In this document: positions 1-64,000 of the stretch, piece by piece
Numbering within the stretch: position 1 is the first letter of the stretch
Layout of the letters: the number at the start of each line of letters is the position of its first letter
Source of the DNA: Terramyces sp. JEL0728
Lineage: Eukaryota > Chytridiomycota > Chytridiomycetes > Rhizophydiales > Terramycetaceae
Length of the DNA stretch: 64,000 nt
Direction: 5' to 3'
Assembly: GCA_027603945.1 (NCBI GenBank)
Contig: JADIIU010000016.1
Coordinates: 62,001-126,000, forward strand
The notes under the pieces: model-generated
Seen by the model: the letters and a program-made list of their open reading frames with translations, nothing else
The model's database searches: none
What the model was told of the DNA's origin: nothing
Position numbers and translations under genes: made by a program

Positions 1-1
1 A

Positions 2-713
2 ATGGAAAAGCAAAAGAAAAAGGAGGACTTGAAGAGATTAAAGAACTTGAAGCGTGAAGAATTGGCAAACAAGTTGCGTCAAATCAAAGAAATGGCTGGT
101 GGTGATTTGATTGGATTGGATGAAATGGAACTGGACAAAGAATTTGATCCTAATGCATATGATAATAAGATGAATGAAGTGTTCACCAAAGATTATTACA
201 GCAAAGCGGATTTAAAAAAGACTGGCAAGCCAAAGAAGCCTGTGTTTGAAGATGATATTGATATAAGTGATCTAATACCTGCAGAAGAAAAAGAGGAAAA
301 TAAGCCTGCTGGTAAGTTTCTTTAAAATAGATGACATTGAAAAGTATATGGACGAGTACTACCAGTTGGATTATGAAGATGTAGTGGGCGACTTGCCCGT
401 CAGATTCAAGTACAGAAAAACAGATCCAGAAACCTACAACTTGACACCTGAAGATATATTGATGGCAGACGACCAAGATCTGAACGAACTAGTATCTCTG
501 AAGAAATTGGCTCCATATAGATTTGGAAGCGTCAAAGAAAGAGACCAACTGAAATGGAAGAACTCTAAAAAGAAAAAGCTTTGGGAATTCCGCGCCAAAT
601 TGAAGGGCAAGACTATAAAACAAGAAGAAAAGGAAGAAATCAAGAGCAAGAAGGAAGGGAAAGTCAGCAAGAGCAGAATGGACTCGTATTCTACCACCAG
701 TAAAAAGAAATAA
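2..713 (+). CDS. KRI1: KRI1 ribosome biogenesis protein, C-terminal part (5' end outside window)
   Basis: The visible 230 residues match the C-terminal half of Kri1, a nucleolar factor needed for 40S subunit maturation. The family's conserved block DEYYQLDYEDVVGDLPVRFKY lies just after the intron, followed by a K/E-rich basic tail. A 19-nt intron (312-330) interrupts the gene. Splicing joins GCT-G to AT-GAC and restores the reading frame; unspliced, a stop occurs at 323-325. The frame is open from the window edge, so the ATG at position 2 may be internal. The N-terminal part lies upstream of the window. The tail is highly charged, as in other Kri1 proteins. The assignment rests on the conserved block and is firm. 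Confidence 0.88.
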
Positions 714-751
714 TAAAGTTAATTGCCCATCTTAATTTTTTACTTTTTTTT

Positions 752-1473
752 ATGGGTCTGGATTATGGAGATGATGCAATTGAGCCAAGGAGCAGAACCA
801 ATCTAAATGATAGATATCAAAGAGACGATCATCAAAGAAATCATGATAGACGGGGTCGTAGAGGAGAAAAGGATGAGTTTGGCAGAGATGTGGATGAATT
901 TGGAAGAGCAAAGGACTCGAAAATGCACGATAGGAGAGAAAGGGATAGACGATACGAAACTGACAGAGATAGGGATAGACGATACGAAACTGACAGAGAT
1001 AGGGATAGACGATACGAAACTGACAGAGATAGGAATTATTCCAGGAGGGAAAGGTCAAGAGAGCGAGACCGATATCGCAGAGATCGATATCCAGACGAAA
1101 AGAATAGATATAGCCCTGATCGTAGACGGGCTGGAAGTGGTTCTCGCTCGCCGACAAGAAGGGATAGTCCACCAGTGCATAAAAAACAAGATTCGCCAAT
1201 TGCACAAAATACCGAGCCGCACAAAGAAACAGAAGGGTACTCTATAGTTGACGGTAGAAATATGGAAGTGGAAAATGCCAACGAATTGGATGAAGAAGAG
1301 CAAATGCGCAGGATAATGGGGTTTTCGAGTTTTGAAACCACAAAGGTAATACATTGCTAATCTAGAACAAAAAAGTACTGGGTGCCGATGTAAGTGCTGT
1401 AGATACCATAAAGAAACGCAATTTTAAGCAATTCATGAATCGCGGAAGGAAAAACGAGGACAGCAATAAATGA
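752..1473 (+). CDS. SNRNP27: U4/U6.U5 tri-snRNP 27 kDa protein (SNRNP27 family)
   Basis: The 233-aa product has an RD/RS-like N-terminal two-thirds rich in Arg, Asp and Arg-Ser pairs, and a short conserved C-terminal domain. That domain (MRRIMGFSSFETTK, then after the intron KKVLGADVSAV and KKRNFKQFMNRG) is the SNRNP27 signature; the human protein sits in the tri-snRNP and influences 5' splice-site choice. A 20-nt intron (1346-1365) splits the conserved domain, and the last exon is only 108 nt. Three identical 30-bp units encode RDRDRRYETD in tandem. The stop lies 11 bp from the convergent HSP10 stop. The family call is well supported by the C-terminus; the RD region alone would not identify it. 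A spliceosomal protein is a fitting neighbour in this intron-dense genome, but the location itself carries no functional information. Confidence 0.85.
941..1030 (+). repeat. Three identical 30-bp tandem copies inside SNRNP27
   Basis: Three perfect 30-bp units starting AGGGATAGACGATACGAAAC run head to tail. Each encodes RDRDRRYETD, so the repeat is in frame and extends the RD-rich domain. Identity at the DNA level suggests recent duplication. Confidence 0.95.
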
Positions 1474-1484
1474 ATGATAGTTTA

Positions 1485-1811
1485 TTAGTTCTTTTCAAGC
1501 TTGGCCAAAATTTCGCTGACGTTGAATAGTGTGTATTCTTCAGAGTTGAATTTGACTGAGCTGCCTCCATATTGCGGTAATAAAACATGATCCCCTTTTT
1601 GAACGGACAATGGTACCAATTTACCATCCTTGCCTGGTAGTCCAGGTCCAACTTCAACTACCACTCCCTCATTGATAGTTTCTTGAGCTTTTTCTGGGAT
1701 AAAGAGACCAGATGCAGTGCGCTTGAATTAATACGGAGTTACCTCTGCTGCTTTGACTCTTTGCACTAGGACACGATCGAAGAGCGGGATGAGACGTTTG
1801 ACTGAGCTCAT
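1485..1811 (-). CDS. HSP10: Mitochondrial co-chaperonin HSP10 (GroES/CPN10)
   Basis: A 101-aa protein after splicing, the usual length for Cpn10. It forms the heptameric lid of the HSP60 chaperonin in the mitochondrial matrix. Visible hallmarks are the start MSSVKRLIPLFDRVLVQR, the mobile-loop region RTASGLFIPEKA, then VVEVGPG, GDHVLLPQYGG and the terminal ILAKLEKN. A 21-nt intron (1722-1742) falls exactly at the mobile loop; retaining it destroys the frame. The gene is divergent from HSP60, with 89 bp between start codons. No separate targeting peptide is visible, as is usual for Cpn10. Confidence 0.95.
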
Positions 1812-1835
1812 TTGAAATAGATATAAGGAAAAAAA

Positions 1836-1848
1836 TTCTAGCAAGTTC
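1836..1848. promoter_or_regulatory. Heat-shock-element-like site in the HSP10/HSP60 shared promoter
   Basis: TTCTAGCAAGTTC matches the three-unit heat shock element nTTCnnGAAnnTTCn with one mismatch (GCA in the middle unit). It lies inside the 89-bp gap between the divergent HSP10 and HSP60 start codons, where a heat-shock factor site is expected. The match is to a known consensus; binding is inferred. Confidence 0.55.
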
Positions 1849-1900
1849 GTTGCGCAAAAACCATGTGACCTGAAAGAAAAAAACTTGACTTAATAATCAG

Positions 1901-3684
1901 ATGTTCAAGAAGGTCAGTAAATCTGTTCTTTCCAACAGTGCTCGTTCATACTCTTCACACAAAGAAATCCTGTTCGGGAATCCAGGTAGACAGGCATTAG
2001 CCAAGGGTGTAGATATCCTTGCCAATGCTGTAGCTGCTACACTTGGACCTAAGGGCAGAAATGTTCTTATCGGTAATGCATCGACTAACGTATAGAACAG
2101 TCATACGGGAGCCCAAGAATGACCAAGGATGGTGTCTCTGTCGCTAAATCTATTATCTTGGAAGACAAATTTGAGAACCTGGGTGCTCGCTTAGTCCAAG
2201 AGGTTGCCAACAAGACCAATGAAGCTGCCGGCGACGGTACTACTACTGCTACTGTCCTTACCCGTGCTATCTTTGTCGAAGGATTGAAAAATGTCTCTGC
2301 TGGGGTTAATCCAAATGACTTGCGAAAAGGAGTCATGCAAGCCGTAGACCTTGTTGTTTCTTTCTTGAAGGAAAATGCCCGTCCAATTACCACCAGTCAA
2401 GAAATTGCTCAAGTTGCTACCATCTCTGCCAATGGAGACAAACACGTCGGCAGCATGATTGCAAATGCAATGGAAAAGGTTGGAAAGGAAGGTGTCATCA
2501 CTGTTCAAGAAGGAAAGACTCTTTCTGACGAATTGGAAATCACCGAAGGTATGCGATTTGATAGAGGCTTCATTTCGCCATACTTTATTACTAATGTCAA
2601 ATCACAAAAAGTTGAATTCGAAAAACCACTCATCTTATTATCCGAAGGAAAGATTTCAAACTTGCAAGATTTGATGCCTGCTTTGGAAGTTGCTGCCACC
2701 CAAAGACGTCAGCTTTTGATTATTGCCGAAGATGTCGATGGCGAAGCATTGGCAGCTTGTATCCTCAACAAATTGCGAGGCCAATTAAACGTTGCATGTG
2801 TTAAAGCCCCAGGATTTGGTGACAACAGAAAGGCAACTTTGCAAGACATTGCTATTTTGACTGGCTCGACTGTATTCAGCACCGAAACCGATGTCAAGCT
2901 CGAAAAGGTAGCCCAATATTAATTGTAGTGTATTCCATCCGACCTTGGTTCAGCTGGCGTAGTTAACATCACAAAGGATGACACCATTTTCTTGAACGGC
3001 ACTGGATCTAAAGAACTCATTGCACAAAGGGCAGATCAACTTCGCGCACTCATTGCTGAAACCGCTTCAGAATATGAAAAGGAAAAATTGCAAGAAAGAT
3101 TAGCAAAGCTTAGCGGAGGTGTTGCTGTCATTAAAGTTGGCGGTGCCTCTGAAATTGAAGTTGGTGAAAAGAAAGATAGATTTGTTGATGCTTTGAATGC
3201 AACTAGAGCTGCTGTTGAAGAAGGAATCGTTCCTGGAGGTGGTACCGCTTTGCTCAAAGCAAGCAAAGTTCTTTCTACTCTCAAAGCAGAAAACTTTGAC
3301 CAATCTTTGGGCATTGGTATTGTCAGAAACGCCATTACTGCACCAGCAAGAACTATTGTCAACAATGCTGGGGAAGAAGGTTCTGTTGTCGTTGGAAGAC
3401 TTTTGGAAAAATATGAAATTCCAAAGGATGGCCTTAAAGACAAGAATTTAGATTCATTTAATTATGGCTACGATGCTTCCAATGGAACTTATGTTGACAT
3501 GATTAAAGCTGGTGTTATTGATCCACTTAAAGTAGTTCGTACAGGTTTAGTTGATGCTTCTGGTGTTGCTTCCTTATTAACTACCACCGAAGTAATTATT
3601 GTGGATGCTCCAAAGAAGGATGCTCCAGCTATGCCTGGAATGGGAGGTATGCCTGGTATGGGAGGAATGGGCGGTATGATGTAA
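1901..3684 (+). CDS. HSP60: Mitochondrial chaperonin HSP60 (GroEL/CPN60)
   Basis: The 593-codon-scale ORF set splices to 579 aa, normal for HSP60. It assembles into the ring chaperonin that folds matrix proteins with ATP and HSP10. An N-terminal targeting peptide rich in Lys, Ser and Arg (about residues 1-20) precedes [18 protein letters not shown]. Further hallmarks are [20 protein letters not shown], the ATP-site stretch [23 protein letters not shown], and a C-terminal GGM-rich tail. Two introns are present: 23 nt (2073-2095) and 21 nt (2908-2928). Both cut well-conserved stretches, so their removal is unambiguous. Transcription diverges from HSP10 across a very short shared promoter. Confidence 0.97.
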
Positions 3685-3743
3685 ACTCTTTCATTTTAAA
3701 CAATAACAATTATTTTATCATCTAATTTCTCTTTTTTTAAAAA

Positions 3744-5344
3744 ATGTCAACATGGAAGACGATATTTTTGCTGTTAAATCAGGTTGCAATCCGCATTGCA
3801 AATATTTCAGTTCCCAGATTCCAAGCGCCTTACTATGGACAATACTTGACAGCGAGTGTATTTGATTATTACGTATTCTGGATCATTCTAGTTTGTTCAA
3901 GTTATAGTTTCATCACTGCAAACAGAAACACATCCAATTTGCTTTCAGCATCCATCCTTCTCTTCATTTCACCATGCATAATTCACTATTCACGGTCTTT
4001 CAGTTCAGATTGGGGACCAGGGTACGGACCAATTATATCGGCAACCCCACTGCTTTTATGCAATGCGATGTTTGCAGCAAACTATGGAATTGTCAAACTA
4101 TACGGATTAATTGCATTAGTGCCGTCATTTCTTTTGTTGCAGCAGCTAGATGCCAGTTTTTTGCACCACTACATTTCCAACTGCCATTCGTTTGTCGTTT
4201 CCAATATTGCATTTTCTGCATCATCTGCGGTGTTGATTCACTTTAATGATTTGCCCAACGGTAAAACAAAGCGTGTTTATCTTGGAATTGTCATTTTACT
4301 GGCATTGGTTTCAAATATCTTTTACAAATCAATAGGCATAGGCCAATGCACAATAAATAGCCCAGCAAAGGTTCTTTTTGTTAATGTAGCCAGGCGGATC
4401 CAATATTCGCATTTTGGAGCATGCAGAATCTCTTATAGGGTATGTTTCAGTTGTCGATACACCGAGCGAATATGGGCCAATCCGGCTCATGCGGTGTGAT
4501 CATTCTATCTTGGGCGGAACATATCTTGATTACGATAATGCATCAATCTATAGCGCGTTCTACCATTTGGACTTTGTGCGTTATGTGAAAAGGAAAAAAC
4601 TCTATCCTGAAATTGCAGCTCTTCAAATGTAGGTATTTATTTAAATATAGAGGATTAGGGATTGGAGTATCTGCCAAGACTTTGCTGGATAGTGGATTCA
4701 ATGTGGACGTTGCTGAAATTGATCCAAAAGTATATGAATATGCCCGTAGTTATTTCAGTTTACCAGAACCAAGAAATGGTTGAGATCTCCTAATAATAGT
4801 ATTTCTCGGTGATGGTAGACACTTTGTAGAAAAAACTGCGCAGATGCATTCATATGATTATATCCTCCATGATATATTTACCGGGGGATTTGTGGAGCCA
4901 ACGTTGTTTTCTGTAGAATTCTTTACAAGGGTCAAGAGAATTTTAAAGCCAGATGGGGTGTTGGCGGTGAACTATGTTGGCCATCCTGGCAGCCTGGCAA
5001 CCAAGACTGTGGTAGCAACATTGAAACAGGTGTTCAAGAATGTTGTCTGTTTCCAAGTCCCGGAGGAGTCTGAGCAAAATATTACCATTTTTGCTACTCT
5101 ATTTAATGGCGATATTGTATTCGACTTCAATATGAACAATATCAGTATTCCCAATGAAACATACCTCAGTGTCAGAAATTCTTTTTCGCAGCAGCCAAGA
5201 CTTGTCTTGGATGTGGAAGGCGTAGCACCAATTCTGGATAATTTTAACCCTCTCAAGGCATTGCAATACCCTTCGGCTGTTGCTCATTGGAACATAATGC
5301 GAAAGGTATTTCCAAACGGGGAATTGTGGACGGAATATTTTTAA
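3744..5344 (+). CDS. Polytopic membrane protein with spermidine-synthase-like methyltransferase-fold domain
   Basis: A 512-aa protein built from four exons; introns are 19, 22 and 21 nt (4371-4389, 4629-4650, 4779-4799). Residues 1-200 contain several hydrophobic segments, probably six or more membrane spans. The C-terminal half has the spermidine/spermine synthase fold: VVDTPSEYGPIRLMRCDHSI, then the nucleotide-binding glycine motif LQIGLGIGVSA, an acidic residue after strand two (DVAEIDP), and FLGDGRHF followed by YDYILHDIFTGG. Soluble spermidine synthases have no such membrane part, although fused versions occur in bacteria and some fungi. Whether it binds decarboxylated SAM or makes polyamines cannot be told. 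The second intron splits the glycine motif and the third lies two residues before LGDG. Confidence 0.72.
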
Positions 5345-5369
5345 CCATTTACTTTGTAATAAATAATAG

Positions 5370-6741
5370 CTATATTAGATCTGTGAAATCTTCTATCGAG
5401 TTTTGGTTGGATATGGATTGGCTCGCGTTCTGTGGAATAACCGCACCTTCACCTGCATCTCCTCTTTCTTTAACTTCTCTGAGCAAGTTTTTGATTTCTT
5501 CCTCCGTTAAATGCGAATGTGTATGTGTGAAATGATACCGCAGTCCGCTGAGATTCTTGTATTTTTTATCACATTCTTTGAACGGACATTGATATCTTCT
5601 GTATTGCGGGTGAACAAAACTCGCAGGAGAGTTTGGCTGAGAGGCGTCAAATTCCCCAAACTCTGGCGTAGAAGCTCCTGGATTGTCTCCGTGGACGTGG
5701 ATCAGATGGTATTTCAGCCCATTCGAATTCTTGTAACTCTTGTTGCAGTCAGGGTAGCCTGTGCATTTATATGGCTTTTCAAAATTCAGCGAATATAATT
5801 GGCCATTCATGCCATTTGCGTAAATCCGTGTCTTTTCATACACCCAAGAATTTTGTGGTTGCTGTTCGAATGACCATTGGGGTTCTACGTCAGTAATGAA
5901 TTACGAGTTTGATTTTGAAATGGAGAGGTATTGAAATTATGCAATGAATGATTGCCTGGATTAGTTATTGCTTACTCAAGTGTAGATTTGGAGATTCAAC
6001 CCAAGAGCCTTTTCTGCTGTGTAGTCTACTATGTGACGACTGCCAGCTTTCACTGAGAGGTGTTTTTGGAGTTGAAATTGAATTTGAATATTGACTTTGT
6101 GTGCTTGCTAATTGCGGTTTGTTGACAAAAAACTCATGAGACTGCGACCGGTACATTTGCTCTTGAGGAATGTTGTCCCCAGCAATGAGACTGTCTAATT
6201 CGGCCTGGAGCTTTTGCATATTGTATTGTAGCTGGACTGGATTTATCGGGTCCATTTCTTCCTCCCTAGGCTGCTCAGTTGGCACCATGTTGCTGAATTG
6301 TTCGTTATTGTATCCCAACGGCATCGAAGAATTGTTTATAGCAGACTGGAATGTCGTGGAAGGATCCATTTGCACATACTGTGGGTGAGTGACTGTTGCG
6401 TGTTGGACATATGCCTCATAATTATTGAAAACGAATCCACAGCAGCCAAATGTGTGGTTTTGATTCTGAATATTTGGTAATGCACCGTCTGGCTTGTCTG
6501 GTGAATTATAAGGCACTCGAATGCCTTCCATATTCAAATCTAATTCATTGAAAGACAACGGTTCTGGCTGGACCCTTTTCATACCAGGACTGTAATCCAT
6601 CACGGCATCATTTACTGCTGGTTGTAAATCAAATTTATCAAACGACCCGCTGTTTTGAGCGATAAATGGATCCATTTGTTGGGAGTGCGTCAAATTGGCT
6701 TTTTTGTACAGTTTCCCATGCTGAAATTGATTGCTGGTCAT
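5370..6741 (-). CDS. SFP1/JAZF1-type C2H2 zinc-finger transcription factor
   Basis: The spliced product is 443 aa (two 20-nt introns at 5956-5975 and 5885-5904). It has an N-terminal C2H2-like finger around FGCCGFVFNNYEAYVQHATVTH, a long Gln/Ser/Asn-rich disordered middle, and two C-terminal fingers of the split type: YKCTGYPDCNKSYKNSNGLKYH-x4-H (first part) and YQCPFKECDKKYKNLSGLRYH with a following H-x-H. The KNxNGLKYH signature defines the Sfp1 (yeast) and JAZF1 (animal) family. Yeast Sfp1 activates ribosomal-protein and ribosome-biogenesis genes under TORC1; that role is only inferred here. The chosen ATG at 6741 is the first in frame; an upstream ATG at 6826 is out of frame by one. Confidence 0.75.
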
Positions 6742-6923
6742 ATAAATAATCGTAGGCTGACTTGACCAAGGGTTTGGGTAAGATTTTATGCTGCGACAAT
6801 TTGCTGCTATTGTTTTGAGTTCCCATTGTTCAATACATCATTTTTGACGGGACCTGTCAACTCAAAAAGGAAATTGTTTGAGTTCTATAACAGAAAATTG
6901 GTCATATGAATATTTATTGTCCA

Positions 6924-8124
6924 TTATCTACTTGCTTCGGCAATTTTGCTGCTCAATTCCTTCCGCATATACTCCTTGTAGAAAGTTAGACTTGTTGGGG
7001 GAGTGCCTCGAATAGCTGGATCAGTGGCATTCCATGCATCCAGCTGTTTGAAATAGCTTTCATGTATGAATGACAGCACTTGCTGAACGACCGGGTAAAG
7101 AGCAACATTCCAAACTTTTGAATCAACCATTTCCCTAATAACCTACCATCAACCTATTTTACAATTATATTGTCTTGTTGGTCCAAAGGCCACATTGTAG
7201 CATTATCATCCAGTATCAGCGGCTCGACAAAAGGGGTTTCCTCGTTCCTGTTGGAGTAGAAGGCGAACAGGGAATTCAAATCCTTCGGTGGTCTTCTAGC
7301 CACGGTCGAGCTCTCGTTTTGGGTTAAATAAAGATATTCTCCTCTGGCAGAATATGCAACCCCGCCTCGTATTATTTGATTTTCTTGATTGAGAATTTGC
7401 GCAACCATATCTACATACGTTTGGTCCCCTAGAGAACAAAGTGATATTTCATACAGATTGGATGCCCAATTCAAAAATTCGTGCACTTTGTCTGCCAGTA
7501 CAACTTTTCTCCCGTCTTTTAGTTCGCGAACGCGATGCATTACTAGATTAATTGACTAATACCATGCTCTATATCCTTTTCGGGCACATATCGTCCTGGT
7601 GAATTCCCAACGACACGCACAAGCGTATCTATGTCAAAATTAAATACCGTCCAAATCCAAGACCAACGGCAACTTCCTGGTTCTAAGGAAAGTATCTGCT
7701 TGCTCTTGTATTACCTTCTGAATATCCGCAGGTTTACACAAATATCCAAATATCACTCCCTTTGAAGGCTTCAGGTGCAATTCCCATTCATCGCTGGTGT
7801 TTGTTTCAGCTAAATTAGCTAATTATTACCAATTTTCACATAGGTGCTCTGTCTCATTCCTGTGAGTTCTTGAATGAAAGGGTTTGGAACATCGAGATTG
7901 GCCAGATTGAATACAAAAGTGTGGCCGACTTTTAATTGGTATAATATTCCAAAGAATGACCGTGGAAGTATCTTTTCTATTTTATAATTAGACTCCAGCT
8001 TGAACGAAATCGGGGAAGGCTTTAACGGAAATACCTCCAAAGTCACTAAATTTATCATTGTCGATCCATATTTTGCTGGAATCTCGAAATTTGGCTGCCA
8101 CTTGTTTGGTTGAACATACGACAT
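6924..8124 (-). CDS. FCP1-like HAD phosphatase (CTD-phosphatase family)
   Basis: Five exons (four introns of 19-20 nt at 7810-7829, 7629-7647, 7543-7562, 7143-7162) give 373 aa if translation starts at the ATG at 8124. Splicing creates the nucleophile motif LVLDLDDTLV; the intron at 7629-7647 splits the codon of the second D of DDTLV. Further FCP1-type features are FLNWASNLYEISLCS (motif II serine) and LILDDNATMWPLD (motif III, compare the DD-x-x-VW of Fcp1). A short helical tail follows; no BRCT domain is present. Fcp1 dephosphorylates the RNA polymerase II CTD, and the substrate here is unproven. The frame upstream of 8124 is open and may join the attractin-like gene (see findings). If so, this is the cytoplasmic half of a larger protein. 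Confidence 0.78.
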
Positions 8125-8240
8125 GTAATTGAATGCCAAAACTATATATTAATTTGCCGCTACCAGAGTTCTGTTGTAGGAACGCAAAATCGCTTGGATT
8201 ATTTTTAATTATCTCTCCGATTTTCAAAAACGACTACATA

Positions 8241-10922
8241 TTAGCTGAAATATACATCTCTAGTTGCCGAGTCCAATGATCTGCTTGGAACATTCATTGC
8301 AATTGTGGGTCTGCGAAATATTTTTGGAGGTTGAGATTGCATTTTCAAGTTAAAAAACGTCAAATACAGTGCAGCAGATTTATTGATATTTCTAAATTTA
8401 CTTTTGTCTGTATGAGACATTCTAGTACACCGAGTGCCTATGTGGAATTTGAGCATATCTCCACGATCTAGCTGCTCTATAGCGCCTGGGTAAAGTATCA
8501 AATATGAGTGGGCGATTGTCTCATCATCGAATAATTCTATCCCAATCGGAACCCCGGTTGCATGAGATAAATCAGCTTCGAATTTGAAGAAATTTCGGGG
8601 TTTTGGTGGAGGATATAGTGCTTGCATTTGTATAAGTTCATTTCGCACCCTCCTGATCCTTCTTATACGATTATATATAAGAGAGAAGGAAAATAATGCT
8701 ACTATTAGTAAGGATATTAGAGTGAGATAATCCATATGATATCCGCTGGTTGTAGCCAGTATTTTAGAGATTTTGATATTGAATGTAGTAGTTGACCCAA
8801 TCTTGGATGAATCATACACAGTAGTATTCAAATCTGCAGGCGCAAAATATCCGCCCTTATCATTAGCCCAAGAAATCCGGATTGCCAGGTAATATTGATC
8901 AGGTGCTGGATTGGCTACAAACAATATTCCCGATAAAGTAGTTGGGGTGTACGGCAGTATTTCTAACACAGTGATTCTTAAATTGGCATTGGAATTCGTG
9001 TTTAAAAGCTGGAGTTGGTACGAGTCGGTTTCGTAATCGTTGTTTGTTGAATAATAAAAATCCAAATAACTTCCATAGGAAATTGTCGATGAATAGATAG
9101 AATTAAGTGTAAGGTTAACTGGGATTAACTGAAAATACCTCGTCGACAAATTTCAGAGTTGCCGGCGGAGCAGATGATATTGCTATTGGGCAGATAGCTT
9201 GAGGAGTTGACTGTTGGTAGTGGGTAGTCGAATATATTATAACCGCAATAGCCAGGGCACCAACTACAATAACTGGTTGCTGAACATTTTTCGCAAGTAT
9301 AAAAATTGGAACAGTAGTTGTCCACTAAGGTAAATTTGCGGTTACCTCTGCAAAGATCTCGATTCTGTGTATTTGCGCCAGTTGCTAATTCGACTTGAAC
9401 GACATCATTGTGTAGTAATCCATCATTTCCGCCAAATATATACAGAGTGCCATTTCGGAATATAGTTGCTTGCCCCTTGCGATGAACTGAAGAATCCAAT
9501 ATGTTCCATGTATTGCAAGCTGGATTAATCTCTGTTACCTAAATCTAATATTTGTACGTTGGATTCGAAACACGCATCAGCTGAAGCCGGCAGCATCCCA
9601 CCATATACAAAAGCATAGTTATCTCCCAAATAATCAACTGAAGATTGGTATCGCATTTTGTCAATATTGCGCGGGGCTAAAACTAGCCAGATATCGCTGT
9701 CGATTGAATATTCGAAAGTGTATAGCACATCATTGTTATAGTATTGGTCGTTCACTGGATATCCCGAGATGATTCGGATTGAATTTGTTTCAAGACTATA
9801 CACTGCTTTCCCTCCTTCAAGCCCGACTGGTCCATCTCTCAGTCTTATCCATGTGTTTGCAGCTGAATCATACTTGAATAAAGAATATGCCGGACTGTAG
9901 TATCGCCCATCTATCCCAGAATAAACGTACAACTCAAATCCAGAAGTGCGTGGGACAAAAACTACTGCTGATTCCAAATTATATTGCAGATTTTGGGGAA
10001 ATGTTGTCGCAGTTAACTGTTTCCACCTGTTTGTAGCTTATATTAGGTATCATTACATGAATCGTACTCCCACAGGTCATGGTATATATCATAGTTGGTG
10101 TATCCTCCAAACAAGTATAGTTTTGAATTATAAACCCATGAATAATGATCCATTCTTTCATTAAGAGCAAATACCTTGGTGGCGGGATATTTGTGTTGAT
10201 TTCAGTCCAGTTGTTTGTTGCGAAATTGTAGGACAAAAAGTCTGATTTTACCGGTGATATGCTATTCCAATCTGAACCAAATGTCAAGTATGCAATCTAA
10301 AATTAAATGTTTCTACATCATTCAACGAATCATAGGCTATCGAATGCTTTTCGCGTGGGGTGAATGAGGCAAATCCAGTAGAGTTGTACTGGCACAGTTT
10401 CCCATAACTATTCAGGCCACAAGTGCACGTTCCGTTAGTATTACAGTATCCGTTTGATCCGCATTCATTCCCATTCTGAGTACAGTGACTGTTGCCGTCT
10501 CGATATTAATTTAAATTACACAGAATTTCGAATGATGCATTAAATCCCCTCCTAGTTCCGGAATCGTCGCTCGCGAATGTGATTGCCATTGAATTTACAT
10601 CAGAGATGAATGTGTTTACCATATTCCCACTTGCAAATCGATTTCCACATAATTGAGCTATAGATGTGGTTTGAGCGTAATCATTTGAAATATAAACATA
10701 ATCGTATCCGCATTCAGTATCAAAATATAGGAATGACAATTTGATTACTGCTCCTGGGTCGGACGCAGTTATGTGCCATTTGCATTGCGCGTTATTTTGG
10801 TAGCTTGACCCGATTTGTGAAAAAATGTACCCATTAGGTTTATCTGTTATAGCTGTGTATGCTGGGCAGTAAGTTATCGCTAGATAACATTCAAAATATG
10901 CGAAGGGGAGGAGGATGAACAT
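8241..10922 (-). CDS. Attractin-like CUB-EGF-Kelch-PSI type I membrane protein
   Basis: Seven exons separated by six 19-21-nt introns give 853 aa. In order: a short hydrophobic signal (MFILLPFAYFECYLA), a CUB domain (about 20-140), one EGF-like module with six cysteines (CNTNGTCTCG), several Kelch repeats (LYLFGGYTNY, FVYGGMLP, LYIFGGNDG), a PSI-like cluster (CEKCSATSYCSWCPGYC), an N-glycosylation-rich ectodomain, and one transmembrane helix (YLTLISLLIVALFSFSLIY). A basic stop-transfer stretch and a cytoplasmic tail follow. The tail segment PIGIELFDDETIAHSYLILYP resembles the attractin tail. The domain order matches animal attractins, which act as accessory receptors. The stop at 8241 may be inside an intron: a 22-nt intron-like element (8234-8255) overlaps it and links to the downstream phosphatase in frame. 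The neighbouring plus-strand gene at 11179 is divergent. Confidence 0.8.
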
Positions 10923-11178
10923 GACGTAAAAGATAAAACTTTGATATTTCAAGTTGTCGAGCAATAGAGACTCAAATCAATAAACATCTGGAGCCCTCCG
11001 ACTTTCATAAGTTGGACACGGAGACATAAGGGGAAACTTGTCAATACTTTGACTGGCTGCGTGCTGCTCTTGTGTTTTGTATTTATTGTAAGACTCGAAC
11101 AAATTTGCTTCTTTTATGGCAGTAATATTTCCTATCCTTTTTAGCAATAAGAGGCACAAAAACTACCCTTTTTAAATT

Positions 11179-12845
11179 ATGGCGCTGAACACCAAGGATA
11201 AAATAGCATTGCTAGCAGTGGTAGGAGCATTCGTTTCTGCAGTAGCATATTTTCTCAGCACTCCAAATACACTTGCGCATGGAAGGAAAAAGGGCCAAAA
11301 ACTAAGAGAAGCAAAAAAGAAACAAAGTAAATTGGGCCCAAAAGAAGAACCAGAAGTTCAAATGGAAGCAATTCCAAGCAGGGAGCTGAAAGAAGAAGCT
11401 GCCCACGCAGTCGAAAGTGGCAGCACAACCACAGAGTTTCAGGAATTAGAACTTGACGAAAACTCTGGAATTATCGATGGGACAATCGAGATTAATATTG
11501 GTCAAGATTTATCATTCCAAAAATATACTGGGGGAAATTCCGTTGGAGAAACCAGCGATCCGCACCAAGAAATACCAATTCAACCTCAAATCCCCCACAA
11601 ATCAATGAAAGCCACTCAGTCCACTATGGTAGAGATACCTGATTATATCTACTATGAAGAAAGTAATTTCTGTTCAAATGTAATTAATTTATTCTTGAAC
11701 AGTGATGCTGTATATATTTCAGACGCTGCTAAAAGTGTTAGCGAGTCTCCATCTATAGCAGTGGATGTTGCTGGATCAAACCAGGAGGAAGAAGTAAATG
11801 CTGGCCAGTGTGATGTCAAAGTGCGAAACCACTTTGAAGATGTAAAAAACCCTCCTGTCCAAGTTGAAAAGAAGGATACTGTTGCTATCCAAATTGAAGT
11901 GATGGCCAGAGAAAGAGAGGAGGAAATTGACAAATCTGAAAAGTCTACTGTAAACACACCAGTTAAAGCTGATATGCTACTATTCGATGAGAAATCAAAC
12001 TATTATTTCTTAGAAAATGGCCTGGTTACCTACGATTACAATATGGTTCTTTATGAACCACACTGTTCAACTATTATGCAGGACGTTGGCCAGAAATCCT
12101 TAAAAGTAGGTTCAAACAAGAAAATTAAAGAAACTCAACAAAAATCCGTCAAGCAAGAAAAGGCGTTAGAAGTATTTACATCAACCGTAGAAAGAGAATT
12201 TGGTTTGCACATGTTGGAGCACTCGGAAGTTTCAACTCAATTTTATTTCGCAAATGGTGCATTGGTATTTAATTCCGTCTTGCTGGACCATCTGGAAATG
12301 CAAAAAGATCCAACTATACCTTTGGTAATTCCACAGAGTGGTGAACTCGGGAAGACTCATTCGTATATAATCCCCAACAAGATCTCAAGCAAAGATGTAA
12401 GAGATATCAAATTCAGCCCTGAATTTTTAGTTCATTCAGAAGAATCAAATCTTTTCTATTTCGATAGTGGCATGTTTAAATTCGACTATTCAACAAACAG
12501 CTCATCCCAGACTAAACCACAACAAAAGCAATCAAATCCGCCTACTCCAATCTCTGTAAAAAAGTGCGCCTCGCAATCTGATAGCTCTGATAAAACTTTA
12601 GTCAAATTGCTCGCTTCTCAAGAAAAACAAAGTCCCAAACTTGTGTTTCAAGCTCCAAAAAACATCGGGCCCAATATATCCAAGTTTGTAGAGCTTTATG
12701 AAAACGAAGCTTTCAAAAGTGCTAAAAGCCAGAGCGAGCCAGTCAAAGGTACTATTTTCTAACTGTAGCCAAAATTTCCAGCCAAAAGTCCTGCGAAACA
12801 CTGGTGAATGACGACGACTCCTTATCTGATACAACAGCAGTATAG
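11179..12845 (+). CDS. Unrecognised single-span membrane protein with internal FYF-x2-G repeats
   Basis: A 548-aa protein with one 20-nt intron (12749-12768). Residues 7-27 form one hydrophobic helix (KIALLAVVGAFVSAVAYFLS) followed by a Lys/Arg-rich stretch, typical of a signal anchor or tail facing the cytosol. The rest is acidic and polar. A short motif recurs at spacings of about 70-100 residues: SNYYFLENGLVTYDY, TQFYFANGALVFNS and NLFYFDSGMFKFDY, with a weaker earlier copy near YYEESNFCSN. The consensus is aromatic-Phe-x-x-Gly-hydrophobic-x-aromatic-Asp/Asn. I do not recognise a family. ER or mitochondrial outer membrane location is possible. The ATG at 11179 is the first in frame. Confidence 0.6.
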
Positions 12846-13112
12846 TAATCTAAATTTTTTATTATCCAAATACAATTTCGTACGCTATTACTAATATGTT
12901 CAAAACCACTAGTGGTACTAATTTAACAAATAATTACTTCTCAATAACGTTCGCACTGCTGATATCATATTTACTAATTTGTGCTTGAACGAATTTGGGT
13001 CGTAATTTGAATTGGCGAGTCCGACTAAGTTAACCCCGATTACTCTGCGCAAGGAATCGCTCCTCGTTTAATATTGCAACTGCGTTAATCAATAACAGAA
13101 CAACGTAAAATA
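12846..13112. other. 267-bp intergenic gap with two inverted repeats
   Basis: Long for this genome. It holds a perfect 12-bp palindrome (ACCACTAGTGGT, 12905-12916) and an imperfect stem (12948-12956 with 12981-12991; CGTTC and GCAC pair with GTGC and GAACG around a 2-nt bulge; 24-nt loop). No tRNA-like arms, snRNA signature or convincing ORF seen. It may hold a promoter or a small structured RNA. Confidence 0.35.
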
Positions 13113-14041
13113 ATGTCCCAAACCCAAAAAGCAACATTCAGATTGGGATCAAGGTTGCAATTTTTTTTTCAAATGAAGCATGGAATACGATTCTGGCAAA
13201 AGAAACTAGGAAGAAAACCAAATCACCGACTATCCCTGCAGTCCAACTTATTGGCTGAATTGGTTGACCATGAACAGATTCAAACCACAACTGCAAAAGC
13301 CAAATTTATCAAACACGAAATGGAAAAAGTATCCGCTGCCTAACGTAGATAATCAATATGGCAAAGAAAGGAACTGCAAAGGATTTAGAATATATTTCCA
13401 GTAAACTGAATGGTAATGAGAAAATCGTTCCCAAGGTAATGCACCTGTTGGCCAAGAGATATCAAGACAGGAGTGCGGGATATGTTAGAATATTAAAGAA
13501 CGGATACAGAGGTAATGGCTCAGATCGGGCTGCCTTATCTATTATTGAGTTTGTCAACAATCCAAACGATATTATTTACAATTTAGCGAAAAAGAATGAA
13601 ACAGTGTTAAAGGATAAATTGGTTTCCATTGAATCTCAAAAGTATAAAAGATTGATTCTGCAGCTGAAGGATTTATCAACTGGCCAGCCATTAGAGTATG
13701 TGAAATTGGAAGACAGACATGATATTACAGGAAGAGAAAGAAAAATTGTTAGTGCAAAGGAAAGATCCGCACACAAGGTCTTGGCCAAGTACGAAAGAGT
13801 TTTGAAGAGTTATCCAGAAGCTAGGGGTGCGGACGAGCAATCAATCGAAAAACTACAAGCAATGATTGAAAACAAGGAATATCCAAAGAATTTACTCGAC
13901 GGATTCGTCCAGCCAATTAAGGCCGAAACTGATATTGAAACAAAGGAAGAGCCTGTCCAAATACAGGAAGTTGTTGAGAAGGCACCCGAACCATCGAAAT
14001 CCTTTATGGACAAATATTTCGGTAGATTTATGAAAAAATAA
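13113..14041 (+). CDS. Mitochondrial large-subunit ribosomal protein bL17m (MRPL8/MRPL17)
   Basis: Two exons (20-nt intron, 13329-13348) give 302 aa. The bL17 core is visible: MKHGIRFWQKKLGRKPNHRLSL, then LVDHEQIQTTTAKAKFIKHEMEK and YVRILKNGYRGNGSDRAALSIIE. Bacterial L17 is about 120 aa; this protein adds a roughly 20-residue Arg/Gln-containing leader that could be a targeting peptide, and a long C-terminal extension ending in an acidic and then basic tail, as in fungal mitochondrial versions. bL17 lies near the exit tunnel of the large subunit. I took the first ATG at 13113; initiation at the internal MKHG is the alternative, leaving no leader. Confidence 0.88.
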
Positions 14042-14067
14042 AGTTATTGGCGTTATTTCTTACTCGC

Positions 14068-15055
14068 ATGGCTGTATTACTAGCTTGCATTCACCAATAT
14101 CTGATCAGATTATTGATTAGATTTTTTGGTGATGAAAAACTTTCCATGGAAAGCTATTCTCCACTGGAAATTTTCCTGGATAAATATAGTGCGACTTTAG
14201 CAGCTACCTCAGCAGGGATATGCAGCGTATTGTTCGGATATCCCTTTGATTCACTTAAAACCAGGATGCAGGCATATAGATATACATCTACACATGAATG
14301 TATACAAAAGACCATTAGAAACGAGGGATACCTGGGGTTCTATCGAGGAGTCGCTCCGATATTAGTCTCCGTATCTGTATCTAGATCGATATCATTTTCA
14401 ATATATGTAGAATCAAAAAAATACTTTACAAAAGCATTCAAAAATACAGCCAAATTTCAATCCCTAATGCTATCATCACTAATCTCCGGAGGTATAACAG
14501 GCGGCACTGTCGCGATATTCAGTGCCCCAATTGAATTTATCAAAGTTCAGCGACAACTAGAGGGATCGCAAATCAGAAAAAACACATTTGAATGGGCAAG
14601 ATTTATTTACAAGAACCATGGAGTATTTGGGTTTTACAAAGGATTCCCACTTCATTTTTTACGAGATATTTTTGGGACTGGATGCTATTTCTCAATCTAC
14701 GAAGCATTCAAATTCGCGAGCAGGCAATTTCTGGATCCAGGTCCAATGGTACACTTACTAGGAGGGGGAGTTGCTGGAACCCTTAGTTGGATTGTCTTAT
14801 TTCCGATAGATTTGTGTAAGAGTGTCATCCAAAAGGAAGCGCTAAAACCACATCCGCAATTCTCATCTGTATTTGCATTTATCAAAGTCCGATATACGCA
14901 TGAAGGGATATATGGATTTTACAGAGGAATCTCCCCTCAGCTTATTCGTAGCTTTCCAGTTCATTCGATAAACTTTATAGGTATTCTGTGAAATAACTGT
15001 AGTTCTTGAAAAGGTTTTATCTCTGGTGAGAATCGAGAAGAGCGATAGTCTGTAA
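14068..15055 (+). CDS. Mitochondrial carrier family (SLC25) transporter
   Basis: A 321-aa protein with three carrier repeats. The signature Px[DE]xx[KR] occurs as YPFDSLKTRMQ, APIEFIKVQRQL and FPIDLCKSVIQ, each followed by a GFYRG/GFYKG type motif. One 22-nt intron (14981-15002) near the 3' end joins NFI to VLEK; without splicing the protein would end early. The second repeat's PIEFIKVQ resembles the amino-acid/acylcarnitine branch of the family, but substrate assignment from motifs alone is not safe. Inner mitochondrial membrane location is expected. The ATG at 14068 is the first; a second at 14149 would remove a hydrophobic leader not typical of carriers. It starts 26 bp after the bL17m stop on the same strand. 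Confidence 0.82.
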
Positions 15056-15089
15056 CTTATGCTGTAATAAATTCTATAGAAAATTTTCA

Positions 15090-17334
15090 ATGATCTTGCA
15101 TTTCCTTTTGCTTCAAACCGCACTAGCATATCCGGATTGTTCAAATATCAACGAATTGAAACGGCAGCTTGAAGCTTACGATGAAATTACAAATGATGAA
15201 AACACAATTCTGTCCAACTTTGTCTCTACAAAGCAGGAAGAGCGAGAACCAATTGAAACACACGACAAGATTAATGCAATGAACCAAATATTCGAATGTG
15301 ATAAAAAATATGCCGCAGACTTGTATTTCTACGGTGATTATATCAGGCAGAATACCACTCGAGCTTTTGAACTGTACAAGGGGCTTTCTGACGACGGTGA
15401 TAAAAAAGGGCATTATATGGTAGGGATGTGTTATGCAACTGGAATTGGGGTGAAAAGAGATTATTCGAAAGCTCAGATCTATCTTTCGTTTGCAGCACTT
15501 TTAGGAGAAAAGAGAGCTTTTCAAACCTTGGCATACCATAATCATGCAGGGATTGGTATCTTTAGACTAACATTAGGAATGCCAAAATCTTGTTCAAATG
15601 CTCTATTTCATTATCAGCAAATTGCAGAGGAAGCTTTTCAGGATTGGAGAAACGGACCGCCATTTGGAAAGAAACTTCCTCCAATGCCAATGAAGTTGGA
15701 TGAGCTCCAAGGTGGTATTTATGGGAAAGGTGCCAGTGGGATGGGAAATCCTGAATTAAGTATGAAAGATCCCAAATTGAACGAATTGGACCTAATTATG
15801 TTGTACAGGCTTCAAGCGGAAGCTGGAGACGCAGTTTCTCAAGTATTTATCAGTTAATGTAGTTTCTGCTCGCCCAATTTTATTATTTCGGCTCAGCCAA
15901 AGTACCTGTGAACTATAACAAAGCACTGGAATACTTTCAACAGGCAGCAAAGCAATATCCGACACAATCGAAAGATGATAAATCAAGCGAAGATGCCAAA
16001 CACCAAAAAGAAATTTCAATCGCCGCGTCCCGAAGCTGTGGATTCTTGGGACAAATGTACTGGAGGGGAGAAGGCGTTGAACCTGATATTGATAGAGCGC
16101 GACAATGGTTTGAAAGAGGTGTATCTCAAGATAATGCTGCCAGCCATTACGGCCTTGCGTTGATGTACATGGGTGGAGTAGGAGTTCCTAAGGATTATGC
16201 GGGTGCATTAAGACTATTGAATGACGGCAGTTCTATGGGAAGTAACGAAGCTCGGGTATTATTAGCTGAGCAGATGCTTGGTAACCCTGTAGCAGATTAT
16301 CCTAAAGTGGTAACATTGTTAGAAGTCGCAGCAAAAGGTGGTTATGCCCCTGCTTATTATCACTTGTCCAAAATTCTTGGCACCGGGTACCCTGGAACCC
16401 CTCCAAACTGTAAAAACGCTATGATTGTATTTATTTATTAATTCAGTATGCAAAGTTATTTGTGGAAAGGACTAATTGGCACGACTCTACCTTGGAAAAG
16501 GCCGATTTGGCATTTAAAAGATCCATGTTTACATCAGCATTGACCTACTATACAATAGCTGCTGAACAGGGATCTGAAATTGCTCAGATTAATGCAGCAT
16601 TAATTTTAGATACTAAAGCCGCTCCAAGGTACCCAGAACATTTATTCAACTTTGATAAATGGAACCCATATGACTTTGCTATAGTTTTCTATCACAGAGC
16701 TGCGAACCAAGGACATGTGGATGCAAGAGTAAGGGTGGGTGACTTGTATTATTATGGCTTTGGTACCAATGGCACGTTAGATGACGAGTTGACATTCAAA
16801 GGACCGCGTATTTCCCATGTAATCGCTAAACAAATCCATATAAACATCCCTATGGCACCAGACTTTGCACAAGCAGTGTTACACTACAGTGCTGCCGCCG
16901 AAGGAGAATTCTCTCATAGTAGCATCGCAATGTTTAACTTGGGATACATGTACGAACATGGAATGGGTGTAGAGAAGGTAAATACCAGCTAACCGCAGGA
17001 CTATCACCTTGCAAAGAGATGGTATGATTTATGTCTGACAACAAATCCGGGCAGTTATTTGCCAGTTCAGATCGCTAATGTGAAATTACACTTGAAGTGG
17101 GTTCTTTCTGACTTGTACACTCTGTGGACAAATTTGTTTAAAGAAAAAGTAAAGACGCAGGCTAGTCAAATTCCAGGAGAAGAATTTGCAGACACAGAAG
17201 AAACTGCTTTTCTTTGGGGGAATGAAAATAGCTTGCTCTTCTCTTTAGTGGCTGTATTTCTAGGTTTGGTGTGGTATCGCCGTTTGTTGATGGGCATGTT
17301 AAATCCAAATGTAAATCCTGTTGCTCAACAATAA
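15090..17334 (+). CDS. HRD3: HRD3/SEL1L, Sel1-repeat subunit of the ER-associated degradation ligase
   Basis: Four exons (introns 15843-15862, 16427-16446, 16978-16998; 20-21 nt) give 727 aa. A signal peptide (MILHFLLLQTALA) is followed by many Sel1-like repeats, for example GHYMVGMCYATGIGVKRDY, CGFLGQMYWRGEGVEPD and SHYGLALMYMGGVGVPKDY. A C-terminal transmembrane helix (LLFSLVAVFLGLVWYR) precedes a short cytosolic tail. This is the layout of Hrd3/SEL1L, which holds the Hrd1 ubiquitin ligase and recruits misfolded ER proteins. Several NxT/NxS sites lie in the lumenal part. Length is slightly below yeast Hrd3 (833 aa). Confidence 0.9.
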
Positions 17335-17434
17335 AACTCATGACATTAATAATTTTTGGCAAAGTGGGCATTAAGCATTTGAACACAATCTTGCTGTAAC
17401 ATTTTTTTAATTTAAAGCAAAGAATTACTTTATT

Positions 17435-19242
17435 CTAAGAGTCTACTTTGGTTTCTTCTTTGACAGCTTCTTTTGGTTCGACAGCTTTTGTTTCGACAGC
17501 TTTTTTTGGTTTGACAGCTTTTTTTGTTTCGACAGCTTCATGATCTTCAGGGCACACATACCCGTACTTTAGTGCGAGCTCTACCGATACTTTTGAACCA
17601 GTATTTATAAGTTCATTGGTAACTTTATCTCTGGTGCTCTTCTGCCCCAAGGAATAGAGATAGTCTATCTGTTCAGACGAAATCCAAGGCACTGTTCGTG
17701 AAACAGCAGTGTCATCAACCGAACCGTCGCCATTAGCTTCTTGCCATACTTCACTGTACTCTGAAAGCAGCCCTAAAATTGCTGGGAATACCACTTTTTC
17801 TTGGCCTTCGCCCCACAAGAAATGCAAATGTTCATATTCTTTGTTACACAATAATTACCTTGTACATTCAAGCAAAATACTGGCTCCTTAATAGTGTCCA
17901 AAATATAATCCATGTCCGGCAACGTATCTCTCCCGCCGTGGAAAATTGCGATTGGAGTTTGGATTTGAGATGTCGGATAAGTTGGTACTTTGTAGCCCTG
18001 CTTTTGCATTGCAGGCACCACAGTCGGAGATTCATTATACATCTGGAAAGTTTCACTTTGCATAATTTGGAACCAATGCACAACACATTTAACGGCAGTG
18101 TAGGAATATAAATGGCGATAGATAATATGCTTGCTATTCATAAACTTGGACTCCCAGCCAAATAATCCCCACATTGAAATATCAATGGCCCAGCTAAATG
18201 TCCAAGGGGTAAGTATACTCTGCCAAAAGATTACTGAGGACAGCAGAGCCTTTCTTCCAAACAACAAGTAAATCACTTCAGGCGACGCGTTTACCAAGGA
18301 ATGAATTGTTTTATTTTCCAACCCTATCGATTAATTAAAAGTACCTTTAGGCTTTGTAGCTGGAGCCAAAGCAATGAACAAGTTGATTTTCTTATTTAAA
18401 CTTGGGTTTAAAGAAAGAGAAGAAAATCCTTGTGCTGTTCCTTGAGAAAACCCGATGTACGTCAACGAAGGAGCACCAGTGAAATTCAAAATATAGTCCA
18501 CAGAGTCTGGTAAGTCATACATTGCCAATTGATCCATGGAGAAATCCCAAAACTTTTCTTCGTTAGGCTTGTATTTTTTGTGCTTGCAACTATATTTGTT
18601 ACCCCTCGTATTGCCCAACCACACATCATATCCAGCATCGGCCAAAGTCAAAGCTAGTGATTCTAAGGAGTTTGGGCTGGCTACCCAAACCTCCGAGCAC
18701 ATTAAAAACCCATGCCACAAGATAACAACTGGGCGATTTGCTTGCGTGTCTTCAAATGACATATGGGAACGCTTCCTTCGAATATTGTTTTTGTTTTTTA
18801 AATTTTCGGCTCTAGAGAAAGGAATTCTATGAAGAGCCAAAATATAACCGTCTTTTGTTGTTACATAATGAGTTTGGAATGGAAATCCCCTGTATGTTAA
18901 AGATAAACTTTACCAAAAGTTTACGAATTCTTCAGTCGAATTTAGTTGATTGAAAACAGATTCGACAGTCTTGGTCTTTCCTGTTATATGCTCCTCTTGG
19001 ACAGAAGGTCCAAAAAGTCCCGAAATACGCTTTACAAAGTTATCAACAACCCAGCGCAACGGCAAAATGGCGAAAACGATTCTAAGAATTGGTTCGAAAA
19101 TTAAAATAGTAAATGCCAACACAATTCGTACGTAATCTGATAAATTGAGTCGTCCAAGGATTGGAATATTTATCATTGTAATTCTCGTTCGGGTTGAAGG
19201 CGAAAAAAGAGGCAAAAATTGTTTGGCTTTCATGTGCTTCAT
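17435..19242 (-). CDS. Membrane-anchored acid/steryl-ester lipase (Yeh/Tgl1 type)
   Basis: Four exons (introns of 24, 21 and 20 nt at 18890-18913, 18324-18344, 17839-17858) give 580 aa. The N-terminus has a hydrophobic span (YVRIVLAFTILIFEPILRIV). The alpha/beta-hydrolase core shows GFPFQTHYVTTKDGYILALHR, the oxyanion-region HGFLMCSEVWV, NTRGN, the nucleophile elbow YIGFSQGTAQ (Ser), the acid GGRDTLPD and the histidine HLHFLWGE. This order is that of the acid lipase family, including yeast Yeh1, Yeh2 and Tgl1, which hydrolyse steryl esters at the membrane or lipid droplets. The C-terminal 30 residues are a Lys/Val/Glu repeat encoded by GACAGCTT-containing units. Substrate is inferred. Confidence 0.85.
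17462..17538 (-). repeat. Degenerate GACAGCTT repeat encoding the lipase tail
   Basis: Five copies of GACAGCTT at 14-19-bp spacing, separated by TTT-rich spacers, encode the AVExK/AVKPK tail. Only the last 30 codons are affected. Confidence 0.7.
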
Positions 19243-21437
19243 TTAACTATAATATTCTGAAAACAAACAAAAACAAAAACTGTACTTTATATAGCTACCA
19301 GTCCAATGGTCTCTGGTATGATGGCAAGACCAATTTGTATCACCCATACACGGATGTTTGTAACAGACAAGTCAAATTCCCCAAGACCAACAACAAAAGC
19401 GACTACATATTTGTGTTAAGAGTTGGTCATGGCACCATCAACTAATATGGGTTTACACCAAAAAAAATACCTAATCACACTCCCCAAGATTTCCCCATAG
19501 TCTTAGAATTACGTACGGTATTCGTTGCATGGTTGGACAGCGGATGAGACTTTCGTTAGAACGTCGTGCTCGCACCCTTGTCTTGGATAACATTGCAGTT
19601 CTATCTGAGAAAACGGCGCATTACTAAACCACTTCAGACGAATTGGGTGGCCATAATATCAAACAGCAGGCGCTATATGTAGTCAACTAGGAGCAATGTC
19701 TAGATATTCTATTGTTCTTGAAACTTCAATTTCAAACACTTTGGTACAAGGAACACATTCTCAATGAAGGATATCTACCATTCTCACACAATGAGTCCAT
19801 TGCGGCCATATTCATATTCCCAAACATAAGTGTTTTACAACTAAAACTCTTTAATACCTCAAATATATTCTCTAAAGAGCAGAGGTTAGTTATTTCAGTA
19901 GGAAACTAGGTATTCTACTCACAACACAAGGTTTAATAGATGTTTGATTCAAAACATTTGATATATATCTGCAGCGCACATTGCTTTGTATATTAAACAC
20001 TTGATTGGAACAGATATATTACAATAGTCTGATGCCTAACAACGATCAGCTACAATAATGCTGTAAACCTTGACTTCTAATGTTCAAATTTATACACGAG
20101 TCGAGTTGAACTCTATTTCAAAATGTGTTTGATAATATTCAGTAAAATTTAAGGTAAAATCTGAAGGTGCGAATAGACTAACATGATTTGAATGTAATGA
20201 TATTGATGTTGGATAAATATACCATTTATTTAATTGGAGAATAATATAAATTGCCATACCAATATCTTTCTAGCGTGTCAAAAGTATTTCTGTAATGATA
20301 AATATCCAATACGAAGGAGTATTAATTAAATGGAGCCAAAAATTTCTTTGCCTTGAAACCTAATATTGAGGACGACTGAGTTGACTGGTGCATCGAAATT
20401 TGCAAAGATGAGATATCAGCTGCAATGTCAAATATACTAGGCATTAGTTGAGATTTAGTTACACAGTCCGCAGGCTCGCTTTGTTTATTTCCGTTATGAT
20501 GCAAAATATTATAACACATTTGGATTTTTATCCTTTTTAGTTCCATTGCCTCCATCCGAGTCTTAATTTACAATTCATAAACTCAATAATATCTACAAGG
20601 TAACTTTTCGGTAGATATTTGAGTCAGTTATAGTGGGTATTCGAATTTCCTCTACAATTCCTTGTTGCAATTAAGAATTTTAGAAAAAAACAATGATATT
20701 CGTTACGATATTTTATTCCAAAACACTTTCATGCCGCGATATTAATTAGCTTAATTTCACTCAATATAATGGTAATGATTACTAAATTTGTTAATCATTT
20801 ACTGTAGTTTAATTTAAAGGATATCCGTAGATTGGTACCAATGAATTCTGAAGTGTGGCAAGTTTTCAGCCAAAATGAAGCATGAATTGAATTTAAGTTT
20901 GAGACTCGTACCAATCAACTAGATTAGAAAGTTTATCCAACACGAGTCAATTAATTTAAAGCCAAACATATTGTAGTCCTATTTGGAGCAGTTTAGAATT
21001 ACAATAAGATTGTTTGTCCTGGATCATTGTTATACATCTAATATAAAGCCAGCCATGATGTTATAACTAAAGACTATTACTGCTTGGAAGTGTTCTATCT
21101 CGCATGGCTGGTGGGAAATCAGAAATTATACTTGACCAAAGATTTTTCTATACACTAATCAATGCCAATCTACAACGCACTATAAGGGATATTCCTCTCT
21201 TTATGTATTTTAGAGTGTATGAACACTATTTTCCAAATAGCTATCTTGATGTGAATTACTATTGAATCCCAGTTGAGATTATCGATTGTTCCAAACAAAT
21301 GCAAATAAATATTTGCAATTCTACCTGGAATGTCAAATAGAAACGACTGTAATTCTAATTCTTTACAAGTGGATACTCAACTTTATTTTTTACATTCAAG
21401 CTATACAATCAGCTGTGGTACCAACAGTAAATATTGT
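19243..21437. other. 2.2-kb gene-poor, AT-rich tract
   Basis: This is the only long stretch without a convincing gene. It is more AT-rich than its surroundings and rich in stops. Two coding-like scraps occur. One is a plus-strand frame at about 19283-19445 (ending YIFVLRVGHGTIN) without a start context. The other is a minus-strand ATG frame of 77 codons at 20322-20555 (MEAMELKRIK start). Neither has a recognisable motif, and no intron links them to other exons. No tRNA, terminal repeat or transposase signature was seen. It could hold gene relics, a replication origin, a centromere part or a noncoding RNA gene. Confidence 0.5.
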
Positions 21438-22502
21438 CTAGACGTCTATGAGCAATAATGCAAATAACATACATATTCCGTTTGAGAGAGTGGATTGAAG
21501 TGCAGTTGAAGCAGCTGGCTGAAATACTAGCCCAGAATCCAAAACTGTTGGTATTCCACATGTATTGTTTACATTTGCATTGGTTAATTTGTCTAGTCCG
21601 TTAAAGTCACAGAGTTGTCCATTATCATCAATGTGAATAGTTCCCTTTACATTGGTGGAGGAAAAAGCAGAAATGCTAGTTAATGCAGCATTCTTGTATA
21701 TATTTAGAGTGGTTACCGATTGGAGCCCTTTCAATCCGTCTAGGTTGGCTAAAAGTTTTGTATTTGTTATGCTTACTGTTGTACCGCTCAAACTACTTAA
21801 TAGATTGCTGAAAGGATCAACTGTTCCAATCCCGTACATGTTATCAATTGTAATGTTTCCCACTCGCATTACGGCTTGAGGAAATCCTAGAAAGTTCGAA
21901 ACAAGTGGCATACCAGAGAAATATATTGTGTTTCCAATACTGGTAATTTTTGCTAGCCCAGTTACTGATCGTAGTGCAACATTATTAATCAGTATCAGTC
22001 CCAATGAAAAACTGGAATTTCCAAGAATTGATTGCAGAGAAAGCATTCCGTTGATTGTAACTAGGTTTCTATTGTTTGTCACTGTTAGTCCGTAGTTTAT
22101 GGCTCGCAGATTATCGAACCCAAAGAGATTCTGTAATTGTGCATTGTTGTCTACAATCAACTCTTTTCCAATATACTGGAGCTGTGACATTCCGGTGATT
22201 GCACTGAATGTATTTGATTGCAGCTTTAAAGTACCTGTAACAGATGTCAAAATGAGGTTTGACATGTCACTAACCCCGATGATAGACAAATCGCCATCAA
22301 AAACTGTGCAGTTGTATCCCGTGAATGCATTCAAATATTCTTGTCCAACTATAACTGTTGTTCCGACACATGGGTTGGTGGCAGCTGGTGAATTGCTGGT
22401 TGCACTGGTGGGATCCAATGTGGCAGTCGCTATAGTACTCGTGGTTGATAAAGTCTCTGCGAATATCTGGTTTACACACACTAGAATTAACCAAATGCTC
22501 AT
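21438..22502 (-). CDS. Ecm33/Sps2-like GPI-anchored receptor-L-domain cell-wall protein
   Basis: A 354-aa intronless ORF, the only intron-free gene of confidence here. The N-terminal signal peptide (MSIWLILVCVNQIFA) is followed by a Ser/Thr/Ala-rich linker and two leucine-rich L-domain-like regions with repeats such as LSIIGVSDMSNLILTSVTG, LTVTNNRNLVTINGM and LNIYKNAALTSISAF. A conserved cysteine pair (CDFNGLD to NTCGIP) closes the domain, and a C-terminal hydrophobic tail (GICMLFALLLIDV) looks like a GPI-attachment signal. Many N-glycosylation sites are present. Fungal Ecm33/Sps2/Pst1 proteins have this layout and help organise the cell wall. Alternative: another surface L-domain protein. 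Confidence 0.78.
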   Translation of the reverse strand: MSIWLILVCVNQIFAETLSTTSTIATATLDPTSATSNSPAATNPCVGTTVIVGQEYLNAFTGYNCTVFDGDLSIIGVSDMSNLILTSVTGTLKLQSNTFSAITGMSQLQYIGKELIVDNNAQLQNLFGFDNLRAINYGLTVTNNRNLVTINGMLSLQSILGNSSFSLGLILINNVALRSVTGLAKITSIGNTIYFSGMPLVSNFLGFPQAVMRVGNITIDNMYGIGTVDPFSNLLSSLSGTTVSITNTKLLANLDGLKGLQSVTTLNIYKNAALTSISAFSSTNVKGTIHIDDNGQLCDFNGLDKLTNANVNNTCGIPTVLDSGLVFQPAASTALQSTLSNGICMLFALLLIDV

Positions 22503-22597
22503 TTTGAAAGTAAAGTTTTACCTATCCACCCCAATAAGCCACTGTGTCAAATCCCCAACAAATATCAATTCTTATATTTTATTGATGTAATTATTGC

Positions 22598-25500
22598 CTA
22601 TAGTGACTTTTGTACAGCTTTCAATTCCTCTGGAGTAAAGTTTAACAACATGCCCAGCACCCCAACCAGCTGTATTCTTTGCGTCTATATTAACCATTTT
22701 AATACTCTTTTGTTTGATTCCAACAGTTTCAGTACAACATTCTTTAAATACTCTGGTTCCAGGTGAAGCTGTTTCGTGCCGTTGATGGAATTTCTTGTAG
22801 GAGACACAGCAGGTGGAGAATATTTCATTGGGGGAGGTATATCGTGCGAACCAGCCCTTGAAAGTCTTGGCGAGCTAACAACGCTTGAAGCAGACGAGCC
22901 TGGCCTTGATAGCTTCTTAACCTCTTCTTTTAATGTCTACATAAATATATCTGTACCTTATTTAGATTTTTCAATTGGAACTCTCTCATTCTAAAGTCTG
23001 AAAGCAAATTATCCTTTTCCATTGTCCAGGCTACCTTTTCTTTTGAAAGAGTGGTTAGTTTTTCCTCCAAATCACGAATTTTTATCTACAAATTATCCCA
23101 GAATTACTGTTAGTAACGCAGATTGTTGAATCAATTCTTGATCTTCCCTTTGATTGTCATTTTTCATTTTCTCCATGTTTAGTAACTTTGCCTCTCCCTC
23201 CTTTTTCTCTTGTTCGAGCCTTTGCAGTTGTATTTCAAGGTCTGCCAACATTCTGCTGGCCGCACTCTGGCGCTGCTCATTGTCCTGCAGTTCGTTTTGC
23301 AGTTCTTCAATCTTTTTTTGTCCCAAAATTACAGCATTCTTCATCACAGAGGATTCTTCAGTTAATTTCAGTTGTTCTTGACTGCATTCAAAATACTTTA
23401 CTTCCATTTCTGAAATCGACAGTTTCAAGTTATCATTTTCAATGCATTTCATTTCAAAAAGGGACTTTGACGTTGCTAGCTCTGCATCAATGTTCTCAAT
23501 TCTGTTGTCGGCAGCAGTTAAATTAGACTGCAACTGTTCAATTTCGTTTTTGAATTGTTTCATTTCGTTTTTCATCCCTTCTTCATTTTCCAATTGAGAT
23601 TGGGAATTCTGTTGAAGTTTTATAGCATATTCATGTTTTGTTTCTTCTAAAAATTTAACCTTTCCTTCTTCTGCCAAAGCAAATTTCTTTTGTTCTGAAG
23701 CCAATTCATTCTTCAAAGCGTCAATTTCCAAGTTAAGAGCATGCATTTTCTGCAATCTATTTTCCAGTTCTTCTTTCTGAAGCAACAAGCCAGACACCTG
23801 CGAATCCTTTTCTTTCAATGCCTTCTCCTTGCTTTCCAATGTCTTTACTTTTATTTCAAGATCATCTTGCAGTTTTTTGGCTTCGTCAGTTTTTATTTGC
23901 ACATCATTTTCAAGTTTGATGATTCTGTTCTTTGAGTTACGTAATAATTGAATAGACTTTGTCTTCTTTTCTTCTTCCAAAGTAAGTTTCTTTTGAGTAT
24001 CAGCCAGTTCGTTTTGTACATTTACAATTTGTTCTTCCAAGGATTTGCTATTTTCTTCAACTGCCTGCAATTTCCCCCTTAAATCTTTGATTTGCTCATC
24101 TGAAAGTAGATCCCCATTCTTTTCAGAAAGCTCTGCGATTTTCCGTTCCTTCTCGGAACAGCTATCTTCTAATTGGTTTATTTGTGACTTTAAATTGTCA
24201 ATTTCATCAGAATTGAATTGTGGTTCTGTTTGAATATTATCGCGGCTTGCTAATAAATCCAATTCTTTTGTAAGTTCTTCATTTATGTTCACCAAATCAG
24301 AATTTACAAGGGTGAATTCGGCCAACTTTTCTTCCAGCACTTTTAAATCGCACTCTGCTTTTGTTTTTAGACCTATCTGGGATTTAAGCTGTTCAGTCTG
24401 TTCATTTAATTCAAGGGTAAGAGTGCTGAATCTCGATTGTAAATCCATGTTCAAAGCTTTTGTGGCACGAATTTCTTGATTCAATTCTTGTAATTTCTGC
24501 AGAAACTCTGCATCACCGTTAGTAACTGTAACATCATCTGGAGTGTCTTCCAAATCTTCCTTCAAGTGTTCAATTCCAACTTCATCGCCAATTGAGCCGA
24601 GTTCCACGAGCAAATCGCAAACTTTTTGAATGTTACCAACGTCTAAATTATCACGCATCTCTTCATTCTTTGTAGCAGCTGATGCCATTTCTTCCAGCTG
24701 AAGGACTAATTGATTAAGCCCGGGAAAAGTTGAAAGTAGGTTCCGTAGCTTTGATCTATAAACCTCTCCTAGTTCATATTCTCGTTTCAGCTTTTCTTTA
24801 AGGGATATAATTTCTTTCTTTGCATTTGAAGATTTTGAGATTGACTCTGATTGTGTAAAATCTAGCTTTTCTTTTAATTCTAAATTCAACTGGATCAACT
24901 CTGTTTCATGCTTTTCAGATCTCGACAGTCGTTCTTTCAAAAGTTTTGCCTTATTTTCTAAATTTGAAATATTGGATTCCAACTTTGCTTCATGCGACTG
25001 CAATTCCTGCAGTTGACCAGATTTTAAAAGTAAATCCTTTTTGGCTTGACTATATTCTTCAGTCGATTTAGAAATCTGCAATTTATACTTTGTTTTTAAC
25101 GTTTCAATCGACTTTTCCTTCTCAGAGATTGTTGTCTTTAGTTTGTCAATGCTTGTTTTCGCTGATTGAAAATCTTTTTCAATTGTCTCCTTTTCCAGCT
25201 TATGTTTATGCAGCTCAGCAGATAACTCTTGTACTTTTCCATTTGCCTTTTCCAAACGGTCTTTGATCTCTTCATTGTTATCCTGCGATCCATGTATTGT
25301 AAGTTCATTGAGCAACTCTGCATTAGACTTTTCCGAAGTTTCAAGTTTTTGTTGGACCGTCCTCAACCTATGTTCCAGGGCGGCGAATCGTTCCCGCGAT
25401 TCTTGTCGAACTTGTTCCAATTCCACACCTGACGAAGAAACCTCCCGCAATTGTTTATTCAAAGATACTATCTTTTCTTTCAGCTTTTCTGATTCGTCAG

Positions 25501-26476
25501 TCAATTCTGCCAAATCGTCGACCATAGCTGAAGCTTGCGATCGTAATCCAGCAATAGTTTCATCGTCGGTTTTCTTTGCTGCAGTTAATTTTTTGCTATT
25601 TTGAATGGCAGTTTCATATTCTGCAGACATGGTTTGAATTTTAGATTTGAGGGCAGTGATGGTATTCAACTGCGTATTTATTTTCATCTTCAGATTGCCG
25701 TTTTCAACTTCTAGTTGGCTAGATAAATCGATTTTATCCGGCAAAGAATCCTGCGAAGATGCTGAAGACATTCCTCCATTTGTTTCCACAGTTTTAAGCT
25801 TCTCAACAGCGCTGTTCCTTTGTTCCGTTACATTTTTCAAAGCAGATGCAAGCTCTCTTATCTTTAGCTTTAAAGTTATCGGATCCGTTGACGGTGGAGT
25901 TGAAATTCCCGAGTTGTCTTCTGTTGGAGTTGAAATGCCGTCGGTTTTAGAAAGTTTATGCTTCAGCTTATTGATTTCCTCTTCTCTACTGACCAATTTG
26001 GATTGTATTGCACTATACATATCAGCATTAGTATCTGCTTCCTTTTCATAGCTTTCCTTCATCTCGTTGATTTGATTGAGGAGTTTCTTAATCTCCTTGT
26101 CAGCTTCAAAACTCTGCTGGGATGATTTAACCATAATCTCCAGGTCTGCAAAATCATTTGGAAGCTTTAGTTCTGTGATAGAAGAATTTTGTGTGATTAT
26201 ATTCTCTACCTGGTCGTATTTCGATTTTAATGCTTTGTATGCTCTTGCCAATTCTGAAATTAATAATGGTTCACCGACAAATCGAGACTCCATTTTCTTT
26301 AGGCGTTCAAGTTCTGATGTATCTAGGCTTTCTCCTTTGGTGCTTGTTTCATCCTTATTTTCTTTGGAGTCGTTTGCTTCTGGCTGATTTAATTGGTTCG
26401 CCAAAGACATGCTCAGTCTCGTAGCTTGTTCCAGTCGAGCCTGAATTCCTGAATAAAAGGAATTGTTGCTTGACAT
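22598..26476 (-). CDS. GRIP-domain golgin (coiled-coil Golgi tether)
   Basis: A 1271-aa protein in four exons (introns 23086-23107, 22937-22956, 22685-22705; 20-22 nt). Residues from about 100 to 1130 are nearly continuous coiled coil, broken by short Ser/Thr/Pro segments. A linker with SRPGSSASSVVSSPR precedes the C-terminal GRIP domain: EPEYLKNVVLKLLES, then after the last intron QLVGVLGMLLNFTPEELKAV. The tyrosine of EYLKN is the GRIP residue that binds Arl1-GTP in Imh1 and golgin-245. The function is thus vesicle tethering at the trans-Golgi. The last intron splits the GRIP domain, so retention would abolish Golgi targeting. The ATG at 26476 lies 31 bp from the divergent peptidase start. 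Confidence 0.9.
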
Positions 26477-26507
26477 AGATTTTGAAAATCTGGTTTGAAA
26501 AAACACA

Positions 26508-28707
26508 ATGTTTGCAAAACGAATCACAAAACCCGCACTGATATATGGATTCGATTGCTTCAACCATGTCAACCATTCATTGAAACCAACCGGACTGTTT
26601 GGATACAAAGGATTGGACAAACCGGATGGACTATTAAAAGCTGCGGAAGCGTGCGTTAAACAGGCGATTGCAATTACTTCTGACATTTGTAATGCAGAGA
26701 CAGATTCAGAGCTGAAAAAGACTGTGAAAAGGATTGACACTATCTCAGATGTTCTTTGCACAGTGCTGGATTGTTCAGAACTCATTCAAAACGTACATGC
26801 TGACAAAGAATTTGCAAAAGTAGCTGGCGATGTTTCCTCACTGCTGAATTCATTTCTGAATCAGCTGAATACCCACCAAGGGCTGTATTCTGCTCTTAAA
26901 CGAGTGGTGGACAACCGCAATATTTCAAAAGGGTTTTCCGAACAAGAACTTGCAGTCGCCAAGCTGCTCTTACAGGATTTCGAAAAATCTGGAGTGCATA
27001 TGCCACAAAAAGAGCGAAATCGATTCATCGAAATTAATGACTCAATTAGAAAACTGGGATTGGAGTTTTCAGCTATATCTCACCCTGCAGATTCTCAAAT
27101 ATTGCTGAAAAATCAAAACAGTCCACTGGAAGGAGTGCCATTTCAACTTCTAGAATATTTAGAAAAGAATAAGAAGGATGGATCCTATTTGGCTGTTCCA
27201 TCAGATTTTGGCGTGACGAACCTGATATTAAAAACTGCAAAGAAAGAAGACACAAGGAGGGCAATATTTTTGGGAATGAACTCTGCTACAGATGCGCAGG
27301 TGGCTAAATTAGAAGAATTGTTGAAAGAGAGGGCTGCTCTTGCGAATTTGTTAAATAAGGAGAGTTATGCGCACATGTATCTGGTTGATAAAATGGCTGG
27401 CAGTCCTGGTAGCTTATTATTGACGTAGAAACGGTAGACTCTTTTCTGAACTCTCTTGCGCACATAAATATGCCACTTGCAAAAGCAGATTTCAAACAGC
27501 TAAAGCAAATCAAGGAAAAGGAATTAGGGACGGAAAGCAATGTTAATGCATGGGATAAACTGTACTACTCCCAAAGGCTGATTCCTCTCTCCAAAAACAA
27601 TTCAACCCACCCGCTGCCCGAATACTACTCTGTTGGAACGATATTCCAAGGATTATCGGATATATTTGAGGCAATTTATGGCCTCAAGTTTGAATTGGAG
27701 GTGATTTCTCCAGGAGAAACTTGGCATGAAGATGTCCGAAAAATCAATGTTGTTCACGAATCAGAAGGTAAAATCGGCACGATATACTGTGATCTATTTG
27801 AAAGAGAGAAAGATGAAGCTCCAAAATATGTGAATGCTGCACATTTTACTGTGCGGTGTTCGCGCAGAATAGATAATGACGAGGAAGTAGTCCAGGAACA
27901 AAATTGGAGAATGAAAAACCCAAAATCTGAAAAAACTATCGAGACTAAACTTGGAAAAAGATGTTACCAGCTGCCAATAGTTGCGCTTGTCACTAATTTC
28001 CCTCGCGCAAACAAGAGTTCTCCGTGTTTTTTGAATGTCAATGATATAGAAACGCTGTTCCACGAAATGGGACACGCAATGCATTGTAAGATTGGAAATT
28101 AATTCTAGCAATGCTGGCACAAACCGACTATCAGCACATATCAGGCACCAGAGTTGCAATGGACTTTGTAGAAGTACCGTCCATCTTGATGGAATATTTC
28201 GCTCGCATGCCTCAGGTTTTACATGATATTGGAAGGCACTATCAATCAGGAGAAAAACCTCCCATGTCTCTAGTAGATTTGCATTTGAGCTACCAAAACA
28301 TTGGAAATGGCCTGGAAACACAAAATCAGATCCAGATCGCAATGCTTGATCAAATTTATCATTCTTCGGCTGTGAAAGAACCAAATTTTAATAGCTCAAA
28401 AGTTCTTTACAGTTTGTCAAAACACATGAATCCAATTCCAATGTTACCCCCATCCAAATGGCAAGTACAATTTTCCCACCTGTATTCGTACGGGTCAATC
28501 TACTACACCTACCTTTGGTCTAGAAGATGGGCAAACCGAATATTTACTAAACACTTTTCCAACAAATCTTCGAATGAATGGCGAGAAGGTGGAGAGCTCC
28601 TGCGACACAAAGTTTTGGGGGTTGGCGGTGGAAAGGATCCGTTTATTGGACTTGATGCTGTCGGAGTGGTTAAAGATCGAGAGAGAGAAGGTATTTATGA
28701 AGATTAA
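26508..28707 (+). CDS. OCT1: Mitochondrial intermediate peptidase (MIP/OCT1, M3 family)
   Basis: Three exons (introns 27409-27428, 28086-28108; 20 and 23 nt) give 718 aa. The N-terminus MFAKRITKPALIYGF is basic and acid-free, fitting a matrix targeting sequence, followed by GLFGYKGLDKPDGL, characteristic of MIP. The zinc-binding motif FHEMGHAMH sits at the end of exon 2, and the second intron begins just three residues later. The region ISGTRVAMDFVEVPSILMEYF is the conserved downstream helix with the third zinc ligand (E). MIP removes octapeptides from imported precursors after MPP cleavage. Its stop lies 17 bp from the convergent LAMTOR2 stop. Confidence 0.92.
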
Positions 28708-28724
28708 AAGTGATATTATTGATT

Positions 28725-29156
28725 TTAATTTTTTTCAGAGCTGAATTCCAATAATGCGTCCTGTAATGTATATGCGAGTAAATTAGCCTGGAGTGAGTAA
28801 AACTAACCTTATTGTTTAATATTCCAAGCTCGACCTCCAAGGTCGCCAGCATTCCAACCAAAAACGACCCAACACGCACTACACAGATATTTCCCAGCTC
28901 GTTGTTGATGAGCAATGAATTGAGGTTCTTTCTGTTTGAGGTGATGTTTGGAGTTCCATGTTTCATATACGCAAACCATGCGTTATCCAGTAGGGCAGAA
29001 AGTACTTTAATGTCCACCAGTTCTCCTCCATAGTATGAAACCAATCTACCATCCTTGTCGCTTATACTACGTTAATAAGTATTACAAAGCTGACTGCATT
29101 CCCTCCTCCAAAGCGTCTGCTAAGGTTTGCTTTATTCCTGATGCACTTAGCAGCAT
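28725..29156 (-). CDS. LAMTOR2: LAMTOR2 (p14/Robld3) Ragulator subunit, roadblock fold
   Basis: Three exons (introns 29067-29085 and 28788-28807; 19 and 20 nt) give 130 aa, the family's usual size (human 125). Matching features: a start like MLLSASGIKQTLADALEEG (compare LTQVLSQANTGG), DKDGRLVSYYGGE, ALLDNAWFAYMKHG (compare ASNIWAAYDRNG), LLINNELGNICVVRVGSFLVG and a final helix ANLLAYTLQDALLEF. LAMTOR2 pairs with LAMTOR3 in the Ragulator that anchors Rag GTPases and TORC1 to the lysosome/vacuole. The family call rests on the pattern across the protein. Budding yeast uses the diverged Ego proteins, so a clear LAMTOR2 fits an early-branching lineage. Confidence 0.8.
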
Positions 29157-29292
29157 TAAAATTTGGAAAGTTGATTCCCATTTACATGGAACAAAATTGG
29201 AATAATCCAAAGTCAGGAATCTACTGATATACTATGATAAAGGCTCATTAAGCGGTTGGAAATCATTTTTCTCGCTTTCAACACATCACAAA

Positions 29293-30064
29293 ATGGGAGA
29301 TTCGCATATATACGACACCTACGAAAAGGAATTTAAAACTCTATACGATGCAATTTCAAAGAAAATAGGTTCTTTAAAGACCTCTGGTATCCAGGAGTTA
29401 ATGTAGACCAGCGCAATTTGCTCACAAACCAAATTAATCGCGAACTGGAAGAGGCTGATGAGATTGTATGGATAAATTAATATAGCTTGGGCAATTAGAA
29501 ATGGAACTCATGTCCCTCTCGCCGCAAAAGAGAAATCAAAATACTGTTACATTGCGAGGTTACAAGGATTCGTTAAAGAAACTAAAGAAAGACTTGGTAA
29601 AGTGAAATTTAAACTAGACATCCGCTTCGTTGTCCGAAAGAGATCAACTACTTGGTAGCCATTGACCTAATTATAGGATCTCACTCCATTGATATGGGCC
29701 ACGAAGATACAAGTCAACGGTCAAAGTTATTACAGGGGACTGAAAGGCTAGAAAATGCCAGCAAAAGACTCGATGGGGCACAGAGATTGGCTTTGGAAAC
29801 TGAAGCTATTGGTATCAGCACTTTAGGGGATCTCCACCGTCAAAGAAATCAAATTGAACGAACCAGAGATGGGGTAAATTGAAATTAATACAAGTTGGTA
29901 CAAGCGGATACTTGGATCGCAAAAAGCCAAGGTGTTTTGAAAGGAATGCAAAAAAAGTATTCAAACGCTGACTTAGATTGATGGAAAATAAGCTTTTAAT
30001 GTGGGCGATTGTTGCTCTGTTGGTTATTCTTATTCTCGCAATTATTGTCGCCAAAGTTGCATGA
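29293..30064 (+). CDS. VTI1: VTI1-type v-SNARE (Qb)
   Basis: Seven exons and six introns (20-22 nt) within 772 bp encode 215 aa. An N-terminal three-helix domain (YDTYEKEFKTLYDAISKKI) is followed by LQGTERLENASKRL, ALETEAIGISTLGDLHRQRNQ (the Qb SNARE start), LVQADTWIAKSQGVLKGMQKK, and a terminal transmembrane helix (LMWAIVALLVILILAIIV). This is the Vti1 layout, acting in Golgi-to-endosome and vacuole fusion. Introns are at 29387-29406, 29466-29485, 29597-29617, 29655-29676, 29874-29894 and 29957-29976. The last one lies just before the membrane anchor; retaining it gives a stop nine bases later and a soluble product. Confidence 0.92.
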
Positions 30065-30100
30065 TTTAATATCCTTTTCCCTAATATATTTTTTCCCTTA

Positions 30101-31618
30101 ATGGAGCACACTTCAAAAAAATTAAAATTGGACGATTCGGAGGATGGATCGGATATTGATAATTGGGACGATATAATTCCAAATGAAGCTCCGAATCCAG
30201 ACTATGAGGAACCCCAAACAAAAAGGATTGAAATCACCATTGAAAAGGAATCACCTAAAAAAACCACTATTAAGAAGCAAGACAGGGAATTGCGGAGAAA
30301 TATACATCAAGTCCACCTCCTTTGTCTACTCTCGGCTGCGATTCATCGAAACAGCTGGATTAATCAGCCCACTACGCTTGCTCTGATGTTGTCAATAATC
30401 CGATTTCAATTTTCCAACAGGACAAAGAGTGCGATAAAAAAGTATCTTTTGTGGTTCAAGGAATGCGTTATCGAAGAATATCGAGATTTGGATGCTTTTG
30501 AAGAACCGGTATTGCTACTGGTTGCTTCGCTCCGCGCTGTAAAGTTTCAAACAAGACTGATCGCATCATTCTTTCCAATTCCATTATCTTTATCAAAAAA
30601 GCCGATCGCTATTACAACTCCAATTAAATACTGGGCTGAAGTGTATATCGACAATGAATGGGTTGCATTTGATTCATCTGGTAAATTTGGCACCGAAGAA
30701 TTCATTGGCAATACAAACTGTTATATTGTTGCACTAGACTCTGAATTTGGATTCAAGGATTTAACAAAAAAGTATACTTTGCAGTGGGGAGCTGTAACAA
30801 GTAGGTTGCGATGCGGTGACTGGTGGCAAACCACTCTCTGGCTGTATTCGAAATCTCATAGCTCGGATAGTGATCTAATAGATGAGATTGAAATGCAGAA
30901 AAACCAGGCTGGGGAAAAGATGCCCACAAATATAAAAGGCTTCTTGAACCATCCACTTTATGCACTCGAAAGGCACTGCAAAAAGAACAAAGTCATATAC
31001 CCAAACGATAAATCCCATGCGGTTGGGATATTCAAGAATGAGCTGGTATTTCCAAGAGCCCTTGTCAAACTGGTATCTATCTGGTAATCTGTAGGTGTTG
31101 AGCGAAAATGGATGGCAGAAAGAAGGGAAGCAGATCAAACAAGGACAAGAACCTTTTAGGACAAAGGGTGGAGACACTGCTAGCTCATTTCTGTACGGCG
31201 AATGGCAAACTGAAGATATGAACCGGCCAACTCTTCAAGTATTATTTAATTCATGTAGAATATGAAGCTGCCTGCCAACAAGTATGGCAACTTTGAATTA
31301 TTTCATCCAAATATGCTTCCTATCGGATGCATGCATCTACAAGGAAATACCTACAAGAAATTAGCAAAATCGCTAGGTATACAGTTTCAGACTGTAGTCA
31401 CAGGCTTTGAATTCCGGAATAGAAGCATGGTCCCTGTATTGGACGGGGTTTTAGTGCTGGAAGAGGATGCCGCATTGCTTAAGGAATCAATTGCAGAGTT
31501 TGAGCTTCAAGAAAGACAAAAGCAGTTGAAAGCCAAGGAAATCGCTATCTGGGAAAGATGGAAGAAACTGATTATGAAAACTATGCTACAAAAGCGATTG
31601 GAGCGAGACTATCTATAA
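30101..31618 (+). CDS. RAD4: RAD4/XPC nucleotide-excision-repair damage sensor
   Basis: Three exons (introns 31073-31094, 31239-31258) give 491 aa. An acidic/basic N-terminus leads into the transglutaminase-like fold (RELRRNIHQVHLLCLLSAAI, then PIKYWAEVYIDNEWVAFDSS, where human XPC has the HVWVEVF region). The BHD domains follow: GFLNHPLYALERHCKKNKVIYP, MKLPANKYGNFELFHPNMLP and GCMHLQGNTYKKLAKSLGIQFQ, ending in VVTGFEFRN. These are strongly diagnostic of Rad4/XPC, which recognises helix-distorting lesions. The protein is short for the family (yeast 754, human 940), lacking long N-terminal and C-terminal arms. Confidence 0.9.
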
Positions 31619-31636
31619 AATTAACTACTATATAAT

Positions 31637-32237
31637 TTATTCGTCTTCTGGAGGCATCGCATTATCGGCCAAGAACGCTTCCAGCTCATCATTTTCTAAT
31701 CGAAGCTCTTCCAACTTGCGCTCCATTACAGTCTTTTCGGCTTGTAAAGTATGTACACGATCCCTTAATCTATTGTTTAGCCAAAATGTACTCTCCCATC
31801 TCGTCCGTCACTCTCTTTTGCTCGTTATCCAGCACTCTGCATTCTTCTTGCTGTATTTTACATTGATTCTTAATTTCAATGGAAGTCTGCATCAAAATTT
31901 CCAGCTCTTGTCGGGATTTTTGTGTGCGATCTACCAACACATCGATATGCTTGATTATCATTGCAAATTTTGGGTTCTCTTTCACTTTCTTCATGTCTGC
32001 AATATCTTCTTCGGTTAATATTTGAGCAAAAGCAATCTTCTTTGCAGCTCCAAGTGCTGTATTTGCAGAATGTTTATCTCCGAGTTTGTTCGAAGAGGTT
32101 CTCTCCTTTTCATTCAACTGAGTCGAATTGCGATTAAAAATATCTTCATCTGATACTGGCGCTGCAAAGGATTTCCCGGCATTATTTGATACTTTGGGGA
32201 TCGCGAACTTTTCTCCTTCCATTCGATTCAAAAACAT
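31637..32237 (-). CDS. Small coiled-coil protein, family unrecognised
   Basis: Two exons (22-nt intron, 31770-31791) encode 192 aa from the ATG at 32237, or 187 aa from the next in-frame ATG at 32222. A basic, Ser/Asn-rich N-terminus of about 75 residues precedes a helical region (KIAFAQILTEEDIADMKKV) and a continuous coiled coil that ends ELRLENDELEAFLADN. Heptads of Leu/Ile are clear across the intron. No family recognised; tethers, spindle and cytoskeletal adaptors all look like this. It sits only 12 bp downstream of the MIOS stop on the same strand and 18 bp from the convergent RAD4 stop. Confidence 0.65.
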
Positions 32238-32249
32238 TTATTGGCAAAA

Positions 32250-34918
32250 TCAACTAAAATTACATAGACAGTCACAGTTTGCCACTGGACATTGAACATT
32301 ACTTTCAAACCATTCGAATATATGCTTTGAGTGCCCTCCATGGCTACAAGACTGGCACCAAGTAAACCACAAGTCGAACTTTGATAATGGATCTGCGTGA
32401 AAAAGAAATTACCTATCGTATTAATCTTTTTGGGATTGATCGAATCCAAGGTAGTATCATAAGGAACGCCAACAGACATAAGACAGAGTGAACATTTTGG
32501 AAATGATTTTGAACATGAAGGGCAATGAGACATTTTGGATTTGAGAGCACCTACTGGCATTGATATTGACTGAGAGTTTGACTTTTTGGCCATTCTAAAT
32601 ACTGGAGAGATCGGCTGACTGCAGAACTGACACTTGACATGGATTTGCGGTGGTACTTCTAGCTTGTTATTGTGGATCTGCAGCCGCTCAATGTCAAATT
32701 CTGCGCGGATGTGGAATAGCTCCCATTGGTCTAGCAGCTGAAGGTATCTACTATTAAGGAAAAAAACATTTCAATCCAATTTTCTAATCTGCCATCCGTT
32801 TCCAAGGGTTTTAAAGTGAGCAGCAACACTGAGCTTTGAATGTCGCCCGATTTATCAATGTACTTTTCAATCAAGTCCAGACACTGCTCAGTCCAACCTG
32901 TCAGGAGCAAACCATCGATTCTTCCTTGTTCAGTGACTTTGCTTGTCCATTTTGAGACGTAATTTTTCAACTTTGTCAGCGGTAATTACCTCTTGATCAC
33001 TTAAGAATAGCAAAGCCATAATCAAACGCTCATACATCGGCAGTGACGTTTCTGATAGCACCAAACTCCAATTGCCCTCGGAAGACATGATTCCGAATAA
33101 CGCTCTCAAATACGGATCAGCTAGCTGATATGACAAGTTTTTGCAAAGACTTTTCCAAATATTCCTGTTCGACTCGTTTGACAAATTTCCAAATCCACCA
33201 GCAAGCGCGGCTGCAACAAGCATCAGCCGTTCATCTATTGTCAAATATCAACTACTTCTGCTAGAGTTCAGACATTCTATGGTTTTGCTCAAATCGGCAT
33301 AGTATAAAAATGTTAATCCCGCTGCCTTTTCAAACTCACCATCATATTCAATTCTAAGTTATTCATAATCTACTTTCTAATTGCTTCTTGGAATTTCAAA
33401 TTGTCCACCTCTGGGTCTTTGTAATGCCAACCACACAAATATAGTGCTAAATCTCTAACTCTATTTTTGTAAATTTTCATATTAAATCCAAGCTGCATCT
33501 CAATAACTCTCTCTACGCTCTCTGGCATCGAGTTGACCATATTCAACAAACCGGTAGTTGCATAATCCTGTTCCGCCTGCAGAGTTGATGGTAGGTTTTT
33601 AAAGGCTGCATTATTATTGGATTACCATAAACATATCTCCAAGCACATTTTAGGTGGTCATCGAATTTAATGGTATTCAAGTTCGCCTCTGCCTGCGATT
33701 AAACCAAAATACCTTTAAGGAATAGCCTTGAATAGCCCTGCTGTACATTATATCGGAAATATCTTCAACTCTGCTTTTTAATTCCTTTGTTTTTGTCGAA
33801 TAATGCACAATTTTTGTATTTTCAATTACCGAAATGTTTAAATTTGGTGTCCAGGAGGAAAACCTAATTGGGGGTATTTGGAAGGTTTCTAATCGCATCT
33901 CTTTTCCAGAACACAATAACAATGGATATCCAAATGCTTTGACAGAGTTCTTTGCCACCCAAGCAATGTTATTTATATTCAAATCGGACAGTTTCACTGC
34001 AATTAGAACAAACTCACCGGATCTTGTCCGATAGACAACCGTGCTTTTAGGTTCGTGGGCATTGGACAGCATGTCAAATTGACTTTTCGGATCAGATGAC
34101 AGTTCATCTCCAATGATATTCGACTGTGCATCAAGAGTCATAGAATCCATTTCCCACAGTCGAATTATTGGTGATTCCTTTCCGAAACCGCTCAGTACAC
34201 CGCTTCTTAAGGTGGACCAGGCAATACCTCCTATTCCAAATCTAAAATCTGAAGTTATGGTAAGTATTGCTTCGCCAACTTTTCTAATATCCCATAGCTT
34301 TATAACTCCATCTTCGGCATACGAGGCAAATCGTTGTTGGTAAAACGGATCACTTGTAATGCCGTTGACTGCTTTTGTTGTAATGGTAAATATTGGACTC
34401 GCATCTGGGTTTTCTCTTAAATCATATCCTCTAAGTAGTTGTTTGCCCATCCCAGCTACCACTGTATCTGTTGTATTCAACCACGACGCAGAGGATACTC
34501 CTTGAGAACTTCCATGCTTGGATAAGAGAGAATTCACATGTTATTTTAGAATTACCATATTATTTACATCCCAAAATAACAATCCAAATTCGTTCTTTGC
34601 TTTATCCAATCCAGACAAAAGAATATTCTTCTTTCCGGGACACCAATCCACAACATTGCAATTCCTGGATGCTTTAGACCAAAGATCATTAACAAGGCTT
34701 ATATCTGTGGTCTTTACCAGTTTGATTTGTCCTGTAGCAAACCCCAGAGCTGTGAGTGTAGACTGGCTCGCAATGCAGCTAATCAAAGGGAATTCAGTGT
34801 TGATTTGAACTAGTTTCGGTTTCGGCGATAATTCATATATTCTTAAATCGGATCCTGCAACAATACATTTTTTGTCGATTACTTCAATACTTTTTTAAAT
34901 AGATTCTTACTTTAGCAT
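32250..34918 (-). CDS. SEA4: MIOS/SEA4, WD40-zinc-ribbon subunit of GATOR2/SEACAT
   Basis: Ten exons give 822 aa, close to human MIOS (875). WD repeats occupy the first 330 residues (GSDLRIYELSPKPKLVQ, VAGMGKQLLRGYDLRE, GVIKLWDIRKVGEAILTI). An alpha-solenoid follows (NIWKSLCKNLSYQLADPYLRAL, GLLLTGWTEQCLDLIEKYID). The C-terminus carries the zinc-binding CQFCSQPIS, CPSCSKSFPKCSLC and WCQSCSHGGHSKHIFEWF with a final CPVANCDCLC. GATOR2 positively regulates TORC1. Exon 1 is only 8 nt (ATGCTAAA). Introns are 19-21 nt except one of 39 nt (34517-34555). Intron 32748-32767 has two possible AG ends; the second keeps WIEIYLQLLDQW aligned with human WIENYRNLLDAW. Confidence 0.92.
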
Positions 34919-35134
34919 TCAAAAAATGTAAAAAATCAAAGAACTTTATAATTGACTGTAATCTATTTCTAATTATTCCACGAATATCTGAACGGGATTC
35001 GTTGCTCTCGGTCCGCTTCAACTTGGACTGTTGCCCAAGCATGTTGCGAGCTATGAGACTAAAAGTTACTCTGATTGGAGATTGCACAATATCAGGAATA
35101 GTGTTATTTTTTCTGTCCGAAATATTTCTTGTAC

Positions 35135-38118
35135 ATGATCTCTGAAGCTGATACTGGCGAGAAAATATTCCAAAACCATGTCTTATCTGTTTGCAATGCA
35201 TTGGGAGGATACGAGCAAGATGCATACGTACCAGGGGATGAAGCGTACGGTATAACGATTTTAACACAGATTGCTTGAGGGATTTGAAGCGATTCATCAA
35301 AATGGACGAAAATGAAGGAACAAAGAATTCACACTTTTTGCTAGGAAAGTGGAATATCATGACATCGGACTTGATCCCACTGTTTTTACATTCTGCCAGT
35401 GATCCGGATATATCAAAGGAAAGCATGAGAATGTCTTTAGGATCGTTGGATGTCATGGTTAGCTTAACCATGCCACTGAAAGAAGTAGATGTGAATCAGA
35501 ATCAGTTTTATAAGACGTATAAAGGAGGGTTTTTAAAGACTGGATTTTGGAAAGGGATATTGAATGTAATTGTTTGCTTGCTTTCAACCCCGCAAAAGTA
35601 TGGTCGATTTCTGATGATAGTAAACGGGATGAGCTGCATAAGCAAAAGTTTTTGCTTCCAATTACTCTGATCAGGAATATTTTGGCGATTGATGATATCC
35701 AAGAATCCACGGCAATGTCAAATAATCAATATGTAAAGTCCAAGCTGCAAGAAGAGTTGGTAGAAAAAATGCACCAAGAAGGTGTGATTGAATTCATCCT
35801 GTCCCTTGCTAGCTCAGTAGGAGAGACGGAATTCAGAAGTTTAAATACAATCACGCTGGAGATCTTTCACCATATCTTTTTTGGGAGAAATATCTCTGAC
35901 TTTTTTCAAACTATTGCTACTGAAAAATCTAATCTGCAAGATATGCTCCAGAAAGAAAGAAATACAAGGCAAGTCCAGATTAATAATAGAAAACCAAACA
36001 GCAGCAGACATCCACGGTTCGGCGGAACTTTTGCCGTAAAAACGCATAGTGGACAACAAGTACATACTACATCAGTGCCAACACATATCGGTGCGTCTTT
36101 AGATAAGACTAAAAAGTTGAACACAAGGAACGCAAAGTATGAAGTAGGCTATACTTGACACTAGTTTGATAATGTGATTGAAAAACCCTTTGTGTTGCAT
36201 CAATCCATTGCTACTCATAAGGAAATTTTGCAGAGTTTCTACGAAAACTGCTTCAGTGGTAAGCGTTTTTAACAAAAGTTTTAGCGGCATCGGTAAAGAG
36301 AGATTTTGACATTGATTCTACTTCAATTGTAGATGAAGATTATAGGCATTATTTCTCAGTACTTGGAATTATACTTGGCTATTTTCTTGAACTTTCCAAT
36401 GTAAATTTTACTCAATTTTAGAATCAACGATCTTTTGAGTGTATTGCTGGAGTAATCAACTATCCAACTGTTTTTTTAATTTTCAAAAAGCTGGATATGT
36501 ATAGGAATGAAAAAGTTGCGAATTGCTAATATTAGAATTGGAAAGATTTGCAACTCACTCTTGTTTCATTTAGGAATATGGTACTTTTTTATTTATCAAG
36601 ATACTCACGATTGATTTGATGTACAAATCAAACTTGAATGATCTTATTGATTTGTCGGTCCAGCTTCTTAGCAATCTGTTTTACGAACAAGGCAACATCC
36701 ACCTACTTGTTGGCCTTACCAGAGATTCTGCACCTAGGGGACAAAAGTAGATTTCATTAACAAGATATTTGCAAGTGCTTGCGGAAACTATTCATACTAT
36801 TTTTGAACTACTGAAAAACAATTTTAACAACGGCATTGTAATTAGACGAAAAGTAGATAAGCCAGCAGGTACTAAATACTAATGCAGACGGAGATGGTGA
36901 CAGTGACAATGAAAATCATTATCAACAGTCGTCAGAAAGAGTAATGAGCGTATCGCAATTTGAAAATGTAAACAGTTCTAATTGCCAGTTATTTGCGTAC
37001 GAAAGTGTCATAGCAACATATACGTCTCTGCTTGTGCATTTTGAATACCTCTCCGACAAGTACATTCAGTATATTTTAGAAATGTTTGAATGTATTTCCA
37101 ACACGCATCAATGTGACAAGGAGGCTCTGCTCTATCAAGTGTTTGAGCATTAACATAGGCACCTTTGTTGCAGCTATTCAACCAAATTGTCCATAGTCCG
37201 ATATCCAAAACCACCAAATTCACAAAGATAGTTGCATTTATCAACTTGATTACCAGTGCAGCCATCAAAAGATTGGCTGAAAACCCGACTTTGATTTTGG
37301 AATTATTTTTTTCCAAGACTAGGAGTGACTGCTTGCGTATCATGAATGATCAATACCAGTTTGACACCATGGATGGAGATTTGGAGGTAGTTTTGTTTAA
37401 TGGAGATAATTGAAAGGACAGAGGAGGATCTTGCTGGGAAATACTCTACACCCGCCACAGACAAGGGGTTTCTATATTTAATTTAGGGAACTATTGCAGC
37501 AAATTCGATCTTTGTCGGAGATTATCAGCAAAACACCAAGGGGGAGCTTATTAGTTCGCTGGATTTCCAGAGTATATGATGTTTAATCATGAGATAATGA
37601 GATTAGTAATGTACGACGATTTGGACGATTTTAACATCAATTTGGAGCAAGGCGCGCTTGTGAGTGATTTTGGTAGGGTTTAAACTTATATAGTTTGGGA
37701 ATCTGCGGCACCTTATGATGCCGAAGAGTATTTCGAAAAGCAGTCGGTTCAGTATCTGATGGGATTGCTAGGATTCACCAAATATGAGCAGACGTGGAAA
37801 TTCCCGCCAGAGATTGAATTGGAGACCATTGAAAATTTGGAAAACCTTAGTTTATTCTCAAAAACTACCAAAGTGGGCAAAGGGATAAAGAGAAATGCAA
37901 AGGTGCTCGAAACAAACCAGTCAGTAAACATTGAATTTGAAACTGAATCAACTGGAATGCAGAAACAGGCGGTGACCAGTGTAACTGAAAATAAAAATTT
38001 GGACGAAACGATTGGGGAACCTAGCGAACAAACGGCGGTTTCTCCAGTGGTACAGAAGAAGAGAGCCAGGATAATTGAGGTATATTGATAGTAACTCTAG
38101 TTTTCTGACGAAGATTAA
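35135..38118 (+). CDS. TOF1: TIMELESS/Tof1/Swi1 replication-fork protection protein
   Basis: Sixteen exons and fifteen introns (18-23 nt) give 892 aa. The N-terminal domain shows CLRDLKRFIKMDENEG, DLIPLFLHS, NQFYKTYKGGFLKTGFWKGI and LPITLIRNILAID, all Timeless hallmarks. RHPRFGGTFAVKTHSG is the conserved linker, followed by HKEILQSFYENCF and further helical repeats, a DDLDDF-like block and an acidic end (KKRARIIEFSDED). Timeless, with Tipin, stabilises stalled forks and couples checkpoint kinases. It is shorter than human TIM (1208 aa), chiefly at the C-terminus. The 18-nt intron at 36747-36764 is the shortest in the window. The start is divergent from MIOS across 216 bp. Confidence 0.92.
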
Positions 38119-38141
38119 TTTTCCCAATACAAACAATTTAT

Positions 38142-39923
38142 TTAACTTGATTTTGTTGTGAGACTGGTCAGCATCATCACCAGGATAAATACAATCACAA
38201 TTGTGCAAATACTGCTTGCCAGCAATATACATTTGTGATTATGCAAAAATCGTAATGCTGGCGACATTCTGTTTAATTCTTCGTCGCTGGGGTAACAGCA
38301 TTCGCATGGGAAGGCTTCACCTATAATTTCAAAATCTTGTTGGTTAGTTTCTTCTCCTGTATATTCCTTCATTTCAAATAGTTTTGCATCTTCCGGATTG
38401 ATTGCATTATTTCTAAATATCTGACGTATCTTTGACGTTTCCAAAAATTCATTATCATTTGCAAAGTAAACAGCATCGTAAAAGATTGTTTCTTTTTCTT
38501 CTTCCGGTTCTGCGAAACCATCCAGTTTATTCATCTGTATGACGGGCAACTCTTCATCCTCATTATCTTGAATTGTTTCCAACTGCGAAGACAGAGGCGT
38601 CTTGACCCCTGGGGACAGTGGAGATTTAACACCGCTTGGAAGTTCGGCAGTTGCTGAGAACGGTCGCACTTGGTCATAATGATCTCCCTCTGGCTCTGTT
38701 TGCTGATTTTTCAACATTTTCTTTTCTTCCTCCACCATCTTTGTCCATTCTAAAAATGACGCTGGAGCACCAGATGCCGAGACAGCATTTCTGTACGAGA
38801 GTGAACGACGATGTCCTTTTTGTGTCTTTGGAACAATATTTTGTAACTCTTCTTTTGGAATAGGTACGGCAAAACGGGTTATCACACCCGGCTCAACTTT
38901 TACTTGATTGTTTCCATTGACCATCAATTGGCCTGTTGGTAGCATCGATGTAACATTCAGCACGGCAGAACCTCGACGATCCTGCTTGACTGGCGATGTG
39001 ACCTGTGTAATCGGAAATTCAAAAAGTGTTTGTCGTCGCCCTTTCCCTGGTTCAACCTCTTCTCTTTTGGTGTCAATTAATGGGGTAGAGAACTTTCTTT
39101 TGAATTGATTTACCATGGCAGGAACATTTTTGGATTGAGAAGCCTCTTCATACGTGACTTTATGTGTTGTAACAGTTACTTGGGCAAGATCTTGACCAGC
39201 TGGATTCACCATTGGTATATTTGGGAGAGGGGACATGGGGGTTCTTGAGGAGGGAGAAAGTGGTGATTGTTGTGAACCACTTGATTTGTTGGACGATATT
39301 TGTATAGACAATCGTGGCTTTAAGGATGACTTTCTTCTATCAGATGTATTTGGTGCCGGTTGTGGTGGACCAGTAGCACCTGCCGACTTTCTTGGACCTT
39401 CAGACTTTCTCCCAATGTCAGATTTTCTGGAGGCTGAAGTAGTAGCTGCCTTTTCTGCGTTCAAATTCAACGGGGCACTTGAGTCTTCGGTTTGCGGTGC
39501 TGGTGGATCGATAGTAATCGCGACTTCAGGATTTGTTTGGGGGACTGGTTTGACGATATAATACATTACATTTCCAATAATATCTGAATTGGTGAGCGGA
39601 TTCAAAACGTGTAGACGGTGTATATACCTCTTTTTTAAATATATTTGAGTTTGAAAGAGCGTTTTGTTTAAATGAAAAGCGTTGTAGTATGAGTAGAATG
39701 CCTGTGATTAATTCAAAGGTACCTTTCCAGGCATTTTTGGATCCAAGGTCTGCACTCTTGCTATAACAAACCCTTTGGTATCCTTTGGCTCTGTGTTGAA
39801 ATGCATTTTGACCAAGTCTTCGAAAGTCTCCAAACAAAACGAGTCTTCGTAATCTCCGGATATAGAGTCTGTTACCTCTTGAGCATCTCCTTCTCCTTCC
39901 AAGAGCCTGATGATAACACTCAT
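38142..39923 (-). CDS. Tandem-paralog family protein A with C-terminal membrane anchor (unrecognised family)
   Basis: A 586-aa protein, one 21-nt intron (39702-39722). Three blocks are shared with its downstream neighbour. Block 1 (1-115): VIIRLLEGEG, YEDSFCLETFEDL, IARVQTLDPK, AFYSYYNAFHLNK and RLHVLNPLTNSDIIGNV. Block 2: ITRFAVPIPKEEL, KGHRRSLSYRNAVSASG and FLEWTKM. Block 3: SKIRQIFRNNAINPED and LFEMKEYTG. Between blocks 1 and 2 is a long Ser/Pro/Lys-rich disordered insert with many possible phosphosites. The tail carries CECC and one hydrophobic helix (KCILLASSICTIVIVFILV), so it is probably a tail-anchored protein facing the cytosol. I know no family with these blocks. Membrane-bound phosphoprotein is inference. 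Confidence 0.6.
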
Positions 39924-40017
39924 TATTTTAGAAAAAGCGTATACGTAATCTCGATAGAGATGTGATGACGTCTTATGAATTACTGAGCAAAAGTAATTGT
40001 TATAACTATATTAAAAA

Positions 40018-41240
40018 TCACATCCACTCGCAAAGACTAGCTTGAGATTCTTCTTGCTCTAGCTCTCCTTTGTACTCGTCCATTTCAAAAAGGCGGATTT
40101 CTTCATAGTTGATTGCGTTCGAGCGGAATACCTGCCTTATCTCGGATGACTTTAAGTAGTCACTGTCGGTTGCAAATAGATATCCATCGTACATAACTGT
40201 TTCTTCCCCGCAGGGGGTATCCGGCGTGATTTGCTCTGGGGAAGCGAGTGTTGTGGATGTAATCATGTACGGCTTTACATGATCAAAATTGTTCTCACAT
40301 TCTGGTAAATTGTCAACTGTTTGTCTATCTTCTTGAATCATTTTAGTCCATTCGAGGAAGGTTGCAGGAACTCCTGTTGCAGATATAGCGTTTCTATACG
40401 ACAAACACCTTCTATGACCTTTCTTTGTAGCAGGGATCAGCCTTTCAAATTCGTCCTTTGGTAAAGGAACCGTAAATCGAGTTATTAATCCTGAGGGGAT
40501 ATTAATTTTCTGTAAAGTATTCATATGCAGCTTTCGATTCGGCAATTTTGCTGTAAGGGTTATGTCAGAAATCCGTCTTTTGGGCGATGGAGGAAATATT
40601 TGGTTTGCTTGAACTTGCACCAGCTTTTCCCCTCCAGTACTGAAAGATGGTCTGCAAATGGTGCTTGGTAGTTTTACGGTCCCTTTGTATCGAACAGTTG
40701 CCTCCCCGCTGTCGCTGGGATCATCCTTGGCAATCAAATGCCCATTAATAGTCCAATCATCCTCGACGCCGTTTTCTGTATCTTTTATAACTGGTGTAAT
40801 GCCCTTCTCTTTTTCCTGGGCCATCTTTAGAGTCTGAGCTCGCTTTGCTTCCAATTCGGAGAGGGGCGGAGACACATGAAAGTAAAGTACATTTCCAATA
40901 ACATCAGAGTTTGTTAGCGGGTTTAGCACATGTAATCGATGAATGTATCTCTGCTTGAGGTAAATCTGGGTTTGGAATAAGATTTTGTTCAAGTGAAATG
41001 CATTGTAATATGAGTAGAATATCTATATCAGATTTAACGAACCTTATCTGGCTGCTTTGGATCCCAAGTTTGGACTCTGGCAATTATATAACCTTTTCGA
41101 TTTTTTGGTTCAGAGTCCAGATGCATCTGACATAAATCAGCAAAAGAATCCAGCGTGAATGAATCTTCATACTCTCCTGATACAGAATCAATTATTTCTT
41201 TTCCCTGACTGTCCCAAAGCCTAATTATCACGTTTTTCAT
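40018..41240 (-). CDS. Tandem-paralog family protein B, soluble (unrecognised family)
   Basis: A 400-aa paralog of the adjacent upstream-coordinate gene, same strand, with a 20-nt intron (41023-41042) at the same position and phase. It has block 1 (VIIRLWDSQG, YEDSFTLDSF, IARVQTWDPK, FYSYYNAFHLNK, RLHVLNPLTNSDVIGNV), block 2 (ITRFTVPLPKDEF, KGHRRCLSYRNAISATG, FLEWTKM) and block 3 (SEIRQVFRSNAINYEE, LFEMDEYKGE). It lacks the tail anchor and most of the disordered insert, ending soon after block 3. Sharing of intron position shows duplication after the intron was in place. The pair diverged strongly outside the blocks, so the blocks are probably the functional parts. Confidence 0.62.
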
Positions 41241-41393
41241 CTGAAAGGGTAAAGCGCGTCTAGTTTGTATTAACAGGTTAAATTTATTAAATGGATTTCA
41301 ATTTCCTATTAACTAGAGAAGATTGATAATAATTGTTGATACTATTATAGAATTGTTCGGATTGCTGAAGCAGTTTCCTATTTTTAATGCTAA

Positions 41394-43467
41394 TTACTTT
41401 GAGGGGTTTCGTTCGATTTCAAGGTACAGCTTTTGAAAAGAAGTTTCAAGAAACTTAAGGTCAGAGGGTGTGGAGTTTGTAGTAGGTATAAAATCCCTTA
41501 CACAGTCTGAAATTTTCAAGTAAAATTCCACGTCAGAGTCAATATTAGAACAAGTCTCCAGGCAAACAAGTATAGATCTTGCGATAAGCTTTTCATACAC
41601 CCAGCGCTTAATTACTGATGCTGGGAAATACTTTCTCCATACCATTATATTTTTGATAAGCTATTGTTAATTCGCACATACCTTGAACTGAGAATCTAGC
41701 CATCTGCCCTTTGCAAGTATTTCAAGCTGACTTGCGACGTAAGGCTCCAAAGTCCCAACATGATCCAATAAGCTCTTGACAACATCGGCTATCCTGTCTT
41801 CTAGCGAATCAAGCAAGTCTTGGAATGCGTTAGATTTTTTTGAAACATAGTCCAATATAATATTCAGGCACTGGTATAAATTGTCCGTTTCAGTGTATGA
41901 AAAAACATCATAATAGGATAGTATAATGTTTTGCAGCTTTGGGATAATTGTTTTTTCCACAATTCGAGAAAGTAGTTGATCATCAGGGTCGTGAATCTCT
42001 GCTGTAATCCCAAACCCAGTTAATTCGCTGTGCCATTGCATTTTTTCAAATTTCGTAAATTCCTAATCTTAACCAAATAAACACCTTTAATGGGTTCCAG
42101 GTCAGCAATTCATGTCTTACGTAGATATCAAATACCCCTGCTAAACTCAGAGAGCCATATGCCTGCTCGTATTCTTTAGGATAGTGAACCTTCCAGCCCT
42201 CAAGTTTTTCTTTTACTATGGATATTTTCCTGAAATATTTCGAGGCATCGGCAAACAACAACTTGATGCCATCATCGATGTCTTCTTCTACAATTAACAG
42301 CAAAATACGTGGCTTTATATCAACCTTCATCTCTTCATTCAAGCTTGTTTGCACTGATCCTTTGAAAATCAAGTTTCCATGCATATCCAAATCTCGGTAC
42401 CTTTCGAAATAGAGCTGTTTCATATTTTCAACGTTCAAGTCTATAATATCCTGTTCCATTTGTTCTAATAGGGGCATTTTTGAATCCATGAATTCTGCCA
42501 AATCTTGAATGTAGCCAGTAAATTCTTGGAAATAATCATGACGGTTGGACTGAGTTTCGGTTTCGATCTTCATCTTTGCTACTGAGTCAATAGAATCGTT
42601 GATTTGCCTGTTTAAAATATCTATTTGCTGTACGTATCCAGCCAACGCTCCTCTTAAATTTTCCACCGAGAACTGCAGATTTTTTACTGTATCATCAACA
42701 TGCAATGATTCTGGTATATTTGGAACTGCCATTAAAAATAGATTACTTGGAATGGATACCGGCTTTTGTTTTCCACGGACATCAAGAATAATTTCTTGTT
42801 TCTCCCTTTTCCCAAAATGAATTCTTTGCATCTCCCATTCTCTAACTTGTTCATCGTCTGATTCATTCTCTTTATCACTAAATTAAGCATAAAGATACCG
42901 CAATAGATCAATGCGCTCTTTTTTCGCCAACTCCTTTGCTTCCTTGACCGCATTTGCTCCAAAAACAATCGATTTTCCCTTATAATCATCAAAAGTTTCT
43001 TCTGTATCCATATTCTCCTCATCTACTTCAATTCGAGATTCTTTTCCTAGTTTTGCGACAGTGGTTTCATCAAGTGGTATGTATTCGACATTGGTTGAAG
43101 TTTCTGCTTGCTTTCGCTTCTCTTCACGGATTTTTTTGGTAGCATTTATACTTTCTTTGTCTGGTATATATATATCAATTCCAACTTCTTCCACTTCAAA
43201 AAGTGCCGGTCTGGTGGCATTCATTTGAGCTTTCATCTCCTCCAGCGATGCCCGGGAGTATGCACCGCTAACTGCCGGTTGTGCAGTGGGGGCTTTCGTT
43301 ATTACATTAAGCATCTTTTTTTCGTACTTTATTTCTGGTCCGTCTGATTCAATGCTTGTCAATATCTTTTTCCGCTTGATCGGTTTGGCAACTACTACTT
43401 GCTCAGCTTCTTCCTCTATATCTTCAATATCCTTTTTCCGGTAATTCTTTTTCTTTCTAGAGTGCAT
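41394..43467 (-). CDS. PAXBP1/GCFC-family nuclear protein (intron large complex / spliceosome-disassembly type)
   Basis: Four exons (introns 42878-42898, 42063-42084, 41661-41681; 21-22 nt) give 669 aa. A basic N-terminus rich in Lys/Arg precedes SRASLEEMKAQMN, VDIYIPDKESINATKKIREEKRKQ and EEFIPLD-like segments, then DDEQVREWEMQRIHFG, all typical of GCFC1/PAXBP1 and GCFC2. The C-terminal GCFC domain follows: AGVFDIYVRHELLTWNPLK, WHSELTGFGI, and repeated helices. Plant and animal members act with spliceosome release factors such as Prp43/TFIP11; the exact role here is inferred. The start lies 23 bp after the DDX24 stop on the same strand. Confidence 0.85.
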
Positions 43468-43490
43468 TTCGTAGATCAAAAGTCAAAACC

Positions 43491-45438
43491 TTACTTTTTT
43501 TTATTCTTTAATGCAGTAGTAGCTTTAGTTAAAGCGATAGTAGGTAAAATGTTTCCTGCGTTAGCAAATGTTACCTTTAGAAGCTGAAGCAATTTCGGCC
43601 AAATTTTCATTCCTTGTGAGATATCTTGTAGAAATACCTTTTGGAATAAGAGACACTTTGAGCAATCCATCGAGCTGATTCTGTAGTTTTTGAACTTGCC
43701 TGTTATGCCTTTCTAAACTTTCTTGCTCTACCTCCGCATCTGACTCGTCAGACATAAAAATATCAGCTTCTTCGGCAGCCTTTTTGAACCAATCCTTGTT
43801 ATTCTGAAATTTCTTTTGTTTGTGCTTGAGTTGATCCAGTTGACGAGCAAGAGTTAAGCGTTGTTTCATGGCAGCAGTAATTGACCCATCCACCGGAAAG
43901 TCGTCAATTTGGTCTTGTTAATATGTTAATACCTCGTTTAAGCGCATGGCAGATCTTTTTGTACAAAGATTGCTCTTCCGGAGAACAGAGCATGATACTT
44001 ACTCCTTCATTATTCTGTCCTCTAGCGGTTCTGCCAGAACGATGAACATAGATTTCTGCCGATCTTGGCAGTTGATAGTGAATGACATGATCAACTAAAG
44101 GGATATCCAATCCTCTGGATGCTACGTCAGAGGCAATTAATAGGGCATTTGGAGTGTCCCTGAACCGCTCTAAATTTTTAATTCTCTGTTTTTGTTGCAT
44201 TTCAGCATGAATTCCATAGACACTTGGTAAAAGCAGTGATAAAATAGGTACCAATCGGCGAATAGCATCAATACTATTCACAAACACAATGCTTTTCCCT
44301 TGATACCTGCAGAGAATGTAATAAACCATCAGATCTTTTTCTGTTTTCAAACAATCAATCTTGGATTCCAGAACCCCTTTTGCCGTCACTTCTTTCCTTG
44401 AAATGTTGACATAAATCGGCGTCTTATCTCTGAATTCAATTTTGTCGATGAGGTTTTCCAACAGCGCATTTTCTGCTGTGCCAGTCTTTGATTTTTTCTT
44501 TTTCAAATTGCTGGATTCGACCATGGTTGCGGAAAATATAAATGTTTGTCTCTTGATGGCTCTATTTTCCTCTTGATTCAATTTAGAAATTGACAGTGCT
44601 GCAATTATTTCATCTAAATCTTTGAAGTGGCCAGATTCCAGCATTCTGTCCGCTTCGTCTAATACAAAGAATCGGATTTTCAGTAATTTTTCAATTAATT
44701 CTGGAGTCTATAATTAGCAGCAATTACCGATTGCATAATTGCCCACAATCGACCAGGAGTTGCGACAATCACATCTGGGGTTTTCGAAATTAATCTATTC
44801 TGCTTTTCAATAGACATACCGCCTACTACTGGAACCACATATTTGGCAAGATTAGCACCAGCTTTCTTCAAGTGCTCTGTTACTTGCAGGGCCAATTCCC
44901 TTGTTGGAACAAGGATCAATCCAGTCACTCCCTCAGATTGGTAATCTTTTTCTGCCAAACAATTCAAGATAGGCAACCCAAACGCCAAAGTTTTACCAGA
45001 CCCAGTTTCAGCAGCCCCGATAATATCTTTGTGGTGAATAATTGAATGCTTCATTGTCTGAGCTTGGATTTCTGTTGGTTTGCTGTACCCCAAAGTCTTC
45101 AATGCGCTTAAGATTAGTGGGTTCAGGTTAAAATCTTTCCATAACTCCAATTCCCCGTCATTCAAAGCTTCCGGTTCCACTTCTTTTGGAATATCCACTT
45201 CTGTCATCTTTTTCAATTTCTTTGGCTTTTCCTTTTCTTTCTCTTTAAACTCATCTATTGGAATAAAGCTTGAAAAGTCCAGTTCATCATCAATATCTTC
45301 CGCGCTGACAAATTTGCGTTTTTTGGGAGGGTTTGGTTCTTGCATCAGCTCTTCTTCTGTTATCTCTTCAAGTGAATAAAAACAGGCATCTGCAGCACCA
45401 AGAAATTTATTTGTCTTTACAGACTTCCATTTCCCCAT
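43491..45438 (-). CDS. MAK5: DEAD-box RNA helicase MAK5/DDX24 (60S ribosome biogenesis)
   Basis: Four exons (introns 44708-44727, 43914-43932, 43556-43574; 19-20 nt) give 629 aa. Helicase motifs in order: Q motif GYSKPTEIQ, I AAETGSGKT, Ia PTRELA, Ib TPGRL, II VLDEADRM (after the first intron), III SAT, IV IVFVNS, V ASRGLDIPLVDHVI and VI HRSGRTARG. The N-terminus KWKSVKTNKFLGAADACFYSLEEI (first part GKWKSV) and the inserted basic loop after SAT are typical of Mak5/DDX24, which acts in 27S pre-rRNA processing. Its start codon is 27 bp from the divergent TRF4 gene. Confidence 0.92.
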
Positions 45439-45465
45439 TCAAAAAAAAAATTTCAATTTTGTCAA

Positions 45466-47181
45466 ATGGATGATTTCATTAAATTTGAATTTACAGACGA
45501 TGATGAATCAGAAACTATCGAAGAGCCTGAAGTACAGAATTCATGGCTGGATAAAGATTATCTATCTGTTGATCCACTCACACCATTGCCAATACCTCCA
45601 TGGGTTGGAAAACGGAAAACATATTCTCGAGACTATGTCAAAATGTAACTGGCGGCTAATCAAGGTTGAATCAAGAGATAAGGGATTATATAGATTATGT
45701 TCGGCCAACGATTGCGGAACACCAAATGAGAATAATAGCAGTCAAGAGGTTGGAGACAGTAGTAAAGTCACTTTGGAAACAAGCAAAAGTCTGCAACTTT
45801 GGTAGTTTTGAGACACAGTTATATTTGCCATCAAGGTAAGGATGATCGACTCCAGAGAGTGCCATTTTGCGCCAGTGCTGCACTGCAATGCTCGCGCAAA
45901 ATGGCACTCTCTGTGTGAAGATTTGGATAGATTCTAACTACTTAGCGATCTAGATTGTGTGATTATTGATAGCTCTTTATATACACCCCAGTGCTTATTC
46001 GAACTCAGGAATGGGCTGGAAAAGGATGGAATAGCGACTAGAATTGATGTGATTTCAAAATCAAAAGTATTTTTAATCTAACGAGGTGCCGATTGTGAAA
46101 TATATAGACTCATTCACCAATTATAATGTAGATGTATCGTTCAATGTCGCGAATGGAGTGGAAGCTGCGAAAATTGTTAAGCAAAGTGTCGAAGATAAAA
46201 AGATTGGGAATGCCGTGCGAATATTAATGCTGCTTTTGAAGCAGTTCTTGGTGCAGCGACATTTAAATGAAGTGTTTACAGGCGGACTTGGAAGGTAGCT
46301 AGTGATTAATCTAGTTATGCACTGCTCTGTTTGATAACTTCATTCCTCAAAGTACCTTTTTACTTATCGCAGTTACATCCAAGGGTTCAGACAGGAGAAA
46401 TAGATCCAGAAGAAAATATTGGAGTATTGCTCATCGAGTTTTTTGAATTATATGGAAAGAATTTCAATTATGCAAATGTAGGTATCAAATTTCAAGGAGA
46501 TAAAAGTATATATTTTCCACGGGAAAGAGCAGCTGGATACAGCAGTTTTGGGAAGCCATCACCACTCCAAGTAATGGACCCTCAGGATGCGTGTAATTAG
46601 TTTTTAAATCAGCAAACGATGTCACAAGGGGCTCTTACAACTATCAGGTCGTTAAAAATGCATTTGGGAGAGCATACATGACACTTACATCGATGATTGG
46701 TGCAGGATATGAAAGAAAGTTCTCTAACCGCAAAATTGACAGCGAATTTTCAAATGATGAACGGTACATGATAACAATGCTGGGCAGTATTTTAACGATA
46801 AGCCGTTCAGTAATGGAACATCGCGATTATATTGAAACTAGGTACGAGCATTATTCCAAGGGAGATTGGAGCGAGTTTGGCAATCTAAATAATCTTGATG
46901 CTACCAAGCCAGCCGAAGTGCAGAAAAGAAAGCGGGATGATGATTCGTCAGGTTCTGATTATTTGGAAAATCTGCAAGGGAACGAGATGCTTCATATGGT
47001 TAAACGTGCAAGAAACAATTCCGCTAGAAAATCCGAAGACAGCCTGGAATCTGGGGAAGTGTCCGATTATCAAAAACCCGCCGGTAAATATGATGATGAA
47101 GACGAATTAGTATCGCAAAAACGAGGCAATGGTAATAGGCTGGTGATTTTAGGGAAATCAAAGAAAAAGCGATTAAAATAA
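45466..47181 (+). CDS. TRF4: Non-canonical poly(A) polymerase TRF4/Cid14 (TENT4; TRAMP complex)
   Basis: Seven exons give 501 aa. The nucleotidyltransferase core contains LNQEIRDYIDYVRPTIAEH, NFGSFETQLYLPSSDLDCVI (GS then DxD; the second and third exons join within this motif) and the third acidic residue in NVDVSFNV. The central and PAP-associated domains include GNAVRILMLLLKQFLVQR, GLGSYALLCLITSFLK, PLQVMDP and NDVTRGSYNYQVVKNAF. A basic Ser-rich tail ends the protein. TRF4 adds short oligo(A) tails to aberrant nuclear RNAs for exosome decay. Five introns are 19-21 nt; the second is 110 nt (45836-45945) and carries a perfect hairpin. The start is divergent from DDX24 by 27 bp. Confidence 0.92.
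45836..45945 (+). other. Exceptional 110-nt intron of the TRF4 gene
   Basis: GT-AG intron with canonical GTAAGG start and a CTAAC branch site 10 nt before CTTAG. Its removal joins LPS to SDLDC inside the catalytic GS...DxD motif, so the boundaries are secure. It is five times longer than nearly every other intron here because it contains a hairpin element. Unspliced, the frame stays open through the hairpin and stops at TAA near 45936. Confidence 0.85.
45853..45913 (+). ncRNA. Perfect 20-bp stem, 21-nt loop hairpin in the TRF4 intron
   Basis: Arm CAGAGAGTGCCATTTTGCGC (45853-45872) is exactly complementary to GCGCAAAATGGCACTCTCTG (45894-45913). The 21-nt loop starts with a small self-pairing CAGTG-CTG-CACTG. 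A perfect 61-nt stem-loop is unlikely by chance. It could be an RNase III substrate, a small-RNA precursor, or a tiny inverted-repeat insertion. Calling it an RNA gene is inference; the structure itself is seen directly. Confidence 0.5.
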
Positions 47182-47215
47182 AGCACGTTTTGAATTCAAT
47201 TTTTTTTGATTGTCC

Positions 47216-48286
47216 ATGAAAACCAATGACGACGAGAAGTTGCCTCCATTGCCTGGTCCCACAGAAGCCCCAATCGTTGGTATTCCCGGATTATTGGCTG
47301 GATTTGCTAGATCATTTGCAACTAACGTTTCTTTTGTATTAATTGCAATGTTCAAGGGAACGGTTGGCTGGTGGTTTAGGTTTTTGTATTTAATTCTAGG
47401 GTGCCAATTAAAATGTTTAGGCCGTACGCAATCAATCCTTGGGCAATATTTTTCGAATTGGCTCAGCAAGAAGGAACAAAACTCACCCCAGCATTCGTCA
47501 GCAAAACGATCAAGAATGAAGGATTTAAAATTGTTCAGTTCAATGTACTTCCGTTTTTATTTGCAAATGCGATTGTCGGCGGAGTATTGTTCAATGTATA
47601 TACCATTTCAGGCGCTTACCTAAAAAGCTTGTCTCCCACTCACGAATGCTGGCACGATTTTTCAGCAGGTGCAATCGCAGGTTGTGTTCAGACCATACTT
47701 TCCACACCATTGGCTAGGTTTCATGCGGAATTGCAGAAAGCAGACTTTGTGAAGAGGCGGCATGATGGGTTACATAAAATATCAAATGATGTGTACAAGC
47801 AAATACCGGGAGAAAAACACAAGCATTTGTTCCGCGGACTGGGATATAATTGTATAAGGTGCAGCAGCAGTTAACTTTAGGGATACAGCAGGATTTAGTA
47901 TGTTCTTTGGAGTTTTCGAGTCTCTTTCTTACTACGGGAAAATTTTGACAGCTACGTTGTGGAAATTCGACCGAAATCCAGATAATACCCGTCCAGCCAC
48001 TTTAGCATGTGCTGATGGTTTGATTGTAATTGGCTCTGGCGCGTTTGCAGGAGCTGCATATCAATCAATCATATTTCCATTTGATAAACTGAAAAAGGAA
48101 GTGCAAAATGTCAAAAAAATGACAAACCAGAGTTCAAATATCCGGATCGCTTCTAATATTATTCAACAACAGGGCATTGGGGCATTTTTCAGGGGCATTA
48201 CACCACAATTGGTTCGAGTAATGCCTCCCAGTGCGCTGGGTCTGTTTGTATACGAACTGACCAGCGAATGGATCCAAAAGTTATAA
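47216..48286 (+). CDS. Divergent mitochondrial carrier (SLC25) family protein
   Basis: Three exons (introns 47380-47399 and 47859-47880) give 342 aa. Carrier features are weak in the first repeat, and clear in the later ones: AGAIAGCVQTILSTPLARF, KHLFRGLGYNCIRDTAGFSMFFGVFE, GAFAGAAYQSIIFPFDKLKKEV and GAFFRGITPQLVRVMPPSALGLF. The signature motif is eroded in repeats one and two (TPLARFHAE lacks the acidic residue), and intact as PFDKLK in the third. This pattern is seen in poorly characterised fungal carriers. Substrate unknown. Inner-membrane location expected; a variant outer-membrane carrier is possible. Confidence 0.7.
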
Positions 48287-48352
48287 TATATCTAATTTCA
48301 TCTTGCAAGGTATTCACATATGGATGATTTCACTTGGGGTCCATAAAGCGCT

Positions 48353-48407
48353 AGATAATGCTCAGATAATGCTCAGATAGTGCTCAGATAATGCTCAGAT
48401 AATGCTC
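48353..48407. repeat. Five tandem copies of an 11-bp unit upstream of the PIH1 gene
   Basis: AGATAATGCTC repeats five times without gaps; the third copy has one change (AGATAGTGCTC). It lies between the carrier stop (48286) and the PIH1-domain start (48465), so it may be part of the latter's promoter. Confidence 0.9.
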
Positions 48408-48464
48408 AGATGTTTGCTTTCTAGTGCAGATTTTCATTATCAATAAAAAAGTACGCGTTATTTC

Positions 48465-49450
48465 ATGAACCAACAAACAATCGAACAGCTGTGGTCATCG
48501 TTGGATGATTTAGCAAGCAGAGATCCGCAAGTAAGCAATATCTGACCCAGGAATACAAAAGATATGTCGAATCACTGAAGAAGCAAGCAGATATTGATTC
48601 AAGAGCAATTAAACCAGGATATTTTATCAAGGCACAAACTTCAAACAGAGCAAGACATGTTCTCAATGTATGCCACTCAAAAGCAGTTGAAGGTTCAGCA
48701 GATAATTACAATATCCCAACCTTAATGTCTGAGCAAAGGGAGGTTATTGACGATGAAGGTATAACTGGTTAACAAAGGGATCATTTACGTATACGATGCG
48801 GTATTCAATCCCAACATATTTAGCCAGAAGACTATTGAAAAGGACGTTAGAGATTTAGCTGTTAGTTGCGTGTTTGAGCTATTCAATGTGCGGCTACTCG
48901 CTTCAAGTACGACTGTTCTAATTTAGCGTTTGAGGTTATTCAGGAACAGTATTTTGGGCCCTATGGCTGGGACGATTCCAAAGGAAAGGCACTTACGACT
49001 GAAGAACTCAAAAACAGGAAAGAAACACAAATGTCCGCTGGCGAAATCCAAAATCTTCTCGCACAGAATGTTCCTGCCCCGCCAATTCCGATTACAGTAA
49101 CTCCAGAAACAGTTGAAGAATTTCAATTGAAACTCCCCAATGAAAAGGAAGAAACAAAACCCCTAATACAAGAAATCAAAAAAGCCAAGGACTGGATAAT
49201 ACCAGACTATTCTACAAAGAATACTGGTGATTGCTTGGAGGTGGTTGTCTTCCTGCCAGATATTGAGTCGAGCAAAGAGATTGAATATACGCAACTCGAG
49301 CCAGGGAAATTCCAAATCAAAGCAGGCGAAAAGTATTTGCTACAGCATACCATTCCAGATATATACGACTGCGATAATATGAATGGAAAATTTGTGTTGG
49401 CAAAGAGAAAGTTGAAGATGAAATTCTTTAAAGCTCCGGTTGCTGCTTAA
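48465..49450 (+). CDS. PIH1-domain protein with C-terminal CS-like region (HSP90/R2TP-type co-chaperone)
   Basis: Four exons (introns 48531-48550, 48759-48777, 48907-48926; 19-20 nt) give 308 aa. The PIH1 domain is recognised from KPGYFIKAQTSNRARHVLNVCHS, NIPTLMSEQREVIDDEGIIY, VYDAVFNPNIFSQ and KDVRDLAVSCVFEL. After a Pro/Ile-rich linker, the C-terminal 100 residues (WIIPDYSTKNTGDCLEVVVFLPDI) look like a CS/p23-type beta sandwich. Members include PIH1D1 (R2TP complex) and the ciliary assembly factors PIH1D2, PIH1D3 and Kintoun; I cannot separate these from the sequence alone. Assembly of large complexes with HSP90 is the expected role. Confidence 0.75.
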
Positions 49451-49703
49451 TAAATACAATTTGAAATAACACGACCCAGAGTGATTTCTATCTGTGATGG
49501 GCAAACAAGAATTTCTTTTAAATTACTAGATCAGATCGATAAACACCACACAGCGCAACACCAGAGTCGTAAAATGATTTTACCGTCACTCTTACCAACA
49601 CACCTTATCCAGCTTCCTGTTGATGAAATGTTGGGGAAAGAATTGTCCGCCACCTGCGCCACATCAGTTATAAAAAGGATTGGAGCAATAGCAATCACGC
49701 AAA

Positions 49704-51238
49704 ATGAAACGCAGTCGAATTGAAGACTCTGATTCGAGGTAATCATCAACTAACATAGTGGCCCAAAGTCGAAAAATGCCAAACTACGAGATTTAGTTGA
49801 ATCTTCAGAAGAGAGTGAAGGATCTGGATCTGAGGAGGATGAGGTAATTAAAAGTTAATCTAGCCATGTGTAATTTGTGGAGATGAAGAAACTACTTCAA
49901 AAAATTTACTTATATTTTGTGATGGAAAAGGTAATTTTGGATTAATGTTTGATTGTGACATACCCGTTCATCTAAGTAAAAAAATGGTAATTTTAGAATG
50001 CTATGGAGTCAACGAGGTTCCACCAGGAGAGGAGAAATGGCATTGCCACAGGTTTAATTGCTCTAATTACAGGTGTGAGGATGGAATACCCATAGACGAA
50101 ACCGAAGCAATTTGCTGCCCTGTGAAAGGAGGTGCATTTAAAAGAACAAATTTCCCTAAAAAGTATATCCATGTTCCTTGTGCATGGTGGAATCCAGCAG
50201 TAGAAGCAAACAAAGATGGCTATTCAGTGGAAAAGTGGTTGTTGGACAAACAGGTAATTATTGGTAATATCAGACTTGCTACATTTGCAAATCGAGTAAA
50301 GGACTCACCGTCAGATGTAAATCGCCGGGCTGTAAAAAGTAATTCTTGTTTAAGAAAGATGGTTTCATGTATTGTGTGCAGTAGAGAACGAAACTCTAAA
50401 GCTCTCAAAACCAAAAGATGTCAAAAGCTCTGTAATGTGTGACGAGCATAACGACGATAGTAAATCGTCGAATTTATCTCAAAAGAAAAAGAAAACCAAA
50501 ACTGATGATTCGTACAGCGCAACAGAGGAGTCTAGTCAGGAATCAGATAAGGAGCTGGAGGAAAAACCAAAACCAAAGAAAAGCTATGCAATACCAAAAC
50601 ATCTACAGGATAAGATTAACGGGAACAAGACAAATGGAACCCCAGTCAAGCCTTCACCTGTGGAAATTAAAGATTCTGTAATTTAGGCTAATATAGAATT
50701 TCAGCGATACCAAATCTTCAAAATCGCCCAATCTACTAGGAAATCCTTGGAATTGGATAATCGATAAAATTAATATAATCAAGGAAGCATCACAGAGTAT
50801 CGAAAATATACCTGTCGAAGTTAGAGGTATATGATTTTAACTTTAGGAAATATCTTGCCCACTCCAAAGAAAGATGCAAAGCCCTCACCTTTGGATTCCT
50901 TATTAGACAGTGCATTTAACGAAAGCTTGTCAAAGACAGTGGAGCAAAAGGACCAAGAAATCCAAGCCCTAAAAGCTCAGCTATCTGCAAGACCAACCAT
51001 TGAAGTTGTAAATAGACTGCAAGAGGAGAATAGTCTTTTGAAATCAAAAAACGGAGTCACGACAGATCTTAATCTGATTGCACAGTATCATACAAATCAA
51101 GAAAACACAATTGCAATATTTTCTCATCTTCAGATACCAAATTTGGGCCAACCCAACGAAACAAACATATCACAATTTTTGTCATCTTTACGATCTGTCC
51201 TAGAAAGAACAAGCAATCCAATTGATAGTAGGAATTAA
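49704..51238 (+). CDS. AF10/AF17-like PHD-ePHD chromatin reader
   Basis: Ten exons, nine introns, 450 aa. The first PHD finger is CVICGDEETT, IFCDGKDCDIPVHLKCYGV and WHCHRC; the CDG-x-x-C spacing is typical of the AF10 family. The extended PHD follows: ICCPVKGGAFKRT, YIHVPCAWWNPAV, TCYICKSSKG, CKSPGCKKWFHVLCA and VMCDEH. A Lys/Ser/Glu-rich linker and a C-terminal coiled coil (KTVEQKDQEIQALKAQL) resemble the OM-LZ zipper with which AF10 binds DOT1L. A reader for unmodified H3K27-type tails is the family role. The intron at 49931-49951 appears to end in TG rather than AG. If it is retained, seven extra residues lengthen the first zinc finger. Introns otherwise are 19-21 nt. Confidence 0.82.
49931..49951 (+). 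other. Candidate GT-TG intron inside the first PHD finger of the AF10-like gene
   Basis: GTAATTTTGGATTAATGTTTG has the normal start, length (21 nt) and TAAT branch site of introns here, but ends TTTG. Removing it yields IFCDGKDCDIPVH, the exact AF10-type finger spacing; keeping it leaves an open frame with seven extra residues. A missing A (TTTAG) by mutation or sequencing error would explain the pattern. Confidence 0.5.
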
Positions 51239-51255
51239 TATATTTTTGGATTGTG

Positions 51256-54200
51256 TTATAAATCAGCTGATATGTGGATTGCGTAATCTGCAATAGCCTT
51301 TTGCCATTCATTCTGGTGTGTACGACTAAGTTAGTGCCGAGTTACGATTCAGCTCTGCATAAATATGCAAGTTTATCGGAGGGCGACAGTTCAATTACTT
51401 TGGAAAATGCCTCTTCAGACTTGGAATGTTCACCGAGGCAATTGTACAAGTACCCCAGATTGAAATATGCCATTGGGGAATTTGGATTTAGTGTAATTGC
51501 GCTTTCCAGGTCGTGTATGCTCATTTCATATTGATTGGACATTGTGTATGCTATGCCTCTATTCAACAGAGCTTCTTCGTCGTTAGGACAAAGCCTTATT
51601 GCCTATTGTTACACTATGGTTACATTGCTCAGGTATTCTATAGCCTTTTCCCAATTGCGCTGTTTCAAATAGTGATTTCCGGCGTTGTAATAAGCGAGAG
51701 CATAATCTGGATTTGCTTTGATTGCAATCTATGTTAAAGCTACATACTTTGTAGTTTTGCAGTGCAGATACGTTATCGTCTAAAGCCTCGTATATCACAC
51801 CTCTGTTTGTCAAAAATTCTGCATTTTGAGGCGAAATTTCCTATGTTTAACGGGTAGCTACAATTGCCCTCGTAATGTCTAAATATGCTGCAAAAGGATT
51901 GTTGAGGAGCGAGTTGATCAACGACCGTCCTTCAAGTGCAGCTGTGCATAAAGGATCAATCGTGTACGCCATTGTAAAGAACCTCCAGGCTTGTTTATAT
52001 TCGCCTTCAGATTGTTTCGTGTAGGCAATATTGACATATGTATCGGCATTGGTGGGGTACATGTGCAAAACCCGACAGTAGTCTCGTCTGCTTAATTCCA
52101 GCTTCTTCATATTTGAGTGTACATTTCCTCTTCCTAAAATTGCTTCCTTTGTTGAGGGTTCTAATTTCATCGATTCGGTAAACTCTGCGCAACTTTCTTC
52201 CAGCATACCTACTTTTTGGTATGCCAGCCCAAGGAGCGACCTTAATTTGGATTCGTTTGGGCTGATCTTTACAGCTTCAATGAAATCGTACAGCGCATTC
52301 TTATTGTCGGCCAATTTCCAGTACAGGATTGCCCTTTGCCTAAATGCATTCTGGTGTTAGTCTGGATTACAAGATTCTTTTCGTTCAGAAGAATTACAAT
52401 GCTGTAGTCTTTTATAGCATTTTGGAGATCGCCGAATGATTCAAATGCCATTGCTCGGTTAAAGAAGGCGTAATAGCTCCCCTATCATTAGTCGTACTTG
52501 CCTTGTCGATGTTTACGGCTTTAGTATAATCCATAATTGCAATGGCGTATTGATTAAGTTTGCATTTGCTATCCCCGCGCAAAATGTGGGCTCTAATGCT
52601 GGTTGGTTCAATTTTTAAAGCTTCGTCACAGTCAGCTATCGCTTTCTGGTATTGCCCTTTACTGTCGTAATAGGCAGCTCTTGTAAGGTAAGCATCAAAG
52701 AATCTCTGGTCGAGTTCAATGGCAAAGTTCAAATCCTGTTCGCCATCTTCGTTTCCTTGGGCAAATTTACATATTCCACGATGAAAGTATGCCTTGGAAA
52801 ACTTTGGGATCAACTCTATGCACTTTGAAAACTCTTGTTCTGCCAAAGACCAATTTTTCAAATGTTCATAGCATATACCTTTTTGGAGAGATATCTGCGG
52901 ATCATCTTTCCCTGCATCCGATACTGAAACTAGGTCATTCAACGCGCCTTTATAATCACCATATTGGATACGGGCTTTAGCGACAATGGACAACAAAGCA
53001 GGGTCATCAATATGCTTGAATCTTTTCTTTCTCTCGTCAAACTCATCAATGACTTGCTTGTATTTTCTTTGGAATGACAGAATAAGGGAACGCTGGAATT
53101 AATGTTAAATACTTGAATAAATGTTTGGGCTATTCCAGAATTTAAATCAAAGGCGGCGTGGAAATCTTTGGTTGCTTCTGGAACCTTTCCCTGGCTCAAT
53201 AGCATTCTTCCCCGATACAAAAATAGTACATAGTTACTTGGTCTGATATGAATCGCGCGGCTGTAATCTTTAATTGCTTGATAGGCGTATGATTGGACCA
53301 TTTCCATCTTGTTGCCTCTAATGGCTCTTTTTGAATTGTGCGTAGTGAGGGTTAGTAAGCTTTCTTTGTATATTTTCTCATACAGCTCCCCTCTATTTAT
53401 GTAGCCTCTCAAGTTGCATGGATCTATGTGAGAAACCAATTACCAGCAGTAATGGCCATATTTAGATTATGCTTAGCCTCGAGAAAAGTATTAGAGTTTT
53501 TCATATATAGCGCACCAAGATTCAAGAATGCTTTTGCTTTGCGTGGATTCAAATCGATAGCTTTAATTAGAGTAACGTACCAGACATGTAATCCGCAATT
53601 GCTAGATTGCCTTCTCCTAATCTTTGATACAGCTGCGCTCTATGATAAAAGGCATCTGCATTTGTTTCATAGGGGTTTAGTAGGATTGAGACGCTTAAAT
53701 CCTGAATGGCCCACTGAGGGTTTTGTTCTCTGAGCAAGCAGCCTCTGTGAAAAAAGTACCGGGAATTATCAGGGTTGATTCTAACTGCTTGCGTCAAGTC
53801 CTGGTGTAAGTATTCGTTACCTCCATTGCATCATAATAGAAAGAAAGCGCCGCGTATGATCTACCTCTAAACATGTACGCATCAGCGTTTTCAGGGTCAA
53901 TTAAAATTAATTTAGTAAATTCACTGATAGCATCAGACCATAGTTGTCTTTGGAAAGAGTACATGGCAAGATTATTTATCGCTTGATCGTTATTTGGATC
54001 AAGCATCCGAACTATTCTAAAATCTTCATTGGCAAATGTAATTTCCTACATTAGAAACCACTCACATGATCTATTTCAAACAGACATGCCCGGTTATAAT
54101 ACGCATCTGCACAATCTGATTTTAATCGAATAACTGTGGAATAGTTTACGATTGCCAGTTTGTATATTCCTAAAGTTATTGATCCATTACCAATCGCTTG

Positions 54201-55923
54201 GTATATGCGAGCCTTGGCTTGAAATGCCCCTAAATGGATTTTGTTGTTCTCTGTAATAGCGTCCAAATCTCTCAGCGCTGATTCAGCATCATTATATCTT
54301 AAATATAACTGATGTCTATGCCATAATCCATCTGAATTGAATGGATCTATGTTATTCCAAGTTACCGAACTGAATGGCCAAATCAAGATCCTCCATCGCT
54401 CTAATAAACTTTTCCATCCTCGAAAATATCACCCCTCTTTTGCGATGATGAGCCGGTATTGGGATTTTGCTTGATTCTATTAATTGATTAATCTTTGCAA
54501 GCTCTTCATCAAAATTAATTTCCTGGACTGGACTGGCCGCACCTTCTTCTTTCAGTATCGGCGTTCCAGTTGCATCCAAAGGCGGGCCTGGGATTAGTCA
54601 TTGCTCACCAGGATCGTCAAAAGTTGGGTATTTAATACGTTCTAGCGCGGTCAGCCCCAATTTTCGACGTTTGGCATTGTGGACGATTTCATATAGAGAA
54701 GCGGCATTTTGTTTTTTGTATCCGTTGATTGCTAGTCCGCTGCGTATATTACCAGTGTGCGTAGCATCTGGAGACTCTATTTATAAACACAATTTACCAT
54801 TTATCCCTGGCTTGTCTCTATCTGCAGGTAAACCGATAACAGGACGTAAAGTCAAGTTTAACTCAAACTTGTTTGTCACCGGGTCGATAGTTTTACGAGT
54901 ATACAAGTGGGAATTTTTAATCATGTCGATCGCACGGCGTTGGTTGATGTAGAATGTTTTTGGGCTTACTTCATCACCACCCTTGGGCTTTACATTTGCA
55001 GACTCTTCTTTTATTTCCGTTTTTTTGGTAGAGTCATCTTCTGGCTTGGCAGCTATATTTTCAGCGCTCTCAACCTCGGTACTGATCAGACCTTCCGGTT
55101 TCAGGGATTTGATCAGAGCTTTCTTCATCAAGTCTTTCTTCAAAAATCCCCATAATTGCTGTGCCTTTAGATTAGGCTTTTTCTCTTCCGGTTCATCTTC
55201 TGTGATATAGCCATCTGAACTTTCCACTATTTCTTTGGGGGCTTGGAATTTTATTGACGACTTCCTTTGGGTTTTGCTGTCTTTGGTCATGTTCCTCTTT
55301 TTTTCATATTCCTGCAATACTTTTATTACATATCCATCCAACTGATCACTGGTATTCGAAAAATTTAGCGAAGAGAGTTGCCCAAAGTAACCTGCAGAGG
55401 TGTGTGTGGTAAAAGGAGCCCTTTCAATTTCATCCTTGTTCAAAGACAAGAAAAAATCGGGATTTTGAACAGACACTCTTCCTCTTTTTAGTTTTCCTCG
55501 AGAGGCATTGTCGATAATGTAATCTGGAAGAGCACGCTTGACAAACCCAGGCAGCTTGCCAGTTACAAAGTCTATCGATTCATTTAAATTGATTTTCGAC
55601 AGTATTTTCCCCGTGTCTGCGATATCAATGTTCTTTGCTATTTTCATTGCCAGTTTGCTTTGTTCCACTTCTGCTTTATGGCCAGGGTGGATTGCACCGA
55701 TCGCAGCAGTTCCTGCACCTTCAAGAATGATTCCATTCTCAACTGCCTCTCCATTAATTTCCAATTTGACATCTCCATTGCTTTCATCCTCATCGACTAC
55801 CTTTACTTGCTCTGTTTCCATAGCTTCTTTAGTAGTGTGATCTTTTGGCTCTCCAAAAGTCTCTGGCACATCTTTTGCTTGATTTTCCTTTTGTTTTTCA
55901 AACAACATTTGCATATGCTTCAT
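51256..55923 (-). CDS. Large TPR-repeat protein (TTC6-like)
   Basis: Fifteen exons, fourteen introns of 19-21 nt, 1461 aa. The first 440 residues are unrelated to TPRs: charged, partly disordered, with GFVKRALPDYIIDNASRGKLKRG, YFGQLSSLNFSNTSDQLDG and NQRRAIDMIKNSHLY. From about 470 to the end run more than twenty TPR motifs (KAYFHRGICKFAQGNEDGEQ, FFDAYLTRAAYYDSKGQYQKA, AYFNLGYLYNCLGEHSKSEE). The long TPR array with an N-terminal unrelated region resembles TTC6; the match to that family is by architecture only. One intron (52482-52501) begins with GC. TPR superhelices are protein scaffolds; no partner can be named. TTC6-like proteins occur mainly in ciliated organisms, so a flagellar role is possible. 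Confidence 0.8.
52482..52501 (-). other. GC-AG intron in the TPR protein gene
   Basis: GCAAGTACGACTAATGATAG is the only placement that keeps frame between NIDK and GSYYAFFNRAMAF. The GCAAGT start is the classical GC-AG donor. Branch site CTAAT and length 20 fit the other introns. Confidence 0.75.
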
Positions 55924-55953
55924 ATTTCTCTTTTCGCTGCAATTAAGTAAAGT

Positions 55954-58299
55954 TTACGTCAACTCTTCAATTCTTTGCTGATACCTTGATCTTTTCGCTG
56001 GTGGCTCTGGAACAAGTAGCTTTGCAATATCATCTTGTGCCGCATATTTCGCAAATATAAGTGATTGTTGCGGGGCTTCTTTGATATATTTTCGTACTCT
56101 TACTCTTGGCATTTTTGGAGGCTTTACTAAAGTGGATTTTTTGTGAATAGATTTCTCCACCATTTTTGGGATTGCTCTGCCGGTAGATTCTCTGGTTGAT
56201 GCGGTGTCGGTTGTGGAAACTCCTGTTTTCGGTCGTGAGGAGGACTGGGCAGCCGACATGCATCTGGAACAATTAGAGTCCGAAATTGGACAGGAACAGC
56301 TCCAATTGGCTGAATTTGCTGGTGTTTGGCCCATTTGCGATCCGATCGCTGAGGCAGATTTTACATCTCTCCTAATTACACCAGTTTCTAAATCTGATCG
56401 GAATGATATTCGTGCAGAGACAGCCAATCTCTCTGGTTTTTCAGTGCCTTGTTCTTTGAGCCCAGTCTCTTCTAATTCGGGTTCAGAGATATCAGATGTA
56501 ATGGAAGGTCGAACTGCAATCGAAAAACGTAAATCATCCGCTGCCAAAGGTTCATTTTGAGGGGTAGTGGTTTTATCTCCCGTTTGCCAAACTGCTACAT
56601 CGCCTTTATCTGCCACATCCATATCTTCTTTTTTGGTAAACACAGGTATATTTTTAAACTTTTCCAAATCATAATCTGAAGTTGTACGTTCAGTATACAA
56701 TATTTTTTTCCTATTTTCTAATATAGTAGCAAAATGTGTAATAACTGAATCAACGTCATCTATATTTTGGAACAGCCCAACGTCGTCTGTTTCTGCCGAA
56801 ATTGGGGTTTCTGACACTTTTATTTTGTCCTGTTCTTCATCTTGGCTTCCTAAATATACTGGTTCAAGTTCCTCAAGAGTAGGTTCTCTTTTTTCTACTT
56901 TTGCATGAACTTGGTGGTGTTTCAATTCGACTACTTTTGACGGTTCGTAGTGTACTTTTTGGCCAACTAGCATTACTGATAGTAAATCCAGTTTGTCTTG
57001 GTTTGACGACGAGATGGTTCTTGAGCTGTTCAATCTTCCTGTAGGTGCTTTGCTAAAATCAGAGTGCTTTGATTTTTTGTCAAAATGTTCTTCTTCGCTC
57101 GAAGAGAAATCAATCGATAGACTCTTTTTCAGTACTTGAGAGTCAATTAGCACTGTTTTTGGAGGTTTCTTGGAACTTGCCGATCGGAGTACTGGTTGTT
57201 CAACATCTTGCTCTGGTTCAATTTCATATTCCACTAATTCTTCACTTTCCTCAACAATCTCATCATCATACATTGGGGGATTGAATAACGTGGTTGGATC
57301 AAACGTATTTCTCCTTCCAGGCATCGTGCTGGGATCGAATGTTCTTCTTCTTCTAGCCAGACTGTTCAGGTTAAGGCTTTGGGGATCGACTGTCCCTCTT
57401 CGTTTTGGTGCAACCGAATTAGTATTCTTATTTTGCTCCACAGCTCTTCTCCTGGACCCCAAAACACCATTCGCATTGTTTAACGTGCTTCTTTCAGAAA
57501 TGGTTGGCGGGACTTTAACATTGTCAGTAAGACTATGTTTTTTGTCTGCCGAGCCATTGTTTTTGGACGAATTGGCACTTGACTCTTGAAGATTATCCCC
57601 AATCTGGAACATGCTTTTCACATTATCTGCATTTTCCTCTTCTCTTTCTGCGTTCAAGGCACCCCAAGTAGTTCTTATTATTTGTGTATTACCTTCTATT
57701 CCGTGCTTTCTTTATATTTGCCAGGTTTAAAGCCGAACCTTTGAGAGGCGATTCTTTACTTGAGGTATGAAATCCGTCATTTTCATACTCTGGATGATTC
57801 CCATATGCCATATTTCTTTGTGCCCCCTCCCTTTTAGTGGCTGGTTCCTCCGCTATATCTGATTGAAAGGACAGTCGCTGTGGAATATCATCTACCAGAC
57901 TCTTTCTCCTCGCCATGAATACCAAATCCGTTTCTAATGATGCTTTTGAATTCCTTACTATTATCTACTAATAACCTTCTGATTTTTGTATTTATTGTCT
58001 GCATAGCTAGGTCCTCCTGTGAAGTTGCGGAAGTAACTGAATTCCTGAATTAGTAGTTTCTACCGCTCTGAACTTGGGCTATACATTTGTGTTAATGAGT
58101 TTGCAGATATTGCCATTTTCAGGGGAGACAGTCCTTCTTCAGGTATATCTGCAAGATTCTCGTTACTCTCGCGAACTTTATCAATTACAATTCCAGGAGC
58201 AGACTCATCCGCCTCAATCAAATCCTCTCCAAAGTCTTCCTGTAGTTTCTTGCGAACAATATTTGTTAAATTATTCCTCTTGCTCGTCGTCTTTTTCAT
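55954..58299 (-). CDS. Disordered phospho-motif protein with RRxTxDP repeats (unrecognised)
   Basis: Four exons (introns 58045-58063, 57954-57975, 57674-57692; 19-22 nt) give 761 aa. Composition is dominated by Ser, Glu, Lys and Thr; no folded domain is evident. Short motifs recur: KRRGTVDPQSLN, RRRTFDPSTMP and RRNTFDPTTLF within 45 residues, each a basophilic kinase site with a possible proline. Other candidate sites are RRKSLVDD and KKSLSIDF. A cysteine cluster (WSCSCPISDSNCSRC) lies near residue 650, and the C-terminus is basic. Chromosome-associated scaffolds (for example kinetochore or checkpoint proteins) often look like this, but I recognise no family. Divergent from the HAD gene by 29 bp. 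Confidence 0.6.
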
Positions 58300-58328
58300 C
58301 TGACTTTCGTGTTTTAACTTTGGAAAAA

Positions 58329-58947
58329 ATGAACTCGAAAATTTTACTAGTATTTGATTTGAATGGCACGATAATAACAAGACTGAATTCAAAAGAATAT
58401 AAGGAACTCAAGAATATAATTAAACGAAATCCAGATTTTTCGTCAAATAAAATGAAGGTATTCATCAGACCGCATTGGAATCAATTTCTAGAGACTTTAA
58501 TGAACGCTCCGCAGTATTCAGTAGCAGTATGGACTTCAGCTCAGCCAAAGAATGCAGTAGCACTGACCGAAAAGATATTTGGAAAACATACAAACCAGCT
58601 TGAATTCATTCTGGACCGTTCACATTGCGAAGATGCCCCAATGGGAATTAAAGTAGATACAGCTGTAAAAAATCTTGATGTAATTTATAAAAGTGATTTA
58701 TCGAGAGGGAAATGGAATGAGGTAACTGTTTCTAATGAAGACCAATACACTTCTGATTGATGATACGAGGTCCAAAGCAAAGAAACAGCCAGATAATTTG
58801 CTTGAAATACCTACATTCGATGTCGCTGTAGCCGATGTTGATAATTATCTTCCCGTGCTGGAAAAATGGCTGCTTAATGTTGAACTTGGTGATGCGAGGC
58901 AAATGGTTAAAAACCCTCCATTCAAGCTGATATCTGACCAGCAGTAG
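58329..58947 (+). CDS. FCP1-homology (NIF) HAD protein with DLNGT motif
   Basis: Two exons (19-nt intron, 58722-58740) encode 199 aa, essentially a single FCP1-homology domain. Motifs: LLVFDLNGTII (nucleophile Asp, with Asn where Fcp1 has the second Asp), VFIRPHWNQFLETL, YSVAVWTSAQPKNA, and TLLIDDTRSKAKKQPDN with a final segment NLLEIPTF. This DLNGT variant is known in a fungal subgroup of the family. Replacing the acid/base Asp should lower catalysis, so it may be a weak phosphatase or a binding protein. No targeting or membrane sequence. The intron falls just before the conserved TLLIDD block. Confidence 0.8.
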
Positions 58948-58960
58948 GACTGCATACATT

Positions 58961-59171
58961 TCATAAATATAGCTGCATGGAAACCCCAATGATTTCGTCT
59001 GCTTTCGTAATTCCATCTTTTTCTATCTGTGATGCAGATAAATAGTTTGGAGTGCTCTTTTCCTAATTCAAGCTCCTGCTTTATCAATTTGGCTAGAATA
59101 ACACTCGGAATTGAATGAGGGACAAACAGTTCCAAGACTTTCTTAGCTGAGTAATATCTAGGGAATCGCTC
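58961..59171 (-). pseudogene. Minus-strand coding-like segment broken by a +1 shift
   Basis: One frame reads RYYSAKKVLELFVPHSIPSV through LFICITD; a frame shifted by one base then reads EKDGITKADEIIGVSMQLYL and stops at 58961. Skipping one A (the A of GATAGAAAAAG, 59026-59036 region) joins them into an uninterrupted protein-like sequence. No splice pair fits. No start codon is found upstream; the plus-strand ORF at 59206 may overlap its missing 5' exon. It may be a decayed gene, a sequencing error, or a frameshifted gene. The family is not recognised. Confidence 0.35.
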
Positions 59172-59205
59172 CTATTCAACTTTAAAATAATAAATTTAGG
59201 AATAA

Positions 59206-59652
59206 TTGTGGCAATTTATTAGGGTGTATATACTGGTAAATATTCATTCGCATAAGGGGGAGGTTGGGATTTCTCTTGGTGGTAAACTGCAATTCCTGCC
59301 TGAAGCAGTACTACCACCGAACATAGCTTTCCTGCGAATGCTATTATCTACAGTCAATGCTGGCTTACCGTTAGAGCGGAGTCTAGATCTACCATTAGGG
59401 AAACTTGAAAAGCCAAAATATGCTCTTTTGTGCCCAAAAAATGGCCGAGTGAGGAACCTTAATATAAGAGTGTCTCTAAAGTTATTAATATAGAATTATG
59501 GACAACTTGAGCACTCGCTAGCAGCCAGAAATATCGAAATAATTATCCAACATTTTGCCAGCTGTAATACAGATTTGGATTACTCGTCTTGGAATAATCT
59601 ATATCTGGAGCCGATAAAAACAAATTCAAACACATGGAAATGGTTTTATTGA
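59206..59652 (+). CDS. Unidentified plus-strand gene, 5' end unclear
   Basis: The coding frame is open from 59206 with a first ATG at 59338. A 24-nt GT-AG intron (59484-59507 by reading; GTGTCTCTAAAG start) joins VRNLNIR to NYGQLEHS, and the protein ends NTWKWFY at 59652. The C-terminal part YALLCPKNGRVRNLNIRNYG looks like a folded domain, and no family is recognised. Whether the gene starts at 59338 (about 96 aa) or has more 5' exons is open; an intron-like GTAAATATTCATTCGCATAAG near 59236 hints at an upstream exon. Its last 7 nt overlap the end of the minus-strand membrane-protein gene. Confidence 0.4.
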
Positions 59653-59907
59653 TATTCTGGCGGGCTTTTGCTGGTATTTTCGTAATCAGGCAAATCCCCA
59701 ACACATTTTTCTCCTGGTATATACTGCGGCAAAGGCTCAGACTTTGCAGCAGCAATAGATTCAATATCAACCCGCTCCTGACTCTCTTTTTTTGTATTTA
59801 GTTGTTGGAAGCAGTCGACTACTACTATGGCTGCCAAGAACAGGATGAATATTCCAGAAATCTACAGTTAAAAGTTTAGCTACGATAATGGTTGTTTCCA
59901 TGTCCAT
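59646..59907 (-). CDS. Small single-span membrane protein with PY-type motifs (possible Rsp5/NEDD4 adaptor)
   Basis: Two exons (22-nt intron, 59862-59883) encode 79 aa. MDMETTIII leads into a transmembrane helix (ISGIFILFLAAIVVVDCF), followed by a charged cytosolic-type tail. The tail contains LPQY, LPDY and a C-terminal PPEY; the last is a PPxY WW-domain ligand, the others LPxY variants. Small membrane adaptors with such motifs recruit Rsp5/NEDD4 ubiquitin ligases to membrane cargo. That function is inferred from motifs. The family is not recognised. The stop region overlaps the plus-strand gene by 7 nt. Confidence 0.6.
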
Positions 59908-60219
59908 TTTCTTCTATTTTCTATAAACGATGCTCGATGACTGTCTTTGCTATTTATATTTTCATGAAACGATGATATTGGGCTCATTGCCAAATATGTA
60001 CATAATCAACTTTCCCAGACCTTAAAGGCGAGGCTTTTAATCCGGGAAGGCTTGAATGTGATTCGATATTTATGCTGTTGAGCATAATTCAGGTTTTGAC
60101 AAGGATTAGGATAGACCACCTCTCTTCAATGACACACCGCGGGATCAAAGAGTTTGAATATTTTGCAAGCAGTAAGGTTTCAAAGTTACGATTGCACAGA
60201 ACTTTGAAAATTTTGGGGA
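59908..60219. other. 312-bp region between the PY-motif gene and tafazzin
   Basis: An open frame (about 59963-60323, first ATG 60072) overlaps the tafazzin start in another frame, and an intron-like GTACATAATCAACTTTCCCAG occurs at about 59998-60018. No exon chain could be assembled and no motif is visible. It probably holds the divergent promoters of both neighbours. Confidence 0.4.
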
Positions 60220-61016
60220 ATGATCCCGCCTATGGTTCCAATATCCAACTTGGAAAAGAAATTGTTCCTGGGATTCAGTGGAATGACTTGCAAGCTACTT
60301 TTAAATACATTCATCAACTATAAAGTCTATAATTTGCACATATTGCAGGACACAATACGGAGCAACAATGCTCTAATTACAGTATTCAATCACGACTCCA
60401 CAATTGACGATCCACTATTATTTGGTTATAGCAATCTTACAGGTAGGAATGTTGGATAACGATTTGTTGCTTGATACCGACAGGTTGAGATGGACACTTT
60501 GTGCACAGGAAATTTGCTACAAGAATAGATTCTTGAATTGGCTGTTCTCTGCAGGACAAGGAATCCCTATCATACGGTAATTATAGTATAATTTAGTGGG
60601 AATGGTATCCATCAGCCTGGAGTTGATATGGCAATTGAAGTACTGAATAGCAATGGCTGGATACATTTATTTCCAGAAGCAAAGATCAACAACAATCCGG
60701 AAGAAATGCTTCCATTCAAATGGGGCATTGCCAGGTAAGTTTCTTGCTCACCAGATTAATAAGGGAAGCGCAAAACCCCCCAAAAGTAATCCCAGTGTTC
60801 CATAAAGGTATGGCAAACATCCTGCCACCTCTAGAGTATCGAAAAGGTCCGCATTTGTTCAAGGACTTGCATGTTATCGTTGGAAATCCTATAGAATATT
60901 CTGTCGATTACAGCACAGGCCTTGACGAAGAGAAATCGAGGATTGAAATCACTTTTAAAATCGAGACTGAGATGAGAAAGTTACAATCCGAGTTAACTCA
61001 AATCACTAATAAATAA
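60220..61016 (+). CDS. TAZ1: Tafazzin (cardiolipin-remodelling transacylase)
   Basis: Four exons (introns 60425-60446, 60577-60596, 60735-60754; 20-22 nt) give 244 aa. The acyltransferase motif appears as ITVFNHDSTIDDPLLFG (H-x4-DD form), followed by LRWTLCAQEICYKNRFLNWLF, GNGIHQPGVDMAIEVL, WIHLFPEAKIN and KWGIARLI, all tafazzin signatures. The GLF... N-terminus LEKKLFLGFSGMTCKLLL is a membrane-binding hydrophobic stretch. Tafazzin exchanges acyl chains between phospholipids and cardiolipin in mitochondrial membranes. The protein is shorter than yeast Taz1 (381 aa). The first intron could also end at an AG four bases earlier (ACAG/GTAG), but only the later end keeps frame. Confidence 0.9.
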
Positions 61017-61212
61017 TGCCACTGTACCTGTGATTTAATTGACAGGAAATCAAGATCATTGCAACTGGGTTTGCTACACTCAAAATCTGGCATATTCATC
61101 CAAGATGGATGTTCTTTCTGATACGTTTCATTGACCACCAATGTGTCAAGCCCCAAACAAAATGTGGCAAAGATATAAATTTAAAAGAATTTTGAAAAAT
61201 AGTTGCTTGTAA

Positions 61213-62007
61213 ATGTCGTACCGTCAATCCCAGCGAGATACAAAAAGTCCTCCGGCCAACAAATGGGCTGCCGCTGCTCAAGCTGCTGAAAGAGGTGGTG
61301 AAACTGCTTGGCAAGAAGAAGATAAAATGAACAACATGGAATATCTCCAACAGGAAACTAAAAGAGTACAAGGCGAATCTGTAAATTCAACTCGCCGTGC
61401 TCTTCGAAGATTGAATGAAGCTCAGGCTGTCGGAGAACAAAATCTGGTCATGCTCAACAGTCAATCAGGTATATAGCTATTAACAACAGAGCAATTCAAT
61501 CGTATGGAACGCAGATTGGACGAAGCAAATGCCAATGCCAAAGCTGTAGATGCAAAAGTTGACCATTTGACCTCATTGAACAAATGGTTCTTTTTGCCAT
61601 CGTTCGGAGGAAAGAAAGCTGCCAAAAAGGAAGAAGAGCTTCGCCAGCAAAAAGAAGCTGAGCAATTCAAATCAAAATATGCAAAAGAACGTGACCAGGA
61701 ATGGAATTCTCGCAGTGAACGCCAAGCTCGTCAACAAGAGCAGTTTTCTCGTTCAAACGGGCCTCGCTCATACTACACTACCCCGGAAGGAATGGAAAGA
61801 GATGTCCACGAAGAAGAAATCGACGGCAACTTGAATCAAATATCTAGTGGTTTATCCAGACTAAAGATGATGGGAATGGCAATGGGCGATGAAATGGATT
61901 CTCAAGATAAACAATTGAGAAGATTGCAACAGTCTACTGACAATGCACAGACCAAAGTCAATAGGCTTAATAACAAGATGGAAAATTTGAAAGATAGGAA
62001 AAGATAA
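61213..62007 (+). CDS. SEC9: SEC9/SNAP25-type Qbc SNARE
   Basis: Two exons (21-nt intron, 61469-61489) give 257 aa. Two SNARE motifs are visible. The first is EYLQQETKRVQGESVNSTRRALRRL with the zero-layer Gln region near EQNLVML. The second is DGNLNQISSGLSRLKMMGMAMG, then EMDSQDKQLRRLQQSTDNAQTKVNRLNNKM. A charged linker with KKAAKKEEELRQQKEAEQ joins them, and no cysteine cluster is present, as in Sec9. Exocytic SNAREs of this type pair with an Sso syntaxin and Snc synaptobrevin at the plasma membrane. Protein is shorter than yeast Sec9 (651 aa), lacking the long N-terminal arm. Confidence 0.9.
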
Positions 62008-62048
62008 TAAATATCTGTATAATTACGTCCTTAATGTGATTTGGGTTG

Positions 62049-62297
62049 ATGTGCAATTGTGCGTCAACATGCAGCCTGGTGCGACTCCCATTCACCATGC
62101 AGCAATCGCCGGAACTTCGGGTATCCGCCAGCATGCCGTTGACTAAAGACAGCATCCTAGACGATAGTCACCGCTTAATAGTAACGGGTTTCAATAAGAG
62201 TAAGGAAGCATTGACTCTATCCGTTTTTTATCTAGAATTTTCGTTGAATGCCAAAACCATGTCCCACACTTTTACGTCAGGTGCTTACAGAAATTAA
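62049..62297 (+). CDS. Possible small orphan ORF before the aminopeptidase gene
   Basis: ATG at 62049 opens an 82-codon frame (LTKDSILDDSHRLIVTGFNKSKEALTLSVF, read in two parts) ending 20 bp before the aminopeptidase start. Base composition is a little more GC-rich than the flanking spacer. No motif or homology is recognised. It may be a small gene, an upstream frame in the aminopeptidase leader, or chance. Confidence 0.25.
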   Translation: MCNCASTCSLVRLPFTMQQSPELRVSASMPLTKDSILDDSHRLIVTGFNKSKEALTLSVFYLEFSLNAKTMSHTFTSGAYRN

Positions 62298-62317
62298 AAA
62301 AATCTTTGAGAATCTAA

Positions 62318-64000
62318 ATGTGCTGCATGGGAGGAGCAACTGGATCATCAACGGAAAGAGAAATTCTACCAAATTACGTCAAACCAACTCATTATAACGT
62401 TACAATTGTCCCTGGCTTGGAGACTTTGAAATTTACTGGCCAAGTTTCAGTCAGTTTAGATGTTTTGGAAACCACAAAAACCATCGTCACTAACGCAAAT
62501 GAGCTTGAAGTTTTATCTGCTTCGGTTGTAGTTTTCAGAGTAGCTGATGGCGGTTTGGACCGTGTGAATCACTGGCCTAAAGATCCAACTACTCATCGTG
62601 CAACCCAAGATGCTGCTTCAATCACGCTTCAAAAAGCAGCAGAAACAGTTACTTTGGAATTCAAGGAAGAAATCCCAGCTGGTTCTAAAATAATTTTACA
62701 CATGTCATTTGTTGGTATCCACAATGATCAAATGGCAGGTTTCTACCGTTCTGGGTACACTGACCAAGAAGGTAACAAGAAATGGCTGGTAGTTACTCAA
62801 TTCGAAGCTACAGATTGCAGAAGATGTTTCCCATCCTGGGATGAAGTATTATATATTTAATTTAGCCAAATCTGAAAGCTACTTTTGACATCACCTTGTG
62901 CGTGCCAAAAGATAGAACCGCTCTTTCAAACATGCAAGCCATTTCCGAAACCGACGTTCAAATCGGCGACAAGACTTTGAAATCTGTTAAATTTGCTACT
63001 ACTCCAGTAATGTCGACATATTTAGTCGCCATGTGTGTTGGTGAATTTGACTATGTCGAAGCTGTTGCAAATCCAGTTAAGCCAACTAATGCGCAATCCA
63101 TTAATTGCAGAGTATACACTCTTAAAGGGCAAAAGGAAATGGGTAAATTTGGATTGGGAGTTGCAACCAAAACTTTGGAATTCTTTTCTTCCTACTTTGA
63201 TGTTGCCTATCCACTTCCAAAGATGGATGTAACTATATTTAATTCTAGATGGTTGCTATTCCAGATTTCGCAGCTGGTGCTATGGAAAACTGGGGTCTTG
63301 TTACCTACCGTGAATCTGCGCTTTTGTACGACTCTGTAAAGAGTAGTGCAAAGGCAAAAGAAAGAGTCGCCTATGTTGTTGGGCATGAACTTGCTCACCA
63401 ATGGTAATTTTGATTAATATAGGTTTGGAAACTTGGTGACTATGGATTGGTGGAGCGAACTCTGGCTCAATGAAGGGTTTGCAACCTTTGTCGGCTGGTT
63501 GGCTGTTGACCACATTTTCCCTGAATGGAATGTCTTTACATCTTTCTTGATCAACGATTATAACCGGGGCGTTATTTTGGACAGTATGCGTTCCAGTCAC
63601 CCTATCGAAGTCGAAGTCAAGAGTCCTTCAGAAGTTTCACAAATTTTTGATGCAATCTCATACTGCAAGGGTGCTTCTGTCATCAGAATGTTGAACTCTT
63701 TCCTGGGATCTCAAAATTTCGCAAAGGGTGTTACTGCATACTTGAAGAAGCACACCTTTGGAAATGCTAGAACTGTTGATCTTTGGGCTGCCCTTGGATC
63801 TGTTGCCGGAAAAGACGTTGCAACTATGATGTACTCCTGGACCAGAGATATGGGGTATCCAGTTGTTTCAGTTGATGGCGAATCATACAATGAAGCAACA
63901 AAAGAATTGACCTTGCAACTCTCCCAGACTAGATTTTTGGCCTCTGGTGATTTAACCGCTGCAGAGGAATCCACTACCCCAGTTTGGCAAATCCCAATTA
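62318..64000 (+). CDS. M1 zinc aminopeptidase (puromycin-sensitive/Ape2 type), 3' end outside window
   Basis: Three introns (62846-62865, 63229-63248, 63404-63422; 19-20 nt). The N-terminal beta domain reads [28 protein letters not shown] and [15 protein letters not shown]. The catalytic domain has the exopeptidase motif [13 protein letters not shown] and the zinc site [20 protein letters not shown] with the third ligand in [11 protein letters not shown]. The third intron splits the tryptophan codon right after HELAHQ. Family members remove N-terminal residues from peptides in the cytosol. The window ends in the linker after domain II (VWQIPI), so about 300-350 residues remain outside. Confidence 0.95.

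Follow-up and report, generated by a model that had tools for sequence, protein, structure and literature searches.

The TRF4 locus

The locus carries a gene for a TRF4-type non-canonical poly(A) polymerase (Table 1). It lies in a window of 64 kb, by which the whole stretch of DNA in question is meant and which covers positions 62001–126000 on contig 16 of a eukaryotic assembly. The deduced protein exceeds the Pfam cut-offs of PF22600, PF03828 and PF01909 (MTPAP-like_central, PAP_assoc and NTP_transf_2) and shows the nucleotidyltransferase G-S and D-x-D motifs in the form FGS...SSDLD and NVDVSF. It thus combines the nucleotidyltransferase core with the PAP-associated domain, as is typical of TRF4/Cid14-type non-canonical poly(A) polymerases. 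The best match in the PDB is 3nyb (“Poly(A) RNA polymerase protein 2”, 250 bits, residues 52–352), which we take to be yeast Trf4. Domains, catalytic motifs and this structural match together bear out an earlier interpretation of the same DNA, here called the sequence-only reading, which had named the host gene a TRF4 poly(A) polymerase. Relatives of TRF4 tag faulty RNA for destruction. Among viral contigs no TRF4 relatives were found, and a search with bacterial settings revealed no tRNA or tmRNA in the 64-kb window. On the minus strand a DEAD-box RNA helicase gene begins with its ATG at 45438, i.e. 27 bp from the TRF4 start; the spacer (45439–45465) is an A/T-run and represents a very short divergent promoter common to both genes.

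Table 1. Features of the TRF4 locus, candidate longer introns and RNAi-type loci (positions in the window unless a locus is named)
Feature	Position	Strand	Details
Gene for TRF4-type non-canonical poly(A) polymerase, from start to stop codon	45466..47181	+	6 introns, 501 aa
TRF4 intron 1	45645..45664	+	20 nt
TRF4 intron 2	45836..45945	+	110 nt, GT...AG, phase 2, splits SS/DLD of the catalytic motif
Nested sequence resembling an ordinary 20-nt intron (predicted decoy)	45836..45855	+	AG 45854–45855 = stem bases 2–3
5′ arm of perfect 20-bp stem	45853..45872	+	
Apical part, 21 nt	45873..45893	+	7/9 in-register positions pair (two G-U), 3-nt terminal loop
3′ arm of perfect 20-bp stem	45894..45913	+	
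Likely branch point TTCTAAC	45932..45938	+	its A 9 nt from intron end
TRF4 intron 3	46067..46085	+	19 nt
TRF4 intron 4	46295..46314	+	20 nt
TRF4 intron 5	46352..46372	+	21 nt
TRF4 intron 6	46593..46612	+	20 nt
Candidate 39-nt intron, WD40-like gene (by eye)	34517–34555	-	
Candidate 44-nt intron, TPR-like gene (by eye)	52454–52497	-	
Dicer-like (two) and Argonaute (three) loci	L031:5182–7578, L032:5584–8673, L003:1483–3325, L029, L030		

Intron 2 and its hairpin

In order, the TRF4 introns measure 20, 110, 19, 20, 21 and 20 nt. The model of the 110-nt intron is based on Trf4 homology and on the reading frame. It is flanked by CCA TCA AG upstream and C GAT CTA GAT downstream; once the full 110 nt are excised, the nucleotidyltransferase motif PSS-DLD is intact, and retention of the intron leads to a stop after 117 aa. 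Splicing of intron 2 is required for an intact TRF4 catalytic motif.

The sequence-only reading had described within this intron a flawless 20-bp stem with a partly self-paired loop of 21 nt, and both the stem and the loop were confirmed. A second repeat search gave the same element as arms of 30 nt with 87% complementarity. The predicted helix resembles that of an shRNA since 20 bp are followed by seven paired positions out of nine and a loop of 3 nt. All four non-Watson–Crick positions of this 29-position helix are located in the apical nine, so the base of the stem is perfect and its apex looser; an even spread would produce this in 0.5% of cases by a test devised post hoc, with the sequence already known. 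In an equally post hoc test at least seven of the nine apical positions were paired in 1.1% of shuffled loops. Dicer products have about the length of the perfect basal stem of this hairpin. The 61-nt element is rich in GC (34/61), a content that is reached by 0.7% of the 61-nt windows in the 64 kb. The branch-point A lies somewhat farther from the intron end than is usual here, namely 6–7 nt (found in 370 of 449 short introns in which a TAA/TGA motif is present). If the intron is folded together with its exon flanks as naked RNA, the true 5′ splice site and the branch point are mostly predicted to be paired too, and the fold is therefore not obviously a clean separate hairpin.

Intron 2 folds at −49.2 kcal/mol (z −6.4), a value equalled by none of 200 shuffles, and the 61-nt element alone at −42.7 kcal/mol. 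From base composition only 1.5e-5 stems of at least 20 bp with loops of 3–100 nt are expected per 64 kb and 0.003 per 15 Mb, in agreement with the earlier opinion that a chance origin is very unlikely. A wider survey covered 290 kb, comprising the 64-kb window and 226 kb of further sequence (sequence flanking the window on its own contig, a 60-kb piece of contig 1 and 70 kb selected since they contain RNAi-type genes or an RNase III hit). When loops of up to 120 nt are allowed, these 290 kb contain no other perfect stem of at least 13 bp; the two that come next in length have 12 bp. An energy scan of these 290 kb in 110-nt windows (step 15, both strands) placed the hairpin lowest among 38,560 windows with −52.4, followed by −44.1 for the next independent window. 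By its predicted fold the element is a stable stem-loop within the intron of a protein-coding gene, as is expected of decay-promoting introns that are cleaved by RNase III, and its duplex has the length of at least about 20 bp that is typical of miRNA and milRNA hairpins.

Intron lengths in the genome

According to ab initio models 525 of 612 introns have a length of 19–22 nt, which confirms that introns are mostly of about 20 nt in this genome. These models are noisy: several introns above 25 nt resemble false joins, and the 110-nt intron was missed, with a 330-nt intron drawn at its place. Longer introns with support from homology measure 50 nt in the gene of the complex I 51-kDa subunit (best PDB match 7zm7) and 48 nt in an Argonaute gene (best PDB match “Protein argonaute-2”, presumably the human protein). 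Hence the claim that intron 2 is the sole long intron does not hold genome-wide, but it is still the longest homology-supported intron among those examined. Two candidates of 39 and 44 nt were recognized by eye (Table 1). The first overlaps a two-copy tandem repeat with a unit of 19 nt (34529–34565) and may owe its length to the duplication of a unit of micro-intron size; in the second an internal AG at 16 nt scores like a genuine acceptor. The interiors of the 50-, 48-, 39- and 44-nt introns fold with z values of −1.2, −1.2, +0.3 and −0.4, respectively, and none of the four falls within the best 10% of shuffles. Introns of 39–50 nt thus seem not to need a hairpin, and the data do not support a general rule by which long introns fold down.

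A possible micro-intron nested in intron 2

Taken alone, the first 20 nt of intron 2, GTAAGGATGATCGACTCCAG, resemble the introns that are standard in this genome. The CAG that completes this typical 20-nt intron is similar to an acceptor and is located at the base of the stem; it had been overlooked by the sequence-only reading. Scored against 554 short introns from the ab initio models, the decoy acceptor is located at the 30th percentile. None of these 554 scores below the real acceptor of intron 2, a last rank that arises partly by construction because the set was selected through a score cut-off of the model. Among 4,808 comparable GTA donors 7.4% have an acceptor as good at a distance of 19–24 nt, and any AG is found there in 34.5%. 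For the AG of the decoy the predicted pairing amounts to at least 99.4%, whichever of three contexts is folded, and its use as a 20-nt splice would lead to a stop after 143 aa. The stem encloses the acceptor of this ordinary-looking intron, and splicing at the distal site may thus be imposed by the hairpin. The hairpin was also considered as a separate in-frame exon of 57 nt between introns of 20 and 33 nt. This arrangement was ruled out, since its second donor (GTGTGA) ranks at the 1st percentile and 19 residues would be inserted into the catalytic motif.

RNAi and RNase III genes

A search for Dicer, Argonaute and RNase III genes, as the sequence-only reading had proposed, was successful: two Dicer-like genes and three Argonaute loci were found. 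Five RNase III domains were detected in the six-frame search, two in each of two ORFs and one in an mL44-like protein. Both Dicer-like ORFs combine paired RNase III domains with a Dicer dimerisation domain, and for the one that was compared with the PDB the nearest entries are Dicers. When searched as single ORFs, neither of them gave a PAZ match at E 0.01. Piwi domains found in the six-frame search define the three Argonaute loci. The fifth RNase III hit belongs to an mL44 homologue, so this six-frame, exon-by-exon survey, from which a split gene of the Rnt1 type could escape, revealed no additional enzyme of the Rnt1 or Drosha type. A search for RdRP gave no match but its positive control gave no signal either, so absence of this enzyme is not established. 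Of the six contigs on which the genes of this section are located, four (C11, C12, C13 and C20) have short introns of the same kind; the small seed set contained none for C65 and C93. Because introns are similarly short on these four contigs, the Dicer-like and Argonaute genes probably belong to the same organism as the TRF4 contig.

Further copies and possible targets

Copies of the element were sought in the whole assembly of 15.0 Mb (231 contigs) by BLAST with the intron region and by a scan for arm sites with up to three mismatches. The DNA copy search, which scores only its best candidates, and the arm scan revealed neither a second hairpin nor another arm site within this limit in the 15 Mb, and the reversed control gave one. 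This speaks against a dispersed repeat element, a possibility raised by the sequence-only reading, of which genome-wide BLAST found no further copies, and against small RNAs from the hairpin that act elsewhere by near-perfect pairing. The scan was directed at near-perfect pairing with at most three mismatches, as distinct from animal-like seed pairing. Inspection by eye agreed with the earlier observation that there is no clear target-site duplication at the hairpin ends. Since these ends are 17 and 32 nt away from the splice sites, the hairpin is not a strict mirtron, as had been considered as well. Rfam 15 gave no match at the gathering score in the window, nor up to E 1 in the region 45760–46010, and no exact match of the arms was found in viral contigs. 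A foreign source was considered for an exact match of 20 nt in one Pseudoalteromonas contig and rejected, since chance suffices for such a match (about 0.5 expected in 257 Gb).

Comparison with known systems

Rnt1 sites carry an AGNN tetraloop, whereas the TRF4 stem is perfect over 20 bp and has a predicted loop of 3 nt. The TRF4 hairpin as a strict Rnt1 substrate was rejected on account of this predicted apical loop and of the genes found in the six-frame survey, which are those of the Dicer-like type and the mL44 homologue only. Rnt1 destroys unspliced RNA by cleavage of the RPS22B intron, and it cuts the RPL18A intron once splicing has taken place (PMC13183374, PMC13232506). These introns of budding yeast share with TRF4 the hairpin within the intron of a protein-coding gene, and in TRF4, too, cleavage would remove unspliced RNA. 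In RPS22B the cut site lies within a structure needed for autoregulation (PMC13183374, PMC13232506). Unlike these introns, the only candidate enzymes seen for TRF4 are of the Dicer type, its host encodes a poly(A) polymerase of RNA surveillance and cleavage is hypothetical here.

A second group of related cases comprises the decay-promoting introns of fission yeast. The authors state that introns with RNase III sites might belong to this class as well. They report that two pre-mRNAs with decay-promoting introns are stabilised when cid14, which is homologous to Trf4, is lost, though they call Cid14 less prominent in decay in fission yeast (PMC4695336). In dbp2 and rps2202, which depend on Mmi1 and the exosome, slow splicing exposes an intronic signal and nuclear decay of the precursor follows (PMC4695336); this is the likeness to the scheme suggested for TRF4. 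Their signal is a protein-binding motif, whereas in TRF4 it would be a hairpin and the host gene itself would encode a component of the decay machinery.

The Arabidopsis gene DCL1 has miR838 in one of its introns, and feedback on this host has been proposed. Both this hairpin and that of TRF4 are found in an intron of an RNA-processing gene, but miR838 is from a plant and known with miRNA reads, whereas the TRF4 hairpin is known here from DNA sequence alone. miR838 is counted among the miRNAs inside protein-coding genes (PMC9023350). The milRNAs of fungi are likewise derived from short hairpins, often with minimal loops, in genomes with Dicer; fungal hairpin small RNAs are described as very rarely intronic, which counts against dicing in TRF4 (PMC9757828). 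The TRF4 hairpin differs from nearly all milRNAs described there by its intronic position and in being deduced from genomic letters only.

The RPL22A intron of budding yeast also has a stable predicted hairpin within a protein-coding gene, located, in contrast with TRF4, between branch point and acceptor. Its deletion caused no change in RNA levels, and losses of TRAMP members including trf4 left RPL22 RNAs unaltered (PMC5755908). By analogy such hairpins can be idle, and the RPL22A case is a warning against assuming function for any intronic one. Searches of the literature on TRF4 intron hairpins or TRAMP autoregulation, on fungal mirtrons and on very short introns brought no title on such a case among the matches listed.

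Possible role of intron 2

We tentatively suggest that intron 2 is a decay-promoting intron in which Dicer-type cleavage of unspliced TRF4 pre-mRNA lowers the level of TRF4; this is our first choice, although we consider it possible rather than probable. The hairpin itself is the predicted fold of one sequence, and RNase III cleavage is a candidate function of it. For this function the TRF4 transcript would have to fold in the cell as predicted and one of the Dicer-like proteins to reach the TRF4 precursor in the nucleus. Cleavage would then compete with splicing, and slowly spliced TRF4 transcripts would be lost. The cut fragments would be cleared by nuclear exonucleases, the TRF4-type cofactor of which may well be the product of this same gene, and this would constitute a feedback loop. 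As near-perfect sites elsewhere in the assembly were not found, we prefer an effect in cis to one in trans, and the putative products of 20–22 nt would be mere by-products or act only on the precursor of TRF4 itself. An RNase III site that acts in cis has to be considered because the stem is beyond chance, its host is TRF4, Dicer-like and Argonaute genes are encoded and no second copy of the hairpin was found.

The strongest rival, which we place hardly below dicing and regard as similarly doubtful, is a functionless inverted repeat. Its arms would have become identical recently by a template switch in the course of replication or by arm correction of an older quasi-palindrome, and it would be tolerated since it is spliced out. 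The lack of a second copy in the assembly is consistent with such an origin, and the GC-rich composition could mean that the element is of recent or foreign provenance. Template switching is a known source of such arms and homogenises those of short inverted repeats (PMC8604942). Two histories of this kind are both somewhat awkward in view of the post hoc tests given above: an evenly decaying palindrome would rarely confine the four imperfect positions to the apex, and arms around an arbitrary spacer would rarely pair seven or more of the nine apical positions. Moreover, the sole stem of this kind in 290 kb lies in an intron of a genome that keeps its introns near 20 nt. A small transposable or mobile element similar to a MITE would also explain why the element is short, has perfect inverted ends and is unusual in its base composition. 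With no relatives in the assembly, no clear target-site duplication by eye, no Rfam match and no exact arm match in viral contigs it appears highly improbable.

The stem could act as a mask of splice sites as well: by burying the acceptor of the nested micro-intron it would force the use of the distal acceptor and so yield intact TRF4, and a switch to the 20-nt product would follow if the stem melted or a protein were bound. We judge this unlikely. The respectable score of the decoy acceptor next to a real acceptor that all 554 short introns surpass, the small share of GTA donors with so good an acceptor nearby, the nearly complete pairing of the decoy AG in all three contexts and the stops that follow both retention and 20-nt splicing are in its favour. 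Yet a share of 7.4% is not rare and the low place of the real acceptor is partly produced by the cut-off. The 48-nt intron of the Argonaute gene has AGs at 20, 32 and 37, but homology supports the 48-nt splice, and the other longer introns are without unusual fold. In addition, the true branch point is strong, though 2–3 nt farther than usual, folding with exon flanks pairs the true splice sites too, and a stem of 20 bp exceeds what masking requires. Still less probable, in our estimate quite improbable, is a precursor of a trans-acting small RNA similar to a miRNA, i.e. a mirtron-like intron with tails. Dicer and Argonaute genes are encoded and the geometry is that of an shRNA, but no other arm site with up to three mismatches was found in the 15 Mb (against one for the reversed control), and with hairpin ends distant from the splice sites a two-tailed variant of a mirtron would need trimming.

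Dicing of the unspliced precursor is preferred over these alternatives because length and perfection of the stem exceed the need of masking, candidate enzymes are encoded, near-perfect sites in trans were not found and close precedents are known. Dicing and splice masking lead to opposite predictions for a broken stem. Both could be combined in a Dicer-dependent feedback switch joining RNAi with the TRF4–exosome system, where the stem also hides the acceptor and the alternatives are a working enzyme or destruction of the transcript, but we consider this rather unlikely. If dicing is true, the Rnt1-cut introns of yeast would have a Dicer-based counterpart here, with a surveillance poly(A) polymerase as the product of the host gene, and RNAi would be connected directly with nuclear RNA decay through a single intron. 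The case would further reveal how a spliceosome adapted to introns of 20 nt copes with one of 110 nt that begins like a good one of 20 nt.

Tandem repeats in the window

Two other repeats are present in the window. The region 48353–48411 is located directly after a mitochondrial carrier gene and consists of 5.4 copies of the 11-nt unit AGATAATGCTC with 95% matches, and at 935–1033 a unit of 30 nt occurs in 3.3 copies that are 98% alike.
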